This document shows, piece after piece, positions 1-64,000 of a DNA stretch of 64,000 nt (the stretch's first letter is position 1; each line of letters starts with the position of its first letter). The notes under the pieces are model-generated. The model was not told where the DNA came from. It saw only the letters and a program-made list of their open reading frames with translations, and did no database searches. A program made the translations under genes and the position numbers. The DNA is from Bacteroidales bacterium (GTDB lineage Bacteria > Bacteroidota > Bacteroidia > Bacteroidales > WCHB1-69), in the NCBI GenBank assembly GCA_024400835.1, contig JAKSMC010000012.1, positions 1 to 64,000 of the forward strand, written 5' to 3'.

Positions 1-326
1 TTTTTTTAATTTTTTTCTCAACTCGCTGATTGTCAGCTTGAAAAAATTCATTTTTATACACTTTTTTAACAACAAAAAGTGGAAAAACATAGGATTTCAG
101 CCGAAATCAAGCTGGTTTTAGACTGGTTAGTAGAAGCGTTTTCGGAGTATTTTTTTAAAACCTGCAAAAAAGCGATAAGTTCAAGTCCATAATCAGCGTC
201 AAATATTCTTCAAAAAAACGACTTTTTTTCTCTGAAAATTTTCTCCAGAGAATATTATTTCGACATACTATATATATAGTAAAGCGAAAATGTTTCTTTG
301 AAATGGAATGTTATCAAAAAAAAGTG
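1..326. other. AT-rich intergenic region without a visible gene
   Basis: I see no coding sequence in either strand. The stretch is very AT-rich with several A/T runs. A short self-complementary TA run lies near 268-281. It probably holds the upstream region of rpsU and the end of a gene outside the window. Confidence 0.6.
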
Positions 327-334
327 TACTTTTG
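327..334 (+). promoter_or_regulatory. Bacteroidota -7 promoter element for rpsU
   Basis: TACTTTTG matches the TAnnTTTG -7 consensus of the Bacteroidota primary sigma factor. It is followed by GCCGCC, giving a leader of about 45 nt before rpsU. No clear -33 TTTG is seen at the usual 19 bp spacing. Confidence 0.7.
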
Positions 335-385
335 CCGCCGTTTTTAAAAATTTAGTATTAACCAAAAAAGAAAGAGGTATTACCT

Positions 386-580
386 ATGATTATTGTTCCC
401 GTTAAAGAAGGCGATTCAATCGACAAAGCGCTCAAAAAACTGAAAAAGAAATTCGACAAAATTGGTGTGAAGAAAGAAATCCGCCAAAGACAAGAATTCA
501 CAAAGAAGAGTGTCATCAGAAGGGAGCAATTGCGTAAAGCTATTTACGTACAGCATCTTCGTGAAGCTGAAAACGAATAA
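386..580 (+). CDS. rpsU: 30S ribosomal protein S21 (bS21)
   Basis: Small basic ribosomal protein of the 30S platform, 64 aa, full length for the family. The N-terminus MIIVPVKEGDSIDKALKKLK and the lysine/arginine-rich middle are typical of bS21. In Bacteroidota, bS21 together with bS18 and bS6 is known to sequester the 3' end of 16S rRNA, which hides the anti-Shine-Dalgarno sequence. Consistent with the autoregulation proposed for this gene, a real Shine-Dalgarno-like GAGGT lies at 374-378, 7 nt before the ATG, in a phylum where such sites are rare. It is followed by its own terminator and then by xerC and hpf, the usual Bacteroidales neighbours. Confidence 0.96.
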   Translation: MIIVPVKEGDSIDKALKKLKKKFDKIGVKKEIRQRQEFTKKSVIRREQLRKAIYVQHLREAENE

Positions 581-602
581 TTAACGGCTTTACCAATCGA
601 AG

Positions 603-630
603 AAAACAGGGTTTCCCCCTGTTTTTTTTT
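603..630 (+). terminator. Rho-independent terminator after rpsU
   Basis: Nine-base stem AAAACAGGG/CCCTGTTTT with a 5-nt loop, followed by an unbroken run of T. Confidence 0.85.
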
Positions 631-669
631 AAATCACATATAATCTATTATTATATATACTATATTATA

Positions 670-1563
670 ATGTTTGACATACAGCCTTTTATTGATTATT
701 TGAAATACGAAAAAAGAGCTTCCGTTCATACTGTTACTGCATATCAGCATGACTTGGAACAGTTTTTCGAATATGTCAAAAACAATTTAGGGCTTGATGA
801 TGTATCAAACATAACAGCAGCAGATATACGTACCTGGATTATCACCCTGTTGGAAGACAATGAACATACAGCAAGGACTGTGAACAGAAAACTCAGTTCT
901 TTAAAAGCATTTTACCGCCATGCCATGAAAATTGGAGAAGCCCATAGCAACCCCATGCTCCAAATACATTCTCCAAAATTTCAGAAAAAGCTCCCCGAGT
1001 ACGTAGAGTATACAGACATGCAAAAGCTATTCCATGATATCGAATTCGGGAAGGACTTCGATGGGGTTAGAGATCAACTTATCTTGGAAATGTTCTACGC
1101 AACGGGAATTCGGTTGTCAGAGCTATTGGGTATCAAGAAAAAAGACATAGACTATTTCAATCAAAACATTAAAGTTTTAGGGAAACGCAACAAAGAGCGT
1201 ATCATTCCATTTGGCAATAAGTTAGGCAACTTATTAACATCCTATATGGAATATTATGAAAAAATAGATGTCGAAGACAAAGAAAATAATTATATATTTG
1301 TTGCCGCTAATGGAAAGAGACTCTATCCAAAAGCAATCTATAGAATTGTCCGGAAATATCTGGATGTTGTGACTACTATTGACAAGAGAAGTCCGCATGT
1401 TATTCGCCACACGTTCGCCACTCACATGTTGAACAACGGGGCAGACCTAAATGCAATCAAGGAGATTCTCGGTCATAGCAGCCTGGCAGCCACCCAAGTA
1501 TACACGCACAACTCTATGGAGCAACTAAAATCTATTTACGAACAAGCCCATCCCAGGGCATAA
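670..1563 (+). CDS. xerC: Tyrosine recombinase XerC/XerD family
   Basis: Site-specific recombinase that, with a partner Xer protein, resolves chromosome dimers at dif. It has 297 aa, the normal Xer length. An N-terminal SAM-like core-binding domain (about 1-100) is followed by the catalytic domain. The catalytic set is complete: R148 in ATGIRLSEL, K172 in the beta hairpin, H243-x-x-R246 in HVIRH, H269 in LGH, and nucleophile Y278 in QVYTH. Its place between rpsU and hpf is the housekeeping xer position in Bacteroidales, so I take it as chromosomal Xer, not a mobile-element integrase. XerC versus XerD cannot be decided from sequence alone. Confidence 0.9.
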   Translation: MFDIQPFIDYLKYEKRASVHTVTAYQHDLEQFFEYVKNNLGLDDVSNITAADIRTWIITLLEDNEHTARTVNRKLSSLKAFYRHAMKIGEAHSNPMLQIHSPKFQKKLPEYVEYTDMQKLFHDIEFGKDFDGVRDQLILEMFYATGIRLSELLGIKKKDIDYFNQNIKVLGKRNKERIIPFGNKLGNLLTSYMEYYEKIDVEDKENNYIFVAANGKRLYPKAIYRIVRKYLDVVTTIDKRSPHVIRHTFATHMLNNGADLNAIKEILGHSSLAATQVYTHNSMEQLKSIYEQAHPRA

Positions 1564-1566
1564 ACA

Positions 1567-1574
1567 AAGGAGGT
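1567..1574 (+). promoter_or_regulatory. Consensus Shine-Dalgarno site of hpf
   Basis: AAGGAGGT is fully complementary to the 16S rRNA 3' end and lies 4 nt before the hpf ATG. Such a strong site is unusual in Bacteroidota, where the anti-SD is normally hidden on the ribosome. Confidence 0.8.
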
Positions 1575-1578
1575 TACT

Positions 1579-1881
1579 ATGACGATTAACATTTCTTCCG
1601 TACACTTCAAAGCGGATCAAAAGTTAGAAGATTTCATCAACGAAAAAGTTGAGAAACTTAACAAAGTTCATGACGGAATCATTAATGCCGAAGTGATTTT
1701 GAAATTAGAGAACACCGACACTCCCGAGAACAAGACCGTCGAAATCCGCATGCAAATCAAGGGCAACGATGCAATTGCCGACAAAACAGCCAAAAGCTTC
1801 GAAGAAGCTACCGACCTTGCTGTCGATGCTTTGAAAAAGCAACTTCTCAAAATCAAAGAAAAAGAGCAAAACAAAAGATAG
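1579..1881 (+). CDS. hpf: Ribosome hibernation promoting factor, short form
   Basis: RaiA/HPF family protein of 100 aa. It binds the 30S subunit in the tRNA/mRNA channel in slow growth and silences or stores ribosomes. The fold pattern (beta strand INISSVHFKAD, helix KLEDFINEKVEKL, strands carrying AEVILKLE and KTVEIRMQIKG, and a C-terminal helix) fits the short form. There is no C-terminal dimerisation domain as in long HPF. It starts 15 nt after the xerC stop with a perfect Shine-Dalgarno sequence, so it is probably co-transcribed with xerC but under separate translational control. The usual downstream tRNA cluster and tuf are absent here and found about 14 kb away. Confidence 0.93.
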   Translation: MTINISSVHFKADQKLEDFINEKVEKLNKVHDGIINAEVILKLENTDTPENKTVEIRMQIKGNDAIADKTAKSFEEATDLAVDALKKQLLKIKEKEQNKR

Positions 1882-1902
1882 TATATAACCCTATCCCATA
1901 AA

Positions 1903-1930
1903 AAAATCGTTCTCTTTCGAGAACGATTTT
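1903..1930. terminator. Bidirectional terminator between hpf and the SIMPL gene
   Basis: Perfect 12-bp stem AAAATCGTTCTC/GAGAACGATTTT with loop TTTC. A-runs and T-runs flank it, so it can stop transcription from both convergent genes. Confidence 0.9.
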
Positions 1931-1931
1931 T

Positions 1932-2666
1932 TTATTTCACCGTATATGTAAGGCGCATATTTATGCTCACATGTTTCTGTTTAGAGGAGGTATTAAAAGC
2001 GCCACCCCATGAGTAACTGTCTTCCGAAGAATTCGGCGCCGTAATTTGAAAGACTCCTGCCGTAGCGGTTTTCAAATCCCCAAGCTTTCCTCCCGCATTC
2101 TTAGTAATAGTCTCAGCACGTTCCCGCGCATTCTTGGATGCCTCAGCCAACATTTCAATTTTCAAGTCAGCTAATTTCGTATAATAATATTCCGGTTCTT
2201 CACTGGAGATTCTAATATTCTGGTCATACAAATCAGATATTTCACGTATGATTTTCTCAATTTTGTCCACATCTTTGGACTCAATTCGAATTCGCTGCTC
2301 TGCTTCATAGCCTTGGAACACCTCTGCCCAATGACCATCATCCCATCTTGAATCATACTTAGGACTGGTAGAGATATTCCTGAAATCCATCTCTGAATCC
2401 TTAATGCCTTTGCTTTTCAAGAACTCTTTGACAATAGAATTTTGATTTTTAACGGTCGTATAGGCTTGCTTCATATCCATATCCAGAACGTCATAGCTTA
2501 AATTCCAGACAATCAAATCGGAAGTGAAATCCTTTTCTGCCAAACCGACCACCGACACCGTTTTCACCGGTTTTTTAGTTTGATAATAAGAGATGCCTAA
2601 AGCAATCGCAGCAAAAAAGAATGCAATGCCTGCGACAATAGCGATAACAACAGAATTGTTTTTCAT
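1932..2666 (-). CDS. SIMPL-domain (DUF541) envelope protein
   Basis: Protein of 244 aa with an N-terminal signal anchor (about residues 5-27, VVIAIVAGIAFFFAAIALGISYY) and a SIMPL/DUF541 domain behind it. The family includes E. coli YggE, linked to oxidative stress, and mammalian SIMPL. The biochemical role is not known. The domain is seen from KTVSVVGLAEKDF through the C-terminal strand VSINMRLTYTV. I chose the ATG at 2666; an in-frame TTG two codons upstream is less likely. The gene converges with hpf on a shared terminator. Confidence 0.85.
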   Translation of the reverse strand: MKNNSVVIAIVAGIAFFFAAIALGISYYQTKKPVKTVSVVGLAEKDFTSDLIVWNLSYDVLDMDMKQAYTTVKNQNSIVKEFLKSKGIKDSEMDFRNISTSPKYDSRWDDGHWAEVFQGYEAEQRIRIESKDVDKIEKIIREISDLYDQNIRISSEEPEYYYTKLADLKIEMLAEASKNARERAETITKNAGGKLGDLKTATAGVFQITAPNSSEDSYSWGGAFNTSSKQKHVSINMRLTYTVK

Positions 2667-2731
2667 ATTCAATATTTTTTAGAACGATTTAGTTAACGAG
2701 CGAATGCAAATTATAGTATAATCAAGATTAA

Positions 2732-5335
2732 TTATTTAATCAACGTGACAGAGCCATGCATTGGATACGAGACCTGCCCCGACAATGTGTTGACAAAGAT
2801 TTCACAACTATAGTAGAAGACGCCATCCGAACATGGCTGATGTGAATTCTCGTCACAGCCATCCCACAAAATTGCCGGGTCTTCCGTGTGGAAAACTCTT
2901 CGGCCCCACCTGTCAAAAATAATCATGTCCACTTTGACAACCCCATGATATGGCTCAAAAGGTTGGAACAAATCATTGCTTCCATCACCATTGGGAGTGA
3001 AGACATTAGGCAAATGGTAGTCCAGACAATCGAAAATATCTATACAGACCGAATCGGTCATTGGCGACAAATTGTGGTTCGTGTCGGCAACAGCCATAGC
3101 AAAGCATCCGACTAAAACATCTGAGGCACTTATTGAATACGTGCACGGCTCAGGATAGCAGGAATTACCATCTCTGTAAAATGAGTCAATGCAAACATAC
3201 GATCCGTTCAAAGTTGGCTTATAGTATATATAATAATAGTAAGCATCCATTGCTGCGCTGTCGGAAGAGAAGGTCCATTCGAAATTGACATACTGGCAAT
3301 CCGTCGTAACCTCGGCGGTTGGAACCTCAGGAGGCTGATTGTCATGCGGGATAACACAGACCTGCTGTGAACGATTATAGAGAGGCCCAATGGTATCGGG
3401 GAGCCAATAATATCCCGTTGCACTAACATAATAGCAATAGGTCTCACTGTTACTCAACGCCACATCTTCATATCGGGTTTCGGTCGTTACACCTACCGCG
3501 TCCCACTGCGGTTCGCTGTCACTGCGTCTAAAAATAGTATAAAGGATATTGTTCCATGGCTGCTGCACGGACCAAGTCAAAGCAACGCGTCGGTCTGCAG
3601 GATTAGCCTGAAGGAATATTGTTGTCGCAGGGTCGGACACTTCTATTAAAGTATCTTGATTGAAGAAATGTACTTTGTACGAATACGCCAATTGCTGGGT
3701 ATTCAAATCATGGTCCAAATATTCAACGGTATCCTGGTTGACCGCCATAGGATTTTGATTCAACAAAGTCCAATCATCGTTGGCAGAAGATTTTCCATAT
3801 AAATCATAGAAATATGGAGGCAAGAAATTAGAAGAATCGATTTCCGGAGGACAAATCCAACGGACTTTGACAGTACCGTATAGAGAATCCGTTGTTACAA
3901 CATCCGCATTGATAATCAACGGGGCGTCATTGGCGATATGAACACAAGCCTCATCGGAGACATAACTTTCAGCACCATCCGAGAAAAGAGCCACCACTCT
4001 ATAGCAATATTCATTCGCATGATAGAGTGGAAGTATGGTGCCGTCATCTGTGAACAGAGTATCTTCCCATGCCGAAGTTGAGCCTATCCATTGATAGCCT
4101 TCATCTTCAGGCATGCCCGTTTCACAATAGTCAGGAACAAAGGGATTGCTACCCGAGCGACGATAGACATCATAGCCGACAGCATTGCTGCACACATCCG
4201 GAGACCACTGCAAATTCACGACATTCCCAGCGGCAACAGCTTGTAGATTTTCCGGCTGGGGAGCCACAACTTGTATATGCGAAGTGTTAAAAGAAACCAG
4301 TTCGACCTGTGGCCCGTCATCTTGCGCTTTGAATAAAACCTCATAAGGGAGTTTCTTCACATGTGAGCAATTGGTATTCCACACAAAATGCGTCATATAA
4401 TCCACACTATCCGTTATAGGCATAAATTGAGCAGGAGAATCCGCGACATATAATGGCTCGCCCGTAGCCGTCAAAGTGACGTTGACAGAAGTGTTATCAT
4501 ACACATGGACTTCCAAATCAAGCGATGTTCCTGCGAGGATGCAGGTATCGGGGACCAGAATGACAGGCGGTTGGTTGTTGCAAGGAGCAATCGTAATCTG
4601 CATATCCCGGACCATACTGCTTATGAGCATTCCATTTCTCCATTCCTGGATCAGAATGGCGATGTTATATTCTCCGGCCATGGTCGGGCTATCCCAAACC
4701 AACTCACCGGTGATAGAATCTATTCGAATAAAATTTGATGCATTAGGCAGCTGATATCCGGGAATATCCTCTCCATTATAGCCGCGACAATCTATCAAAC
4801 TATAAGAAAGACTATCTCCATCGGCATCAAAAGCACCTGGATTATGATAATAAGTGACATTCGTACAGCCGTTGTCAATAGGCGGAGTCAACAATTGCGG
4901 AGATGAATTTCCGCCGACAAACGGATTGATGACAATAATAGTTTCAATAAAAAACGGGACTTCAACAGAGCTTGGTATATTGACAATGCCTGCATTTCGG
5001 TTCGGATCCTCAAAGGTCACGTGAAAAGTGCCGGATGCAGAAAAGGTATGTTGGCAGACATAAATGTTCCTACTTATATCATTTGGAAGATTGACTTTTT
5101 GGGTTCTGGCAATAATAGAAGTTGTTCCATCTCCCCAAGAGACCTCGATTTCGGGTCTGTCCGCGGGGCTCGGCGTGTACGTATAAGTCGTAACTGTGAA
5201 CTCATACGTCAAGCCTGACACATAGGTATAACTGATTTCTCCTGCACGTTGGTGTGTTGCATACGCCGTCAGGCCGCACAATAACATGCAGCAGCACAAA
5301 AAAACACGCAGACCATATTTCAAAATTTCATTCAT
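2732..5335 (-). CDS. Large secreted protein with type-B T9SS (gliding-associated) C-terminal domain
   Basis: Probable cell-surface cargo of the type IX secretion system, 867 aa from the ATG at 5335. It has a signal peptide (LRVFLCCCMLLCGLTAYA, cleavage near AYA-THQ), a PKD-like N-terminal region with a SWGDGT turn, and at least two fibronectin-III-like repeats (NVVNLQWSPD, RVALTWSVQQ). The C-terminus is a gliding-motility-associated type-B sorting domain: LPNVFTPNGDGSNDLF, then IFDRWGRRVF, LWDG, SDGVFYYSCEI and a final strand ending TLIK. Type-B cargo normally needs a SprF/PorP-family partner; one PorP paralogue lies at 46.1 kb. It begins 1 nt past the stop of the sugar acetyltransferase gene, so it belongs to the same operon. 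An in-frame ATG at 5359 would overlap that gene and give a longer n-region. No enzyme motif is visible. Confidence 0.88.
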   Translation of the reverse strand: MNEILKYGLRVFLCCCMLLCGLTAYATHQRAGEISYTYVSGLTYEFTVTTYTYTPSPADRPEIEVSWGDGTTSIIARTQKVNLPNDISRNIYVCQHTFSASGTFHVTFEDPNRNAGIVNIPSSVEVPFFIETIIVINPFVGGNSSPQLLTPPIDNGCTNVTYYHNPGAFDADGDSLSYSLIDCRGYNGEDIPGYQLPNASNFIRIDSITGELVWDSPTMAGEYNIAILIQEWRNGMLISSMVRDMQITIAPCNNQPPVILVPDTCILAGTSLDLEVHVYDNTSVNVTLTATGEPLYVADSPAQFMPITDSVDYMTHFVWNTNCSHVKKLPYEVLFKAQDDGPQVELVSFNTSHIQVVAPQPENLQAVAAGNVVNLQWSPDVCSNAVGYDVYRRSGSNPFVPDYCETGMPEDEGYQWIGSTSAWEDTLFTDDGTILPLYHANEYCYRVVALFSDGAESYVSDEACVHIANDAPLIINADVVTTDSLYGTVKVRWICPPEIDSSNFLPPYFYDLYGKSSANDDWTLLNQNPMAVNQDTVEYLDHDLNTQQLAYSYKVHFFNQDTLIEVSDPATTIFLQANPADRRVALTWSVQQPWNNILYTIFRRSDSEPQWDAVGVTTETRYEDVALSNSETYCYYVSATGYYWLPDTIGPLYNRSQQVCVIPHDNQPPEVPTAEVTTDCQYVNFEWTFSSDSAAMDAYYYYIYYKPTLNGSYVCIDSFYRDGNSCYPEPCTYSISASDVLVGCFAMAVADTNHNLSPMTDSVCIDIFDCLDYHLPNVFTPNGDGSNDLFQPFEPYHGVVKVDMIIFDRWGRRVFHTEDPAILWDGCDENSHQPCSDGVFYYSCEIFVNTLSGQVSYPMHGSVTLIK

Positions 5336-5336
5336 G

Positions 5337-5903
5337 CTACAACTCTGTAACTTTTCCATCTTTTAACTGGTAGTGCGATCCGCTCTCGGGACAAACAGCG
5401 AAACCATATTCGTCAAACTCCAATTTGTGGCCCAAGGCACTCACCCACCCTATCTGTCTGGATGGATTCCCGACAACAAGGGCATAATCGGGGACAGTCT
5501 TTGTCACAACGGTACCAGCGCCAATGAAAGCATACCGTCCGATATCATGTCCGCATACAATCGTGGCATTAGCCCCTATAGTAGCGCCCTTCCTGACAAG
5601 AGTCTTACGGAATTCATCCTTACGGTTGACGAAACTTCTCGGATTAACCACATTGGTAAAAACCATTGACGGTCCTAAAAACACATCGTCTTCGCAGACC
5701 ACGCCATCATATATTGAAACATTATTCTGTATTTTAACATTATCACCCAAGATGACACCAGACGCGACAAAGACATTCTGACCGATATTACATTGTCTAC
5801 CGATTTTACAATCTGACATAATATGAGAGAAATGCCAAATTTTTGTTTCGTCTCCAATCTGGCAATTTTCATCAACAACGGCTGTGGGGTGAATATATGT
5901 CAT
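5337..5903 (-). CDS. Left-handed beta-helix N-acetyltransferase, WbpD/WlbB type
   Basis: Protein of 188 aa made largely of hexapeptide repeats (for example [58 protein letters not shown]). This is the trimeric left-handed beta-helix fold of WbpD/WlbB. Those enzymes acetylate the 3-amino group of UDP-2-acetamido-3-amino-2,3-dideoxyglucuronate. Pairing with a WbpE-like aminotransferase 3 nt upstream strongly supports this step. The product would be UDP-GlcNAc(3NAc)A or a related diacetamido sugar for LPS or glycan synthesis. The dehydrogenase for the preceding step (WbpB/WlbA type) is not in the window. A PglD- or QdtC-like acetyltransferase is the main alternative. Confidence 0.85.
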
Positions 5904-5906
5904 AAT

Positions 5907-7031
5907 TTAAAATGTTAAAAGGATGTCTGTTATATATTTTATTTGCTCTTCTGAAAGTTCGGTGTGCATAGGTAATGACAGCACTCGCTGTGAAAGTTCC
6001 TCCGCAACCGGGAATTCACCTGGAGCGTATCCGAGGTTTTCATACGCGCGTTGCAAATGAATGGGCATCGGATAATATATGGCCGACGGGACACCTGAAT
6101 CAGATAATTTGTCCATTATACAGGTTCTATCTAAGCCATTCAATTTAAGCGTATATTGATGGAACACGTGAGTAGAAAACGGCGAAACCGCCGGGCACTG
6201 GAAGCCCTTATTTCCAGATAATATATCCGTATAACGTTTTGCAGCCAATTGTCTTGCAGCGATGTAATCGTCAAGATATTTCAATTTCACTCGCAAAACC
6301 GCAGCCTGCAGAGAGTCCAATCTTGAATTTACGCCCACGCAATCATAGTGATAACGCCGGGGCATGCCATGGTTGGCCAATTTTCGGATTTTTTCTGCCA
6401 AAACATCATTTTGCGTAAACAAGGCTCCGCCGTCACCGTAACAGCCCAGATTCTTTGACGGAAAAAACGACGTACAGCCAATAGTTCCCATCGTACCTGC
6501 CTGGCGGGCACTGCCGTCGGAGAATCGAACTTCCGCGCCAATGGCCTGGCACGCATCTTCCACAACATAAAGTTGATGTTTTTCCGCTATCGAGAGAATT
6601 CTCTCCATATCCGCGCACTGTCCGAAAAGGTGCACTGGCAAGATCACTTTCGTTCGCGATGTTATAGCATTCTCCAATTGGTCGACATCCATATTGAATG
6701 AGTCTGGCAGGACATCTACCAAAACGGGTTTCAAGCCCAGCAGGCAAATCACTTCGATAGTAGAAACAAATGTGAACGGCACCGTGATGACTTCGTCACC
6801 GGGTTCCAGGTCCAAAGACATCAATGCCAACTGCAAGGCATCCGTACCGCTGGCACAAGTAATCGCATGGGCGGCATGCGTATAAGCGGCAAGCTCGGAT
6901 TGGAACATTGCCACATCCGGGCCATTGATGAAGCGCGCAGCATCCACCACGCCCTGCATTGCGTTGTCAATTTCGTCTTTTATCTTCAGATATTGAGTCT
7001 GAAGATCTACCATTTGTATTTTATTCATCAT
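5907..7031 (-). CDS. DegT/DnrJ/EryC1/StrS aminotransferase, WbpE/WlbC type (PorR-like)
   Basis: PLP-dependent sugar aminotransferase, about 374 aa, full length. It probably installs the 3-amino group on UDP-3-keto-GlcNAc-uronate. Family marks are the cofactor region CASGTDALQLAL, the DACQAIGA segment, and the Schiff-base lysine in SFFPSKNLGCYGDGGA. Start: a TTG at 7049 lies inside the -7 promoter element and cannot be used; the tandem ATG at 7031/7028 is the sensible start. The operon is aminotransferase, acetyltransferase, T9SS cargo. In Porphyromonas gingivalis the WbpE homologue PorR is needed for anionic LPS and thus for surface anchoring of T9SS cargo. A similar role here is inference. 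Confidence 0.87.
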   Translation of the reverse strand: MMNKIQMVDLQTQYLKIKDEIDNAMQGVVDAARFINGPDVAMFQSELAAYTHAAHAITCASGTDALQLALMSLDLEPGDEVITVPFTFVSTIEVICLLGLKPVLVDVLPDSFNMDVDQLENAITSRTKVILPVHLFGQCADMERILSIAEKHQLYVVEDACQAIGAEVRFSDGSARQAGTMGTIGCTSFFPSKNLGCYGDGGALFTQNDVLAEKIRKLANHGMPRRYHYDCVGVNSRLDSLQAAVLRVKLKYLDDYIAARQLAAKRYTDILSGNKGFQCPAVSPFSTHVFHQYTLKLNGLDRTCIMDKLSDSGVPSAIYYPMPIHLQRAYENLGYAPGEFPVAEELSQRVLSLPMHTELSEEQIKYITDILLTF

Positions 7032-7046
7032 TATAAAAAAGAAGCG

Positions 7047-7054
7047 CAAAGATA
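7047..7054 (-). promoter_or_regulatory. -7 promoter element of the aminotransferase operon
   Basis: TATCTTTG on the minus strand, about 15 nt before the ATG pair at 7031/7028. The leader is therefore very short. Confidence 0.72.
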
Positions 7055-7166
7055 ATATTTCCTTTGGAAACTATTATTTGTAGGAACGATAAAATAAGTA
7101 ACATTAAAAATTGATAAGTATTGTATAGAAGAAAAAATATTTATGAAAGGAAACCGCATTTCAGAA

Positions 7167-7197
7167 TTTGCGCCTTTGTCCCTTTTTTGTATCTTTG
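7167..7197 (+). promoter_or_regulatory. Complete Bacteroidota promoter for the DUF1015 gene
   Basis: -33 TTTG at 7167-7170 and -7 TATCTTTG at 7190-7197 with a 19-bp spacer, the consensus layout, 46 nt before the ATG. Confidence 0.82.
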
Positions 7198-7243
7198 CCG
7201 CCTCAAAACTCAAACACAATAATTATTTTAAAATATTAATATT

Positions 7244-8509
7244 ATGTCCATTATCAAACCGTTCAGAGGCTTCCGTCCTCCAAAAGAAATCGTAGAAAAA
7301 TTAGCTTCCCGTCCTTATGACGTACTCAACACCGAAGAAGCACGCCAAGAATGCGAAGGCAATCCTTACAGTCTTCTCCATGTCACCAAGGCCGAAATCG
7401 ACCTTCCCGCTGGCATTAGCGACACTGATCCCGAAGTATATTTGCAAGTAGTCAAGAACTACAACGCATTCAAAGACTACGGCTGGTTGGTTCAAGACAA
7501 AGAAGAAAAATTGTACATCTACGCTCAGAGCATGAACCCCACAGACGCCAATGCCAAATGGCAATATGGCATTGTGGCTTGTGCTTACAGCGAAGACTAC
7601 GTGAACAAGGTCATCAAAAAACACGAATTGACACGTAAAGACAAAGAAGAAGACCGTATGCGCCACGTACGCATCACCAATGCCAACGTAGAACCGGTGT
7701 TCTTCGCATATCCGGCTATCGCCCGCATCGATGAAATCGTTGCTTCCGTAACCTGCAAGGAACCGATTTACGACTTCGTAGCCAAAGAAGACGGCTTCGG
7801 CCACAGATTCTGGGTTATTGACGACCGCAAACTCATTGACGAATTGGTTGAAATCTTCGACAAACAAGTTCCCGCAATGTACATCGCCGATGGTCACCAC
7901 CGTAGCGCTGCCGCTGCCCTTGTTGGACAAGAAAAGAAAGAACACAATCCTAACCACACCGGCAAAGAAGAATACAACTACTTCATGACCGTCATCTTCC
8001 CCGACAACCAATTGAACGTCATCGACTACAACCGCGTTGTGAAAGATCTCAACGGCCTCACCAAAGAACAATTCCTCAATGCTTTGAACGAAGCATACAC
8101 CGTAGAGGACATGGGCACAGAAATTTACCAACCTTCCAAATTGCACGAACACAGCATGTATTTGGATGGCCATTGGTATAAGATGGTTGCAAAAGCCGGC
8201 AAATATGATGACAACGATCCTATCGGTGTACTGGATGTTAAAATCCTCAGCGACCATGTTTTGGACACCATCCTCGGCATCAAGGACCTCCGTACTGACA
8301 AACGTATCGACTTCGTTGGCGGTATCCGCGGATTAGGCGAACTCAAACGTCGCGTTGACAGCGGCGAAATGACCGTTGCATTCGCACTTTATCCAGTATC
8401 TATGCAACAAATCATCGACATCGCCGACACTGGCAACATCATGCCTCCGAAGACCACTTGGTTCGAACCGAAACTTCGTTCCGGCCTCGTTATTCATGAA
8501 TTAGCATAA
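7244..8509 (+). CDS. DUF1015 family protein (ParB/SerK-like?)
   Basis: Conserved protein of 421 aa, full length for DUF1015. The N-terminus IIKPFRGFRPP and YDVLNTEEAR, and the central ADGHHRSAAA block, are family hallmarks. The DGHHR motif resembles the nucleotide-binding loop of ParB/sulfiredoxin-like proteins such as the archaeal ADP-dependent serine kinase SerK. From memory, DUF1015 genes often sit beside serA and serC in Bacteroides, which would agree with a serine-related role, but no serine genes are near here. The strong promoter and even codon use suggest good expression. It appears to form an operon with the glycosyltransferase 8 nt downstream. Function remains unproven. Confidence 0.85.
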   Translation: MSIIKPFRGFRPPKEIVEKLASRPYDVLNTEEARQECEGNPYSLLHVTKAEIDLPAGISDTDPEVYLQVVKNYNAFKDYGWLVQDKEEKLYIYAQSMNPTDANAKWQYGIVACAYSEDYVNKVIKKHELTRKDKEEDRMRHVRITNANVEPVFFAYPAIARIDEIVASVTCKEPIYDFVAKEDGFGHRFWVIDDRKLIDELVEIFDKQVPAMYIADGHHRSAAAALVGQEKKEHNPNHTGKEEYNYFMTVIFPDNQLNVIDYNRVVKDLNGLTKEQFLNALNEAYTVEDMGTEIYQPSKLHEHSMYLDGHWYKMVAKAGKYDDNDPIGVLDVKILSDHVLDTILGIKDLRTDKRIDFVGGIRGLGELKRRVDSGEMTVAFALYPVSMQQIIDIADTGNIMPPKTTWFEPKLRSGLVIHELA

Positions 8510-8517
8510 TCTGTAAA

Positions 8518-9450
8518 ATGTTCAAGGTTCCTGTATTGCTCATCCTCTACAACAGAATCGAAGAGACCCACAACGTCTTTCAAGTTCTGAAAACCATACA
8601 GCCCACCCAGCTATACGTGGCAGGTGACGGCTGCAAGGCCGGCAACATGCTGGACCGCAGCCGCGTATATCAAACCCGATGCGTCATACAGCCCGCATGG
8701 CACTGCCAATTACACACTTACTGGCAGGAAGAGCACCTCGGGAAGTCTCAAATGATGTACCAGGCAATGCAATGGTTTTTCGAGCAGGAAGAAGAAGGCG
8801 TCATCATTATGGAAGACACCATTCCATCTTACGATTTCTTCCCCTACTGTGAAGAGCTGTTGAGTCGATACAGGAACGATGAACATGTTTTCAGCATTGG
8901 CGGCACCTATCTGCGGCATAGGAGCCGGAAACGCTACAACAAACGATTAAAGAAAGGCGGCAGCTCATACTACTTCTCGGCCTATGCGACCACTTGGGGA
9001 TTTGCCACCTGGAAAAACAGATGGAAAGATTTCACTCTTTCTTTGTCGCAATATAGCAATGAGGATTTCGCCAACATGGTCTCACCGTATATGAGGAAAC
9101 AAAAGCAGAAAATATACTGGCTGCGGCGTTTCGCCATCCTCAAAAAACATGACATCCCCTATTGGGATTACCAATTCAACTTCCATATTTGGGCCCATCA
9201 AGGCCTTTGCATCACTCCCTACCTCAACCTCGTCACCAATATCGGATTCAAAAAACAGCCCAAAAGGAAAATCCGCAGGCTGAAACGTAACGCATATCCC
9301 ATTATGCCACTTACACACCCGACGAAGATAGAACAGAACTTCAAGGAAGACCGATATATGTTCAAACATATATTCAAAAGAGCCTTTTTATACCTGTTCC
9401 GCGACTGGCTGACGGAAATTCTTCCAAATAAAAACGAACAAGAAGATTAA
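8518..9450 (+). CDS. GT-A fold glycosyltransferase-like protein
   Basis: Protein of 310 aa. VLLILYNRIEETHNVFQVLK and GDGCK near the N-terminus, then LGKSQMMYQAMQWFF and GVIIMEDTIPSYDFF, match GT-A nucleotide-sugar transferases of the GNT-I/HlpA-like group. These use an acidic ED(D) triad to hold metal and donor. Here the triad reads E99-D100-T101 instead of EDD. The YATTWGFATWKNRW segment and the basic C-terminus suggest membrane association and action on an envelope glycan, but the acceptor is unknown. It starts 8 nt after the DUF1015 gene and likely shares its promoter. Confidence 0.72.
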   Translation: MFKVPVLLILYNRIEETHNVFQVLKTIQPTQLYVAGDGCKAGNMLDRSRVYQTRCVIQPAWHCQLHTYWQEEHLGKSQMMYQAMQWFFEQEEEGVIIMEDTIPSYDFFPYCEELLSRYRNDEHVFSIGGTYLRHRSRKRYNKRLKKGGSSYYFSAYATTWGFATWKNRWKDFTLSLSQYSNEDFANMVSPYMRKQKQKIYWLRRFAILKKHDIPYWDYQFNFHIWAHQGLCITPYLNLVTNIGFKKQPKRKIRRLKRNAYPIMPLTHPTKIEQNFKEDRYMFKHIFKRAFLYLFRDWLTEILPNKNEQED

Positions 9451-9454
9451 ACTA

Positions 9455-9484
9455 TTGGGAGTGTGAAAAAAAAGTGTATTTTTG
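9455..9484 (+). promoter_or_regulatory. Promoter of the TPR protein gene
   Basis: -33-like TTG at 9455-9457 and -7 TATTTTTG at 9477-9484, spacer 19 bp. This rules out the GTG at 9474 as a start codon. Confidence 0.75.
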
Positions 9485-9512
9485 CGCCCTAAAAAAAATT
9501 AGTGTATTAATT

Positions 9513-10217
9513 ATGGCAAGTAACGAAAAATTAGGCAGTAAAAAAACTGAACAAGAAGAAGTTAGCGAAAATTTCGTAACCAAGACTATCGCTTTTTTCA
9601 ACAAATATCAAAACATTATTTACGGCGTAATCATCGGAATCCTCGTTGTAGTTCTGGCGATTATCCTGTTCAACAAGTTCTATCTCCAAAAGAAAAACGG
9701 TGAGGCTTCCGCTCAAATGTCCTATCCTATCAGCCAACTCATGGCTGGTGACAGCGCATCTTTGAACCGTGCTTTGGAAGGCAACGATGAAAACGACGGA
9801 TTCCTTTCCATCGCTGACGGCTACAAACTCACCAAAACATCCAACACGGCTAAATACTATGCTGGCCTCTGCTATCTCAAACTCGGTCAGAAAGACGAAG
9901 CTATGGATTATTTGAAGAAATTCAAGAAAAGAGAAGACGTACTTTGGTATGGCTGCCAATCCGTAATCGGCGACCTCTATGACGAACAAGGTGACGAAGC
10001 AGCTGCAGTCAAATATTACGAAAAAGCTGCTAAAGGCGAAGATCCTTATTTCACCCCTATCGCCCTCTTCAAACTGGCTCAAATGTACGAAAGACAAGAC
10101 AAATGGAACGAGGCTGCTGACACTTATCAGAAAATAGAAGACAACTTCTACGCTGAGTATACCAAGATGAGTATTGCTCAATATGCTGAAAGAGCTAAAG
10201 CCAAAGCATCCAAATAA
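9513..10217 (+). CDS. Membrane-anchored tetratricopeptide protein (YfgM-like)
   Basis: Protein of 234 aa with a charged N-terminal cytoplasmic part, one transmembrane helix (about 35-57, NIIYGVIIGILVVVLAIILFN), and a C-terminal TPR region with repeats around KYYAGLCYLKLGQKDEAMDYLKKF, IGDLYDEQGDEAAAVKYYEKA and LAQMYERQDKWNEAADTYQKI. The layout is like YfgM/BepA-type periplasmic scaffolds. The partner is unknown. ATG at 9513 is chosen because the upstream GTG lies in the promoter. The gene ends in a strong terminator. Confidence 0.82.
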   Translation: MASNEKLGSKKTEQEEVSENFVTKTIAFFNKYQNIIYGVIIGILVVVLAIILFNKFYLQKKNGEASAQMSYPISQLMAGDSASLNRALEGNDENDGFLSIADGYKLTKTSNTAKYYAGLCYLKLGQKDEAMDYLKKFKKREDVLWYGCQSVIGDLYDEQGDEAAAVKYYEKAAKGEDPYFTPIALFKLAQMYERQDKWNEAADTYQKIEDNFYAEYTKMSIAQYAERAKAKASK

Positions 10218-10265
10218 TCAAGACTATCTTCTTTGAATTTTTCACAATTCAAGTTGACATATATT

Positions 10266-10310
10266 AAAATCGGTAGTGTGGCCTTCTGCAACATTACCGA
10301 TTTTCTTTTC
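10266..10310 (+). terminator. Terminator after the TPR gene
   Basis: Stem AAAATCGGTA/TACCGATTTT (10266-10275 with 10295-10304), extendable by four more pairs including one wobble, then a T-rich tail. Confidence 0.85.
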
Positions 10311-10354
10311 TAATAAAAAATATCGACATCACATAAAACCAACCTATCACTGAC

Positions 10355-11320
10355 ATGAAAGTAGTATTCATGGGGACGCCCGAATTCGCCGCACACATAT
10401 TAGACCGCATCATTCAAGCCGGACACAACGTTGTAAGTGTAGTAACAACCCCAGACAAACCTGCAGGACGCGGACAGCATATTAAATATTCTGACGTTAA
10501 GAACTATGCCTTAGAGCACAACCTCCCCCTTCTCCAACCCGAGAAAATGAAAGACAAGACATTCGTCAAGCAACTTCAAGACCTCGATGCTGATGTATTT
10601 GTGGTTGTGGCCTTCCGCATGCTTCCAAGTGTAGTCTACACCATTCCACCCAAAGGGACATTCAATGTCCATGCCTCGCTGCTGCCTCAATATCGAGGTG
10701 CCGCCCCCATACAATGGTCCATCATAAATGGCGAAACAAAAAGCGGAGTCACCACATTCTTCCTGGATGAGCACACCGACACCGGAGCCATCATCCGACA
10801 GACAGAAGTTGAAATCACCCGCGAGGACAATGTCGGAACACTGCACGACAAACTCATGTTTGCAGGAGCGGAAATTGCTGTTGACACACTGAATGATATC
10901 GAGACCGGCAATCTGAGCACCAGACCCCAAACCACAACTGAGATTTTAAAACCAGCACCGAAGATCTTCAAGGAAGACATGAAAATCAACTGGGACGACT
11001 CCGCCGAAAACATATATAACAAGATTCGAGGGCTATCCCCCTACCCTGCAGCTTTCACCACTATCAACAATGTTGACGAACAGGGCAACGACACGAGGAA
11101 AGCTAACAGCATAAAGATTTTTGAAAGCAGCATAACATCGGCAAAAAGCACCGAAAAACCTGGCACAATTACTATTAAAGGGAACAAAACTATGCTGATT
11201 TCGACGAAAACCTTTGATATTTCTATCAAAAGCCTCCAATTCGAAGGCAAAAAAAGAATGGATGTTGAAATTTTCCTTGCAGGATTCAGGATTTCCAATT
11301 ACACAAAAACCTTGTTTTAG
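10355..11320 (+). CDS. fmt: Methionyl-tRNA formyltransferase
   Basis: Transfers a formyl group from 10-formyl-tetrahydrofolate to Met-tRNA(fMet) for translation initiation. It has 321 aa, the expected length. The N-terminal Rossmann start KVVFMGTPEFAA, the folate-binding/catalytic segment FNVHASLLPQYRGAAPIQW and DTGAII are diagnostic. The C-terminal OB-like domain runs from about residue 205 (INWDDSAENIYNKIRGLSPYPAAF). Often fmt pairs with def, but here it stands alone between terminators. No clear -7 element is seen upstream. Confidence 0.95.
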   Translation: MKVVFMGTPEFAAHILDRIIQAGHNVVSVVTTPDKPAGRGQHIKYSDVKNYALEHNLPLLQPEKMKDKTFVKQLQDLDADVFVVVAFRMLPSVVYTIPPKGTFNVHASLLPQYRGAAPIQWSIINGETKSGVTTFFLDEHTDTGAIIRQTEVEITREDNVGTLHDKLMFAGAEIAVDTLNDIETGNLSTRPQTTTEILKPAPKIFKEDMKINWDDSAENIYNKIRGLSPYPAAFTTINNVDEQGNDTRKANSIKIFESSITSAKSTEKPGTITIKGNKTMLISTKTFDISIKSLQFEGKKRMDVEIFLAGFRISNYTKTLF

Positions 11321-11394
11321 TGTAATTTTATAAAAATTCAAAAAATCTATCTAAACAAAGATTTTAAAATTTTCACACAAACATGCGGAAATGC

Positions 11395-11422
11395 TTGTTC
11401 TACCGCATTTTCGCTAAATTTG
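11395..11422 (+). promoter_or_regulatory. Promoter of the HU gene
   Basis: -33-like TTG at 11395-11397 and -7 TAAATTTG at 11415-11422, spacer 17 bp. Confidence 0.65.
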
Positions 11423-11466
11423 CTGCTCCAAAAAAAATAAATCACTAACCATTAAATTTTATCAGT

Positions 11467-11733
11467 ATGAATAAAAGTGAATTAATCGATGCTATGGCTG
11501 AAAAAGCCGGTTTAACAAAAGTTCAAGCTAAAAACGCTTTAGACGCTTTCATGTGCGCAACAAGCGAAACCCTTCAAAAAGGTGACAAAATCTCCTTAGT
11601 TGGTTTCGGTACTTTCGAAGTTAAGAAACGTGCTGCTAGAAAAGGCCTCAACCCCGCAACAAAGAAAGCCATCAACATTCCTGCAAAGAATGTCGTTAAA
11701 TTCAAAGTTGGTGCAAAATTAGCTGAACTTTAA
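11467..11733 (+). CDS. hup: HU-family DNA-binding protein
   Basis: Histone-like DNA-bending protein, 88 aa. MNKSELIDAMAEKAGLTKVQAKNALDAF begins the dimerisation helices, VGFGTFEVKKRAARKGLNP is the beta arm with the conserved RxGxNPxT region (here KGLNPATKKA), and NIPAKNVVKFKVGAKL closes the domain. It is the simple 90-residue HU type, not the longer Bacteroidales HU-like proteins with extra tails. Own promoter and own terminator indicate a single-gene unit. Confidence 0.95.
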   Translation: MNKSELIDAMAEKAGLTKVQAKNALDAFMCATSETLQKGDKISLVGFGTFEVKKRAARKGLNPATKKAINIPAKNVVKFKVGAKLAEL

Positions 11734-11756
11734 TAGCATATATTTTACTACCATTT

Positions 11757-11787
11757 AAGAAAGCCCTCCCATAGGGCTTTCTTTATT
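11757..11787 (+). terminator. Terminator after the HU gene
   Basis: Perfect 11-bp stem AAGAAAGCCCT/AGGGCTTTCTT with a 5-nt loop followed by T-rich sequence. Confidence 0.88.
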
Positions 11788-11809
11788 TATATAGACGAAG
11801 AGGAAAAAT

Positions 11810-12493
11810 ATGACAGACAAGAAACTCCAAAGCAAACTCATCGACCACCTGGCGCAATTCGTAACCGAAGCGAGAAAAGAGCGGATCTTAGAAGTTCTCC
11901 AAAACAGGACCCGCCACATCACTGTCGTATTGGAAGATTTGTACCAGACGCAAAATATCAGCGCTGTCATGCGCACCTGCGACTGCTACGGCATCCAGGA
12001 CGCCTATATTGTCGAGAACCGGAACGAATTCGAAATACACAAAGACATCAGCATGGGCGCTGACAAATGGCTGACCCTGCATCACTACCCGCATACGGAA
12101 CATAATATGAAGCAATGTATTGACGACCTGCATGCCAAGGGATACACAGTAGTGGCCACGCTGCCCGACGAGAAGAAGACCACCATACAAGATCTTCCTA
12201 TAGACAAGAAGACAGCCTTCCTTTTCGGAACCGAACTTACCGGTCTTTCCGACGAAGCCGTCCAATACGCAGACTGCAACGCACTCATTCCGATGTACGG
12301 GTTCACGGAAAGTTTCAACATATCCAATTCTGCAGCCATCATCCTTTCAAATTTTTCAGAAAGGCTGCGCCACTCCGATGTGGATTGGAAACTGACAACA
12401 GACGAACAGCAAGAGTTGTATCTGGACTGGCTGAAGAAGAGCCTTCGCGACCCCGAGGCCATGATAAAGCATTTCATGGCAAGTATGGAATAG
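11810..12493 (+). CDS. trmH: SpoU-family tRNA 2'-O-methyltransferase, TrmH-like
   Basis: SPOUT-class (trefoil-knot) AdoMet-dependent methyltransferase, 227 aa. The three SpoU motifs are present: NISAVMRTCDCYG (motif 1), LFGTELTGLS (motif 2) and IPMYGFTESFNISNSAAIIL (motif 3). Length and sequence fit TrmH, which methylates G18 in the D-loop of tRNAs. The start region ITVVLEDLYQTQ is also typical. No promoter is evident; transcription may read through the HU terminator. A related rRNA methyltransferase is a less likely alternative. Confidence 0.9.
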   Translation: MTDKKLQSKLIDHLAQFVTEARKERILEVLQNRTRHITVVLEDLYQTQNISAVMRTCDCYGIQDAYIVENRNEFEIHKDISMGADKWLTLHHYPHTEHNMKQCIDDLHAKGYTVVATLPDEKKTTIQDLPIDKKTAFLFGTELTGLSDEAVQYADCNALIPMYGFTESFNISNSAAIILSNFSERLRHSDVDWKLTTDEQQELYLDWLKKSLRDPEAMIKHFMASME

Positions 12494-12521
12494 GCCTAAG
12501 TATCCATCCTCCAAAGAGACA

Positions 12522-12573
12522 CAACTTCAAGATGGTCACCTTTTGCAGCAGACCATTTTGAAGTTGTTTTTTT
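12522..12573 (+). terminator. Terminator after trmH
   Basis: Sixteen-bp stem CAACTTCAAGATGGTC/GACCATTTTGAAGTTG (one wobble), 13-nt loop, followed by a T-run. Confidence 0.88.
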
Positions 12574-12611
12574 ACATGTATTTTGATTTCAACTTTAGGG
12601 AAATATTTTTG

Positions 12612-12619
12612 TATCTTTG
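12612..12619 (+). promoter_or_regulatory. -7 promoter element of the dsrC-like operon
   Basis: TATCTTTG, followed by GCGGCC, about 25 nt before the ATG at 12644. The -33 region is not clear. Confidence 0.75.
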
Positions 12620-12643
12620 CGGCCTATTCAAAAACACTACAAT

Positions 12644-12961
12644 ATGGCAAATATTAATTACGAAGGAAAGAGCTATGAACTCGATGGTGACGGCTTCATG
12701 CTGAAACCGGAAGAATGGACCGAAGGATTGGCTGCTGAAATCGCCAAAGTCGACGGCATCAACGAATTAACAGAAAACCATTGGAAAATTCTGCATTGCA
12801 TTCGTGAAAACTACGAAGAAAAAGGCATCGCGCCCATGGTACGCGTCATTTGCAAGACTTCGGGCCTCAAATTGAAAGAGATATACGAGCTCTTCCCGCT
12901 GGGTCCCGCCAGAGGTGCCTGCCGCGTAGCCGGTCTTCCCAAACCAGAAGGTTGCGTATAA
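12644..12961 (+). CDS. DsrC/TusE-family sulfur carrier protein with both C-terminal cysteines
   Basis: Protein of 105 aa from the ATG at 12644 (an upstream in-frame start at 12617 overlaps the promoter). DsrC family proteins carry sulfur as a persulfide or trisulfide on a flexible C-terminal arm. The arm here is LGPARGACRVAGLPKPEGCV, with C93 and C104 in the C-x10-C layout. That is the signature of true DsrC, which forms the trisulfide product of sulfite reductase DsrAB. TusE (tRNA thiolation) keeps only the last cysteine. No dsrAB or tus genes are in the window. The next gene is a NarI/DsrM-like membrane protein, which suggests that this carrier hands electrons or sulfur to a membrane complex. 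Confidence 0.9.
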   Translation: MANINYEGKSYELDGDGFMLKPEEWTEGLAAEIAKVDGINELTENHWKILHCIRENYEEKGIAPMVRVICKTSGLKLKEIYELFPLGPARGACRVAGLPKPEGCV

Positions 12962-12984
12962 TAGAAACGTAAAATAACAAGAAC

Positions 12985-13629
12985 ATGTTAATCATTCAAT
13001 ATCTTGCGATTGCAGCGGCAGTGATCTGCCTCTGCAGTCTTTTCGTGTTTTTCCTCCGAATCATTCGTCTAGGAAAACCCAAAGACCTATCCGAAAAAAG
13101 TGGTGACACAGGAAAGGGAATTTTATACTCCAACACTGTGGCAATGATGCCGCAGAACAAAGAATCCGCATACCTGCACATCCCCGGATACGCCGCAGGC
13201 ATGCTGTTCCATATCGGAACATTCCTCAGCGCACTCATCTTTGTGCTGTCCTTTTTCCCATTTTTCAATCGTTGGATTTCCGGCCCCGACAAAATACACT
13301 TGATTATCCCTGTGATTCTTGCAGTCACATGCATTTGCGGATACATTCTGCTGTTGCGTCGCGCATTCTCCAAAGATTTGAAGCCGCTGTCCAATCCTGA
13401 CGACTACATCTCCAACATACTGACATCGACATTCCAATTGTTCACGATGCTTTATTTGTTAATGCCGTCTTGCTGCTGTATGCCCACCGCCTATTATGTG
13501 ATGTGCATCATACTGTTCCTCTATTTGCCGCTCGGCAAATTAAGACATCTGGTTTACTACTTTGCAGCACGCTACCATCTTGGATTTTTCTACGGATGGC
13601 GCAATGTATGGCCGAAAAACGAAGACTAA
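12985..13629 (+). CDS. NarI/DsrM-like membrane cytochrome b subunit (putative)
   Basis: Integral membrane protein of 214 aa with about five transmembrane helices: near 3-26, 70-92, 105-127, 148-172 and 170-192. Histidines H65 and H76 (HIPGYAAGMLFHIG) and H188 and H198 (RHLVYYFAARYH) occur in two pairs at the start of one helix and the end of another, as in NarI, DsrM and TmcC, which bind two b hemes. The cytoplasmic PLSNPDDYISNIL segment also resembles that group. The match is remote, so heme binding is inference. It sits 23 nt after the dsrC-like gene in the same operon, which supports a quinone-linked thiol/sulfur redox role. CCC at 163-165 is unusual. Confidence 0.6.
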   Translation: MLIIQYLAIAAAVICLCSLFVFFLRIIRLGKPKDLSEKSGDTGKGILYSNTVAMMPQNKESAYLHIPGYAAGMLFHIGTFLSALIFVLSFFPFFNRWISGPDKIHLIIPVILAVTCICGYILLLRRAFSKDLKPLSNPDDYISNILTSTFQLFTMLYLLMPSCCCMPTAYYVMCIILFLYLPLGKLRHLVYYFAARYHLGFFYGWRNVWPKNED

Positions 13630-13644
13630 CAAGAAACTAAAACT

Positions 13645-15051
13645 ATGACATTAGATTTCCTAGGCGCCACCGAAGAAGTGACTGGCAGCAAATTCATGCT
13701 GACCACCAAAAAAGGCGCAAAAATATTATTAGACTGCGGTATGTACCAAGGCAAAGGCCTTGAAACCGACAAGATGAACAGAGAATTGGGATTCGACCCG
13801 AAAGAGGTGGACTTCCTTCTTCTATCTCACGCTCATATCGACCACTCCGGGCTTATACCTTATATATATAAGTTAGGATTCCGCGGAAAAGTTTTCTGCA
13901 CACCTGCAACGCGAGATCTCTGCGCAATCATGCTGGCAGATTCCGGCAGAATTCAAGAAGCCGATGCCAAACAGTTCAACAAAAAGAAGGAACGTATCGA
14001 CAAAGAACCTATTGAGCCTATCTACACAGAAAAAGATGCCGCTGAATGTATGTCCCAATTTGTGAGCATCCCGAGAGAACTCAAATTCAACATCACAGAA
14101 GATGTATCCATCGAATTTTTCGAAACAGGGCACATGTTAGGCAGCAGTGCTATCTACATCACTTTCAAAGAAGGTAGGAAAGTCCGCACATTATGCTACA
14201 CCGGCGACGTCGGAAGATACAGCAAACGTATCCTCCCCGACCCGATTGCTTTCCCCTATGCAGACTACATCATCACCGAGTCCACTTACGGTGACAGGCT
14301 TCATTCCACTTTGGACGACGCAGACCAGCAACTGATGTTGGTTGTAAAGGACGCCTGCGCAAAAAGACTCGGCAAATTGCTCATCCCGTCCTTTGCCATC
14401 GGCAGAACCCAGGAGATCGTCTACACCCTGCACAGACTCAAACAAGCCGGCAACCTGCCGGATATAGAGATCTTTGTAGACAGTCCTTTGGCCTGCTCCG
14501 CCACCAACATCTACCGCCTACACGATGAGAACTTCAACACAGACATCAGAACGTTCATGGAGAACACCAAAGACCCGTTTGGTTTCGACAATCTCACCTA
14601 TGTTCGCTCCGTTGACGATTCCAAGAAGTTGAACACCTACAATCGTCCATGCATCATCATCTCAGCATCAGGGATGATGGAAGCAGGCCGTATCAAACAT
14701 CACTTGGCCAACAACATCGAAGACCCGAAGACGACAATTCTATGCGTCGGCTATTGCTCTCCGACCACATTGGGAGCCAAGATCATGCGCGGTGATACCA
14801 AAGTTTCCATCTTTGGCGAAGAGCACAAAGTCAGAGCCCATCTCGAGCGCATAGATGCCTATTCTGGTCATGCCGACTACAAAGAGCTCATTCAATACCT
14901 TTCATGCCAGAAGGGTAACAAGAAGCTGAAAAAGATATTCATCGTCCATGGTGAAGGTGAGGTGAGAGATGCTTACGCAAACCATCTCAAGAAAGCAGGC
15001 TTTAAGCAAGCCTACGTTCCCAGTTTCCTCGAACAAACTGAATTAATTTAA
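13645..15051 (+). CDS. Metallo-beta-lactamase / beta-CASP ribonuclease
   Basis: Protein of 468 aa, a YSH1/CPSF-73-like RNA-processing exo/endonuclease of bacteria. The zinc motif is SHAHIDHSG (HxHxDH), with further ligands in FETGHMLGSS and YTGDVGRY. The beta-CASP and RMMBL parts follow: motif A in ITESTYGDR, IPSFAIGRTQEI, ISASGMMEAGRIKHHL, and the last histidine in DAYSGHADYKEL, with FIVHGEG near the C-terminus. Such enzymes act on RNA; the target here is unknown. It is the third gene of the dsrC operon, 15 nt after the cytochrome-like gene. Confidence 0.9.
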   Translation: MTLDFLGATEEVTGSKFMLTTKKGAKILLDCGMYQGKGLETDKMNRELGFDPKEVDFLLLSHAHIDHSGLIPYIYKLGFRGKVFCTPATRDLCAIMLADSGRIQEADAKQFNKKKERIDKEPIEPIYTEKDAAECMSQFVSIPRELKFNITEDVSIEFFETGHMLGSSAIYITFKEGRKVRTLCYTGDVGRYSKRILPDPIAFPYADYIITESTYGDRLHSTLDDADQQLMLVVKDACAKRLGKLLIPSFAIGRTQEIVYTLHRLKQAGNLPDIEIFVDSPLACSATNIYRLHDENFNTDIRTFMENTKDPFGFDNLTYVRSVDDSKKLNTYNRPCIIISASGMMEAGRIKHHLANNIEDPKTTILCVGYCSPTTLGAKIMRGDTKVSIFGEEHKVRAHLERIDAYSGHADYKELIQYLSCQKGNKKLKKIFIVHGEGEVRDAYANHLKKAGFKQAYVPSFLEQTELI

Positions 15052-15062
15052 TTAGAAGTATT

Positions 15063-15941
15063 TTGGAAAAGACTTTGAAAATTCTCGTAACCGGCGCAAA
15101 TGGGCAATTAGGGCGCTGCATCCAGGACCTCGCGAAGGAAACGGAGCATGCAGGACACCACTATTTTTTCACCGATGTAGCAGAATTGGATATATGCAAC
15201 TACTCAGCCATTGATGATTATGTAAAAGCCCATCGGCCGGACGTAATCATCAATGCTGCCGCATATACGGCAGTGGACAATGCGGAAGACGACATTGAAA
15301 ATGCGTACAAACTCAACAGGGATGCCGTTGACAACCTCGCCAGAATAGCGAAAGAATACAATATATATTTTATTCATATATCAACGGACTACGTGTTTTC
15401 AGGAGAAGCCTGCCACCCATATCGTGTAGATGCAGCAATAGCGCCAAAATCCATTTATGGGAAATCCAAAGCAGCCGGTGAAGAGAAAATCAAATCCAGC
15501 GGCTGCAACGCAAGCATTATCCGCACGTCATGGCTATATTCGGAATATGGAAAGAACTTTGTCAAAACGATGTTGAGGCTGGGTAGCGAGCGAGAATCTA
15601 TAAATGTGGTTTGCGACCAAATCGGCGGTCCGACATACGCAGGAGATTTGGCAAAAGTAATCTTAGCTTGCATAAAAACAAACATAGACAAAGAAGGAGT
15701 AGAAATTTACCACTTCGCCAATGAAGGTACAATAAGTTGGTACGACTTCACGCAAGCCATCATGGAAATATCCAAAATCAAATGCAAAGTCAACTCCATT
15801 TTCACATCAGAATATCCAGCGAAAGCACCAAGACCTGCCTATTCCGTGTTTGATTTGAGTAAGACGAGACAGGAAATATGGGCGGACATACCCTATTGGA
15901 GAGAAAGTTTAATATTGACAATCAAGAAGTTGCAAGAATAG
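15063..15941 (+). CDS. rfbD: dTDP-4-dehydrorhamnose reductase
   Basis: Extended SDR enzyme of 292 aa that makes dTDP-L-rhamnose by NAD(P)H-dependent reduction, the last step of the RmlABCD route. It shows the glycine motif TGANGQLG, NAAAYTAVDNAE, HISTDYVFSGE, and catalytic YGKSK. No ATG is available: the start is TTG at 15063 or TTG at 15075 (giving MKILVTG). The partners rfbA, rfbB and rfbC are not adjacent. It lies 11 nt after the beta-CASP gene and appears to be the last gene of the operon. Confidence 0.93.
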   Translation: MEKTLKILVTGANGQLGRCIQDLAKETEHAGHHYFFTDVAELDICNYSAIDDYVKAHRPDVIINAAAYTAVDNAEDDIENAYKLNRDAVDNLARIAKEYNIYFIHISTDYVFSGEACHPYRVDAAIAPKSIYGKSKAAGEEKIKSSGCNASIIRTSWLYSEYGKNFVKTMLRLGSERESINVVCDQIGGPTYAGDLAKVILACIKTNIDKEGVEIYHFANEGTISWYDFTQAIMEISKIKCKVNSIFTSEYPAKAPRPAYSVFDLSKTRQEIWADIPYWRESLILTIKKLQE

Positions 15942-15984
15942 ATTTTTTTTTACACGAAAAAAGCGAGTATTTAAAAAAATAATG

Positions 15985-15992
15985 TATTTTTG
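15985..15992 (+). promoter_or_regulatory. -7 promoter element of tRNA-Thr/tuf
   Basis: TATTTTTG followed by GCCCGC, about 50 nt before tRNA-Thr. It likely drives tRNA-Thr and tuf together. Confidence 0.72.
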
Positions 15993-16041
15993 CCCGCTCA
16001 AAACAGCGAAAGGTACTAAGGTACTTTTCAAGATGGCAAAA

Positions 16042-16113
16042 GCCGTTGTAGCTCAGTGGTAGAGTACATCCTTGGTAAGGATGGGGTCATGAGTTCAACT
16101 CTCATCAACGGCT
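16042..16113 (+). tRNA. tRNA-Thr (GGT)
   Basis: Clover leaf: acceptor GCCGTTG/CAACGGC, D-arm GCTC...GAGT, anticodon stem CATCC/GGATG with loop TTGGTAA (anticodon GGT), T-arm ATGAG-TTCAACT-CTCAT, discriminator T. CCA is not encoded. Confidence 0.95.
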
Positions 16114-16163
16114 CAATTGGAAACTCAAGTTTAAAATATTAATCATATAATTTATAGAAAAAA

Positions 16164-17351
16164 ATGGCAAAAGAGAAATTTGAACGTACCAAACCCCACG
16201 TAAACGTGGGTACAATCGGTCACATCGACCATGGTAAAACGACTTTGACCGCAGCTATCACAACAGTATTGGCTGACCAAGGTCTTTCTGAATTGAGATC
16301 TTTCGATTCTATCGATAACGCTCCTGAAGAAAAAGAACGTGGTATTACAATTAATACTGCTCACATTGAATATCAAACTGCAGAACGTCACTATGCACAC
16401 GTTGACTGTCCGGGTCACGCCGACTATGTGAAGAACATGGTAACTGGTGCTGCTCAGATGGATGGCGCAATCCTCGTTGTTGCTGCAACTGATGGTCCGA
16501 TGCCTCAAACTCGTGAACACATCTTGTTAGCAAAACAGGTTGGTGTACCTAGAATGGTTGTTTTCATGAACAAAGTTGACTTGGTTGACGACCCTGAGTT
16601 GTTAGACCTCGTTGAAATGGAAATCCGTGACCTTCTTTCTTTCTACGGTTTCGATGGCGACAATACTCCTGTCATCCGCGGTTCTGCTCTTGGTGGTTTG
16701 AACCTCGAACCGAAGTGGGTTGAAAAAGTTATGGAACTCATGAACGCAGTTGACACTTGGATTCCACTTCCTCCGCGTGACGTAGATAAAGACTTCCTCA
16801 TGCCTGTTGAAGACGTCTTCTCCATCACTGGTCGTGGTACCGTTGCTACTGGTCGTATCGAAACTGGTATTGTTCACACTTCTGATCCTGTTGACATCAT
16901 CGGTATGGGTGCTGAAAAACTTAAATCAGTCGTTACTGGTGTCGAAATGTTCCGTAAGATCCTCGACGAAGGTGAAGCTGGTGATAACGTAGGTTTGTTG
17001 CTCCGTGGTATCGACAAAGACGAAATCCGCCGTGGTATGGTTATCGCAAAACCGGGTTCCATCCATCCGCACAAACACTTCAAAGCTTCTGTTTACGTTT
17101 TGAAGAAAGAAGAAGGTGGTCGTCACACTCCGTTTGGCAACAACTATCGTCCTCAATTCTACTTCCGTACAACGGACGTTACTGGTGCTATCACATTGCC
17201 TGCTGGCGTTGAAATGTGTATGCCTGGTGATAACGTAGAAATCGATGTTCAATTGCTCGCTGAAATCGCTTTGAACTTGAACCTCCGTTTCGCTATCCGC
17301 GAAGGTGGTCGTACGGTTGGTGCTGGTCAGGTTACTGAAATCCTCGACTAA
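16164..17351 (+). CDS. tuf: Translation elongation factor Tu
   Basis: GTPase that carries aminoacyl-tRNA to the ribosome, 395 aa, full length. The G motifs are GHIDHGKT (P-loop), the DCPGHADY switch II segment, and NKVD. Domains 2 and 3 follow from about residue 205 ([15 protein letters not shown]) to the end. Codon use is strongly biased, as expected for a highly expressed gene. It follows tRNA-Thr by 50 nt and precedes tRNA-Trp, the usual Bacteroidales order, but secE-nusG-rplK do not follow. Confidence 0.98.
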
Positions 17352-17370
17352 TACTCAATCACATATATCT

Positions 17371-17404
17371 ACAAAAGGGCATTTTCGAATGCCCTTTTGT
17401 TTGA
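17371..17404 (+). terminator. Hairpin/terminator after tuf, abutting tRNA-Trp
   Basis: Perfect 13-bp stem ACAAAAGGGCATT/AATGCCCTTTTGT with tetraloop TTCG. The T-tract is short and broken (TTTTGTTTG), and tRNA-Trp starts at once, so it may be leaky or a processing signal. Confidence 0.75.
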
Positions 17405-17475
17405 AGGGGAATAGTTTAAGGGCAGAATAGTGGTCTCCAAAACCATTGATGGGAGTTCGAATCTCTCTTCCCCTG
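17405..17475 (+). tRNA. tRNA-Trp (CCA)
   Basis: Acceptor AGGGGAA/TTCCCCT, anticodon stem GTGGT/ACCAT with loop CTCCAAA (anticodon CCA), T-arm GGGAG-TTCGAAT-CTCTC with one wobble, discriminator G. CCA tail not encoded. Confidence 0.93.
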
Positions 17476-17477
17476 CT

Positions 17478-17520
17478 AAAGAAGAAAGGAACAAGCAACG
17501 CTTGTTCCTTTCTTCTTTTA
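17478..17520. terminator. Strong bidirectional terminator between tRNA-Trp and metF
   Basis: Perfect 18-bp stem (17478-17495 with 17501-17518), 5-nt loop CAACG; T-rich on the plus side. It also lies after the metF stop on the minus strand. Confidence 0.88.
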
Positions 17521-17539
17521 TTAATAAAGTAAATTTGTA

Positions 17540-18418
17540 TTATCTGAGTTCTCTCTCAATCACATTTTGAATACGACTGTAAATGTCTCGGGCGACCTTC
17601 GCACTATTCATAGTATAAATATGTATGCCATCCGCATCATTGGCTAACAACTCCAAAATCTGATTGACACTATAGGCAACACCTATTTCATACATAGCCT
17701 TCTTATCGTCCTTAAAACGGTCAAATAAGATGCGCATTTCAAAGGGAATTGAGGCTCCTGCCATATTCATAATCTTATTGAACATCGTTGCGCTCGTTAA
17801 GGGCATAATACCCGGAATAATCGGTATGGTAATTCCCATATTACGTGCCACGCGCACCAAACGATAATAATAATTATTGTCATAGAAAAGCTGAGTGATT
17901 AAAAATGATGCACCAGCATCCTGCTTCATCTTCAATTTGACAAGATCATCGTACAAACTTTCACTCTCTATGTGTCCTTCCGGATAACAAGCGCCCGCCA
18001 AACAGAAATCATACTTAGACTGAAGATAATCCATCAGCTCAGAAGCGTGTTTAAAGCTCTTTAAATAGTCACCGTTGAAATCAGCAGGTTTGTCACCTCT
18101 AAGAGCTAAGACATTGTCCAAATGCTCTTTTTTCAACATTAATACAAGCTTGTCAACATCAGACTCATCCAAAGCGCCACAAGTCATGTGGACTAAAGGC
18201 TCTGCACTTGTATGTTGTTGAATGTAACTGGCCAAATCAATGGTATTCTGCGCATAATCACCTGTAGATTTAAACGTCACACTGATAAAATCCGGCTTGT
18301 ATTGGTTCAGTTCATCTATAGTAGTGAAAATGTCATTAATTGAGCTTGCTTGAGGCTTTGGAGGGAAAACTTCAAATGAAAACGTCTTCTTCTTATTTAG
18401 TATGTCACTTATACGCAT
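17540..18418 (-). CDS. metF: 5,10-methylenetetrahydrofolate reductase
   Basis: FAD-dependent enzyme that reduces 5,10-methylene-THF to 5-methyl-THF for methionine synthesis. It has 292 aa, typical for bacterial MetF. The TIM-barrel motifs are SFEVFPPK near the start, FISVTF, VHMTCG, LALRGDKP, FCLAGACYPEGH and FLITQLFYDN. The promoter (-7 at 18442-18449) lies so close that the leader is only about 20 nt, leaving no room for a riboswitch. Confidence 0.96.
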   Translation of the reverse strand: MRISDILNKKKTFSFEVFPPKPQASSINDIFTTIDELNQYKPDFISVTFKSTGDYAQNTIDLASYIQQHTSAEPLVHMTCGALDESDVDKLVLMLKKEHLDNVLALRGDKPADFNGDYLKSFKHASELMDYLQSKYDFCLAGACYPEGHIESESLYDDLVKLKMKQDAGASFLITQLFYDNNYYYRLVRVARNMGITIPIIPGIMPLTSATMFNKIMNMAGASIPFEMRILFDRFKDDKKAMYEIGVAYSVNQILELLANDADGIHIYTMNSAKVARDIYSRIQNVIERELR

Positions 18419-18441
18419 ATCAATGTACTAATTTAGGGTTG

Positions 18442-18449
18442 CAAAATTA
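18442..18449 (-). promoter_or_regulatory. -7 promoter element of metF
   Basis: TAATTTTG on the minus strand, directly behind the pnp terminator and 23 nt before the metF ATG. Confidence 0.65.
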
Positions 18450-18450
18450 C

Positions 18451-18480
18451 AAAAAAAAGCAGGACTCACGCCCTGCTTTC
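18451..18480 (-). terminator. Terminator after pnp
   Basis: On the minus strand: stem AAGCAGG/CCTGCTT (18472-18478 with 18457-18463), followed by a run of T. Confidence 0.82.
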
Positions 18481-18498
18481 GTTATAGGAGGATTAAAA

Positions 18499-20874
18499 TT
18501 AATCCAATTCAGGGAAATCAGGAAGATCCGGAGTTGTTGGAGCCTGAGGCTCAACAGGTCTTTCTTGATTTTCGTTTTTACGATCGTGATTGCGATGTTC
18601 ATTATTGCGAGGGCCACGGTCGTTCTTGCGATCATTGTTGCGAGGGCCGCGCTCACCACGTTCGTTGTTGCGAGGAGCATTATTACGAGGACCACGGTCA
18701 TTACGATCACGGTTGCCACCATTACGAGGTTTTGATTCGGGTTCCGTATAACCTTCCGGTTTAGGAAGAAGCACCTTATGGGACAATCTGAATTTACCAG
18801 TCTTTTCATCAATTTCGATGAGTTTGACTTTAATCTTATCACCAACTTTCAAAACGTCTTCAACGTTCTCAATACGACGATAAGCGATTTCAGTCACATG
18901 CAACAGGCCATCTGTGTTGGGCAGGAATTCAACGAAAGCGCCAAATGCCGTAATCGTCTTCACAGTACCTTCGTAGATTTCACCGACTTCCGGCTTGGTT
19001 GTGATGAGTTTAATACGTTCAACAGCAGCATTGATGTCGTTGACATTTGCAGCTGCGATATCGATAACACCAAAATCACCGACTTCTTCGATATTGATAG
19101 TCGTGTTGGTTTCACGTTGCATTTCTTGAATGATTTTACCTCCCGGTCCGATAACTGCACCAATAAATTCGCGCGGAATTTGCATTTGGATAATACGGGG
19201 AACGAACGGTCTGTAATCCTCACGAGGAGCAGGCATAGCTTCCTTAATCTTGCCAAGGATGAACATACGTCCTCTATGAGCCTGTGCCAATGCTTCAGCC
19301 ATTACTTCTGAGGAAAGGCCGTGGATTTTAATATCCATTTGGCATGCAGTGATACCGTCTTCAGTACCACAGACTTTAAAGTCCATATCACCGAGATGGT
19401 CTTCATCACCTAAAATATCGGAAAGGATAGCATATTTGTCAGTACCTTCTTCTGTAATCAGACCCATTGCGATACCGGAAACCGGTTTCTTCATCTTCAC
19501 ACCGCAGTCGAGAAGTGCCAACGTGCCGGCACAAACTGTAGCCATAGAAGAACTACCATTGGATTCGAGGATATCAGACACCACGCGAACCGTATACGGG
19601 AATGTAGGATCGTCAAACGGGATCATCGGTTTGAGCGCGCGGTTGGCCAAGTTACCGTGACCGATTTCACGACGGCCAGTGCTACCAACTCTTTTAACTT
19701 CACCGACACTGAAAGGAGGGAAGTTATAGTGCAGCATAAAGCGGTTTGTGCCTTCAACGACAGCACCGTCAATGATCTGTTCATCCAACTTGGTACCGAG
19801 AGTACAGGTAGCCAGGGACTGAGTTTCACCGCGGGTGAAGATAGCGGAGCCGTGAGCGGAAGGAAGATAGCCGGTTTCAATCCAGATAGGACGGATATCT
19901 TCAGTACCACGACCATCCAAACGAATACGCTCGTTCAAAATCATATTACGCATTGCATGATATTGGACGTCGCTATAATAACGTTTAACCATGTTTTCCT
20001 TTTCTTCGCGTTCTTCTTCCGGAATAGTCTCCATAAATTCAGCGAGAATCTGGTCGAAAGCGTCGTTACGAGCCTGTTTGCCTTGGAAAGATTTAGCTAC
20101 GGCATAAACTTTGTCATAAGTTTCCTTATTGATGCGTTCGCGAATTTCCTCGTCATTGGTTTCGTGGCAGTATTCGCGTTTCGGATAAGCCGTGGGGACC
20201 TTAGCAGCAAGGTCTAACTGAGCCTGGCATTGAACCTTGATAGCGTCTTTTGCGAAATTCAAAGCGGCAACCATATCCTCTTCGGAGATTTCCTTCATTT
20301 CGCCTTCCACCATCATGATGTTGTCCATAGAAGCGGCAACAATCATATCGATATCAGATCTTTCCATATCTTCGACTGTCGGGTTGACAACCAATTTGCC
20401 ATCAACGCGGCCGACGCGGACTTCGGAAATCGGGCATTCGAACGGGATATTGGAAACAGCGATAGCAGAAGATGCAGCAAGACAAGCGAGGCAGTCAGGG
20501 AGCATATTCTTATCACCTGAAATCAAGGTAACGATAACCTGGGTTTCAGCGTGGAAGTTAGCGGGGAAGAGCGGACGAATAGCGCGGTCAACCAGACGAG
20601 CGATGAGGATTTCATACTCGGACGGGCGGGCTTCACGTTTGAAAAAGCCACCGGGGAAACGGCCGACTGCGGCGTATTTTTCTTGATATTCAACTTGGAG
20701 GGGCATGAAGTCAGTGCCTTCGACAGCCTCTTTTTTGCAACATACAGTTGCCAGGAGCATGGTATCGCCCATTTTGACTACGGCAGCACCATCGGCCTGT
20801 TTGGCCAACTTGCCGGTTTCGATAGTCACTTGGCGGCCATCACCTAAATCAAAAGTTGTATTTATTCCTAACAT
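18499..20874 (-). CDS. pnp: Polynucleotide phosphorylase
   Basis: 3'-to-5' phosphorolytic exoribonuclease of RNA decay, 791 aa from the ATG at 20874. Two RNase PH domains (starting [20 protein letters not shown] and [17 protein letters not shown]) carry the phosphate-binding [10 protein letters not shown] and [10 protein letters not shown] sites. A KH domain ([20 protein letters not shown]) and an S1 domain ([23 protein letters not shown]) follow. The C-terminus has an unusual low-complexity tail of about 80 residues rich in Arg, Asn, Asp and Gly with repeated RGPRNN units. It follows rpsO in the classic rpsO-pnp pair, with an intervening hairpin. The ORF can be read 9 codons further upstream, but [11 protein letters not shown] is the conserved start. 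Confidence 0.97.
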
Positions 20875-20922
20875 GATGATTTCAATAATTAAATGATACA
20901 ATTAGAGAAGAGCCAATATTAA

Positions 20923-20952
20923 AAAAAGGCAATTTGAGAAAATTGCCTTTTT
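20923..20952 (-). terminator. Hairpin between rpsO and pnp
   Basis: Twelve-bp stem AAAAAGGCAATT/AATTGCCTTTTT (20923-20934 with 20941-20952). It can act as rpsO terminator or, as in enteric bacteria, as an RNA processing site upstream of pnp. Confidence 0.78.
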
Positions 20953-20972
20953 CTATAAAGACTTTCAGAAAA

Positions 20973-21242
20973 TTATTTTCTGAGACCTAATTTCTTAATG
21001 AGTGCTCTGTAGCGTTCGATATCTTGTTCCTTGAGGTATTCAAGCATTTTCTTTCTTTTACCAACGAGATTGATCAGAGCGCGTTTTGTCACTTTGTCAC
21101 CGCCATTAGCCTTAACATGTTCGGTAAGATGTTTGATGCGATGGGTGAATAATGCAACTTGTGCTTCTGGGGAACCAGTATCAGTTGCACTTTTACCATA
21201 CTGTTCGAAGATTTCTTTTTTTACGTCTGTGGTTAAATACAT
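20973..21242 (-). CDS. rpsO: 30S ribosomal protein S15 (uS15)
   Basis: Protein of 89 aa that binds the 16S rRNA central domain and nucleates platform assembly. Conserved blocks are GSPEAQVALFTHRIKHLTEHVK, LINLVGKRKKMLEYLKEQD and YRALIKKLGLRK at the C-terminus. Its own promoter lies 48 nt upstream and pnp follows downstream. Confidence 0.97.
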   Translation of the reverse strand: MYLTTDVKKEIFEQYGKSATDTGSPEAQVALFTHRIKHLTEHVKANGGDKVTKRALINLVGKRKKMLEYLKEQDIERYRALIKKLGLRK

Positions 21243-21289
21243 AATAAACTACTAATTTTTAATATTTTTTCCTTACTTTTTTCGGGCGG

Positions 21290-21297
21290 CAAAAATA
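21290..21297 (-). promoter_or_regulatory. -7 promoter element of rpsO
   Basis: TATTTTTG on the minus strand followed by GCCGCCC, a common Bacteroidota start-site context. Confidence 0.75.
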
Positions 21298-21337
21298 CAT
21301 TTTTTTCTTAATAGTTTCAACCATTCGGAAAAAAAAC

Positions 21338-21345
21338 TATTTTTG
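21338..21345 (+). promoter_or_regulatory. -7 promoter element of the GT2 operon
   Basis: TATTTTTG, 24 nt before the GT2 ATG. It is divergent from the rpsO promoter, about 40 bp away. Confidence 0.7.
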
Positions 21346-21369
21346 CACTTTATTTGAAAATTAAGCAGC

Positions 21370-22380
21370 ATGGCAAAACTTGCAATAGTCATCTTGAATT
21401 GGAATGGGAGGCGATTTTTGGAGCGTTTTTTACCTACTTTGGAAAGCACGCTGCCGGAATATGCTGAAATTGTGATTGCAGACAACGCATCTTCTGACGA
21501 TTCTGTTTCATTTCTCAAAAATAATTTTCCAAACATCCGCATCCTTGAGCACACCGAGAACGAAGGCTTTGCCAAAGGATACAACCACGCTTTGGAGAAT
21601 GTTGAGGCCGAATACTATTGTCTGCTCAATTCAGACATAGAAGTAACCGAGCACTGGATAGAGCCTATCATCGAACAGATGGATGCCAACGAGAAGATTG
21701 CCGCCGTGCAGCCAAAGTTGCTTTCATACGACCGCCGCGACGAGTTCGAGTACGCAGGCGCTGCCGGTGGGTTCGTAGACAAATACGGTTATCCTTTCTG
21801 CAGGGGACGCGTCTTCAGCAATGTGGAGAAAGACCACGGTCAATATGACACCATGATTGACATATTCTGGGCCACCGGAGCCGCGCTGTTCGTACGCAGC
21901 TATGTCTATCACACCATGGGCGGCCTTGACCCCGATTTCTTCGCGCACATGGAGGAAATTGATTTCTGTTGGAGAATCAAGAATGCCGGTTATAAAATCA
22001 AAATCAACCCGGCTTCCGTTGTTTATCACATCGGAGGAGGCACCCTGCCGAAAAACAACTCGTACAAAACATACCTCAACTTTCGGAACAATCTGTTCCT
22101 TTTGCTCAAAAACCTGCCGGAAGAACGTCTGAGAAAGACCTTCATAGTGAAATTCTTCTTAGACCAGGTGGCTGCATTCTTCTTCCTCCTGCAAGGTCAT
22201 TTCAAAGATTTCACGGCTGTATACAAAGCCATGCATGATTTCTACAAAAATTACGACTACTGCAAAGCCAAACGCAACACTCTTCCGAAACTCGCCTTCG
22301 AAGACACCTATCCGAAGTCTATCGTATTCCTTCATTATTTCAAACGCAAAAAGATTTTCAACGGAGAATCGTTTTCTTAA
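21370..22380 (+). CDS. Family 2 glycosyltransferase
   Basis: Inverting GT-A glycosyltransferase, 336 aa. VILNWNGRRFLERFLPTL starts the nucleotide-binding fold, IADNASSDDS holds the uridine-binding aspartate, LLNSDIEVT supplies the DxD-like site, and FFAHMEEIDFCWR is the acceptor/catalytic motif of rhamnosyl- and GlcNAc-transferase-like GT2s. A hydrophobic amphipathic C-terminal part (VKFFLDQVAAFFFLLQG) suggests membrane attachment. Likely an envelope polysaccharide enzyme; donor unknown. It is followed by the 5-alpha-reductase-like gene after 12 nt. Confidence 0.9.
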   Translation: MAKLAIVILNWNGRRFLERFLPTLESTLPEYAEIVIADNASSDDSVSFLKNNFPNIRILEHTENEGFAKGYNHALENVEAEYYCLLNSDIEVTEHWIEPIIEQMDANEKIAAVQPKLLSYDRRDEFEYAGAAGGFVDKYGYPFCRGRVFSNVEKDHGQYDTMIDIFWATGAALFVRSYVYHTMGGLDPDFFAHMEEIDFCWRIKNAGYKIKINPASVVYHIGGGTLPKNNSYKTYLNFRNNLFLLLKNLPEERLRKTFIVKFFLDQVAAFFFLLQGHFKDFTAVYKAMHDFYKNYDYCKAKRNTLPKLAFEDTYPKSIVFLHYFKRKKIFNGESFS

Positions 22381-22392
22381 CAAACACTGACT

Positions 22393-23181
22393 ATGGAACT
22401 TTTCAGCCAAATATATGAATACCTGCTTCTGATCATGTCCATCTTGGGCATCGGAGTATTTATCACCCTGCAGTTTGTCACACCCGCCTATGGCATGACG
22501 TTCAACAACCGATGGGGCATTTCCATCCGCAGCAACTTAGGATGGTTCATCATGGAGGCCCCTGTGTTCTTTTCCATGTTCATCATATATTTTATATCCC
22601 TATATTACAACATCCGACCGTTCAACATAGTCACTTTTGTGATGTTCTTCTTTTTTGAATTCCACTATTTCCAACGGTCGTTTATCTTTCCCTTGTTAAT
22701 GAAAGGACAGAGCAAGATGCCCATATCCATCATTATCACAGGTTTCATATTCAACACATGCAACGCCGTCATGCAAGGCGGCTGGCTTTTCTTCTTCCGC
22801 TCTGTTGACGCCTACCCTATTTCCTGGTTCTGGTCCTGGCAGTTCATCGTCGGCACTCTGATATTCCTTTTCGGCATGGTCATCAACATCTATGCTGATA
22901 GAATCATCCGAAATCTACGATCGGACATCACAGACAACAATTACTATTTGCCAAAGGGGTGGCCATTCAACCGCGTCAGTTCAGCCAACTATCTCGGCGA
23001 GATTTTAGAATGGCTTGGTTTTGCCATCCTCACTTGGTCCATATCCGGTTTGGTGTTCCTCATTTGGACCTGTGCCAACATCATACCGCGCTCAAAAGCC
23101 GTTTACGAACGATACACTCAATTTTTCGGTGAGGAATTCACTTCTTTGAAACGTTATAAGATTTTCCCTGGAATATACTAA
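22393..23181 (+). CDS. 3-oxo-5-alpha-steroid 4-dehydrogenase (5-alpha-reductase) family membrane protein
   Basis: Polytopic membrane protein of 262 aa, about the length of eukaryotic SRD5A1/2. It shows several hydrophobic helices and the C-terminal NADPH-binding signature of the family: NNYYLPKGWPFNRVSSANYLGEILEWLGFAILTW, close to the conserved N-Y-x-G-E-x-x-E-W block, and a basic end YKIFPGIY. Members reduce the 4,5 double bond of 3-oxo steroids or similar enones with NADPH. Gut Bacteroidota have members shown to make allo-bile acids from 3-oxo-delta4 intermediates. Here the neighbours are a glycosyltransferase and a Rieske-like lipoprotein, with no steroid genes, so the substrate may be another lipid. 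Confidence 0.82.
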   Translation: MELFSQIYEYLLLIMSILGIGVFITLQFVTPAYGMTFNNRWGISIRSNLGWFIMEAPVFFSMFIIYFISLYYNIRPFNIVTFVMFFFFEFHYFQRSFIFPLLMKGQSKMPISIIITGFIFNTCNAVMQGGWLFFFRSVDAYPISWFWSWQFIVGTLIFLFGMVINIYADRIIRNLRSDITDNNYYLPKGWPFNRVSSANYLGEILEWLGFAILTWSISGLVFLIWTCANIIPRSKAVYERYTQFFGEEFTSLKRYKIFPGIY

Positions 23182-23193
23182 TCAGCCACTACC

Positions 23194-23610
23194 ATGAAAA
23201 AGATACTGATTGCGCTCTGCCTGATATTACCTCTTTTGGTATGCTGCGACATATACCAAAGTCCCATTCCATACGTCAAATTGGATTTCACCATCTATCC
23301 TAACGATGTCTCGTACTACCAGCTCAACACCTACGGTGGCTATGTATACGTCACGGGCGGTGTCAACGGCATCATCATCTACAGGTTGGACGAATGGACG
23401 TTTTTCGCCTACGACAGGGCCTGCCCACACGATTTCGAGAATCAGGAATCTTGGCTGTGGGTTGCTCCCGACGGATTGAGAATGGTGGATTCACTATGTG
23501 GTTCCACGTATAACATTTTGGACGGCAGCGTTCTTTCAGGTCCCTCGCAATATCCGGCACGCAAGTACAACACGCGTTATGACGGCGTAAGACTGCGCGT
23601 TTACAGTTAG
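23194..23610 (+). CDS. Rieske-like lipoprotein with incomplete cluster ligands
   Basis: Protein of 138 aa with a lipoprotein-type signal (MKKILIALCLILPLLVCC, candidate cysteines C17/C18; the lipobox is irregular). The body resembles a Rieske [2Fe-2S] domain: C77-P-H79 in ACPHDFE, then DSLCGSTYNILDGSVLSGPS, which aligns with the second box and its hairpin. The second ligand pair should be C-x2-H, but C102-G-S-T105 has threonine in place of histidine. A normal Rieske cluster therefore cannot form with four ligands. It follows the 5-alpha-reductase-like gene by 12 nt and is the last gene of the operon. It may be a structural relic or bind another ligand. Confidence 0.75.
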   Translation: MKKILIALCLILPLLVCCDIYQSPIPYVKLDFTIYPNDVSYYQLNTYGGYVYVTGGVNGIIIYRLDEWTFFAYDRACPHDFENQESWLWVAPDGLRMVDSLCGSTYNILDGSVLSGPSQYPARKYNTRYDGVRLRVYS

Positions 23611-23615
23611 AGACA

Positions 23616-23653
23616 AAACAAAAAGAGACGTGAAATCACGCCTCTTTTTGTTT
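23616..23653. terminator. Bidirectional terminator between the Rieske-like gene and punA
   Basis: Long stem AAACAAAAAGAG-A-CGTG/CACG-C-CTCTTTTTGTTT with loop AAAT; A- and T-rich flanks on both sides. Confidence 0.87.
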
Positions 23654-23670
23654 AATATCACAGCCTGTGA

Positions 23671-24495
23671 TTACATTTCAGGGAGCATCTCGCAAATGAG
23701 TTTCATCATCTTCGGTTCGGCATCGCCAGCTGCCTGAAGAACCTCCTCATGCGAAGCCTCCATGACCTGGCCTACTACTCCGAGGTCCGTGATAACGGAA
23801 AGAGCAAAAATGTCCATACCTCGATGATGTGAGACAATCGCTTCCGGAACTGTAGACATACCCACTGCATCAGCTCCGAGGATATGATAGGCTCGGTATT
23901 CAGCCGGTGTTTCGAAACAAGGCCCGGAAACGCCCATATACACACCTTCTTGAAGATGCAAATTCAGTTTTTCCGCTTTGCTGTGAGCAAGTTTTATCAA
24001 TCTATGTGAATACACTTCGCTCATATTCGGGAACCTTGGCCCGAGTTTATCATCATTGACACCGATCAGCGGATTGGTGCCGAAAAAGTTGATATGGTCA
24101 CGGATTACCATGATATCACCGACTTTGAATGTCGGATTCATGCCACCCGCCGCATTGGAAAGTATGATGGTTTTTACGCCAATGCCGCAGAACACTTGCT
24201 GCGGATAGGTCACCACATCCATAGAATAACCCTCGTAATAGTGGAAACGACCGTTAAGGACAACCACCTCGACATTATTCAGCTTGCCAAAAATCAATGT
24301 GCCTTTATGACCCGGCACAGTTGACACAGGGAAATTGGGGATTTGCGTATATGGGATTTCATCAATAATGTCTATTGTCTTTGTCAATCCACCCAAGCCG
24401 GAGCCTAAGACAATAGCGATTTTAGGATTTATAGTTTTGCGCGCATTCAAATACGCCACTGTTTCTTCAATTCTATTTTTTAATTCTTCTGACAT
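23671..24495 (-). CDS. punA: Purine nucleoside phosphorylase (trimeric type)
   Basis: Phosphorolysis of purine (deoxy)nucleosides, mainly guanosine/inosine, in salvage. It has 274 aa. Family motifs: IVLGSGLGGL (phosphate loop), VPGHKGTLIFG, NGRFHYYEGY, LSNAAGGMNP, IRDHINFFG and the base-binding GPCFETPAEYR...GADAVGMSTVPE. The ATG at 24495 gives MSEELKNRIEE; a TTG three codons upstream is less likely. Its start overlaps the lpxK end by 23 nt, indicating translational coupling in an operon with M23, phoH and lpxK. Confidence 0.95.
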   Translation of the reverse strand: MSEELKNRIEETVAYLNARKTINPKIAIVLGSGLGGLTKTIDIIDEIPYTQIPNFPVSTVPGHKGTLIFGKLNNVEVVVLNGRFHYYEGYSMDVVTYPQQVFCGIGVKTIILSNAAGGMNPTFKVGDIMVIRDHINFFGTNPLIGVNDDKLGPRFPNMSEVYSHRLIKLAHSKAEKLNLHLQEGVYMGVSGPCFETPAEYRAYHILGADAVGMSTVPEAIVSHHRGMDIFALSVITDLGVVGQVMEASHEEVLQAAGDAEPKMMKLICEMLPEM

Positions 24496-25552
24496 GGTTT
24501 TCAATGAGATTATTAAATTCTAATTTTTCAGATTCCGATAGGAAGTCCACTTGTATAGGGACAATAAAAACAGGCAGCAAAGATACATCTTTTTGCAATT
24601 TCTGAGCTTGCAACCTCATCCAATCTTTTTCCGTAGTGAACAAGACCCTTTTTTCACCTTTCCCAGACATGACAATCCTGTTGATTTGTTCCAATTCGAA
24701 CTTATTGTAGGGGTGATGATCGGGGAAATCGAGATGTTGGCAAACATCATAATGTTGTTGCAGATGTTCCAACAGCGGCAGTGGGCGAGCAATGCCAGTC
24801 AGCAGGACCACTTTTGAATTTTCCAGCATTTGCAAATTTGCGGCTTCAGTAACAGGTTCAGGGCTCGCATATCGGTAATGCGTGAAGAAGAGCGGCTGAT
24901 CATTCCGAATTTTCAAATTGCGGCGCCATTCGTCTCTGTCCACTTCATCATTGGGCGCATCGACTTTGGTGACGATTACGGCATCAGCCACAGAAACCGC
25001 ATCGGGAAATTCCCGCAGCCTACCAGCCGGCATCGGATAATCCTTGAAATAAGGTCGGCGGAACTCTGTCAAGACCAAACGTACTGTTGGTGAGAAATTG
25101 AGATGCTGGTAGGCATCGTCCATGACCACCACATCCGTTTCAGGAGCATATTCGCACAATTTGATCACGCCCTCACGTCGGTCACCATCAACGGCCAAAG
25201 GCAGTTTGGGAAAGCGATAGTGCAACAGCAGCGGTTCATCGCCAATCAAATCAGCTGACAACTTCTCCGTGGGCGTTGTATTGGCAAGGACATAGCCTCG
25301 GGACTTCCTTCCATACCCTCTGCTCAGCATAGCCACATGGTGATGTTTTGACAAAAGTTCCATTAGATAGCCGGCATGCGGGGTTTTCCCCGTGCCGCCG
25401 ATGGCAATATTGCCCACACAAATCACAGGAATTTGCGGTTTGTATGATTGAAGCACGCCCTTTTCGTACAGCTTACGTCGCAATCGCGCGACGTTGCCGA
25501 AAACCCACCCAGCGGGAACCAGCCATCGACGAATCTTAAAGGGTTTGCTCAT
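24473..25552 (-). CDS. lpxK: Tetraacyldisaccharide 4'-kinase
   Basis: Inner-membrane kinase of lipid A synthesis that phosphorylates the 4' position of the disaccharide precursor. 359 aa from the ATG at 25552. The Walker A is GNIAIGGTGKTPH, followed by LSRGYGRKSRGY, GDEPLLL and MDDAYQHL, the family catalytic and DxD-type blocks. The N-terminal RRWLVPAGWVFGNVARLRRKLYEKGVL is the membrane-binding helix region. Start choice: upstream TTG at 25588 lies well inside phoH; the ATG at 25552 overlaps phoH by 17 nt. The gene is part of the M23-phoH-lpxK-punA operon. Confidence 0.94.
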   Translation of the reverse strand: MSKPFKIRRWLVPAGWVFGNVARLRRKLYEKGVLQSYKPQIPVICVGNIAIGGTGKTPHAGYLMELLSKHHHVAMLSRGYGRKSRGYVLANTTPTEKLSADLIGDEPLLLHYRFPKLPLAVDGDRREGVIKLCEYAPETDVVVMDDAYQHLNFSPTVRLVLTEFRRPYFKDYPMPAGRLREFPDAVSVADAVIVTKVDAPNDEVDRDEWRRNLKIRNDQPLFFTHYRYASPEPVTEAANLQMLENSKVVLLTGIARPLPLLEHLQQHYDVCQHLDFPDHHPYNKFELEQINRIVMSGKGEKRVLFTTEKDWMRLQAQKLQKDVSLLPVFIVPIQVDFLSESEKLEFNNLIENHVRRIKK

Positions 25553-26570
25553 TCGTTTCGGGTGCTTTGTTTTCCAATTTTTCAGCAAGGCGTCTTTCGC
25601 GGCGTTCCTGCGCCAACTCGGCCTGCTTGCTCTCGTATGCCTCGTAGCTCTTGATGATTTTAGTCACCAAATGATGACGTACCACATCCTTCGTATCCAT
25701 ATAGATAAAATCGATACCAGGAATCTTACTTAATATATGATCAGCCTGGATCAAACCGGACTGCTGATTTTTCGGTAAATCTATTTGCGTAATATCACCT
25801 GTGATAAAGAATTTCGCATTCTTGCCCATACGGGTGAGAAACATTTTGAGTTGTGCAGAAGTGGCATTCTGGGCTTCGTCCAGAATCACATAGGCATTAT
25901 CCAAAGTACGGCCACGCATAAAAGCCAGCGGAGCGATTTCAATCACCTTATCCTCCATGTAGGACATCAGTTTCTGCATAGGCATCATATCCCAAAGAGC
26001 ATCGTAGAGAGGTTGCAAATAGGGGTCGAGTTTGTCGCGAAGGTCGCCAGGCAGGAAACCGAGGTTCTCACCTGCTTCGACAGCCGGACGAGTAAGGATT
26101 ATTCTTTTTATCTGCTTGTTTTTCAAAGCCCTTACAGCCAGTGCGACAGCAGTGTAGGTTTTACCGGTTCCGGCGGGCCCCACCACAAAGACCATATCGT
26201 TTTTGGCAGCACTTTCCACCAAACGTTTCTGATTGGGTGTAATAGCCTTGATGACTTTCCCTTCTCGGCCATGCACGATGACGTTCGAATCGCTGCCGTC
26301 CAAGCGGTAGAAATTATCGTCTTCCATAGCGGTGATATTGAGGATATCCGTTTCCGTAAGTTTGCTGAATTCCTCCAGATGGTTTTCCAGCAGATGGATT
26401 CTGCTTTCAAAAGTCTCCACTTCGCTATCTTCACCAGAAACCTTGATTTCGTTGCCTCGGGCAATAATCTTCAGTTTCGGGAAAATATGCGTCAGCAGGT
26501 CAATATTGGCATTTTGGCTACCGTAAAGTCCTACTACGGCAGTGGGTTCTATCGTGATGATTTTTTCCAT
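25536..26570 (-). CDS. PhoH-family ATPase
   Basis: Cytoplasmic ATPase of 344 aa. N-terminal KH-like part (GNEIKVSGEDSEVETFESRI) then the PhoH P-loop domain: GPAGTGKTYTAVALAV (Walker A), ILTRPAVEAGENLGFLPGD, VILDEAQNATSAQLKMFLTRMG (Walker B) and ITGDITQIDLPKNQQSGL. The E. coli relative YbeZ works with the endoribonuclease YbeY in RNA metabolism. The C-terminal tail is highly charged (ERRERRLAEKLENK). Starts 2 nt after the M23 gene. Confidence 0.94.
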   Translation of the reverse strand: MEKIITIEPTAVVGLYGSQNANIDLLTHIFPKLKIIARGNEIKVSGEDSEVETFESRIHLLENHLEEFSKLTETDILNITAMEDDNFYRLDGSDSNVIVHGREGKVIKAITPNQKRLVESAAKNDMVFVVGPAGTGKTYTAVALAVRALKNKQIKRIILTRPAVEAGENLGFLPGDLRDKLDPYLQPLYDALWDMMPMQKLMSYMEDKVIEIAPLAFMRGRTLDNAYVILDEAQNATSAQLKMFLTRMGKNAKFFITGDITQIDLPKNQQSGLIQADHILSKIPGIDFIYMDTKDVVRHHLVTKIIKSYEAYESKQAELAQERRERRLAEKLENKAPETNEQTL

Positions 26571-26572
26571 GT

Positions 26573-27484
26573 TTATTCAATAACAAGATAATCCAACGGA
26601 TTGATGGGGAAGCCGTTGTACCACAGTTCGAAATGAAGGTGACGGGACTTGCCCTCGCCGGAGCCAGTGTTGCCCATTACAGCGATAGGTTCTCCAGAGC
26701 GCACGCGCGCACCCATCTGCTTCAAGAGCGAAGCATTTCGTTTGTAAATGGATATAAGGTTGCCCGGGTGCTGGACAATAATCACATAGCCGTCCGTGGC
26801 GCTGAAATGAGCTGCAATGACCACGCCGTCGGCGATACAGGTGACGGCCGTGTTTTGGGCAGAGGCGATGTCAACGCCATAGTGGTTTTTGGAGGCATCG
26901 AAAGCGCGAGTCACAGAGCCAATGGCCGGCGGGTAAATGGAGATAGCCGAAATCTTGGCCTGGTCGATGCCGGGTTTGCTTCCGGAGCCATTGTCTTCAC
27001 TCACACGACCGAGGATCATCTCGGCTTCCTCTTCCAGATCTTCGGCTTCAGCCATGCGCTTTTTGTCACGCATAGTCATGTGCGTGTTGGGTGTGGCTTC
27101 AGCATCGTCATCAACTTCCTCTTCGGCAGGCATATCGTCAGTCAGCTGTGCGATGAAATTGTCAATATAGGCCTGATTGTCCGCGATAGCTTTTTCCAAT
27201 GAGTCGACACGAGCCGCTGTTTTTTTGTACATCTTGTAATCCTTCTGGCTCGTATAGCCAGGAATATACACACGCAAGGGCGTGAAAGCGATCAGAAGCG
27301 ATGTCAGCACAATAATGACGAAAGCTGCAATCACCGCAGTGACCACCATCTTCTGAATGGTAATCCTTCTAATGACGAAACTTTGCTCATGGGTGTCCTC
27401 GTTGGAAAACACCAGTCTGTAGCGCGTTTTCCACTCTGTTTTGATAGTATTCCAAATGTTTTTTACCTTATCGAACTTACCCAT
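26573..27484 (-). CDS. M23-family peptidase with intact zinc site
   Basis: LytM/M23 murein endopeptidase, 303 aa, anchored by one transmembrane helix (about residues 46-68, MVVTAVIAAFVIIVLTSLLIAF). A coiled-coil stretch with an acidic insert (MPAEEEVDDDAEA) leads to the catalytic domain. Zinc ligands are present: HYGVDIA (HxxxD) and HLHFELW (HxH), with GNTGSGEGKSRHLHF typical of active members. It probably cleaves peptide cross-links of peptidoglycan. First gene of the leftward operon with phoH, lpxK and punA, under its own -7 element. Confidence 0.93.
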   Translation of the reverse strand: MGKFDKVKNIWNTIKTEWKTRYRLVFSNEDTHEQSFVIRRITIQKMVVTAVIAAFVIIVLTSLLIAFTPLRVYIPGYTSQKDYKMYKKTAARVDSLEKAIADNQAYIDNFIAQLTDDMPAEEEVDDDAEATPNTHMTMRDKKRMAEAEDLEEEAEMILGRVSEDNGSGSKPGIDQAKISAISIYPPAIGSVTRAFDASKNHYGVDIASAQNTAVTCIADGVVIAAHFSATDGYVIIVQHPGNLISIYKRNASLLKQMGARVRSGEPIAVMGNTGSGEGKSRHLHFELWYNGFPINPLDYLVIE

Positions 27485-27507
27485 ATCCGTATTTTTCTTA
27501 AGGGCGG

Positions 27508-27515
27508 CAAAGATA
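27508..27515 (-). promoter_or_regulatory. -7 promoter element of the M23-phoH-lpxK-punA operon
   Basis: TATCTTTG on the minus strand followed by GCCGCC, about 24 nt before the M23 ATG. Confidence 0.76.
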
Positions 27516-27619
27516 GAAAAAAAATGTGGTATTGGGAAACAAAAGGAAGTGGCAAAATCAAAGGATAAAATATCGCCACCAAAAAGGGAACGTATGCACC
27601 TAAGAATCCATATTTTTAC

Positions 27620-27627
27620 TAATTTTG
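27620..27627 (+). promoter_or_regulatory. -7 promoter element of the dCMP deaminase gene
   Basis: TAATTTTG followed by CGCC, 20 nt before the ATG. Confidence 0.68.
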
Positions 27628-27646
27628 CGCCTTCAAAAAAAAGACT

Positions 27647-28138
27647 ATGGAAGAGACCAATTACGTACGTCCGTCATGGGACGAATATTTCATGGAAATT
27701 GCTGACACCGTCAGCAAGCGTGCGACATGTGACAGAGGCCGAAGCGGCTGTGTCATCGTCAGAGACCGCCAGATCTTAGTCACCGGCTATGTCGGTTCCC
27801 CAAAAGGATTGCCGCATTGTGACGAAGTAGGCCACCAGCTGAAGCAGACCGTACACGAAGACGGTACAGTGACGCAGCACTGTGTCCGGACCGTTCATGC
27901 CGAGCAAAACGCCATATGCCAGGCCGCCAAATTAGGCATCGCCCTTGAGGGAGCCACATTATACTGCCGTATGACGCCGTGTCGCGTATGCGCGATGCTC
28001 ATCATCAACTGCGGCATCAAACGCGTGGTCTGCGCCAACAAATACCACGCCGGCGCCGAATCCGAAGAGATGTTCGCCAAAGCAGGCGTCCAAATCGAAT
28101 TCTTCTCCGACGAAGTCGTTCAGTACAAAAACCAATAA
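27647..28138 (+). CDS. Deoxycytidylate (dCMP) deaminase family
   Basis: Zinc deaminase of 163 aa that converts dCMP to dUMP, feeding dTMP synthesis. Zinc site: HAEQNAICQAA (HAE) and TPCRVCAMLIINCGIKRVV (PCxxC). The N-terminal block RPSWDEYFMEIADTVSKRATC and the VTGYVGSPKGLPHCDEVG insertion fit the dCMP deaminase/ComEB group. A radical SAM gene follows 20 nt downstream. Confidence 0.93.
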   Translation: MEETNYVRPSWDEYFMEIADTVSKRATCDRGRSGCVIVRDRQILVTGYVGSPKGLPHCDEVGHQLKQTVHEDGTVTQHCVRTVHAEQNAICQAAKLGIALEGATLYCRMTPCRVCAMLIINCGIKRVVCANKYHAGAESEEMFAKAGVQIEFFSDEVVQYKNQ

Positions 28139-28158
28139 CCTTTCATTTCCGAAATCTC

Positions 28159-28935
28159 ATGTCCACATTTCTTTGGGAATCCATATCATTTGGACCAATA
28201 CACAGTCGGAGATTAGGCAGTTCCCTCGGCGTCAACCTCCTGCCCACCGACGTGAAAATATGCTCGTTCAACTGCCTTTATTGTGAATGCGGCTGGACAC
28301 TGGAAAAAAGTCTGACCGCCCGCGAATACTACCCAGTAGAGACCGTTTTGCAAGCCATTGAGCACAAGCTGAGTTCCTGCCAGGAACAAGGCACACCCGT
28401 TGACAGCATCACCTTCTCCGGCAACGGCGAGCCGACGTTGCATCCTCATTTCGACAAAATCATCGACGGGTTGATTCCCCTGAGAGACAAATACTACCCC
28501 CAAGCCGTCATCTCCTGTTTGTCCAATGCCACTCAGCTGATGAGGCCGGAAGTTTGCACCGCCTTGAAACGCATCGAAAATCCTATTCTGAAATTGGATG
28601 CCGGCACGCAGGAACTGCTGGACATCATCAACAAGCCTACGATCCCGGTAAACATCCAAGACGTTATAGACCAGTTGAAAACGTTCGACGGAGAAGTCAT
28701 CATCCAAACGATGTTCCTCAGCGGAGAGCAAGACGGCATTGCCTTTGACAACAGTCAGGAACCAGATTTCTCACAATGGTTAGAATCCGTCAAAAGCATC
28801 CGACCCAAGAAGGTTATGATATACTCTCTCGACCGCGAGACGCCAGCTTTGCAACTTCACAAATTTGACAAAGAAAAGTTGGAAACCATTGCTGAAAAAG
28901 TTAGAGAAACCGGCATCCTGACAGAAACTTACTAA
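28159..28935 (+). CDS. Radical SAM protein
   Basis: Radical S-adenosylmethionine enzyme of 258 aa. ISFGPIHSRRLGSSLGVNLLP then the [4Fe-4S] motif CSFNCLYCECGW (CxxxCxxC) and FSGNGEPTLHPHF (glycine-rich SAM-binding GGE-like motif). It belongs to the COG0731-like group, which includes tRNA wybutosine enzymes, but the Bacteroidales members have no proven role. The ATG at 28159 is right for homologues; the longer reading frame upstream runs through the deaminase gene and has no coding character. Confidence 0.87.
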   Translation: MSTFLWESISFGPIHSRRLGSSLGVNLLPTDVKICSFNCLYCECGWTLEKSLTAREYYPVETVLQAIEHKLSSCQEQGTPVDSITFSGNGEPTLHPHFDKIIDGLIPLRDKYYPQAVISCLSNATQLMRPEVCTALKRIENPILKLDAGTQELLDIINKPTIPVNIQDVIDQLKTFDGEVIIQTMFLSGEQDGIAFDNSQEPDFSQWLESVKSIRPKKVMIYSLDRETPALQLHKFDKEKLETIAEKVRETGILTETY

Positions 28936-28962
28936 GCACTTTTCTACATCATTCATAAGAAC

Positions 28963-28995
28963 CGCAAGCCCTAAAAAAAGGGCTTGTTGTTTTAT
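28963..28995 (+). terminator. Terminator after the radical SAM gene
   Basis: Eight-bp stem CAAGCCCT/AGGGCTTG (28965-28972 with 28979-28986), followed by T-rich sequence. Confidence 0.78.
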
Positions 28996-29006
28996 GCCTT
29001 TTTTTG

Positions 29007-29014
29007 TACTTTTG
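29007..29014 (+). promoter_or_regulatory. -7 promoter element of sprE/porW
   Basis: TACTTTTG followed by CGCGC; a TTG at 28987-28989 gives a 17-bp spacer. The leader to the sprE start is about 110 nt, longer than usual in this window. Confidence 0.7.
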
Positions 29015-29043
29015 CGCGCTTTTATAATAGGGTGAAATATTTT

Positions 29044-29112
29044 ATGTTAAAGAATGTTTTTCCCACCAAAATAAAAAAGACATTTCTTCGTTATGTCCTT
29101 TTTGAAAAATAA
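29044..29112 (+). CDS. Possible 22-codon leader ORF upstream of sprE/porW
   Basis: ATG at 29044, 22 sense codons (MLKNVFPTKIKKTF...), TAA at 29110-29112. It is in the sprE transcript and in the same frame as sprE, separated by the stop and 18 nt. The product is basic and resembles nothing I know. It could be a leader peptide that controls sprE translation, or chance. Confidence 0.3.
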   Translation: MLKNVFPTKIKKTFLRYVLFEK

Positions 29113-29130
29113 AAAACAAACGATAACTCA

Positions 29131-31848
29131 TTGAAATTGAAACAGAACTCTAATATATCAACGGTATTGTTCTATAGTCTGCTCTTCCTTGTGGCGGTGG
29201 CTATGAGCAGTTGTTCTACATCCAAGAACACATTCCCGAATCGTGCGTACCACAACATGACCTGCCGATACAACGTGCTGTGGAACGGGCAGCAATCCAT
29301 GAAATCTGCCGAAACCGAATTGGCGAAACTGAACAAGGACAACTATACGGCAACACTTCCTGTCTACAACTACCCTGCCAAATCCGATTTAGGTTCCGCG
29401 CTTCCCCATCTCGACCGCACCATTGAAAAATCATCCAAAGCCATCTTCAAACATTCCATGCTGATACATGGCAAAGAATATGTGAAAACCATCGATGATG
29501 CATACTTGATCATGGGCAAAGCCTATTTCCACAAGCAGGATTATTCCCAAGCGCAGCGCATCTTCACCTACATCACGCATAACTATCCCAAGTCCAACAC
29601 CTATAACGAGGCTGCCGTGATGCTGGCTCGTACGGCCATGCGCCAAGAGTATTATGCTTCGGCCGACGAGCAATTGGAGAATCTCCACTATCTGGCCACC
29701 AACAAGAAGAACAAGAAGTTCAACGTCCTGTTCAATTCAGCCAAAGCCGAATACCATCTCACCGCTCCTGACGGGGACATGCAGGAGGCCATCGACTATT
29801 TAAACGACGCCATCAAAGCGCACCCGAAAAGAGAGTTCAACTCCCGCCTTCACCTCATCCTTGGTGAACTGTACGAGAAAATGGGGCAACAAAGTGACGC
29901 ACAGAAGAACTTCGAATACGTCATCAAAAAATCCGCCACCTACGAAATGGTCTTCTGCGCCCAAATGCACCTGGCCAACAACTACGACGGTTCTCCTTCT
30001 TCCAGAAATTCCATCATGAAGCAGCTCAACAAGATGTTGGAAGAAACTAAGAACGAAGATTTCAAAGACCAAATCTACTACGCATGCTCCGAAATCGCCC
30101 GCATTGATGAGGACGACACGCTGCGCAAACAATACCTCGCCAAATCCGTATCCTCATCAACGAACAACAGCTACCAACGGACATTCTCAAGTTTGACATT
30201 GGCAGACCTCTTTTTCGAAGAGAACGAATATCGTCAGGCTCAAGCCTACTACGATACGGCAGCCATGAGCATTCCCAAGAACTATCCCAACTACGACCAA
30301 ATCATTCAAAAATCCAATGTGTTGAAAGATTTGGTTTTGAAATTGGACGAAATAGACTTGCAGGACAGTTTGCAGCGCATCGCCAAGATGCCAGAGGCAA
30401 AGCGTAATGCATGGGTGAAGAAAATGATTGCAGACTACACCGAGGCCGAACGCAAGGCTGCCGCAGAAGAAGCCGAACGTATGCTGGCCCTGCAAAACGC
30501 CTCCAACTACACCAACATCAACACAACCTCATCCAACGGCAAATGGTACTTCTACAACCAGTCATTGGTAACTGCAGGTCAGCAGGACTTCTACAGAAGA
30601 TGGGGCAATCGTAAATTGGAAGACAACTGGTTCATCAGCAACAAAACGCAAATCTCCTTTGACGATTTGGCCGCTATGAACGACCCCAATGCGGCAGCGG
30701 ACTCCGTTGAATACGATGAAGATGGCAATCCTATCCCGAAACGGGAAACAGACCCCAAGAAAGAGGCCTACTATCTGCAAGACCTTCCGCTCACGCCTGA
30801 AGCCATTGACTCTTCCAATGCCATCATCGCCTCTGATTTGTATGAAGCAGGCTATATCTACCAAGACTTACTGAACGATGCACCGCGTGCTTGTTCATGC
30901 TTTGAGTCATTGGTCTCCCGTTACCCAGACTGCGAATACGCACTGCCTTGCACCTACCTGCTATACCTGCTGTACAAAGACTTTGACAAGTCGAAATCCG
31001 ACCAACACAAGAACCTACTGCTCTCCAAATATCCAGACACGGATTACGCCAAGTTGATCAACGACCCGAAATACTACGAAAAGCTTGCCGAGAAGCAGAA
31101 GGCATTGGAGAACCGATACAACGACGTTTACGACAATTTCACGAAAAAGAAATGGCGTGATGTCGTTAACGCAGCAGACCAAGCAATTCCGCAATGTTCT
31201 GACAAGACCCTGAAGTCCAAATACAGCTATCTGCGTGCTGTTGCTGCCGGACAGGTTTTCAACGAAGACTCTCTGATTCGTGGAATGCAAAGAATCCTCA
31301 CGGAATTTCCAGGCACACCTGTCGCAGAGTTGGCACAGGTTTACCTTTCCACTATCGACCCCGCGAAAATAAACCCCGGAGTTGCCACAAGCGGACAAGC
31401 ATCTGAAGCCAAAGGTGCTGCCGGCCAAACATCCGCACAAACTCCTACCGCTCCCGAGGTCATAAAAGACCCGTTCGTTTACAACGAAAAAGAGCTGCAC
31501 TACGTCATCCTTTTAGTCACTACTGCCAACCTCCCCGTCTTAGGTGTGAAACAAAATCTGACATCTTTTAACACCACCTATTTCAGTTTGCAGAAATTCA
31601 ACATCAACAGTTTCTACATCAACAACACCCAGCAGATGGTGACAGTCGCAAAATTCACCAACGCTCAAGCGGCAATGGACTACTATGACATTCTCGTCAA
31701 AAACGAGAAATTCGCACCTGACATTGCGAACAACAACATCACGGTATATGCCATTTCCGCAACCAACTATTCAACCTACTACAACAAGAAAGACCAACGT
31801 GAATTTTACGACAAATTTTTCAAAGACAATTATTTAAAAACCAAATAA
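29131..31848 (+). CDS. porW: T9SS lipoprotein SprE/PorW
   Basis: Outer-membrane-associated TPR lipoprotein of the type IX secretion system, 905 aa, of normal length. SprE/PorW links PorN/GldN complexes to the translocon. Lipoprotein signal with lipobox MSSC (C28). The start of the mature protein, CSTSKNTFPNRAYHNMTCRYNVLWNGQQS, is the family hallmark. TPR-like repeats fill about 110-330 (YLIMGKAYFHKQDYSQAQRIF and others), and further repeats lie in the C-terminal half. No ATG is available before the signal peptide, so translation must start at TTG 29131 (or 29137). Followed by bactofilin after 27 nt, as in many Bacteroidota. Confidence 0.9.
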   Translation: MKLKQNSNISTVLFYSLLFLVAVAMSSCSTSKNTFPNRAYHNMTCRYNVLWNGQQSMKSAETELAKLNKDNYTATLPVYNYPAKSDLGSALPHLDRTIEKSSKAIFKHSMLIHGKEYVKTIDDAYLIMGKAYFHKQDYSQAQRIFTYITHNYPKSNTYNEAAVMLARTAMRQEYYASADEQLENLHYLATNKKNKKFNVLFNSAKAEYHLTAPDGDMQEAIDYLNDAIKAHPKREFNSRLHLILGELYEKMGQQSDAQKNFEYVIKKSATYEMVFCAQMHLANNYDGSPSSRNSIMKQLNKMLEETKNEDFKDQIYYACSEIARIDEDDTLRKQYLAKSVSSSTNNSYQRTFSSLTLADLFFEENEYRQAQAYYDTAAMSIPKNYPNYDQIIQKSNVLKDLVLKLDEIDLQDSLQRIAKMPEAKRNAWVKKMIADYTEAERKAAAEEAERMLALQNASNYTNINTTSSNGKWYFYNQSLVTAGQQDFYRRWGNRKLEDNWFISNKTQISFDDLAAMNDPNAAADSVEYDEDGNPIPKRETDPKKEAYYLQDLPLTPEAIDSSNAIIASDLYEAGYIYQDLLNDAPRACSCFESLVSRYPDCEYALPCTYLLYLLYKDFDKSKSDQHKNLLLSKYPDTDYAKLINDPKYYEKLAEKQKALENRYNDVYDNFTKKKWRDVVNAADQAIPQCSDKTLKSKYSYLRAVAAGQVFNEDSLIRGMQRILTEFPGTPVAELAQVYLSTIDPAKINPGVATSGQASEAKGAAGQTSAQTPTAPEVIKDPFVYNEKELHYVILLVTTANLPVLGVKQNLTSFNTTYFSLQKFNINSFYINNTQQMVTVAKFTNAQAAMDYYDILVKNEKFAPDIANNNITVYAISATNYSTYYNKKDQREFYDKFFKDNYLKTK

Positions 31849-31875
31849 AATTGATAATCAATAATAATCCATATT

Positions 31876-32265
31876 ATGAAAGAGTCTGACAACAGAGAAA
31901 TCGGTGCCATCAACATTATCGCACAAGGCACACAATTAGAGGGCAGCATCCTCACCAACGGCGACTGCCGCATTGACGGTGTAGTCAAAGGCAACGTCAC
32001 GTCAAAAGCAAAAATCATCATCGGCCGCAGCGGCAAAGTTGACGGCAACGTCACGTGCGCCAATATCGATATCGAAGGAACCATCAATGCAGAAACATTG
32101 AACGTCACTGAACTGATATTTCTGAAGGAAACCGCCAATGTGGTTGGTAACATCTCCGCCAACAAGATTGCCATCGAGCCAGGTGCTGAATTTTCCGGAA
32201 ACTGCAAGATGCACAATCAGAGAGCAGCCGCTCCTGCCGCACAACCTCAACCCGAGAAGAGATAA
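31876..32265 (+). CDS. Bactofilin (polymer-forming cytoskeletal protein)
   Basis: Small beta-helical cytoskeletal protein, 129 aa. The DUF583 core runs from INIIAQGTQLEGSILTNGDCRIDG to IAIEPGAEFSGNCKM with repeated strands of about 17-18 residues. A Pro/Ala/Gln tail follows. Bactofilins form non-nucleotide filaments that shape the cell or localise wall enzymes. Its place between sprE/porW and the AtpI-like gene is conserved in Bacteroidota. Confidence 0.92.
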   Translation: MKESDNREIGAINIIAQGTQLEGSILTNGDCRIDGVVKGNVTSKAKIIIGRSGKVDGNVTCANIDIEGTINAETLNVTELIFLKETANVVGNISANKIAIEPGAEFSGNCKMHNQRAAAPAAQPQPEKR

Positions 32266-32274
32266 CGTAGGGAA

Positions 32275-32529
32275 ATGCCCCAGTTGCCTCCACGTAAAAA
32301 CGACGCACTCACCAATTACGCCATCTATTCCAATATGGGCATAGAGATGGGTGTGACTATCGCATTGGGCGTGTTCGGCGGTGTGAAAATGGACAAATGG
32401 CTCGGTACATCTCCCATTTTCACACTTATTTTGTCATTGGCTGGCGTAGCCATCGCTATGTACGTGATGATTAAAACCCTGTTAAAACCCAAAAATAAAA
32501 AGAAGGATGAGTCAAAAGATACCCATTAA
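32275..32529 (+). CDS. AtpZ/AtpI-like small membrane protein
   Basis: Protein of 84 aa with two transmembrane helices (about 20-40 and 48-67): MGIEMGVTIALGVFGGVKMDKWL and FTLILSLAGVAIAMYVMIK. The GVKMDKWLGTSPIFTL turn is the AtpZ/AtpI signature. These proteins help assemble the F1Fo c-ring or import Mg2+. The F-type ATP synthase genes that usually follow are not here. Confidence 0.85.
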   Translation: MPQLPPRKNDALTNYAIYSNMGIEMGVTIALGVFGGVKMDKWLGTSPIFTLILSLAGVAIAMYVMIKTLLKPKNKKKDESKDTH

Positions 32530-32902
32530 AAAATTCTCTTTCCGTATTATCGTCTTCTCTGCGGTCATTGCTGCCCTGACGGTGATATTCCAATGGCTGT
32601 GCCCCGCGTATGCCACACCCGCACTGCCCTTCATCGTGCTGTTCTTTTTCGTCATCACGCTGACCACCATCTACATTGTCCTTCGTAACACCACAGGAAC
32701 CGACGGCCGGAAGTTTGTGTCCAGCTATATGCTGTCACGCATCATCAAGATTTTTTCCTGCCTCATATTCCTCGTACTCTATCTATTGCTGAACAAGAAC
32801 GACTCCCTGCGCTTCGCCATCGCCTTCCTCGTCATCTACTTCCTCTACTCCATCTTCGAAGTCGTAGTGCTGAAGAAGGAAAACCAAGATCTTTCCAAGT
32901 AG
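32507..32902 (+). CDS. Small four-helix membrane protein of the ATP synthase region
   Basis: Protein of 131 aa with four predicted transmembrane helices (about 12-32, 38-60, 78-97, 102-121). I do not recognise a named family. It overlaps the AtpI-like gene by 23 nt. In Bacteroidota a protein of this type commonly lies between atpI-like genes and atpB, so an accessory role in ATP synthase assembly is plausible (inference). atpB does not follow; a repeat element and fprA do. Confidence 0.75.
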   Translation: MSQKIPIKKFSFRIIVFSAVIAALTVIFQWLCPAYATPALPFIVLFFFVITLTTIYIVLRNTTGTDGRKFVSSYMLSRIIKIFSCLIFLVLYLLLNKNDSLRFAIAFLVIYFLYSIFEVVVLKKENQDLSK

Positions 32903-32913
32903 GTTTCAAGAGT

Positions 32914-32975
32914 GTAGGGACGCCATTTATTGCGTCCGACAACCATTCAAAGTTTCAAGTTCCAAGTTTCAGGTT
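32914..32975 (+). repeat. Composite dispersed repeat, copy 1
   Basis: GTAGGGACGC...GCGTCCG at 32914-32938 (inverted pair GGACGC/GCGTCC around an AT core), then degenerate TTTCAAG units to about 32975. The same composite recurs in the same orientation at 35854. Confidence 0.75.
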
Positions 32976-33044
32976 TAACATTACCGACTTCGTTTTTTAA
33001 TTTCCCTCTTCAGTTCACTGTTCACTAATCACAGCTCACCATAT

Positions 33045-34232
33045 ATGAATACGTCAAGAAAACTCAAAGAAGACTTGTTTTACATTGGGGCCTCTGACAG
33101 AAGATTGGCTCTTTTTGAAAATATGATGCCCATTCCAAGAGGCGTGTCTTATAATTCATACGTCTTGTTGGACGACAAAACCGTGCTTTTGGACACGGCC
33201 GACAACTCCGTTGCCGCACAATTTTTAGAAAACCTCCAAAGCACCCTCAACGGCCGTGCGCTCGACTATATGGTCATTCACCACGTGGAGCCCGACCACT
33301 TGGCATTGGTAGAAGAGGTTATCGTGCGCCATCCGAACGTGACTGTTGTTTGCAGCGCGCAGGCTGCCAAGTTCATCCAGCAATTCTTTAACCTCAACAT
33401 CACGGACCAACTGCAAATTGTAAAAGAGGGCGACACGCTCTGCACAGGCAGCCACACCTTCACCTTTGTGGCTGCTCCGATGGTTCATTGGCCGGAAGTT
33501 CTTGTCTCCTACGAATCCGAATACAAGATTTTGTTCTCCGCCGACGCGTTCGGCACTTTCGGCGCATTGTGCGGCAACCTGTACGCTGACGAGGTCAACT
33601 TCGACCGCGACTGGCTGAAAGACGCCCGCCGCTATTATACTAATATTGTAGGCAAATACGGGCCGCAGGTACAGAACACACTGAAGAAGGCCGCCACGTT
33701 GGACATCGCGATGATTTGTCCGCTGCACGGTCCCATCTGGCGCGAGAACATCGGCTACTTCATCGACAAATACGACAAGTGGAGCAAATACGAGCCCGAA
33801 AGCGAATCCATTATGATTGTCTATGGTTCTCTTTACGGCCACACTGAATCCTCCGCCACCTACGTAGCCAACCAGCTGGCAGAGAAGGGTCACAAGGACA
33901 TCCGTATGTACGATGTTTCTGGCACACACGTCTCCTATATGGTATCTGACGCTTTCCGCTGCAGCCACATAATATTAGTGGCCCCAACTTACAACGGAGG
34001 ACTGTATCCGCCAATGGAAAACTTCCTGTTGGATTTGAAGGCACACAACTTGCAAAACCGCACCTTTGCCGTCATTGAAAACGGCACATGGGCACCGCAG
34101 GCCGCCAAGGAAATCCAAAAGATTTTAGACGAAATGAAAAACAACAAATTGATCGAACCCATCATCTCCATCAAATCTTCTATGAAAGAGGAACAGATCT
34201 CAGAAGTGCAGCAATTGATTGAGAATTTGTAA
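33045..34232 (+). CDS. A-type flavodiiron protein (FprA)
   Basis: O2- and/or NO-reducing flavoprotein that protects anaerobes, 395 aa. The N-terminal metallo-beta-lactamase-like domain has the diiron ligands HHVEPDHLALVEE (H-x-E-x-D-H) plus MVHWPEVLVSY and FSADAFGTFGA. The C-terminal flavodoxin-like domain (from about 250, IMIVYGSLYGHTESSATYVA) holds FMN. No rubredoxin domain is fused. It stands alone between repeat copy 1 and the ATPase gene. Confidence 0.95.
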   Translation: MNTSRKLKEDLFYIGASDRRLALFENMMPIPRGVSYNSYVLLDDKTVLLDTADNSVAAQFLENLQSTLNGRALDYMVIHHVEPDHLALVEEVIVRHPNVTVVCSAQAAKFIQQFFNLNITDQLQIVKEGDTLCTGSHTFTFVAAPMVHWPEVLVSYESEYKILFSADAFGTFGALCGNLYADEVNFDRDWLKDARRYYTNIVGKYGPQVQNTLKKAATLDIAMICPLHGPIWRENIGYFIDKYDKWSKYEPESESIMIVYGSLYGHTESSATYVANQLAEKGHKDIRMYDVSGTHVSYMVSDAFRCSHIILVAPTYNGGLYPPMENFLLDLKAHNLQNRTFAVIENGTWAPQAAKEIQKILDEMKNNKLIEPIISIKSSMKEEQISEVQQLIENL

Positions 34233-34262
34233 TTTGAGAACGCTGGAGTGATCACTTTTTTG

Positions 34263-34270
34263 TATTTTCG
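34263..34270 (+). promoter_or_regulatory. Probable -7 element of the AAA-ATPase gene
   Basis: TATTTTCG, one mismatch from TAnnTTTG, followed by CAGCC, 27 nt before the ATG. Confidence 0.5.
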
Positions 34271-34297
34271 CAGCCTGGATTCAAACGACATAAAACT

Positions 34298-35851
34298 ATG
34301 GGACAGAAACTACCAATCGGCATACAGAATTTTGAGGACCTGAGAAACAAAGGGTTCAAATATGTGGATAAGACAGCCCTTGTATATAAACTGGTGACAG
34401 AAGGCAAATACTACTTTCTATCGCGTCCTCGTCGTTTCGGAAAAAGCCTGCTACTCAGTACAATAGAAGCATATCTTCAAGGCAAGCGCGAATTGTTTGA
34501 CGGTCTCGCCATTTCAAAATTAGAAAGCGATTGGACCGAATATCCCATTCTGCACTTGGACTTGAACACGGAAACGTACAATACTCCAACAGCCCTTTTG
34601 GACAAATTGAGCACAACGCTCAGTTCATGGGAATCACAATATGGAAGTTGCGAATATGAAAAATCTTTGCCGACAAGATTTGAGGGCATCATCCGTCGGG
34701 CCTACGAGAAGACCGGCCGCCAGGTGGTGATTCTGGTTGATGAGTACGACAAACCGCTGCTACAGACCATCGGCAACACGGAGCTGCAGGATGCCTACCG
34801 CGCCACACTCAAGGGCTTCTACGGAGCGCTCAAATCTATGGACCGCTGCATCCGCTTTGCCTTCCTCACGGGCGTCACCAAGTTCGGCAAGGTCAGCGTA
34901 TTCAGCGACCTTAACAACCTGCGGGACATCTCTATGCTTGCCCAATATCACGACATTTGTGGCATCACCGAAGAGGAACTTCGCACGAATTTCGAGGTGG
35001 AGATCTCGGAACTTGCAGAAGCCCAAAATATGACCATCGATGAGGCCTACGCCGCACTTCGCGAAAATTATGACGGCTACCATTTCTGCAAAGAAAAACT
35101 GCCCGGCATATACAATCCTTTCAGTCTGCTCAATGCCTTTGCAAGTCGGACTATGGACTATTACTGGTTCGAGACCGGCACGCCGACCTACCTGATGGAA
35201 CTTCTCAAAATACATCATTACAACCTCGCCCGTATTGAGAAAGAGGAAGTCGTCAGTGATGTGCTCAACAGCGTGGATATCGCCTCCACCAACCCATTGC
35301 CCGTCATCTATCAGAGCGGCTACCTGACCATCAAAGGCTATGACAGCGACTTCGGTCTCTATCGGCTCGGGTTCCCAAACAAGGAGGTCAAGCAGGGCTT
35401 TGTTCGTTTCCTCATTCCGAGTTACACCAACGTCGATGCCGTAGGCTCCGTCTTCGAGATCAGCCGCTTTGTGCGCTCGTTGCGCGAGGGCGACATTGAG
35501 GGCTTTATGGAGCGCCTGCAGTCGTTCCTCAGCGCCTGTCCCTATGAGCTCGAGCCCGAACAGGAACGCCACTTCCAGAGCGTGATGTTTATACTCACCG
35601 CCCTGTGCGGCTACCACGTGCAAATTGAGGAACACACAAACAAGGGCCGTATGGACATGACCGTGCAGACCAAGGACTATGTCTATATCTTCGAGTTCAA
35701 GTTCAACAAATCGGCGGAAGAAGCCCTCGCTCAAATTGACGAGAAGGGCTATGCCGAACGTTTCCAAAACGACGAACGTACCCTGATGAAAATAGGTGTG
35801 AATTACAGCACGGCGGAGAGGAACATCAATGAGTGGGAAATCAAACGGTGA
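34298..35851 (+). CDS. AAA-ATPase-like protein with C-terminal PD-(D/E)XK nuclease domain
   Basis: Protein of 517 aa. N-terminal AAA-ATPase_like domain (PF09820 type): LPIGIQNFEDLRNKGFKYVDKT, Walker A-like FLSRPRRFGKSLLLST, Walker B-like VILVDEYDKPLL, FLTGVTKFGKVSVFSDLNNL. C-terminal nuclease-like domain (PF08011 type): GRMDMTVQTKDYVYIFEFKFNKSAEEAL with the D...ExK core. These genes occur in many variable copies in gut and environmental Bacteroidota. Their biological role is unknown; defence or mobile-DNA functions have been suggested. It lies between two direct repeats, which fits a mobile or recombining cassette. Confidence 0.9.
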   Translation: MGQKLPIGIQNFEDLRNKGFKYVDKTALVYKLVTEGKYYFLSRPRRFGKSLLLSTIEAYLQGKRELFDGLAISKLESDWTEYPILHLDLNTETYNTPTALLDKLSTTLSSWESQYGSCEYEKSLPTRFEGIIRRAYEKTGRQVVILVDEYDKPLLQTIGNTELQDAYRATLKGFYGALKSMDRCIRFAFLTGVTKFGKVSVFSDLNNLRDISMLAQYHDICGITEEELRTNFEVEISELAEAQNMTIDEAYAALRENYDGYHFCKEKLPGIYNPFSLLNAFASRTMDYYWFETGTPTYLMELLKIHHYNLARIEKEEVVSDVLNSVDIASTNPLPVIYQSGYLTIKGYDSDFGLYRLGFPNKEVKQGFVRFLIPSYTNVDAVGSVFEISRFVRSLREGDIEGFMERLQSFLSACPYELEPEQERHFQSVMFILTALCGYHVQIEEHTNKGRMDMTVQTKDYVYIFEFKFNKSAEEALAQIDEKGYAERFQNDERTLMKIGVNYSTAERNINEWEIKR

Positions 35852-35853
35852 TC

Positions 35854-35912
35854 GTAGGGACGCGATTCATCGCGTCCGCCAATTGGTTTCAAGTTTCAAG
35901 TTTCAAGTTTCA
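35854..35912 (+). repeat. Composite dispersed repeat, copy 2
   Basis: GTAGGGACGC...GCGTCCG at 35854-35878, a short spacer, then three perfect TTTCAAG units at 35887-35907 and a partial fourth. Same orientation and order as copy 1. Confidence 0.8.
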
Positions 35913-35996
35913 GATATAGCCACTACAGATACTTTGAGTCGTGCTAGAGGGCAATATGTTTTAAGTTTAAATTTGTCCAACTCTAATGCTTTGCAA

Positions 35997-36710
35997 ATGA
36001 AAACAATACTTGAATTATTAGAGTCATCCTCTCCCAACGATAACTCAAAAGGGTTTCATAAACTTCGTAAAAAACAATTTATACGAAATCCCGAATTGAA
36101 AATCATTTTGCAAAATAAGAATCGTCAGTTGGTTGGAGATTTCCTATTAAATTACAAATACTTCACCTCAAATAATATATCCGCAATACATCAATTTATT
36201 CTTCAAAACTTATCAAATACGGATAAATTATTTGTTTCTGATCTAATAGATTTTGCGATCGATTATCAGTTGCCAATACCCGTTCGCCAATGTTATTGCC
36301 TACTTGAACGTTTTGGGGATGATGACGATTACCCTCAAATATCATTCTTGAATTACTTACTGGTAAACAAGCCCGCAGTTGACTGTAAAAAATTAGAACG
36401 TCTGCTTAATAACATAATTGACAACAAACGCCATAGCATATATGCTCAATTAAGAGCTTCTATCCTTCTATATGAACTCAATCAAAAGAAACGATACGTT
36501 TTCAATGTGATAGCATACACACAAATTGACGATGCCTGTAAAATTCTTTTAGACAATATTTTATCAAACATTCAAGAAACTAAAATTCATCGTGCGTACG
36601 GTTCTATTTTAAATCAAATCTCAAAAGACAGACTAACCCTTATTTATCCCATTAGCAATTGTGGATTAAGTCCAAAGCAGAGTTCATTAATATTAAATTC
36701 TTATAAATAA
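35997..36710 (+). CDS. Orphan AT-rich hypothetical protein
   Basis: I do not recognise this protein. From the ATG at 35997 it has 237 aa, mostly helical, rich in Asn, Ile, Leu and Lys, with leucine-rich helices (IHQFILQNLSNTDKLFVSDL, LERLLNNIIDNK) that could form a HEAT-like solenoid. There is no signal peptide or membrane helix. Codon and base use are much more AT-rich than in neighbouring genes, which suggests recent transfer. The reading frame extends upstream to 35829 through the repeat, but that part encodes only repeat sequence, so the ATG at 35997 is more credible. Confidence 0.6.
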   Translation: MKTILELLESSSPNDNSKGFHKLRKKQFIRNPELKIILQNKNRQLVGDFLLNYKYFTSNNISAIHQFILQNLSNTDKLFVSDLIDFAIDYQLPIPVRQCYCLLERFGDDDDYPQISFLNYLLVNKPAVDCKKLERLLNNIIDNKRHSIYAQLRASILLYELNQKKRYVFNVIAYTQIDDACKILLDNILSNIQETKIHRAYGSILNQISKDRLTLIYPISNCGLSPKQSSLILNSYK

Positions 36711-36728
36711 CAACCTATAGGGATTCCC

Positions 36729-36824
36729 ATGCCGTCATCGAAACTAAACAAACGGAAATTCAAAAAACTTATAGAGTCAAAAGGCATTCGTGCCAATTGG
36801 GGTATCTTTGAGTACGATTCTTAA
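36729..36824 (+). CDS. Short ORF (31 codons), possible fragment
   Basis: ATG at 36729 to TAA at 36822-36824, encoding a basic peptide (MPSSKLNKRKFKKLIESKGI...). It follows the orphan gene by 18 nt and shares its low GC. It may be a small partner gene or the truncated end of a lost gene. Confidence 0.25.
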   Translation: MPSSKLNKRKFKKLIESKGIRANWGIFEYDS

Positions 36825-36872
36825 AATTTTAAAAACACTTCCTTCATAATCCTTACCAAAGGAATTTTAGTG

Positions 36873-36880
36873 TATTTTTG
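36873..36880 (+). promoter_or_regulatory. -7 promoter element of the NfnAB-type gene
   Basis: TATTTTTG followed by CGCC, 23 nt before the ATG. Confidence 0.74.
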
Positions 36881-36903
36881 CGCCTCACTATTCAAAAGCC
36901 TAT

Positions 36904-39156
36904 ATGTATAAGATTATCAAGAAAGAAGAACTTGGACAGGACACCTACCTCCTTGAAGTGGAAGCGCCCAACATTGCCCAAGCCGCCCTTCCCGGCCAGT
37001 TCGTCATCGTCAAACTTGACGACAAAGCAGAACGTATTCCGTTGACCATCAGCGATGCGGATTTAACCCTTGGCACCATCACGCTCGTGATTAAGACCAT
37101 CGGTCATTCTACCAAAAGAATGCTGACCCTCAACGAGGGAGAATCTTTCCGCGACATCGTCGGGCCATTGGGACAGCCCTCCGCCTTCATTCACCGACCT
37201 ATGGAAACGCTGCGCACGCAACGCTACTGCTTCATTGCCGGCGGCGTGGGCATCGCGCCCATCTACCCGCTTGTGAAATGGATGCACGCGCACGGCCTCG
37301 AATGCGACGTCATCGTGGGCGCACGCACCCAGTCACTGCTCTTCTATCTTGACAAACTCGGCGCCGTGACCAACAACCTCTACATCGCCACCGACGACGG
37401 CACAATGGGCGAAAAAGGCAACGTCAACACCGTGTTGGAACGCTTGGTGAAGGAAGAAGGCAAACATTACGACGAAATCACGGCCATCGGCCCGATGATT
37501 ATGATGAAGTTCGTGGCAATGAAAGCCGCCGAGCTCGACATCCCGTGCGTCGTCAGTCTGAACGCCCTGATGGTGGATGGCACAGGAATGTGCGGTGCCT
37601 GCCGCGTGACCGTCAACGGCCAGACGCGCTTCACCTGCGTGGATGGTCCGGAGTTCAACGCCGCACACATCGACTTTGACGAATGCATGAAACGCCAGGC
37701 TATGTACGACCATATCGAGGAACGCAAACAGAAAGATTCGTGCGAATGTATGACGGCTGCCGAAAAGGCATTCACGCACGACGGCAAAAGCCGCGTTCCT
37801 GTCAGAGAGCAGCCGGCCGAAGTTCGCAAGAATAATTTCGACGAGGTCTGCTTAGGTTACAACGCACAAGAGGCTATGGCAGAAGCCAAGCGCTGCCTCA
37901 ACTGCAAAAAGCCGCAATGCGTCACGGGTTGTCCCGTTCAAATCAACATACCCGCCTTCATCCACGAAGTGGCAGAAGGCAACTTTGCCGAAGCCGCCCG
38001 CATCATCAGCGAGGATTCCGCACTGCCCGCCGTCTGCGGACGCGTGTGCCCGCAGGAAATCCAATGCGAAGGCAAGTGCGTGCTCGGCAAGAAAGGCGAG
38101 CCTATCGCCATTGGCAAACTGGAGCGTTTTGTGGGCGACTGGTCCCGCGAGAACAACTGGTCGGCCAGCCAAACAGCCGCTGACAACGGACGCAAAGTCG
38201 CCGTCATCGGCAGCGGTCCGTCCAGCCTCACCTGCGCCAAAGAGCTGCGCATGAAAGGTTACGACGTTACTGTTTTCGAGGCGCTGCACGAATTTGGCGG
38301 CGTGCTTGTCTATGGCATCCCGTCCTTCCGTCTGCCCAAAGAGACCGTAGTCAGACACGAGGTCGAAAATGTACGTAAGCTCGGCGTGCATTTTGAAAGC
38401 GACGTGGTCATCGGGCGCACTCTCAAAGTTGAGGAATTAATGACAAACGGAGGTTTCGACGCCGTCTATCTGGGCACTGGCGCAGGCTTCCCGAACTTTA
38501 TGAATATAGAAGGTGAGAACCTCTGCGGCGTAGTTTCCGCCAACGAATTCCTCACCCGCAACAATTTGCTGTTTGCCTACAAAGAGGGTTTTGAAACTCC
38601 GAATTTCGTAGGCAAGAAAGTCGCTGTTGTCGGCGGCGGCAACGTCGCTATGGACGCAGCGCGCACGGCAGTGCGTTTGGGCGCTGAAGTACACATCGTC
38701 TATCGCCGTTCCGAAGAGGAACTGCCCGCCCGCGCTGAAGAAGTTCATCACGCCAAAGAAGAAGGCGTCATCTTCAATCTGCTCTGCAATCCCGTGCGAA
38801 TCCTCGGCAACGAGCAAGGCTGGGTAAGCGGTATGGAGTGCATCCGTATGGAGTTGGGCGAGCCAGACGCTTCCGGCAGACGCCGTCCCGTGGCCATCAA
38901 CGGCTCTGAATTCACGTTGGACGTGGATATGGTCGTGATGTCCATCGGCACGTCACCAAATCCGCTGATTGCCTCTACCACCGATGGGTTGGACATCAAC
39001 CGCCACGGCTGCATTGTGGCCGATGAGGAAGGTCGCACCTCCCGTCAGGGCATTTTCGCTGGCGGCGACATCGTAACCGGCGCAGCCACCGTCATCCTCG
39101 CCATGGGCGCAGGGAAGAGAGCAGCAAAAGCCATCGACGAATATCTGATGAAATAA
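36904..39156 (+). CDS. Fused NfnA/NfnB-type ferredoxin:NADP+ transhydrogenase / sulfide dehydrogenase
   Basis: Two-part protein of 750 aa. Residues about 1-280 form a PyrK/NfnA-like FAD- and NAD-binding module: LPGQFVIVKLDD, RIPLTISDA, FIAGGVGIAPIYPL, and the [2Fe-2S] segment MCGACRVTVNGQTRFTCVDG. Residues about 300-750 form a GltD/NfnB-like module: 4Fe-4S motifs CLNCKKPQCVTGCPV and CGRVCPQEIQCEGKC, FAD site IGSGPSSLTCAKEL, and NADPH site GGGNVAMDAARTAVRLG. Such enzymes bifurcate electrons between NADPH, NADH and ferredoxin, or act as SudAB. It is often mis-annotated as glutamate synthase small chain plus dihydroorotate dehydrogenase subunit. Next gene after 3 nt is an FAD oxidoreductase. Confidence 0.92.
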   Translation: MYKIIKKEELGQDTYLLEVEAPNIAQAALPGQFVIVKLDDKAERIPLTISDADLTLGTITLVIKTIGHSTKRMLTLNEGESFRDIVGPLGQPSAFIHRPMETLRTQRYCFIAGGVGIAPIYPLVKWMHAHGLECDVIVGARTQSLLFYLDKLGAVTNNLYIATDDGTMGEKGNVNTVLERLVKEEGKHYDEITAIGPMIMMKFVAMKAAELDIPCVVSLNALMVDGTGMCGACRVTVNGQTRFTCVDGPEFNAAHIDFDECMKRQAMYDHIEERKQKDSCECMTAAEKAFTHDGKSRVPVREQPAEVRKNNFDEVCLGYNAQEAMAEAKRCLNCKKPQCVTGCPVQINIPAFIHEVAEGNFAEAARIISEDSALPAVCGRVCPQEIQCEGKCVLGKKGEPIAIGKLERFVGDWSRENNWSASQTAADNGRKVAVIGSGPSSLTCAKELRMKGYDVTVFEALHEFGGVLVYGIPSFRLPKETVVRHEVENVRKLGVHFESDVVIGRTLKVEELMTNGGFDAVYLGTGAGFPNFMNIEGENLCGVVSANEFLTRNNLLFAYKEGFETPNFVGKKVAVVGGGNVAMDAARTAVRLGAEVHIVYRRSEEELPARAEEVHHAKEEGVIFNLLCNPVRILGNEQGWVSGMECIRMELGEPDASGRRRPVAINGSEFTLDVDMVVMSIGTSPNPLIASTTDGLDINRHGCIVADEEGRTSRQGIFAGGDIVTGAATVILAMGAGKRAAKAIDEYLMK

Positions 39157-39159
39157 TCT

Positions 39160-40710
39160 ATGCGGTTCAAATTTTCCAACATCCGAATCCCAGTCTGCGC
39201 CAACCCGAACGTAAAGAATCAGGTTTGCCGGCAATACCATATTGATGGCAAAGACCTTCACGACTTCAAAATCCTGCGTCAAGCGGTAGATGCCCGCAAG
39301 AAAAACAACGTCATCTTCGATTTCCAAGTGGCCGTAACCCTGCCAGACCGTTATCAGCATCTGCTCAAAGAAGCGGGAGTTTCAGAATGCAAACCCGAGC
39401 CCGAGATTTCCTATCCTGAATGGAAGGGCACACTCCGCCCAATCGTTGTCGGATTCGGTCCTTCCGGAATGTTTGCCGCCCTCTACTTAGCACGCTGCAA
39501 AGCCAATCCCATCATCATCGAACGCGGCGAAAAAATCGAAGACCGCAAGCGTTCCGTAAACGAGTTCCTGTACACCAAAATACTCAAGCCGAATTCCAAT
39601 GTGCAGTTTGGCGAAGGCGGCGCGGGCACGTTTTCCGACGGCAAACTCAACACCAACGTACACAGCGAGTATAACCAGTTTGTGTTGGACGAGTTCTACA
39701 AGCACGGCGCCAGCGAAGACGTTACCTATATGCAGAACCCGCACGTGGGCACCGATTATTTGGAAAAAGTTGTCCGCAACATCCGTCTTGAAATCGAGTC
39801 TTTAGGCGGCGAGTTCTATTTCAACACAACGTTCACAGACTTTGAACAAAAAGGCAATGCCCTGCGTATCAGCTGCCACAATGGAAAGACTTTCACTACG
39901 GAGCATCTGTTATTGGGATTAGGGCATTCTGCCCGCGACACCATCAAGCAACTATTCGCACGCGGGCTTAAGATGGAACCGAAACCATTTTCCATGGGCG
40001 TGCGCATCGAGCATCAACAGAACCGCATCAACTGGATGCAGTACGGACAAGCAGCCAAGATACTGCCACCGGCTTCATACAAAGGCGTTGTACACCTCAA
40101 AGAGCGCAGCGTCTATACATTCTGTATGTGCCCCGGCGGCACCGTGATGGCCTCCACCAGCGAGCCTAACACCATCGTCACCAACGGGATGAGCGAGCAC
40201 AAGCGCGACAAAGCCAACGCCAACAGCGCGCTTCTGGTCAATGTGACTCCCGAAGACTTTTATCGTGAGAGTCCGTTGGACGGTTTGGACTATCAGGAAA
40301 AATATGAAAAGATGGCCTTCGAGGTGGCGGGAGACTATCGCGCTCCCGGCAACTTGGTGGGTGAGTTCCTACAAGGAAATATCGCCAAGATGTACCGCAG
40401 CGTGAAGCCCTCCTATCCTCACGGACTCGTCTATTGCGACTTTGAGCGGTGTCTGCCCAAGTATGTAGTGGATTCCTTGCGAGAAGCCCTGCCTCTCTTC
40501 GGTAAAAAGATGCGCGGTTTTGACGATCCCGATGCCGTCCTGACGGGCATTGAGACTCGTTCATCCTCTCCCGTGCGCATTGTGCGCAACGAAGACCGTC
40601 AGTGCGACATCCCCGGCATCTACCCGATGGGCGAGGGCGCGGGATATGCAGGCGGCATTATGAGCGCCGCCATCGACGGGCTCAAGACTGCGATGGAAAT
40701 CATATATTGA
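39160..40710 (+). CDS. FAD-dependent oxidoreductase (COG2509 type)
   Basis: Flavoprotein of 516 aa. The N-terminal domain (about 1-85) is small and mixed alpha/beta. The FAD fold starts at RPIVVGFGPSGMFAALYLAR with the dinucleotide motif GxGxxG, followed by ERGEKIEDRKRSV, FGEGGAGTFSDGKL, LLLGLGHSARDT, CPGGTVMAS and the C-terminal PMGEGAGYAGGIMSAAIDG. The family is widespread in anaerobes; no substrate is established. It is co-transcribed with the NfnAB-type gene. Confidence 0.88.
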   Translation: MRFKFSNIRIPVCANPNVKNQVCRQYHIDGKDLHDFKILRQAVDARKKNNVIFDFQVAVTLPDRYQHLLKEAGVSECKPEPEISYPEWKGTLRPIVVGFGPSGMFAALYLARCKANPIIIERGEKIEDRKRSVNEFLYTKILKPNSNVQFGEGGAGTFSDGKLNTNVHSEYNQFVLDEFYKHGASEDVTYMQNPHVGTDYLEKVVRNIRLEIESLGGEFYFNTTFTDFEQKGNALRISCHNGKTFTTEHLLLGLGHSARDTIKQLFARGLKMEPKPFSMGVRIEHQQNRINWMQYGQAAKILPPASYKGVVHLKERSVYTFCMCPGGTVMASTSEPNTIVTNGMSEHKRDKANANSALLVNVTPEDFYRESPLDGLDYQEKYEKMAFEVAGDYRAPGNLVGEFLQGNIAKMYRSVKPSYPHGLVYCDFERCLPKYVVDSLREALPLFGKKMRGFDDPDAVLTGIETRSSSPVRIVRNEDRQCDIPGIYPMGEGAGYAGGIMSAAIDGLKTAMEIIY

Positions 40711-40794
40711 TATCTTTCAACTGGCAAACTTTTTTTGTTATACACACTTCCACAAAAAGTCCCTTTCTCAGGTAAATCTATCACTAGAAAAGTG

Positions 40795-40802
40795 TATCTT
40801 TG
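40795..40802 (+). promoter_or_regulatory. -7 promoter element of azlCD
   Basis: TATCTTTG, 30 nt before the azlC ATG. Confidence 0.74.
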
Positions 40803-40832
40803 CAACCTCAAACAAAGAAAGTTTAACTATTT

Positions 40833-41582
40833 ATGAATGAATTTGTTAGGGGTATTAAGAAGGGCTTTCCTATCTGCTTAGGATACATTCCCGTTTCCTT
40901 TACCTTCGGACTGATTGCCGTGAAAATGGGGTTCAATCCGTTGGAAGCCACCCTTATATCCTTGACTAATATGGCTTCAGCCGGACAGTTCGCGGGCATA
41001 CGTCTTATCGAGGGAGGAGCTCCTTACATCGAGTTAGTGGTCACCACTTTCGTCATCAACCTACGATACATGCTGATGTCGCTGTCATTGTCACAGAAAG
41101 TCGAATCGGACATCCCGTTCTACAAACGCGCCGTTATGGCCTTCTGTATCACAGACGAAGTGTTCGCACTGGCAGCTTTGGAAAAGGGAGACGTTAAGTT
41201 CCCATTTTTCGGAGGTCTGATGAGCACCCCGATAATAGGTTGGACATTAGGCACATTTCTCGGCGCCATCGCCTCAAGCCTGCTGCCACCTATGTTGCAA
41301 GGTTGCTTCGGCATAGCCCTGTACTGTATGTTCATAGCCATCATCATCCCGCCGGCTCGAAAAGGCCGCAAGGTAGCTATTGCAGTCATCGTATCGGCAC
41401 TCTTCTCCTGCCTTTTCAAATATGTGCCTGCTCTGAGTTTCATCTCCAAGAGCGGCGGTGGCGGTTGGGCCATCATCATTTCCGCCATTTTAGGTGCCGC
41501 TCTCTGCGCATCCATCAAGGAAATCAAACGTACACTCAAGAAAAAAAGATTAACTTTAGTGAAAGGAGATTCCCATGTGTAG
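40833..41582 (+). CDS. azlC: AzlC-family branched-chain amino acid exporter, large subunit
   Basis: Integral membrane protein of 249 aa with about seven helices. N-terminal FVRGIKKGFPICLGYIPVSFTFGLIA, then LTNMASAGQFAGIRLI and FVINLRYMLMSLSLS, are AzlC hallmarks. With AzlD it exports branched-chain amino acids (YgaZH in E. coli). It overlaps azlD by 8 nt. Confidence 0.93.
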   Translation: MNEFVRGIKKGFPICLGYIPVSFTFGLIAVKMGFNPLEATLISLTNMASAGQFAGIRLIEGGAPYIELVVTTFVINLRYMLMSLSLSQKVESDIPFYKRAVMAFCITDEVFALAALEKGDVKFPFFGGLMSTPIIGWTLGTFLGAIASSLLPPMLQGCFGIALYCMFIAIIIPPARKGRKVAIAVIVSALFSCLFKYVPALSFISKSGGGGWAIIISAILGAALCASIKEIKRTLKKKRLTLVKGDSHV

Positions 41583-41919
41583 TATGCAGCATATCGCCAT
41601 AGCCATGGTCATCATGGCACTGACCACCTACCTCATCCGCGTCATTCCCATCGGATTCGTCCGTAAGAAACTTGAGAACGAATGGATTCAGGACTTCGTG
41701 TTCTATATTCCTTTCTGCGTGCTCTCAGCAATGACATTCCCCGATGTCTTCTATTCAACCACACCGGCAGGCGCAACATCTCCGCACTTCCTTTCCGCCT
41801 CCATCGCCACTATGGTGGCACTGGTACTGGCCTGGAAAGACAAAGGCTTGGTGCAAGTGGCCCTTGTGGCTGTCTTTGTAGCTGTGCTCGTGGAACTGCT
41901 CGCTCCCCTGATGTTTTAG
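41575..41919 (+). CDS. azlD: AzlD-family exporter small subunit
   Basis: Membrane protein of 114 aa with about four helices: MVIMALTTYLIRVIPIGFV near the N-terminus and FVFYIPFCVLSAMTFPDVFY are typical of AzlD. It overlaps azlC and has an AAAGGAG Shine-Dalgarno-like site at 41562-41568 within the azlC end, so translation is coupled or re-initiated. Confidence 0.92.
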   Translation: MCSMQHIAIAMVIMALTTYLIRVIPIGFVRKKLENEWIQDFVFYIPFCVLSAMTFPDVFYSTTPAGATSPHFLSASIATMVALVLAWKDKGLVQVALVAVFVAVLVELLAPLMF

Positions 41920-42070
41920 GTGACCCAGATTTCAAGTTCGAAGTTTTGTTTTAAAATTCAAGGACGGACAAAGCAGGTAACACTTTTCACCTCTTCATTC
42001 GACGCTGTTCTTCAACATTTTATCGTTTATAAAAAACAACTTTGGTAAAATAGAAGTTTGCAAAATACTT

Positions 42071-42078
42071 TATCTTTG
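42071..42078 (+). promoter_or_regulatory. -7 promoter element of the EnvC-like operon
   Basis: TATCTTTG, about 40 nt before the ATG at 42119. Two TTTG motifs upstream are not at the standard distance. Confidence 0.7.
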
Positions 42079-42118
42079 CAAGTTAAAATACCGTTCAATG
42101 GATAACTATCCTTTCGCT

Positions 42119-43417
42119 ATGAAAAAGGCCATCATATTCGTCCTCATCCTCGCCGGATGCTCAGTCTTCTATGCCCACGGGCAGAGCAGCAGTCAGTTGA
42201 AAAAAGACAAGCAGAAGATTGAAAAAGAGATTGCCAACACCCAGAATCTTTTGAAGAAAAACGAGAAAAACCAGAAGGCATCTCTGCAGCAAATCGCTGT
42301 ATTGCGCGAGCAAATCAGCAACCGTGAAAAACTCATCACCAACCTCAACGGTGAAATTATGGTGATGGAGGAAACGCAAGAAAACAACCAACAGGAGATT
42401 CTGACGCTGCAAAAGAAACTCGAATATATGAAGGCAGACTACGCGCAAGTGGTCTACCAAGCCTACCGCAACCGCAAACTGATGGACAAGGTGACTTTCA
42501 TCTTAGCGTCCGAAGACTTCTCCCAGATGTTCCGTCGGTTACGTTTCTACACTGTTTTTTCCGAAAATGTCAGGAGCCAGTCCAAGAAGATAACCGAAAC
42601 GCAAGGTGAGTTGAAACAGAAGAATGAAGAACTCATTGCTCTCAAGGACCAAAAGCTCAATCTTCTTTCAGGCAAAGAAGCCGAAAAAAAGAAACTTGAA
42701 ATAGACAGACAGAAGAAGACAAAAAATGCCGAGCAGTTGAAGAAGCAGAGTGCTCAGCTCAGTGCTCAACTGAAAGAGAAGCAACGCAAGCGCAAAGAGT
42801 TGGATGCCGCCATTCAGAAGGCCATCAAGGCCGAGATTGCCGCTGCCAACGCCAAACGTGCTGCCGCCGCCAAAGCATCTGCTTCAACGAAGGGCAGTAG
42901 TTCTACGGCATCGTCATCAACTACCGCTAAGAGCAGCACCACATCATCTGCCACTACAAGGAGCACTGCCACTATTGCGCTGACTCCTGAAGAGCAGACT
43001 TTGAACACCTCATTCGTCAACAACAAGGGCAGTCTTCCATGGCCGGTAGCCAAGGGTGCCAAAGTCGGCGAATTCGGCAACTACGCACACCCCGATGTGC
43101 CCTCCGTCATGATTGAGAACCGCGGTATTGACATCATGACAGATGCAGGCACTCCGGTAAGAGCGATCTTCCAAGGCGAAGTCACTGCCGTGATGGATGT
43201 CTTAGGCACAAAAGTCGTGATGATTCGCCATGGCGAGTACATCAGCGTATATCAGAACCTTTCCAGCGTCAGTGTCAAAAAGGGCTCTAAGGTCACAACC
43301 AAACAGACCATCGGAACCGTGGGCAAAAGTTCCTCGACTAACACCTACGAACTGCACTTTGAAATTTGGAAGAACGACTCATACCTCAACCCCAACTCCT
43401 GGTTGGCAAGACGATAA
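42119..43417 (+). CDS. EnvC-like murein hydrolase activator with degenerate LytM domain
   Basis: Secreted protein of 432 aa. Signal peptide ([21 protein letters not shown]), then a long coiled coil (about 22-240), an Ala/Ser/Thr-rich linker, and a C-terminal M23/LytM domain. The zinc residues are changed: the HxxxD site reads NRGID and the HxH site reads ELHFEIW. It is thus very probably inactive as a peptidase and acts like EnvC, which activates amidases at division. ATG at 42098 ([12 protein letters not shown]) is the alternative start. The order envC-engB-META lipoprotein indicates an operon. Confidence 0.88.
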
Positions 43418-43422
43418 CGCCT

Positions 43423-44037
43423 ATGATTATTAAGACCGCAGAATTCATGCAAAGCGTCACAGACTGGCGCAAATGTCCTTCCCCAACGTTACCTGAATAT
43501 GCCTTCATCGGCCGCTCCAACGTAGGGAAATCATCCCTCATCAATATGTTAGTCAACAACAAGAAGTTGGCCAAAACATCCTCCAAACCAGGAAAGACGC
43601 AGACCATCAACCATTTTCTCATCAATAAGAACTGGTATCTTGTTGACCTTCCAGGCTACGGCTATGCATCAATATCCAAAGCCATGCGCGAGAAGTGGCA
43701 GAAAATGATAAGCGACTACTTGCTCAAGAGAGAGAACCTACAGGTCATCTTCGTACTGGTAGACTCACGGCTCGAGCCACAGAAAATAGACTTGGAATTC
43801 ATTCGCAATTTGGGAGAGCACGGGGTCCCATTTTCCATCATCTTCACTAAGACCGACAAAATATCCGTCAGCAAAGTGCAGAGCAACGTTCAGAAATTCT
43901 ACAACAAATTGGCCGAAGAGTGGGAAGAGATGCCCTACCGTATGCTGTCGTCTTCAGAGACTGGCAAAGGCAAAGAGGAAATCCTCAATTACATCGAACA
44001 AATCAACATTCAGTATAATTCAAACAACGAGCAATGA
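43423..44037 (+). CDS. engB: Ribosome biogenesis GTPase YsxC/EngB
   Basis: Small GTPase of 204 aa needed for 50S subunit assembly. G1 is [11 protein letters not shown]2 [11 protein letters not shown]3 DLPGYG, G4 TKTD, and G5 SSSETGKG. Start at ATG 43423, 5 nt after the EnvC-like stop; the longer frame upstream overlaps that gene. Its stop overlaps the next start (ATGA). Confidence 0.95.
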
Positions 44038-44492
44038 AAAAGATGAAACTGACCATAGCCATCATCGCCATGGCGGCATTGGCTGCTGTGGGATTCAGCA
44101 GCTGCAAGACAGCCAAGAAAACGACTGAAGCCTGCCAGCACCTGCGCGACACAAAGTGGGAGTTGGAAGCTCTCAACAGCAAACCTATTGACACAAACAC
44201 CTTCATCACGCACCCGTTTATCGTCTTCCAAGAAGACGGCACGTTTTCGGGCAATTTAGGATGCAACACCTATTTTGGAAGTTACTACAACAAAAAGGAC
44301 AAACTTCAACTCGAATATTCCGGAGCCACAAAACGTCTCTGCCCGGTCATGGATATGGAGCGTGACTACCTCAACGCCCTGAAGAAAGACATCTCTTCGT
44401 TCTCAATTGATGGCAACATTCTTATTCTTTATGCTGGGAAAGAGGAAGTCTTCCGATTCAAAGATGGCGGAAAGATGACTGAAGAAGAATAA
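44034..44492 (+). CDS. META-domain (HslJ-like) lipoprotein
   Basis: Protein of 152 aa with a lipoprotein signal (lipobox FSSC, C24) and a META/HslJ domain: [52 protein letters not shown] and [13 protein letters not shown]. The molecular role is unknown; HslJ in E. coli is a heat-inducible outer-membrane lipoprotein. It starts with ATGA overlap after engB. Confidence 0.9.
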
Positions 44493-44494
44493 AA

Positions 44495-44530
44495 AAAAAA
44501 GACCATTTCAATCGAAATGGTCTTTTTTAT
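44495..44530. terminator. Bidirectional terminator between the META lipoprotein gene and gldJ
   Basis: Stem GACCATTTC/GAAATGGTC with loop AATC, flanked by long A and T runs, shared by convergent genes. Confidence 0.9.
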
Positions 44531-44545
44531 TTCTATGCTTTAGAT

Positions 44546-46039
44546 TTATTTGCCTTTGGATTGTGTACCAACACGAGCCATAGCGCAACGGAATCCGATA
44601 TAGTCCGTAGATTCATCTTCGTCGAGGTAGCGTCTGGAACCAGGAGAACTCCAATAAGGGATGTCTTTCCAAGAACCGCCTTTATATACACGGGCGTAGT
44701 CGCTAACCAAGGAATATGAATAGTTGTTGTTAATTTCTTTGCGATACATCTTTTCAGTAGCTTCCGTATTAGTCGTTGCGGTTTTCCAATCATCCGTAGA
44801 TTTAAGAGACTGCCAGTCACCATCACGATAGTTCTTGTTGTCAGCAGCACGATAGTTACGTCTTCTGTCGTTTTTGAAATCAGAGACAGGAACCATAGGG
44901 ATCTTACCAACGCTGTCACGTTCAGCAACAGTACCGTCTTCCAAAAGTTTTTTGGTTTCGAAGTAGTTACCACGGAACGGGTTGTATTCTGTCACATCAT
45001 CATGGGAAGATTGTCTATAGACATCCATAACCCATTCAGCGACGTTACCAGCCATTTGGTACAAGCCGTAGTCATTCGGCCAGTCAGATTTGACGTCTTT
45101 GGTTTTGAAGCCGCTGTCGTTCAAAGCGCTTGCAACACCCATATAGTCACCACGGCCACGACGGATATTCGTCATCATGTCACCGTAATATTTCTTATCT
45201 TCGGTACGGAGTTGTTGGCCGTTCCAAGGATAGACCTTACGTTCGAGTACGCGTTCGTTAAGAGTATTGCCAATCAAGCCGTAAGCTGCATATTCCCATT
45301 CAGCCTCTGTCGGCAGTCTGTATTTCGGGAGCAGGATACCGTCTTCCATTTTAACATTTCTATATTCGCCGGAAGAGATATAACGAAGACGTTTTTCGCC
45401 TTCAGCTTCGTAAGTTTCGTAAGTAAGATAGGCATCAGTGTTGAAATAACCTTCAGCGGTCGGGGTTTCAGCAAATTCCACATAGCCGCGGTCAACGAGG
45501 ATCTGCTCATTCACACGGTCGGTACGCCATGCAGCGTAGTTAGTAGCCTGAAGCCAGTTAACACCCACGACAGGATAATGGCGGTAAGCCGGATGACGGA
45601 AATAATATTCCACGTCAGGTTCATTGTAACCGAGGCGGTCACGCCAAACATTCTCGTCAGGAAGAGCGTTATCGTAAACGACCTTCAGGTCTTGCGGGAT
45701 GAAGACTCTTTCCAACCAGTAGAGGTATTCCAAGTAGTCGACATTTGCGATCTCACATTCATCCATATAGAAAGATGCAACAGACACACGTCGCTGGGTG
45801 TTGTTCCAATCCTTCATTACATCTTCTTCCATCTGGCCCATCACAAAGGAACCACCTTCGATGAATACGAGACCCGGGCCAGTAGCCTGTTCTTCAAACG
45901 GAGCCACTTCGAATCCGCCGTTCTTCGCATCGTTGTAATTCCAACCCGTTGTCGGGGAAGATTCTTTTTTACATGATGACATCATTGTAAGCAGAGCCAT
46001 CATGATAAACAAACCTGTTAATTTAGTTACTTTATTCAT
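44546..46039 (-). CDS. gldJ: Gliding motility/T9SS lipoprotein GldJ
   Basis: Lipoprotein of 497 aa (lipobox MSSC, C23) with a formylglycine-generating-enzyme-like fold. GLVFIEGGSFVMGQMEEDVMKDWNNTQRRVSVASFYMDE, PVVGVNWLQATNYAAWRTDRVNE, YRLPTEAEWEYAAYG and GGSWKDIPYWSSPGSRRYL match GldJ. GldJ stabilises GldK and is needed for T9SS function in Flavobacterium. It is distinguished from GldK by the WNYND...GGFE start and by its neighbours PorU/PorV. It lies 41 nt after porP on the same strand with no visible promoter between, so both are probably co-transcribed. Confidence 0.9.
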   Translation of the reverse strand: MNKVTKLTGLFIMMALLTMMSSCKKESSPTTGWNYNDAKNGGFEVAPFEEQATGPGLVFIEGGSFVMGQMEEDVMKDWNNTQRRVSVASFYMDECEIANVDYLEYLYWLERVFIPQDLKVVYDNALPDENVWRDRLGYNEPDVEYYFRHPAYRHYPVVGVNWLQATNYAAWRTDRVNEQILVDRGYVEFAETPTAEGYFNTDAYLTYETYEAEGEKRLRYISSGEYRNVKMEDGILLPKYRLPTEAEWEYAAYGLIGNTLNERVLERKVYPWNGQQLRTEDKKYYGDMMTNIRRGRGDYMGVASALNDSGFKTKDVKSDWPNDYGLYQMAGNVAEWVMDVYRQSSHDDVTEYNPFRGNYFETKKLLEDGTVAERDSVGKIPMVPVSDFKNDRRRNYRAADNKNYRDGDWQSLKSTDDWKTATTNTEATEKMYRKEINNNYSYSLVSDYARVYKGGSWKDIPYWSSPGSRRYLDEDESTDYIGFRCAMARVGTQSKGK

Positions 46040-46080
46040 TGTTGTATTATATTTATATCAATGTTAGTATAATATGGTTC

Positions 46081-47220
46081 TTAGAAAGACGGGCACTTGA
46101 GGTCCTTAATAGCCTGGCGTTTCTTCGGGCACGGCAGGAGGAGTTGGAGAGACACCTCGTGGCTGCCGCCTGTAGTTGCGCTGGCCAGTTTGCTGACGGT
46201 CAAATCGTAAGAATAAGCGATTTTGAACATATCGTACTCGATACCGAACATGAAGATAACGGCATCAGAATTGTAAATCTTGTCAACTTGTTGTGCAACC
46301 ACTGCATTGCCATCGTCATCAACCGTGGGATTGCCATCAGGATCGAGAACAGGCACATTGTGGTCGTAGTGATAAGTGAGACCGTGACGGCACCACATAC
46401 CGACGGTGAAAGGATAGAATTTGAAGTAGAGGCCTTCGTTGAAATAGTTGAAGCCGTATTGGTGTTCGTAAATGAAGTTCGGGCTGATGGAGATATCACC
46501 GAAGGAAGTTTCCTTCTTACTTTTGCGTTTGAGGTCGAAATTAGCACCCACATGAGCCGTCAATTTCAACATGTCATAGAATTTGCCTTCAGAGGCAGGG
46601 TTCAGGAAACTATAGCCTGTATAATTGCCCAAGCTCAGTGTTGCCAAGTGTTTGGCGGCGAAGCCGAAATACACATGGGGCGTATAGCCTAAAATACCTG
46701 CGGAAAAGTCAATCGTATTGATAGATGTCATCCACTTGTCCATTTGTTCGTTGGTAGTATAGACAAAACCGTAGCGGGGGTCTATCATATCACCGAACGT
46801 GAGTTTCGTATAATCCAACGATTTGTTTTGGTAAGAAGCTTGCAAAGCAAGACGGAGGTTGAATTTTTTGGAAACTTTGACCTTGAATGAATACATAAAA
46901 CTTGCGTTGTACATATTGACGATGCCACCTTCGCCGGCACGGTCTCCCCACAATTGGATACCGATACCACCATAGATTTTGTCAAAATGTTCATCGTACG
47001 ATGCCGCATACGTCATAAAAGTTCCCGGCATGGAAGGCCATTGGTCGCGGAAATTGAATGACAGACGGGGGCAGATATTGGTACCTGCCATAGCCGGATT
47101 CAAATAGAGCGGATTGGCGTAAAACTGCGAGAACATGGGGTCTTGCGCATTCACTCGCATGGCGGCGAAGCTTAAAACAGCGGTCAAGAGGATTATTATT
47201 CTTTTATGCATAATACACAT
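46081..47220 (-). CDS. PorP/SprF-family T9SS outer membrane protein
   Basis: Outer-membrane beta-barrel-like protein of 379 aa (376 from the second ATG at 47211). Signal peptide ends near VNAQ, then DPMFSQFYANPLYLNPAMAGT, the family's hallmark. PorP and SprF proteins serve T9SS energising (PorK/N ring) or act as partners for type-B cargo. The mature chain shows alternating amphipathic strands and ends with VSLQLLLPCPKKRQAIKDLKCPSF. It could be the partner of the type-B cargo at 2.7-5.3 kb, though genes for cargo and partner are usually adjacent. Confidence 0.9.
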   Translation of the reverse strand: MCIMHKRIIILLTAVLSFAAMRVNAQDPMFSQFYANPLYLNPAMAGTNICPRLSFNFRDQWPSMPGTFMTYAASYDEHFDKIYGGIGIQLWGDRAGEGGIVNMYNASFMYSFKVKVSKKFNLRLALQASYQNKSLDYTKLTFGDMIDPRYGFVYTTNEQMDKWMTSINTIDFSAGILGYTPHVYFGFAAKHLATLSLGNYTGYSFLNPASEGKFYDMLKLTAHVGANFDLKRKSKKETSFGDISISPNFIYEHQYGFNYFNEGLYFKFYPFTVGMWCRHGLTYHYDHNVPVLDPDGNPTVDDDGNAVVAQQVDKIYNSDAVIFMFGIEYDMFKIAYSYDLTVSKLASATTGGSHEVSLQLLLPCPKKRQAIKDLKCPSF

Positions 47221-47235
47221 TATTTAATAAGCGGG

Positions 47236-47243
47236 CAAAAATA
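47236..47243 (-). promoter_or_regulatory. -7 promoter element of porP-gldJ
   Basis: TATTTTTG on the minus strand followed by CCCGC, 16 nt before the porP ATG at 47220. Divergent from the porU promoter about 85 bp away. Confidence 0.75.
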
Positions 47244-47326
47244 CAAAAAATTTTGTTCCATTTTATTCACAAAACTTTTGTTATGAACAATACAATTAGC
47301 ACAACGCTACTTTGATGACAAAATTG

Positions 47327-47334
47327 TATCTTTG
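47327..47334 (+). promoter_or_regulatory. -7 promoter element of porU
   Basis: TATCTTTG; the TTG at 47332 lies inside it, so the real start is the tandem ATG at 47359/47362. Confidence 0.74.
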
Positions 47335-47358
47335 CAACATTTTAAAAAGAAACGGAAA

Positions 47359-50300
47359 ATGATGAAAAAACCTTGGGTCTTCATATGCATTTTTTGCTTG
47401 ACTATATTACAACTATCTAATATTCAGGCACAAAGAATTGAAAAAAGAATATCAATTTCTTGGAAAGACAACATTACACAGGTTGTGGATGAAGAATTAA
47501 TCCAAGAATTTCTCACCTTCGAACAAGCCACTTACAGATTGGATTTCCCCACTCTGCCCTGTTATTTTGAAAGGACAGCCTGCTCTGCATTCTATACGGA
47601 TTATGCAGTTTCCATTAGCGATGTTCAGTACGAGCAGCTCAACGCTCACGATGCAGCTCTCATTCCATCCGACTATCACTGCAAACAGCCCGAAGTAGTC
47701 GTAACTTCCGCTTATGAACGTGCCACACCGTACATGTCCCTTACCTTCATCCCGATTGTAGAAACCGGTGAACGCCAATTCAGCAAGATAACCTCTATAA
47801 CTGTCTCCATAGAAGGGAAAAGTCCAGAACTTCCCAAAGCTAAGAAATCCTATTCCACCCGTTCCGTACTGGCATCCGGCAATTGGTACACTTTCCATGT
47901 TACGGAAACCGGCATCTACAAAGTCACTTATGAGAACCTCATTGCCATGGGCATGGCGACTCCGATATACTCTTCCTCGCTGTCCGTTTTCGGCAACGGC
48001 GGCGGCATGCTGCCGGAAGCCAATTCTGCACCAAGGCAAGACGATTTGCGCGAACTGGCCATTCTGATTTCCGACGGTGGCGACAACGTTATCGATGCCG
48101 GAGACTACTTCCTTTTTTACGGAGAGTCACCGCACGCCTGGACTTTCGACACGAACTCCGGGCATTTCTCACATGCCACCAACATCTACTCAGACTCCAC
48201 ATGCTATTTCATCACCAACTCTTCCGCTGTAGGAGAAAAGCGCCGTGTGGTCAACGTGAGCAACAACGGTTTGACAGCAAACCAAACCGTCAGCACCTAC
48301 ATCCATTACGACTTTCACGAACAAGATCTGCACAATTTCAGCGAGACTGGAAAGTTCTGGGTTGGGGAGACATTTGACGCTTCTACCCAGCAGAACTTCG
48401 GATTCAGAGTGCCGGGTTGCAATCAGCAGCCAGGCACCATCACTGTATCAGCAATTAATTCTTCCAGCAGTTACGCGCATTTCAACATCTCATCGAATGG
48501 TAATCCGATAGGAGCACTCGGAATGCCCTCTTCCAACGGAGCCATTGCCGCGCGCAACTCGCAAGCCTTCGACTTCACGCCCAGTGCGAACGGGTTTTCC
48601 ATCATGTTGGACTACAACAAGCCCACCGCCTCCTCTACCGCCTATTTGGACTGGATAGAAATAGAAGTTCCCTGCAATCTGACCATGCACTCAGCGCAGT
48701 TCCCATTCTGCAATCCCGCCACTATCGGAAGCGGCAATGTCACCCGCTTCAACATCGGCAATGCCAATAGCAGCACAAATGTATGGGACGTGACCGACCC
48801 CGCGCATATTAACAAAATGGTACTCAGCCAAGAAAGTGGCAGTTACGGTTTCACGGCAAGCACAGATATTTTGCGCAAATTCGTAGCATTCGACGGCACC
48901 GAATTTCTCACCATAGTTCCCGGCAAAGCCATTCAGAACCAGAATCTTCACGGTGAAGTAAACATCGACATGGTTATTGTCACGCACCCGAAATTCCTGG
49001 CCCAGGCCAACCAATTGGCAGAATTCCGCCAGCAGAACAACGGGTTGAATGTCAAGGTCGTGACCACCGACGAAGTGTACAACGAGTTCTCCAGCGGCAA
49101 GTTGGACCCTATGGCTATCCGCGACTACATGAAAATGATTTATGACCGGACGGACAAACAATATCCCAAATATCTGCTGTTAGTCGGTCGCCCCAGCTAC
49201 GACTTCCGCGGACGCATAAACGGCACCGAGATTTTCGTCCCGAACTATCAATACGACATTGTCAACAACACCGTGGCCGAGCGTAATTTCTACTCCAACG
49301 ACGACACTTTCTGTCTGTTGGATGACAACGAAGGCGGCAACATGTCCGGATTCTACGACATGGCTGTCGGACGTTTCCCCTGCAGCACCGTGGCCCAAGC
49401 CAGGACGGCCGTTGAGAAAAGCATAAATTACACAGAAAAAAGGAACCTGGTCCATGAAGGTTCCTCGCAAATTTCCAATTTCGGAGACTGGCGCAACATG
49501 ATGGCTATTACCGCGGACGACGAAGAAGGCAACGATTTCATCCAAAATGCCGATGCTTTTTGCGATAGCATCAAAAAGAGAAACCCGAACATCAATTTCG
49601 ACAAAATATATTTGGATGCGTTCACGCAGGTATCCAATGCCGGCGGCCAACGCTACCCCGACGTCACCACGGCCATCAACAACCGCATGAACAGAGGCTC
49701 ACTGTTTTTCACCTACATCGGGCACAGCGGCAAAGACGGGTGGACAGCCGAACGCGTACTGGAGAACTCCGACATCAATCGTTGGACCAACAAATACAAC
49801 TTGCCGGCCATGCTGACCTTGTCTTGCACCTTCGGCTACTACGACAGGCCAGCCATTTCACCTGCCGAGTTGGTGCTCTTCAACAGCAACGGCGGGGCAA
49901 GTGCCATCATCACCACCACTCGCGAAGCTTGGTCCTTATCGAACAACAATTACGGCCGCCGCTTCTTCTCTTCCTTTTTCAAAAAAACAGACGACCGATA
50001 CCGCACCATCGGAGAATTGGAGTATTACGCCAAGAACCTATATTCAGGTGCCAGTTCCAGTCTGGCCATGCTCGTGCTGATGGGCGATCCCTCCATGCCT
50101 TTGGCAATCCCGACCTACAACATCGTCACCGACTCCATCAACCACCAGCCTGTCGGCACGCAGACCGACACCATCCGTGCGCTCTCAAAAATGACCGTGA
50201 GCGGACGCGTGGTTGACGAAAACGGCCAAACGCTTTCCAACATGAACGGTTCAGTCTACCCTTCCGTTTACGACAAAGCCGTCATCGCCACCACCTTGGC

Positions 50301-51192
50301 CAACGACCCGAACAGCCAGCCTTTCGATTTCGAAGTCCAGAAGAACATCCTGTTCAAAGGGAATTGCTCCGTCAACAACGGGCATTTCACCTTCTCCTTC
50401 TATGTCCCGAAAGACATCGACTACACATACGGCAACGGCAAAATCAGTTATTACGCCGCCAGCACCAACCAAGATGCAGCCGGAGCGTTTAGTGATTTCA
50501 TTATCGGGGGCACCGACACTAACGGCCTGGACGACAAAGAAGGCCCGAGCATCGAGCTATTCCTCAATGATGAGAACTTTGTTAGTGGAGGTATCACGAA
50601 CTCCGACCCCACTTTGATTGCGAAAATCAGAGACAACTACGGCATCAACACCACAGGAAACGGAATCGGGCATGACCTCACCGCAATTTTGGACGACGCC
50701 ACGGATGCGCAAATCGTGCTGAACGACTACTACCAAACCGAAAAAGACAGTTTCAATGCCGGCACGGTGCGTTACAAGCTCAGCGATCTTTCGTTAGGCA
50801 AGCACACCATCATGGTACGCGCATGGGACATCAACAACAACCATTCCGAAAGCGAACTCACCTTCGAGGTTGTCTCCAACGAAGGCCTCGTCTTAAGTCA
50901 CGTACTCAACTACCCGAATCCCTTCACCACACACACAGACTTCTATTTCGAGCACAACCGCGATGGCGGCGTTTACGACATCCAAGTCCAAATTTACACC
51001 ATTTCAGGCAAAATTGTCAAGACCATAAACACCACGCAATTTATCGAAGGAAGCCGCTGCGAAGCCATCTCCTGGGACGGTCTGGACGACTACGGAGACA
51101 AGTTAGGCAAAGGTGTTTATATGTATAAAATAAAGGTACGAAATGAAAATAATGAAACTGCCGAAGCAATAGAAAAACTAGTTATCCTATAA
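47359..51192 (+). CDS. porU: T9SS sortase PorU (C25 gingipain-like)
   Basis: Cell-surface sortase that removes cargo C-terminal domains and links the cargo to A-LPS. 1277 aa, full size. Signal peptide MMKKPWVFICIFCLTILQLSNIQAQ. Gingipain-type C25 domain in the middle, with catalytic H789 (TYIGHSGKDGW) and C823 (LTLSCTFGYY). The C-terminus is a sorting-domain-like Ig fold: LNYPNPFTTHTDFYFEH, DIQVQIYTISGKIVKTI, WDG, GKGVYMYKIKV. PorU keeps this domain uncleaved and uses it to bind PorV. porV follows after a new promoter, and gldJ/porP are divergent, which is a conserved T9SS neighbourhood. Confidence 0.95.
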   Translation: MMKKPWVFICIFCLTILQLSNIQAQRIEKRISISWKDNITQVVDEELIQEFLTFEQATYRLDFPTLPCYFERTACSAFYTDYAVSISDVQYEQLNAHDAALIPSDYHCKQPEVVVTSAYERATPYMSLTFIPIVETGERQFSKITSITVSIEGKSPELPKAKKSYSTRSVLASGNWYTFHVTETGIYKVTYENLIAMGMATPIYSSSLSVFGNGGGMLPEANSAPRQDDLRELAILISDGGDNVIDAGDYFLFYGESPHAWTFDTNSGHFSHATNIYSDSTCYFITNSSAVGEKRRVVNVSNNGLTANQTVSTYIHYDFHEQDLHNFSETGKFWVGETFDASTQQNFGFRVPGCNQQPGTITVSAINSSSSYAHFNISSNGNPIGALGMPSSNGAIAARNSQAFDFTPSANGFSIMLDYNKPTASSTAYLDWIEIEVPCNLTMHSAQFPFCNPATIGSGNVTRFNIGNANSSTNVWDVTDPAHINKMVLSQESGSYGFTASTDILRKFVAFDGTEFLTIVPGKAIQNQNLHGEVNIDMVIVTHPKFLAQANQLAEFRQQNNGLNVKVVTTDEVYNEFSSGKLDPMAIRDYMKMIYDRTDKQYPKYLLLVGRPSYDFRGRINGTEIFVPNYQYDIVNNTVAERNFYSNDDTFCLLDDNEGGNMSGFYDMAVGRFPCSTVAQARTAVEKSINYTEKRNLVHEGSSQISNFGDWRNMMAITADDEEGNDFIQNADAFCDSIKKRNPNINFDKIYLDAFTQVSNAGGQRYPDVTTAINNRMNRGSLFFTYIGHSGKDGWTAERVLENSDINRWTNKYNLPAMLTLSCTFGYYDRPAISPAELVLFNSNGGASAIITTTREAWSLSNNNYGRRFFSSFFKKTDDRYRTIGELEYYAKNLYSGASSSLAMLVLMGDPSMPLAIPTYNIVTDSINHQPVGTQTDTIRALSKMTVSGRVVDENGQTLSNMNGSVYPSVYDKAVIATTLANDPNSQPFDFEVQKNILFKGNCSVNNGHFTFSFYVPKDIDYTYGNGKISYYAASTNQDAAGAFSDFIIGGTDTNGLDDKEGPSIELFLNDENFVSGGITNSDPTLIAKIRDNYGINTTGNGIGHDLTAILDDATDAQIVLNDYYQTEKDSFNAGTVRYKLSDLSLGKHTIMVRAWDINNNHSESELTFEVVSNEGLVLSHVLNYPNPFTTHTDFYFEHNRDGGVYDIQVQIYTISGKIVKTINTTQFIEGSRCEAISWDGLDDYGDKLGKGVYMYKIKVRNENNETAEAIEKLVIL

Positions 51193-51197
51193 TTTGG

Positions 51198-51205
51198 TAT
51201 TTTTG
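51198..51205 (+). promoter_or_regulatory. -7 promoter element of porV
   Basis: TATTTTTG followed by GCCGCCC, just after the porU stop; leader of about 105 nt rich in A. Confidence 0.7.
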
Positions 51206-51316
51206 CCGCCCGAAAAAAAAACAAAAAAAAAAACATGAATTAAAATAAAGTTGGGAAAAACTCGTTACACAACTTTGATTTTAAAATTTGAAATAAAAAC
51301 ATATCGAAAAAAAACA

Positions 51317-52597
51317 ATGAAAAAAACATTTGTTCTTCTTGCGCTCACAGCGTTACTCTTTTGCACACAATTCGCACAAGCCCAATTCATTAACCCGGGC
51401 CAGTTAAACGGCAGAGAATTGTTCGACCAATACGGAAACCGTTTGAACACCATCACGACGGCAGTACCGTTCCTCCTTATCGCTCCTGACTCCAGAGCTG
51501 GTGCTATGGGCGATATCGGATGTGCCACATCTGCAGATGTGAACTCACAAAGTTACAACCCCGCAAAGTATGTCTTCAGCGACAACACGTTCGGTGTAAG
51601 CGTCTCTTACAGCCCCTGGCTGCGCAAATTGGTCAGCGACATCAACCTCGCTTACCTCAGCGCCTATTGGAAAATCACAGACATGGATGCTATCGCATTC
51701 TCCCTTCGTTATTTTTCATTAGGTGACATCCAATTCACCGATGATCAGGGAACGGAACTGATGAATGCCAATCCTAATGAATTTTCTTTGGACTTCACCT
51801 ATTCCCGTAAGCTCATCGACCAATTGTCCATCGCCATCACCCCGAGATTCATCTATTCAAACCTCACGGCAGGACAATTCGTTGCCGGTGAAGAAACCAA
51901 TGCCGGTTTGGCCGGTGCCGCCGACCTGTCCTTCTTCTACGAACAGGATTTCCGCGCCAAAGGTTTGGAAAACAGCACACTCCGTGCCGGTTTGAACATT
52001 TCCAACATGGGTAACAAGATGTCCTATTCCTCCGGAACTTTGCGTCGTGACTTCCTTCCGGCAAACTTGAAACTCGGTATCGGTTATGAAATGGCATTCG
52101 ACGAATACAACAAACTTACCCTGAATGGTGAAATCAACAAACTGTTGGTGCCGACAAACCCTGTCTATATGACCGATTCCGCAGGCAACTTGGTTTTCGA
52201 CTACACAGATCCTAACAACCCCGTTGCGCTCATCGCTTCCGGTATGGATCCTGACGTTTCAGTTCCTCAAGGTATCTTCCAATCCTTCCACGACGCTCCC
52301 GGCGGTTTCCGCGAAGAAATGCAGGAAGTGATCTGGGCATTGGGTGCTGAATACAGCTACCGCGATCTCTTCTTCTTCAGAGCCGGTTATTTCCACGAAA
52401 GCCAATACAAAGGCAACCGTCAGTTCCTGACCGTCGGCGTCGGCCTGAAGTACAACATCTTCGACATTGATGTATCCTACCTCTTCTCCACCAACGGACA
52501 GCAACACCCGCTGGCCAACACGCTGCGTTTCACATTGTCCTTTGATTTCAAATCCTTCAACAAAGAGGAAATCAAACGCCAAGGCAAATTAAAATAA
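51317..52597 (+). CDS. porV: T9SS outer membrane shuttle PorV (LptO)
   Basis: FadL-like beta-barrel of 426 aa that takes cargo from the translocon SprA/Sov and delivers it to PorU. Signal peptide MKKTFVLLALTALLFCTQFAQAQ; start of the mature protein followed by LNTITTAVPFLLIAPDSRAGAMGDIGCATSADVNSQSYNPAKY, the PorV hallmark. Strands with aromatic ends fill the rest and LRFTLSFDFKSF is near the end. ATG at 51317 gives the signal peptide directly. The reading frame upstream to 51251 starts at TTG and is rejected. ispF follows after 5 nt. Confidence 0.95.
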   Translation: MKKTFVLLALTALLFCTQFAQAQFINPGQLNGRELFDQYGNRLNTITTAVPFLLIAPDSRAGAMGDIGCATSADVNSQSYNPAKYVFSDNTFGVSVSYSPWLRKLVSDINLAYLSAYWKITDMDAIAFSLRYFSLGDIQFTDDQGTELMNANPNEFSLDFTYSRKLIDQLSIAITPRFIYSNLTAGQFVAGEETNAGLAGAADLSFFYEQDFRAKGLENSTLRAGLNISNMGNKMSYSSGTLRRDFLPANLKLGIGYEMAFDEYNKLTLNGEINKLLVPTNPVYMTDSAGNLVFDYTDPNNPVALIASGMDPDVSVPQGIFQSFHDAPGGFREEMQEVIWALGAEYSYRDLFFFRAGYFHESQYKGNRQFLTVGVGLKYNIFDIDVSYLFSTNGQQHPLANTLRFTLSFDFKSFNKEEIKRQGKLK

Positions 52598-52602
52598 CAG
52601 TT

Positions 52603-53079
52603 ATGGATTTCCGCGTAGGATTCGGATACGACTCACACCGTTTTGCCCCCGACAGACCGCTTGTCCTCGGGGGCATTCGTGTTCCTTTTGAGCAGGGACT
52701 TGCCGCCCATTCGGACGGCGACGTGCTCATTCACGCACTTTGCGACGCGCTGCTCGGAGCTGCTGCTCTAAAGGATATCGGCACACATTTTCCCGACAAC
52801 GACCAAGCCTTTGAAAACATTGACAGCAAGATTCTCCTGACGAAAGTCGTAGAGTTGCTCATAGAAAGAGGCTGGCGCGTCAACAACGTCGATTGCACCC
52901 TCATTTTGGAAAAGCCAAAGATGAAACCGCATATTGACGCCATGACGGAAGTGCTTGCCCAGATTTTGGATATCGAGCCAAGCCGGCTTTCCATCAAGGC
53001 AAAGACCAATGAGAAGATGGGATTCACCGGCCACGGCGAAGGCATTGCCGCCACCGCCATCGTCTCCATCATCCAATAA
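52603..53079 (+). CDS. ispF: 2-C-methyl-D-erythritol 2,4-cyclodiphosphate synthase
   Basis: Enzyme of the MEP isoprenoid route, 158 aa, homotrimer with zinc. Motifs: FGYDSHRF (zinc D and H), HSDGDVLIHALCDALLGA (zinc H), DIGTHFPD, EKPKMKPHI and AKTNEKMGFTGHGEGIAATA. It is placed 5 nt after porV, so it is probably in the porV transcript. Confidence 0.97.
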   Translation: MDFRVGFGYDSHRFAPDRPLVLGGIRVPFEQGLAAHSDGDVLIHALCDALLGAAALKDIGTHFPDNDQAFENIDSKILLTKVVELLIERGWRVNNVDCTLILEKPKMKPHIDAMTEVLAQILDIEPSRLSIKAKTNEKMGFTGHGEGIAATAIVSIIQ

Positions 53080-53106
53080 AACGAACATTTACTATTTCAC
53101 CCCATT

Positions 53107-55239
53107 ATGAAAAAAGTCATCATATTAATTTTCGCGACCTTTTTAACTATGCAACTTGATGCTCAAATCGTCAAATTAAGCGCCGACACGAAAAACTCTT
53201 CCGACGCAAAAAAAATGACAAACCCGTTACTTGTTGAGTGGAAAACGCCTTATCAGACGCCTCCCTTCAATCAAATCAAAACCGGACACTACCTGCCCGC
53301 ATTCAAAACCTGCATAAATATGGCTAAAAAAGATATCGAAGCCATCGACAACAATCCTGAGGCTCCGACATTCAAAAACACCATCGTAGCCTTGGACCGT
53401 GCCGGTGAGAAATTAACCCGAGTCAGCGGTATCTTTTTCAACATTCTGGAGTGCGATGCCACACCAGACATGCAGAAAATCGCCATGGAAGTGCAGCCCA
53501 TGCTCACCGAGTACTCCAACTCCATCTATCTGGACGAAGAACTCTTCAAAAGAGTCAAAACTGTGTATGAGAAGGAGTATTCTCAGTTAAATGATATCGA
53601 CAAAATGCTTCTGCGCAAAACATACGAAGCCTTCTTAGACAATGGCGCCAATCTCGCCAAAGAGCAAAAAGAAGAGTTCCGCAACTTGTCCGTTGAATTG
53701 GCCAACCTGACTCTGCAGTTCGGTCAAAACGCATTGGCAGCCACCAATGCCTGGCAGATGCACATCAAGGATGCCAAAGACTTGAAAGGCATCCCGGCCA
53801 GTGACTTGGAAATCGCTCAGCAGAAAGCGCAAGCCAAGGGCCTCGAAGGCTACGTCTTCGACCTCTCCTATCCCAGCAAACGCGCCATCCTCACTTATGC
53901 CGACAACCGCGAATTGCGCCAAGAAATGTACATGCACTCCTGCGACATCGCCTATGGCGGCGAATTCGACAACAGCAAGGTCATCATGCAAATCTTAAAC
54001 TGCAGACAGCGCATCGCACAGCTCTTAGGTTACAAGAACTACGCAGAATACGTACTCCACAACCGTATGGCAAAAGATTGCGAACAGGTTTACAACCTGC
54101 TTAACGAATTAGCCAGATACTCCATCCCGGCAGCTCAGAAAGAGATGAAGTCACTGACTGATTATGCGCACAAAAACGGATTGAAGGGAGACCTTCAGCG
54201 CTGGGACTATTCCTACTATTCCGAAAAACAGAAAAACGAACTTTTCAAACTCAGTGACGAAGAGTTAAAGCCATATTTCAAGCTGGAAAACGTCATTGAC
54301 GGCGTCTTCTCTTTGGCCAAGAACCTTTACGACCTGCGCTTTGTTGCCAACAAGAACATAGATGTTTACCATAATGACGTAACCGTTTACGAAGTATATA
54401 AAGGCAATGAATTCCTTGCCGTGCTGTATTTGGATTTCCACCCACGCGACACTAAGCGCAGCGGAGCATGGATGACCTCCTTCCGCGAACAATACATCAA
54501 TGAAAAAGGAGAAGATGTCCGTCCGTTAGTCAGCCTGGTGATGAACTTCACACCGTCCACCCAGAACCAGCCCTCACTGCTCACATTCGACGAAGTCACC
54601 ACGTTCCTGCACGAATTCGGACACGCGCTCAACGGAATGATGTCCAAAGTGCCTTACCAATCTCTTTCCGGCACCAATTCACAGCACGACTTCGTAGAGT
54701 TGCCATCTCAGCTGAACGAGAACTGGGCCACCGAATACGAATTCCTCAAAACGTTTGCACACCATTACAAAACCGGCGAACTCATTCCCAAAAAATATGT
54801 GGAACAACTCACCAACATGCGCAAATATATGGCAGGTTATGCATCCTCACGCCAGCTCTCATTCGGCTATCTTGACATGATGTGGCACACAAGCGACATC
54901 AACGATATCCAAGACATCCGCGAATCCGAGCAGAAAGTGTTTTCCAAATTCGAGACGATGCCCGTTGTCAAGGAAGCCTGCATGAGCACTTCATTCTCAC
55001 ACATCTTCGCCGGCGGATATGCCGCAGGCTACTATGGCTACAAATGGGCCGAAATGTTGGAAGCCGACGCATTCTCCCTGTTCAAAGAACAAGGGGTGAT
55101 GAGCAAAGAGGTCGCCAACAAGTATGTCAAAACCATTTTATCACAAGGCGGTTCCAAACCTGCAATGGAAATGTTCAAGGACTTCCGCGGACGAGAGCCA
55201 CGCATTGATGCCTTACTCGAAAGAGATGGTTTGAAATAG
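53107..55239 (+). CDS. M3-family zinc metallopeptidase (Dcp-like), exported
   Basis: Peptidyl-dipeptidase-type oligopeptidase, 710 aa, with a signal peptide (MKKVIILIFATFLTMQLDAQ) that places it in the periplasm. The zinc site is HEFGH with H502, E503 and H506, in TFLHEFGHALNGMMSKV, and the third ligand lies downstream in LPSQLNENWATEYE. NPLLVEWKTPYQTPPFNQI is the typical M3 N-terminal start. It probably degrades short peptides for nutrition. It lies 27 nt after ispF. Confidence 0.95.
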   Translation: MKKVIILIFATFLTMQLDAQIVKLSADTKNSSDAKKMTNPLLVEWKTPYQTPPFNQIKTGHYLPAFKTCINMAKKDIEAIDNNPEAPTFKNTIVALDRAGEKLTRVSGIFFNILECDATPDMQKIAMEVQPMLTEYSNSIYLDEELFKRVKTVYEKEYSQLNDIDKMLLRKTYEAFLDNGANLAKEQKEEFRNLSVELANLTLQFGQNALAATNAWQMHIKDAKDLKGIPASDLEIAQQKAQAKGLEGYVFDLSYPSKRAILTYADNRELRQEMYMHSCDIAYGGEFDNSKVIMQILNCRQRIAQLLGYKNYAEYVLHNRMAKDCEQVYNLLNELARYSIPAAQKEMKSLTDYAHKNGLKGDLQRWDYSYYSEKQKNELFKLSDEELKPYFKLENVIDGVFSLAKNLYDLRFVANKNIDVYHNDVTVYEVYKGNEFLAVLYLDFHPRDTKRSGAWMTSFREQYINEKGEDVRPLVSLVMNFTPSTQNQPSLLTFDEVTTFLHEFGHALNGMMSKVPYQSLSGTNSQHDFVELPSQLNENWATEYEFLKTFAHHYKTGELIPKKYVEQLTNMRKYMAGYASSRQLSFGYLDMMWHTSDINDIQDIRESEQKVFSKFETMPVVKEACMSTSFSHIFAGGYAAGYYGYKWAEMLEADAFSLFKEQGVMSKEVANKYVKTILSQGGSKPAMEMFKDFRGREPRIDALLERDGLK

Positions 55240-55245
55240 AAATCG

Positions 55246-55280
55246 AAGAGCGGAGGAACTTGTTTCTCCGCTCTTTTTTA
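55246..55280 (+). terminator. Terminator after the M3 peptidase gene
   Basis: Ten-bp stem AAGAGCGGAG/CTCCGCTCTT with a 10-nt loop, followed by a T-run. Confidence 0.87.
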
Positions 55281-55398
55281 TTATCCCCGGCAATAGCGAT
55301 GACATTTTTACAAAATATCATTTAACAAGCCACATAATCAAGCATTTACAGCACGCCAAACCGATACGATTATTGGCTGACCTTACGCATATTTTTAG

Positions 55399-55406
55399 TA
55401 TTTTTG
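55399..55406 (+). promoter_or_regulatory. -7 promoter element of gldFG
   Basis: TATTTTTG followed by CGCCC, 20 nt before the gldF ATG. Confidence 0.75.
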
Positions 55407-55426
55407 CGCCCTTAAATTTTTAAACA

Positions 55427-56158
55427 ATGTTCAGCTTATACATCAAGGAGATAAAGTCATTTCTAAGCTCCATTATCGGATACATCTTCATCGGTGTTTT
55501 CCTTATCGTTTCAGGTTTGTTCCTCTGGGTCTTCCCCAACATCGACAACATTATGGAATCAGGCCTTGCAGACCTGCAGGGATTGTTCAGCATTTCACAA
55601 TTCCTATTCCTGTTCCTGGTCCCCGCCATCACAATGCGTTCTTTCGCAGAAGAAAAACGTACGGGCACCATGGACCTCCTCCTTACCAAACCGCTGACCG
55701 ACATGCAGATTATCTGGGCCAAATTTCTCTCCTGCCTCACGCTGCTTGTCATCGCCCTCATCCCGACCCTGATTTACGTGATCAGCATCTACTTCATCGG
55801 CAATCCCGTCGGCAACATTGACATGGGCAGCACCTGGGGTTCCTATTTGGGACTGCTATTCCTCGGTGCCACATTCATCGCCATCGGCCTGCTATCATCT
55901 GCGCTGACCAACAACCAAATCATCGCCTTCATTGTGGCTGCTCTATTCTGCTTCATCATCTCCTTCGGATTCGCCTTCATCTACTCTTTCGAATCCCTCG
56001 GAGCTTTCGGATACTACATTAAAGCGCTCGGCATCGAGCATCACTATGCCTCCATCAGCAAAGGCGTCATCGACAGCCGCGACATCATCTACTTCTGCAG
56101 TGTCATCTTCATCTTCTTGTTTGGCACACGTATTGTCTTACTCAAACGCAAATGGTAA
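55427..56158 (+). CDS. gldF: Gliding-associated ABC transporter permease GldF
   Basis: ABC-2-type permease, 243 aa, with about six transmembrane helices. YIKEIKSFLSSIIGYIFIGVFLIVSGLFLWVFP at the start and MRSFAEEKRTGTMDLLLTKPLTD (the conserved EEKRxGTxDLLLTxP loop) identify it. GldF works with GldG and the ATPase GldA; gldA is not in this window. gldG follows after 18 nt. Confidence 0.92.
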   Translation: MFSLYIKEIKSFLSSIIGYIFIGVFLIVSGLFLWVFPNIDNIMESGLADLQGLFSISQFLFLFLVPAITMRSFAEEKRTGTMDLLLTKPLTDMQIIWAKFLSCLTLLVIALIPTLIYVISIYFIGNPVGNIDMGSTWGSYLGLLFLGATFIAIGLLSSALTNNQIIAFIVAALFCFIISFGFAFIYSFESLGAFGYYIKALGIEHHYASISKGVIDSRDIIYFCSVIFIFLFGTRIVLLKRKW

Positions 56159-56176
56159 CCTTTTAAAACTGACAAC

Positions 56177-57973
56177 ATGAAAAAAGATTCTGAAAATATC
56201 AAGGAACAAGAGACCAGGAACAAGGTGCAGGGCAGCAAGCAGTTTAAAAGGAACACATTGCTCGGACTGGCCATCGCATTGGTTGCAGTCATCGTCATCA
56301 ACATATTATCTTCATTCCTTTTCTTCCGCATCGACCTTACGAAAGACAAACGACATTCTCTTTCCGACTCCACAGTAGAGATGCTGAAAAATCTGGAAGA
56401 CCGCGTTTACATACGCGTTTATCTGAAAGGCAAAGACCAACCTGCCGACTATCAGCTTTTCGCAAAGCAGGTCGAACAGATGCTTCAAGACTTCCGTGGA
56501 TACTCCAAAAACGTCTATTTCGAATTCATCGATCCGCTGGAAGGCAAGAACAATGACGAAGTCAACAATATCTTAGCCGAGTTCGTGAAAAAGGGTCTGG
56601 ATCCCATTCCGGTCAGCCGCGAAGATGCCAACGGCTATTCCACGCACATGGTCATCCCCGGCGCCATCGTTTCCTATCGTGGGCACGAATATCCCGCCAA
56701 ATTGGTGGTGGCAGACCCCTCCGGTGCCGACTGGCTCCAGTACTCTATTGAAGAATTGGAATACAACCTCATCTCCCCGATTCGTCGATTAATGAAGACG
56801 GAAAAGCCCAACGTTGCCTTTTTGGACGGCCATGGAGAGTTGGATTTCTGGAGCACCTGCTGGACTGCTATGCAGCTGCAACGCTTCTACAATGTCAGTC
56901 GCGTCACCTTGGATGGCAAAATCAACAGCCTACGCAACATCAGCATTGCGGATTCCGCCAAACAGACACTGAACTTAGGCGAGAACAAATACGACGTGCT
57001 GGTCATCGCGCAACCTACCCAGCCGTTCAAAGAATACGACAAATACATCATCGACCAATTCATCATGCGCGGCGGCAAAGTGCTTTGGCTCATCGACAAC
57101 ACCACGGCATCTTTGGACAGTTTGCAAGCCGTTCCCGAATTTTTCGCCACTCCGCGCGCGCTTTACATCAACGACCTGCTCTTCACCTACGGCGTACGCA
57201 TCAATCCGAACCTCATCCAAGACCTCAGCTGCATGCCCATTCCGCAGCAGGTCAGCATAATTGGAGACCAACCGCAGTACAAATTCATGGCCTTCCCGTA
57301 CAGTCTTGACGTGGTCAACTTCAGCGACCATCCCATTGTGCGCAACATCAAGGAGGTGAAATCCGATTTCGCCGGCACCATCGACTTGGTCGGCAAAGAC
57401 GAAAAGTTGGTCAAAACCGTATTGATGACCTCCTCGGAGCGTTCCAAGTTGGTGCCCACGCCTTCCATCGTCACGTTGAAAGTCGGCCTCACCAAACCCA
57501 ACATGCAGGAATTCGCATTCCACAACCTGCCACTGGCTGTATTGGTGGAAGGTGAATTCGAGTCCGCATTCAAAGGCATCCTTCCGGCAGAATTTGACAC
57601 CATCAAGGAGCTGGACTACAGAGACAAGAGCGTGCCCACGCGCCAGATTTTCGTTTCCGACGGTGACATCATCAGAAACCCCTTCGACAAAAAACGCAAC
57701 CAGCCCTACCCTGCCGGTTACGACATCTATACACGTACGATGTTTGACAACACACAGTTCATCGTCAACTGCGTCAACTACCTCTGCGCTGACGACGACC
57801 TGCTCCAACTTCGTGCCAAGACCTTCAAGATCGGCTCTCTGAACAACGAAAAGGTTCGCAGTCACAAAACGCTGCTGGCCATCCTCAACATCGGACTGCC
57901 GCTGCTGCTCATCGCCATTATGGGAACCATCCTCATCGTATTACGAAAAGTCAGATTTTCAAAGAAGAAATAA
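56177..57973 (+). CDS. gldG: Gliding-associated ABC transporter component GldG
   Basis: Protein of 598 aa with an N-terminal transmembrane helix (about 32-54, GLAIALVAVIVINILSSFLFF), a large periplasmic region of the ABC-type_uncharacterised family, and a C-terminal helix (about 569-589, LLAILNIGLPLLLIAIMGTIL). RIDLTKDKRHSLSDSTVEMLKNLEDRVYIRVYLKG and FLDGHGEL are GldG hallmarks. It is co-transcribed with gldF. The transported substrate is unknown; the complex is needed for gliding in Flavobacterium but is also present in non-gliding Bacteroidota. Confidence 0.93.
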   Translation: MKKDSENIKEQETRNKVQGSKQFKRNTLLGLAIALVAVIVINILSSFLFFRIDLTKDKRHSLSDSTVEMLKNLEDRVYIRVYLKGKDQPADYQLFAKQVEQMLQDFRGYSKNVYFEFIDPLEGKNNDEVNNILAEFVKKGLDPIPVSREDANGYSTHMVIPGAIVSYRGHEYPAKLVVADPSGADWLQYSIEELEYNLISPIRRLMKTEKPNVAFLDGHGELDFWSTCWTAMQLQRFYNVSRVTLDGKINSLRNISIADSAKQTLNLGENKYDVLVIAQPTQPFKEYDKYIIDQFIMRGGKVLWLIDNTTASLDSLQAVPEFFATPRALYINDLLFTYGVRINPNLIQDLSCMPIPQQVSIIGDQPQYKFMAFPYSLDVVNFSDHPIVRNIKEVKSDFAGTIDLVGKDEKLVKTVLMTSSERSKLVPTPSIVTLKVGLTKPNMQEFAFHNLPLAVLVEGEFESAFKGILPAEFDTIKELDYRDKSVPTRQIFVSDGDIIRNPFDKKRNQPYPAGYDIYTRTMFDNTQFIVNCVNYLCADDDLLQLRAKTFKIGSLNNEKVRSHKTLLAILNIGLPLLLIAIMGTILIVLRKVRFSKKK

Positions 57974-58010
57974 GAAATTTGATATCAATTAATTACATAA
58001 AAATATTTCT

Positions 58011-60821
58011 ATGAAAAAATTCTTTTTAATCATCAGCATCATCCTGACTGCATCATTTGCTTTTGCTCAGGATGTCAAATTAGATGCTCCTATCAATCCC
58101 GACCCACACGTCAAGATTGGCAAGTTGAGCAACGGAATGACGTACTACATTCGTCACAACGAGCAACCCAAGAAGGTTGTCGAGCTCCGTTTGGCCGTCA
58201 ATGCCGGTTCCAACCAAGAGAACGAGAACCAACGCGGTTTGGCCCACTTCACCGAGCACATGTCCTTCAACGGTATTGAAGGTATGCCCGGCAACACCAT
58301 GATTGACAAGTTGCAAAGCATCGGTGTCGTATTCGGCGCAGACCTGAACGCATACACCTCCTTTGACGAAACCGTCTATATGATTCCCATGCCGTTGGAC
58401 AATCCCGCAAACCTCGACCTCGGCTTGCAGATCCTTCGCGGCTGGGCACACGGTCTTCTTTACGACCATGCCGAAATCGATGCTGAACGTGGCGTCATCA
58501 CAGAAGAATACCGTATGGGCCTCGGCGCTGACGACCGCATGCGCAAAGAATACTGGCCTATTCTTATGAAAGATTCCCGTTACGCAGAACGTATGCCTAT
58601 CGGCTTGATTGAAGTCATCCAAGGTTTCGAATACCAGACCATCAAAGATTTCTATCACGACTGGTATCGTCCGGATCTTCAGGCTGTAGTTGTTGTCGGC
58701 GATATCGATGTCAACGAAGTGGAAGCCAAGATCAAAAACATGTTTGGCGACATTCCTGCTGTTGAGAATCCTCGTGTAAAGGAAGACTACCCGATTGGCA
58801 TGAACAAAGAGCCGTTAGTGGCCGTTTGCACCGACAAAGAAGCTGCTGGCAGCAGCGTCATGCTCATCCGCAAATTCCCGCATTTCGTCATGAAAAACGT
58901 TGGCGACTACCGCAAGAACCTCTTAATCGAACTCTACAACGAAATGTTCGACGCTCGTCTCGAAGAAATGACCCAGAATGCCAAATGCCCGTTCATCGGT
59001 GCAAGTATCGGATATTCCAACTTCATCGGTTCCACTGACATCTACGGCGCTCAGGCTGCCTGTAAAGAAGGCAAGATTCTCGAAGCTATCGAGTCTCTTA
59101 TGAAAGAAGACTACCGCGTATTGAAATATGGTTTCGTACAAACTGAATTAGACCGTGCCAAGACTTCCCTTCTCGAACGCCTCGAACGCGCTTCCAACGA
59201 AGTTGACAAAACCGAATCCGCAAACTTCGCTTCCGAATATGTTGACAACTACCTCCACCACGACCCGATTCCCGGTGCAAAACGTGAATACAACTATGCA
59301 AAGAAATTGATGGATGGCATCAACCTCAACGAAATCAACGCCCTGGCAAAAGACTGGATCACTCCGGAAAACTTCGTGGCAGTCATTACCGCTCCTGAAA
59401 AAGAAGGCGTCAAAGTTCCTTCCAAAAACGAAGTTCTCAATGTCATCACCGACAGCAAGCTCAAAGATGTTGAACCGTATGTTGACACTTATCAAGAAAA
59501 GGAAATCATCTATAAGAACACCTTAAGACCTGGTTCCATTGTCAAGACTGAAGAAATCCCCGCCATCAAAGCCACCAAGGTCACTTTGAACAACGGCATC
59601 GAAGTCATCCTCAAGAAAACGAACTATAAGAACGACGAAATCCTCTTCACCGCAACCAGCAAGGGTGGCAAGTCCCTCTATGCAGTCAAAGACCTCGCCT
59701 CTTTGGATTTCGCAGCTGACATCATCGACCGAAGCGGTATTTCCGAATTGGACTACAACACCTTGACCAAGAAACTGAAAACCAAACAAGCCGGTGTAAC
59801 TCCTTATATCGGAGCTTTGACCGAAGGTCTGGAAGGTTCCTCCACACCGAAAGATTTGGAATTCTTCTTCCAATATCTCAATGCATTCTTCACCCGTCCT
59901 CGCGCAGACAAAAACGCTTGTGAATTGGTTCTGACGGAAGCTTCAGAACAAGTCAAAATGATGCAGGCCGCTACGATGTACCGTTTCTTCGGAGCTTTCC
60001 TCGATGCAGTAAGCAACCACGATCCATATCAGATGAATCCGCTTTCCTACACTCAGGAATACCTCGACCAAGTCAACTATGACGATGCTGTGAAATTCTA
60101 TCGCGAACGTTTCGCCAACCCCGCAGACTTCACCTACATCTTCGTCGGCAATTTCGATGAAAAGGTGATGAACGAATATCTCTGCCTCTACCTCGGTTCA
60201 ATGAAGACATCATCCGAGCATGAAAACTTCAATGCCAACGCATTCAAGAAACACCAAGACGGCATTCAGACATCCACAGTGAAATACGGTCAGGAAAAAC
60301 AAGGTTGGATGGGCATCTGTTTCGAAGGCACATACGACTACAACGCCAAAAACAACATGACCATCAACGTATTGGGCGATGTTCTCGACCAATATGTTTT
60401 GGAAATCATCCGCGAGAAGATGGGCGACGTTTATTCTCCGATGTTACAGATGGGTTACGAAAAATATCCGGAAGCCTGTTACAAGCTCCTCATTATGCTG
60501 AGCTGCAACCCAGACAATACCGACAAACTGGCCAACACCTGCATTCAAATTCTCAAAGACGTTCAAAAGAAGGGCGCTGACAAGAAGACACTCAGCAAAG
60601 TTAAGAAACAGATGATTGCCACACGCGAAAAGAACATCCAAACCAACAACTTCTGGCTGAGCTACATCAATGGAAAAGTCGTTTACAACGACGATATGAA
60701 TGCAGTGAACGAATATGCTGATATGGTGAACTCCATTTCCAAAAAGGATCTCGTGAACTTCATGAAGAAATACTTCAAGACTGACAGTTACACCCGCGTA
60801 GATCTCAAACCCGAAAATTAA
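58011..60821 (+). CDS. M16-family (insulinase/pitrilysin) zinc peptidase, exported
   Basis: Protein of 936 aa with a signal peptide (MKKFFLIISIILTASFAFAQ). It has duplicated M16 halves. The first half holds the inverted zinc motif H79-x-x-E82-H83 (LAHFTEHMSFNG) and the distal glutamate region EIDAERGVITEEYR. The second half starts at about residue 505 (ATKVTLNNGIEVILKKTNYKNDEI) and lacks HxxEH, as usual. It probably degrades oligopeptides or signal peptides in the periplasm. It is 37 nt after gldG with no obvious promoter. Confidence 0.95.
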   Translation: MKKFFLIISIILTASFAFAQDVKLDAPINPDPHVKIGKLSNGMTYYIRHNEQPKKVVELRLAVNAGSNQENENQRGLAHFTEHMSFNGIEGMPGNTMIDKLQSIGVVFGADLNAYTSFDETVYMIPMPLDNPANLDLGLQILRGWAHGLLYDHAEIDAERGVITEEYRMGLGADDRMRKEYWPILMKDSRYAERMPIGLIEVIQGFEYQTIKDFYHDWYRPDLQAVVVVGDIDVNEVEAKIKNMFGDIPAVENPRVKEDYPIGMNKEPLVAVCTDKEAAGSSVMLIRKFPHFVMKNVGDYRKNLLIELYNEMFDARLEEMTQNAKCPFIGASIGYSNFIGSTDIYGAQAACKEGKILEAIESLMKEDYRVLKYGFVQTELDRAKTSLLERLERASNEVDKTESANFASEYVDNYLHHDPIPGAKREYNYAKKLMDGINLNEINALAKDWITPENFVAVITAPEKEGVKVPSKNEVLNVITDSKLKDVEPYVDTYQEKEIIYKNTLRPGSIVKTEEIPAIKATKVTLNNGIEVILKKTNYKNDEILFTATSKGGKSLYAVKDLASLDFAADIIDRSGISELDYNTLTKKLKTKQAGVTPYIGALTEGLEGSSTPKDLEFFFQYLNAFFTRPRADKNACELVLTEASEQVKMMQAATMYRFFGAFLDAVSNHDPYQMNPLSYTQEYLDQVNYDDAVKFYRERFANPADFTYIFVGNFDEKVMNEYLCLYLGSMKTSSEHENFNANAFKKHQDGIQTSTVKYGQEKQGWMGICFEGTYDYNAKNNMTINVLGDVLDQYVLEIIREKMGDVYSPMLQMGYEKYPEACYKLLIMLSCNPDNTDKLANTCIQILKDVQKKGADKKTLSKVKKQMIATREKNIQTNNFWLSYINGKVVYNDDMNAVNEYADMVNSISKKDLVNFMKKYFKTDSYTRVDLKPEN

Positions 60822-60836
60822 TAAAATCATTCGCCT

Positions 60837-60869
60837 CGACGATATGATCAGCCACATGTCATATCGTCG
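60837..60869 (+). other. Inverted repeat upstream of ahcY
   Basis: Perfect 11-bp stem CGACGATATGA/TCATATCGTCG with an 11-nt loop, extendable by two more pairs. There is no T-tract, so it is not a typical terminator. It lies 36 nt before ahcY and 13 nt after the M16 stop. Confidence 0.6.
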
Positions 60870-60904
60870 GGACGAAATCACGTTAAACGAATAAACATAC
60901 AGAA

Positions 60905-62314
60905 ATGACTGATTACGAATTGAAAAACAAAGTTGCCGACATGACGTTGGCAGACTGGGGCCGCAAAGACATCGAAGTGTCCCAGAAGGAAATGCCGGGT
61001 CTGCTGGCATTAAGAGAAAAATACGGTGATTCCAAACCGCTGAAAGGTGTCAGAATCATGGGTTCACTGCACATGACCATCCAAACGGCCGTGCTGATTG
61101 AAACCTTAGTGCACCTGGGTGCTGAAGTGAGATGGTGCAGTTGCAACATCTTCTCCACACAGGATCATGCTGCTGCAGCTATTGCCGCCGCCGGCGTATC
61201 CGTGTTCGCATGGAAAGGCGAATCTTTGGAAGACTACTGGTGGTGTACCAACCAAGCGCTCTCCTTCCCCGGAGGCAAAGGCCCGCAACTTATCGTAGAT
61301 GACGGCGGCGACGCCACCCTGCTCATCCACCTCGGATACAAGGCAGAAGAAGATCCGACTATTTTGGACAAGACTCCTGAAAACCACGAACAAGCTGTTA
61401 TCTTCAACACTTTGAAGGAAATCCTGAAAGAGGACCCACAAAAATGGCATAAGATGGTAAAAGAAATCAAGGGCGTTTCCGAAGAGACCACCACAGGCGT
61501 ACACCGTCTCTACCAAATGATGGAACGTGGCGAACTGCTCTTCCCGGCCATCAACGTGAACGACTCCGTTACCAAGTCCAAGTTCGACAACAAGTACGGC
61601 TGCCGCGAGTCTTTGGCTGACGGCATCAAGCGTGCCACCGACATCATGTTGGCCGGCAAAGTGGTTGTCGTCTGCGGTTATGGCGACGTGGGTAAAGGCT
61701 GTGCTCAGTCCATGAAATCCTACGGTGCACGCGTCATCGTCACTGAAGTCGACCCCATCTGCGCGCTGCAAGCCGCTATGGAAGGCTTTGAGGTGAAAAC
61801 TGTTGAAGACGCACTTCCGGAAGGCAATGTCTATGTGACAACCACCGGCAACTGCGACGTCATCACCGTGGACCACCTCAACAAGATGAGAGACCAGGCC
61901 ATCGTCTGCAACATCGGCCACTTCGACAACGAAATCCAAGTCTCCGCATTCGAAAGCCAGCCTAACATCAAAAAGCGCAACATCAAACCGCAAGTTGACG
62001 AATACATCTTCCCTGACGGACATTCTATTTTCATCCTCGCCGAAGGCCGTCTCGTGAACCTCGGTTGCGCTACCGGTCACTCCTCCTTCGTGATGAGTAA
62101 CTCTTTCACCAACCAAACCATGGCCCAATTGGATTTGTGGCAACACGATTACAAAATCGGCGTCTACAATCTTCCCAAGCACCTCGACGAAGAGGTTGCC
62201 CGCCTGCATTTGGAAAAAATCGGTGTGAAACTGACCAAACTCACGCAAAAGCAAGCCGACTACATCGGCGTTCCCGTAGAGGGACCGTTCAAATCGGATT
62301 TGTACAGATACTAA
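60905..62314 (+). CDS. ahcY: Adenosylhomocysteinase
   Basis: Splits S-adenosylhomocysteine to adenosine and homocysteine, keeping AdoMet methylations running. 469 aa with the bacterial-type insertion. Markers: [46 protein letters not shown] site [26 protein letters not shown], and the C-terminal dimer tail KSDLYRY. It completes a methyl cycle with metF elsewhere in the window. Confidence 0.98.
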
Positions 62315-62318
62315 AAAG

Positions 62319-62348
62319 AAAAGGCTCGCGATTGCGGGCCTTTTTTAT
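62319..62348. terminator. Terminator after ahcY, touching the FISUMP gene end
   Basis: Stem AAGGCTCGC/GCGGGCCTT (one wobble) with loop GATT and a following T-run; A-rich on the left for the convergent gene. Confidence 0.82.
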
Positions 62349-63052
62349 TAGTCTTTCAAACAGCGCACTGAGCGACCATAACACTTATAGTCCAAAATAT
62401 TGTAGCTGTCGCTGTTGTAACTGAAGATACCGCAACACCAGGCATTCTGGCGGTCATAAGTAGTGGAACTCCAGAAATGAGCATAGTTGCCCGTATGGTT
62501 CAAGCCATCCTCCGTATATACGCCGGCGGGCAACGCTGCAAAACCACTCACCTGGTCGGCAATCACAGGGTTGATCCATTGAGAAGACTCGCTCTTCATT
62601 ACCGCACCAGCTTTACGCGTGCCGCCCAAAGCCTCCAGCAACTGCGTCCATTCCTTCGTGCTCGGCAGATGCCAACCTTTCGGACAAATACCGCGACGAC
62701 GCTCATTGGAAACATAATAAGCATATTCGTTAATATTCAAATCCATCGCCGCCGACCAATTGTACAAATTACCATACTGAGAATTTTTCACAGTGATATA
62801 ATAAGACTTGAAGACAGGGTTATCCACCGAGAAAACCGGATTGTGCACCCAGGCCTTGCCTGTCGGAGAAGTCGTACAGCGCATATTCTCAGCCATCCAA
62901 CACTGAGAGCCCAACTGGACAGTATGATAGACAAAACCTTGGTGATCCGTGACAGTCGGCGTGCCTTCACAAGGCAGCCCGATCATCGCCGCCTGTGCCA
63001 TAATCAGCTGTCTAACAAACAATAAGAGTATAATAATAGTAATTTTTTTCAT
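62348..63052 (-). CDS. FISUMP-domain exported protein
   Basis: Protein of 234 aa with a signal peptide (ITIIILLLFVRQLIMAQ). The FISUMP (Fibrobacter succinogenes major paralogous, TIGR02145) domain is clear: GFVYHTVQLGSQCWMAENMR, YGNLYNWSAAM, RGICPKGWHLPSTKEWTQLLEALGG, FAALPAGVY, HFWSSTTYD and GRSVRCLKD. The domain is related to C-type-lectin-like folds; the function is unknown. There is no T9SS sorting domain and no lipobox, so the protein may stay periplasmic. Confidence 0.92.
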   Translation of the reverse strand: MKKITIIILLLFVRQLIMAQAAMIGLPCEGTPTVTDHQGFVYHTVQLGSQCWMAENMRCTTSPTGKAWVHNPVFSVDNPVFKSYYITVKNSQYGNLYNWSAAMDLNINEYAYYVSNERRRGICPKGWHLPSTKEWTQLLEALGGTRKAGAVMKSESSQWINPVIADQVSGFAALPAGVYTEDGLNHTGNYAHFWSSTTYDRQNAWCCGIFSYNSDSYNILDYKCYGRSVRCLKD

Positions 63053-63068
63053 CGAGGTAAAAGGGCGG

Positions 63069-63076
63069 CAAAGGTA
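63069..63076 (-). promoter_or_regulatory. -7 promoter element of the FISUMP gene
   Basis: TACCTTTG on the minus strand followed by GCCGCCC, about 17 nt before the ATG. Confidence 0.73.
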
Positions 63077-63337
63077 GCATTTTTCTATGCGACATCAAAA
63101 TACAAAACAATAAAAATAGGCAACTATATACCACATGACTTGTTCCTATAAAAAAACGCGACGCAGCCGTACCTTGAACAATCCCAGCAGGGTTGAATCT
63201 CTGTAATGAAGGGCGCAATCTGAGGAGGAATGGCAAAGTGCGGTGGTAGCGGTGCCGGGCCGCCCAAATCATAATAAAACCAAAATATATCGGGTCAACA
63301 AGTATATAGCTGCCAAAACTTATTGTAAAATAGGTTT
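63077..63337. other. Intergenic region without a credible gene
   Basis: Open frames here overlap on both strands, have no family match and no coding bias. I see no RNA gene or promoter apart from the FISUMP one at its left edge. Confidence 0.55.
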
Positions 63338-63375
63338 TGCAGATGGTGGGAGTCGAACCCACTCATAAGGTTCCG
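63338..63375 (-). other. tRNA-3'-end-like fragment
   Basis: On the minus strand, GTGGG-TTCGACT-CCCAC forms a perfect tRNA T-arm (63346-63362), followed by an acceptor-like ATCTGCA. A matching 5' acceptor, D-arm and anticodon arm are missing, so a complete tRNA is not present. It may be an integration (att) remnant or part of an unrecognised RNA. Confidence 0.4.
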
Positions 63376-63407
63376 CTTCAGCTGCTGGGGTCACTGGAGG
63401 ACGTTGT

Positions 63408-63611
63408 TAACGTTGGAGATTCCGCTGCGCTCTCTGCGGTCGCTTGCGGAACGGTGGGAGGACCGCTCAGGGAAAACCAGAATGGGCGGCGGCGCACGTA
63501 ATGATGTTATGCTCTCTCGTGGTGCCGCCGTCCATCATTCCTCCCGCACAAGGTGCGCGCACCATTCCGCAAGACCGACGATAGGAGGTCACAGCGGAAT
63601 CTCCAACGTTA
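63408..63611. repeat. Nested palindromic element of about 204 bp
   Basis: Perfect 20-bp terminal inverted repeats (TAACGTTGGAGATTCCGCTG at 63408-63427, complement at 63592-63611). Inner blocks also pair: CTTGCGGAA with TTCCGCAAG, GGGAGGA with TCCTCCC, and a GGCGGC-rich block with GCCGCC. The whole can fold into one long hairpin. Reading frames through it show no coding character. Confidence 0.8.
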
Positions 63612-63959
63612 GCCAAATGAAAATCACACCAAAAATAGCCAGGGAAAACTGGCTTTATAAGGAGTCGTCCTGCGAACTCCTCAAAATCATATTGAAAATC
63701 CAATGAAAAATCTAATGAAAATATCGCAGACTCTCAATGGTCAAAATATTGTCCTAAAATTGTTACACAATCAATGTATTCGGTCAACATGTATATAGTT
63801 CCCTAAATAAGAATAAAAAACGTATTCTTGATCATACCTTAACAGCCCGCTACCGTACCAAACCATTTGTCTGACACAACCACATCTTAATTATACTTTT
63901 TTGAAAATGCAAAAACAATCATTTTTTTAGAATGATGTAAAAAAAATGACGAAAAGATG

Positions 63960-63967
63960 TATTTTTG
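63960..63967 (+). promoter_or_regulatory. -7 promoter element at the right edge
   Basis: TATTTTTG, about 20 nt before an ATG at 63988 whose gene would continue beyond the window. Confidence 0.6.
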
Positions 63968-63987
63968 TAGCTTAATTTCTTTGCCCT

Positions 63988-64000
63988 ATGCGATTTGTTT
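63988..64000 (+). CDS. Possible start of a gene cut by the window edge
   Basis: ATG at 63988 opens a frame (MRFV...) that runs off the end. Only the promoter-like element just upstream supports it. The product cannot be named. Confidence 0.35.

Follow-up and report, generated by a model that had tools for sequence, protein, structure and literature searches.

A DsrC protein that carries two cysteines in its arm is usually taken to indicate a sulfur metabolism built on sulfite reductase, and the second cysteine has been reported to occur almost only alongside DsrAB, with few exceptions (PMC3397948, 2012). The question raised by the present locus, which lies in a window of 64,000 nucleotides (the whole stretch of DNA analysed, from a Bacteroidales genome), is what such a protein does beside a gene for a membrane cytochrome in a genome that has no DsrAB. 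A sequence-only reading of the window had proposed that the two proteins form a minimal two-gene unit that reduces DsrC from the quinone pool in a bacterium that is not a classic sulfate reducer, and had suggested as checks a structure prediction of the cytochrome, a neighbourhood survey across Bacteroidota and genome searches for dsrAB, dsrK/hdrD and tusBCD.

A genuine two-cysteine DsrC

The dsrC gene (12644..12961, + strand) encodes 105 residues that match PF04358 over residues 6-105 (E=1.8e-35) and TIGR03342 over the full length (E=8e-30). The nearest solved chains are DsrC proteins of sulfate reducers, solved together with sulfite reductase, and the best of them aligns over 105/105 positions including both cysteines (2xsj_C, E=7e-36). 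Ten residues lie between C93, the CysB of the arm (codon 12920..12922, + strand), and C104, the penultimate CysA (codon 12953..12955, + strand), which is by homology the putative persulfide site; this arrangement is kept in 58 of 59 module relatives. The claim of a genuine DsrC with a C-x10-C arm is thus upheld by the position of the cysteines, by both family models and by the solved structures alike. The equivalent of C104 in A. vinosum DsrC, Cys111, is persulfurated in vitro; when E. coli IscS and cysteine, or just sulfide, are supplied, the penultimate cysteine is the only one of DsrC to become persulfurated (PMC3397948).

Assignment of the protein to TusE was considered and rejected, given the two arm cysteines, a score of 69 bits against the TusE model PRK11508 (cut-off 191) and the lack of any DsrE-family (PF02635) protein when tusBCD-type genes were sought in the window genome. 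Bacteroidales also have a one-cysteine kind of DsrC, from which the equivalent of C93 is missing; in two loci (L059:4318-7119 and L060) its gene sits with genes for DsrE2-like, DUF1641 and FCSD/SQR-like flavoprotein products, which is a different sulfur gene set.

A NarI-like cytochrome b with one predicted heme

The gene that follows dsrC on the same strand after a gap of 23 bp (tmcC-like, 12985..13629, + strand) encodes 214 residues with five predicted transmembrane helices. No Pfam family matched it; among NCBIfam models it matched TmcC (9e-7), HmcE (2.7e-6) and, weakly, QmoC (0.003), with a TmcC score of 28.6 bits that falls short of the equivalog cut-off of 240 bits. Across the 58 members of the family, hereafter TmcC, the HmcE model was matched by 57 and the TmcC model by 38. 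A structure predicted with AlphaFold2 from the 58 sequences (pLDDT 94, pTM 0.86) had NarI as each of its eight best solved fold matches (VIA Z 10.4-10.9), followed in the ranking by mycobacterial EtfD (Z 9.4), while unrelated helical bundles reached Z <=7.3; Foldseek likewise returned NarI with a probability of 1.00, but with an E of 0.016 at best.

Since a Z below 13 is weak for helical bundles, sequence motifs matter for the relation between TmcC and NarI. The sequence profile of TmcC found no match in the PDB, where only the fold comparison gave one, and its direct comparison with the NarI profile is weak overall and leaves the region of H188 outside, so that the equivalence of the histidines rests on short motifs taken together with the fold: TmcC 'LFHIG' (H76) pairs with NarI 'LFHIG' (H56), and TmcC 'PLGKLRH' (H188) with NarI 'PFSRLIH' (H205). 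H188 (codon 13546..13548, + strand) is invariant in 58/58 sequences and H76 (codon 13210..13212, + strand) is present in 57/58, the one exception, L111, resembling a chimeric or frameshifted open reading frame. From the profiles and the model, the protein is predicted to be a five-helix cytochrome b of the TmcC/HmcE/NarI kind, and the proposal of a NarI/DsrM-like membrane cytochrome was accordingly borne out by family models, fold and NarI motif.

The number of hemes is a different matter. The ligands of the two NarI hemes in the E. coli NarGHI structure are H56/H205 and H66/H187. The sequence-only reading had located H65, H76, H188 and H198 correctly and had paired them into two sites, H65/H76 and H188/H198; H65 (54/58) and H198 (41/58), however, form no conserved pair, and none of the 58 sequences has a conserved histidine at the positions of NarI H66 and H187, the ligands of the distal heme. 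Two bis-histidine hemes of the NarI type are therefore ruled out by conservation and by the alignment with NarI. The best reading is that TmcC would carry a single bis-histidine heme (H76/H188), given that these two histidines alone are conserved, that the distal-heme histidines are absent and that EtfD likewise has one b heme. The fold comparison supports NarI/EtfD, and conservation leaves one candidate heme site in place of two. In EtfD the b heme is held by His78/His241, with a putative menaquinone beside it (PMC13083937).

Two further partners, TmcB and Csd

Screening the window genome for CCG domains, which covered the suggested search for dsrK/hdrD, retrieved several proteins, of which one of 431 residues on contig 17 is a DsrK/HdrD-class homologue of TmcB, HmcF and DsrK (5e-93, 2e-87 and 8e-70, respectively). 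Its eight [4Fe-4S] cysteines, together with C321, C356/C357, C396 and C399, are conserved in 13/13 sequences, so that the protein has two [4Fe-4S] sites and an intact set of CCG cysteines. Its score of 312 bits lies below the NCBIfam equivalog cut-off of 735, as does that of TmcC below its own, and a Tmc complex in the strict sense was consequently rejected.

The other partner, Csd, is in the module loci a class V aminotransferase some 386 residues long that belongs to the cysteine desulfurase family TIGR01977. The copy of the window genome, encoded on contig 7, scores above the curated cut-off of this family (4e-128; 428 bits against 377), and the PLP lysine, Lys203, and catalytic Cys341 are present in 57/57 sequences. 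The model of the selenocysteine lyase SclA also matched (E=6e-92), at 308 bits against a cut-off of 525, and identity with SclA was rejected on this score.

The tie between these proteins emerges from a phylogenetic profile of 149 Bacteroidales genomes. DsrC-family proteins occur in 43 of them; in 18 the protein scores high and ends in GAC(K/R)xAGLPKP(D/E)GCV with both cysteines, whereas the 12 lower-scoring proteins examined lack the first arm cysteine. A close Csd orthologue (57-76% identity, all other proteins reaching <=42%) was found in exactly the 18 genomes with two-cysteine DsrC and in no other of the 149, and TmcB in 17 of the 18, spanning 14 genera, and again in no other. When genomes are taken as independent, the hypergeometric P is about 1e-23 for Csd and 2e-21 for TmcB, values that relatedness weakens by lowering the effective number of genomes.

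In 14 of the 18 module genomes the order is dsrC-tmcC-tmcB, and in most of these csd comes after tmcB or faces it; one genome (G148) has a gene between tmcC and a contig-truncated tmcB. The genome without TmcB (G073) has a two-cysteine dsrC followed directly by csd (L047:8323-9838), with tmcC and tmcB missing there and no TmcB found in the genome, which indicates that TmcBC is not indispensable; this organism may rely on another reductase for DsrC. In G122 (L046:1188-9590) dsrC-tmcC-tmcB lies beside a transaldolase-like gene and sufB-sufC-sufD-sufS, and a dedicated csd is found on another contig.

In the window genome dsrC and tmcC are single-copy, and in all 3 genomes of its genus tmcB and csd lie apart from the dsrC-tmcC pair. 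The minimal two-gene unit has consequently to be given up: TmcB is always there in the window genus, and the cysteine desulfurase is equally obligate. The pairing of DsrC with a membrane cytochrome proved real, but as part of a set of four genes whose source of sulfur, Csd, the sequence-only reading had missed.

Linkage and distribution

We surveyed 80 loci in GTDB genomes, found through TmcB. In 56 of them dsrC, tmcC and tmcB are adjacent, with median gaps of 12 and 1 bp. The csd gene follows downstream in the same orientation in 37 loci, is convergent in 7 and lies upstream in 4; it is missing from 10, six of which break off at a contig end or close to it. Another 17 of the 80 hold tmcB alone, as in the window genus; most of these belong to MAGs of the rumen and of horse and deer guts, and they are the closest to the TmcB of the window genome (77-90% identity, the best being L077 from horse faeces). 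Csd and DsrC accompany TmcB also in records labelled Phycisphaerae (L107), Zixibacteria (L124), Eisenbacteria (L127), Aminicenantes (L133), Terriglobia (L137) and CSSED10-310 (L139, L140), a list in which most carriers are MAGs and single labels may be wrong, the pattern resting on no single record. As the position of csd varies among loci, including those of other phyla, the linkage has survived several rearrangements. The set is thus conserved far beyond the window genome, and the usual operon in most relatives is dsrC-tmcC-tmcB-csd, from which the window genus has moved tmcB and csd elsewhere. In the complete genome of Bacteroidales bacterium CF (CP006772), at locus L115, the four genes stand in a row.

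Many module operons have, often directly 5' of dsrC, a gene for a protein of about 80 residues with five invariant cysteines (CxN-x3-C ... C ... CxR ... CPDF), for example at L064:3763-4014 and L052:8842-9081 and in 15 others (alignment A3); it matched no Pfam or NCBIfam family. We considered this cysteine-rich protein (CPN-x3-C ... CPDF) as a fifth core part and rejected it, since by strong matches it lies beside dsrC in 8/18 module genomes only, is absent from the window genus and has homologues in genomes without DsrC.

Absence of sulfite reductase and place of Hdr proteins

No PF01077 protein, be it DsrAB, AsrC or any siroheme NIR_SIR, was found in the 98%-complete window genome, so that such a reductase hidden elsewhere in the genome was discarded as an explanation. 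Nor did any of the 18 module genomes have a siroheme sulfite or nitrite reductase, with controls positive. NIR_SIR proteins occur in 10 of the 149 Bacteroidales genomes, none of them a module genome, an exclusion that taken alone is not significant (P=0.26). Membership of the Dsr pathway of sulfite or sulfate reduction was rejected, DsrAB being absent from the window genome and from the 18 module genomes. The proposal of a bacterium without DsrAB that is not a classic sulfate reducer therefore stands, with no dsrAB or asrC anywhere in the window genome and no ordinary dsrAB-dsrMKJOP set.

The window genome does encode HdrA-, HdrB- and HdrC-like proteins and an HdrDE-like fusion. An HdrB orthologue is present in 50 of the 149 genomes, 10 of them among the 18 that have the module and 40 among the remaining 131 (P=0.035), and HdrABC was accordingly rejected as an obligate partner. 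In genome G000, contig 56 (L010:4476-6627) has genes for an HdrB-like protein of 350 residues and a short HdrA-like flavoprotein of 335 residues, and contig 14 (L011:4887-7009) has those for an HdrC-like ferredoxin of 114 residues and a 592-residue fusion of a membrane domain, a ferredoxin and two CCG domains.

Proposed mechanism and rival explanations

In the known pathway DsrAB makes a DsrC-trisulfide, which DsrMK(JOP) reduces with release of sulfide (PMC10504309). We put at about an even chance that the four proteins Csd, DsrC, TmcC and TmcB mimic the last step of this pathway with sulfur taken from cysteine instead of sulfite. Csd would strip sulfur from L-cysteine, yielding alanine and a persulfide on the conserved Cys341; the sulfane sulfur would move onto C104, at the far end of the DsrC arm, and attack by C93 would free HS- and leave a C93-C104 disulfide, unless the sulfur were held as a trisulfide. 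The CCG iron-sulfur site of TmcB would then open the disulfide with electrons passing from menaquinol through the single heme b of TmcC to TmcB. The net reaction, cysteine + menaquinol -> alanine + H2S + menaquinone, would amount to a small sulfur-based electron sink, with whatever energy gain this might allow.

We favour this cysteine-fed scheme on account of the co-occurrence and linkage of the genes without any siroheme protein, the intact lysine and cysteine of Csd, the two-cysteine DsrC and the full set of TmcB CCG cysteines on a quinone-type cytochrome b, together with the published persulfuration of DsrC by IscS and reduction of its trisulfide by DsrMK. That the quinone pool would supply the electrons for DsrC, as first predicted, is still the most plausible inference. 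The wider claim, that a sulfite-reductase-free, Dsr-like respiration using cysteine-derived sulfane sulfur as terminal acceptor, by way of a TmcBC menaquinol:DsrC oxidoreductase, is distributed over Bacteroidales of guts and sediments and over several other phyla, we hold tentatively and somewhat short of an even chance.

The main objection to the reductive direction is energetic. Persulfides and disulfides have potentials of about -270 to -230 mV and menaquinol one of -74 mV; menaquinol is thus a weak reductant, reduction of a disulfide or persulfide by it is uphill under standard conditions, and electron flow could run the opposite way. The uphill step from menaquinol to DsrC is the same puzzle that DsrMKJOP presents. 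The main rival reading, which we consider unlikely, turns the scheme around: TmcBC would oxidize the DsrC dithiol, or DsrC-bound sulfide, with menaquinone, whereby electrons from sulfide or thiols would enter the quinone pool, for instance on their way to fumarate reductase, and oxidized DsrC would be supplied. Such a reaction is thermodynamically easier, and in known organisms DsrC works both ways, in oxidative and in reductive Dsr (PMC10504309), whereas the obligate cysteine desulfurase supplies sulfane sulfur, that is, an oxidant for DsrC, and no sulfur-oxidation partner was seen, there being no DsrE-type protein in the window genome and no siroheme protein in the 18 module genomes. Profile, linkage and Csd are, as sequence evidence, neutral on the direction of the electrons.

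Cysteine desulfhydrases could free H2S without electrons, which also counts against cysteine respiration, and the G122 cluster beside the suf operon would fit a biosynthetic role as well. That Csd and DsrC feed Fe-S clusters or a thiolated product, with TmcBC turning sulfane sulfur into sulfide, is nonetheless a quite unlikely account: cysteine desulfurases usually serve biosynthesis, and TusE, a homologue of DsrC, is a biosynthetic relay (PMC3397948), but G122 also has its dedicated csd elsewhere, the neighbourhoods read hold no conserved gene for a biosynthetic acceptor, and a presence as patchy as 18/149 misfits essential biosynthesis. DsrC might otherwise play the part of a bacterial heterodisulfide, as a diffusible dithiol/disulfide electron carrier linking membrane TmcBC with a soluble complex of the Hdr type, after the manner of DsrC and Flx-Hdr in Desulfovibrio; the Hdr-like proteins of the window genome and the interaction of D. 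vulgaris DsrC with FlxABCD-HdrABC (a result cited in PMC10504309) agree with this, while the distribution of HdrB, which unlike that of Csd is not obligate, makes it improbable. Most improbable is that the desulfurase acts as a selenocysteine lyase delivering selenium to DsrC, given the shortfall of the SclA score, the families of DsrC and TmcB, which act on sulfur, and the lack of noticeable selenium genes beside the operon in the neighbourhoods read; in its favour are the SclA match itself and the inclusion in TIGR01977 of EF_2568, a presumed selenocysteine lyase of selenium loci (PMC2276186).

Relation to known systems

Like the DsrC-DsrMK(JOP) system of sulfite and sulfate reducers, some of the latter having DsrMK alone as well, the module joins a DsrC with two arm cysteines to an iron-sulfur subunit of the CCG kind, homologous to DsrK, and to a NarI-like cytochrome b that is analogous to DsrM. 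It differs in having neither DsrAB nor any other siroheme protein, the putative sulfur donor being a cysteine desulfurase instead of the sulfite reductase, and in membrane subunits that resemble TmcBC/HmcEF more than DsrMK by score. TmcB/HmcF and TmcC/HmcE of the Desulfovibrio TmcABCD and Hmc complexes, which have been proposed to feed electrons to DsrC, are the best-scoring families, yet the module subunits stay far below the curated cut-offs (312/735 and 28.6/240 bits), DsrC and csd belong to the operon, and no cytochrome c3 subunit was seen in the module neighbourhoods read. Mycobacterial EtfD (PDB 9ojn) resembles the module in its NarI-like domain, its single bis-histidine heme near menaquinone and its CCG-type iron-sulfur clusters; its parts are fused into a single chain, its clusters are non-catalytic and its partner is ETF, whereas TmcB keeps the full CCG cysteines and is encoded with DsrC. 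In the IscS-TusA-TusBCD-TusE relay of tRNA thiolation a cysteine desulfurase likewise sends sulfur towards a protein of the DsrC/TusE family, but TusE has one arm cysteine where the module DsrC has two, the window genome has no TusBCD-type protein, and the module includes a membrane redox complex.

We found no description of the set of DsrC, TmcBC and cysteine desulfurase in the open-access literature, a result that does not by itself prove absence. The parts are known; a set of them that lacks sulfite reductase and has a cysteine desulfurase as obligate member appears new, and there is a good chance that it represents a new physiological process. The 18 of 149 Bacteroidales genomes, together with the other phyla, depart from the usual reading of two-cysteine DsrC and are a systematic, large exception to the published association with DsrAB, for which cysteine as the source of sulfur would be the explanation. 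Were the proposal true, DsrC with a membrane CCG complex would be a general route for reducing protein-bound sulfur independently of sulfite, cysteine would be a quinone-linked source of H2S in sediments and in guts, those of ruminants and horses among them, and annotations of sulfate or sulfite reduction that rest on DsrC or DsrMK-like genes would call for caution. In which direction and with what energetics electrons pass between DsrC and quinone would, moreover, become testable in a four-protein system without DsrAB.

Promoter and neighbours of the locus

A candidate promoter element of the Bacteroidales type, TATCTTTGCGGCC, was found by pattern search 5' of dsrC-tmcC (12612..12624, + strand). 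The promoter-like motif TATCTTTGCNGCC has 9 sites on both strands of the window against 0.29 expected, others lying for example at 7190-7202, 24573-24585 and 27503-27515, and a kindred element stands 5' of the unlinked csd and of the unlinked tmcB; as the motif is common in the window genome, it is not specific to the module. The neighbours of dsrC-tmcC, HU and a SpoU-type methyltransferase upstream and a beta-CASP hydrolase and an RmlD-like protein downstream, look to have no apparent tie to sulfur. The beta-CASP metallo-hydrolase gene (13645-15051 of the window) adjoins dsrC-tmcC in all 3 genomes of the window genus; its product matches the type VII CRISPR Cas14 model with 417 bits (1.5e-124), below the cut-off of 800 bits, and is probably an RNase of the aCPSF1-like group.
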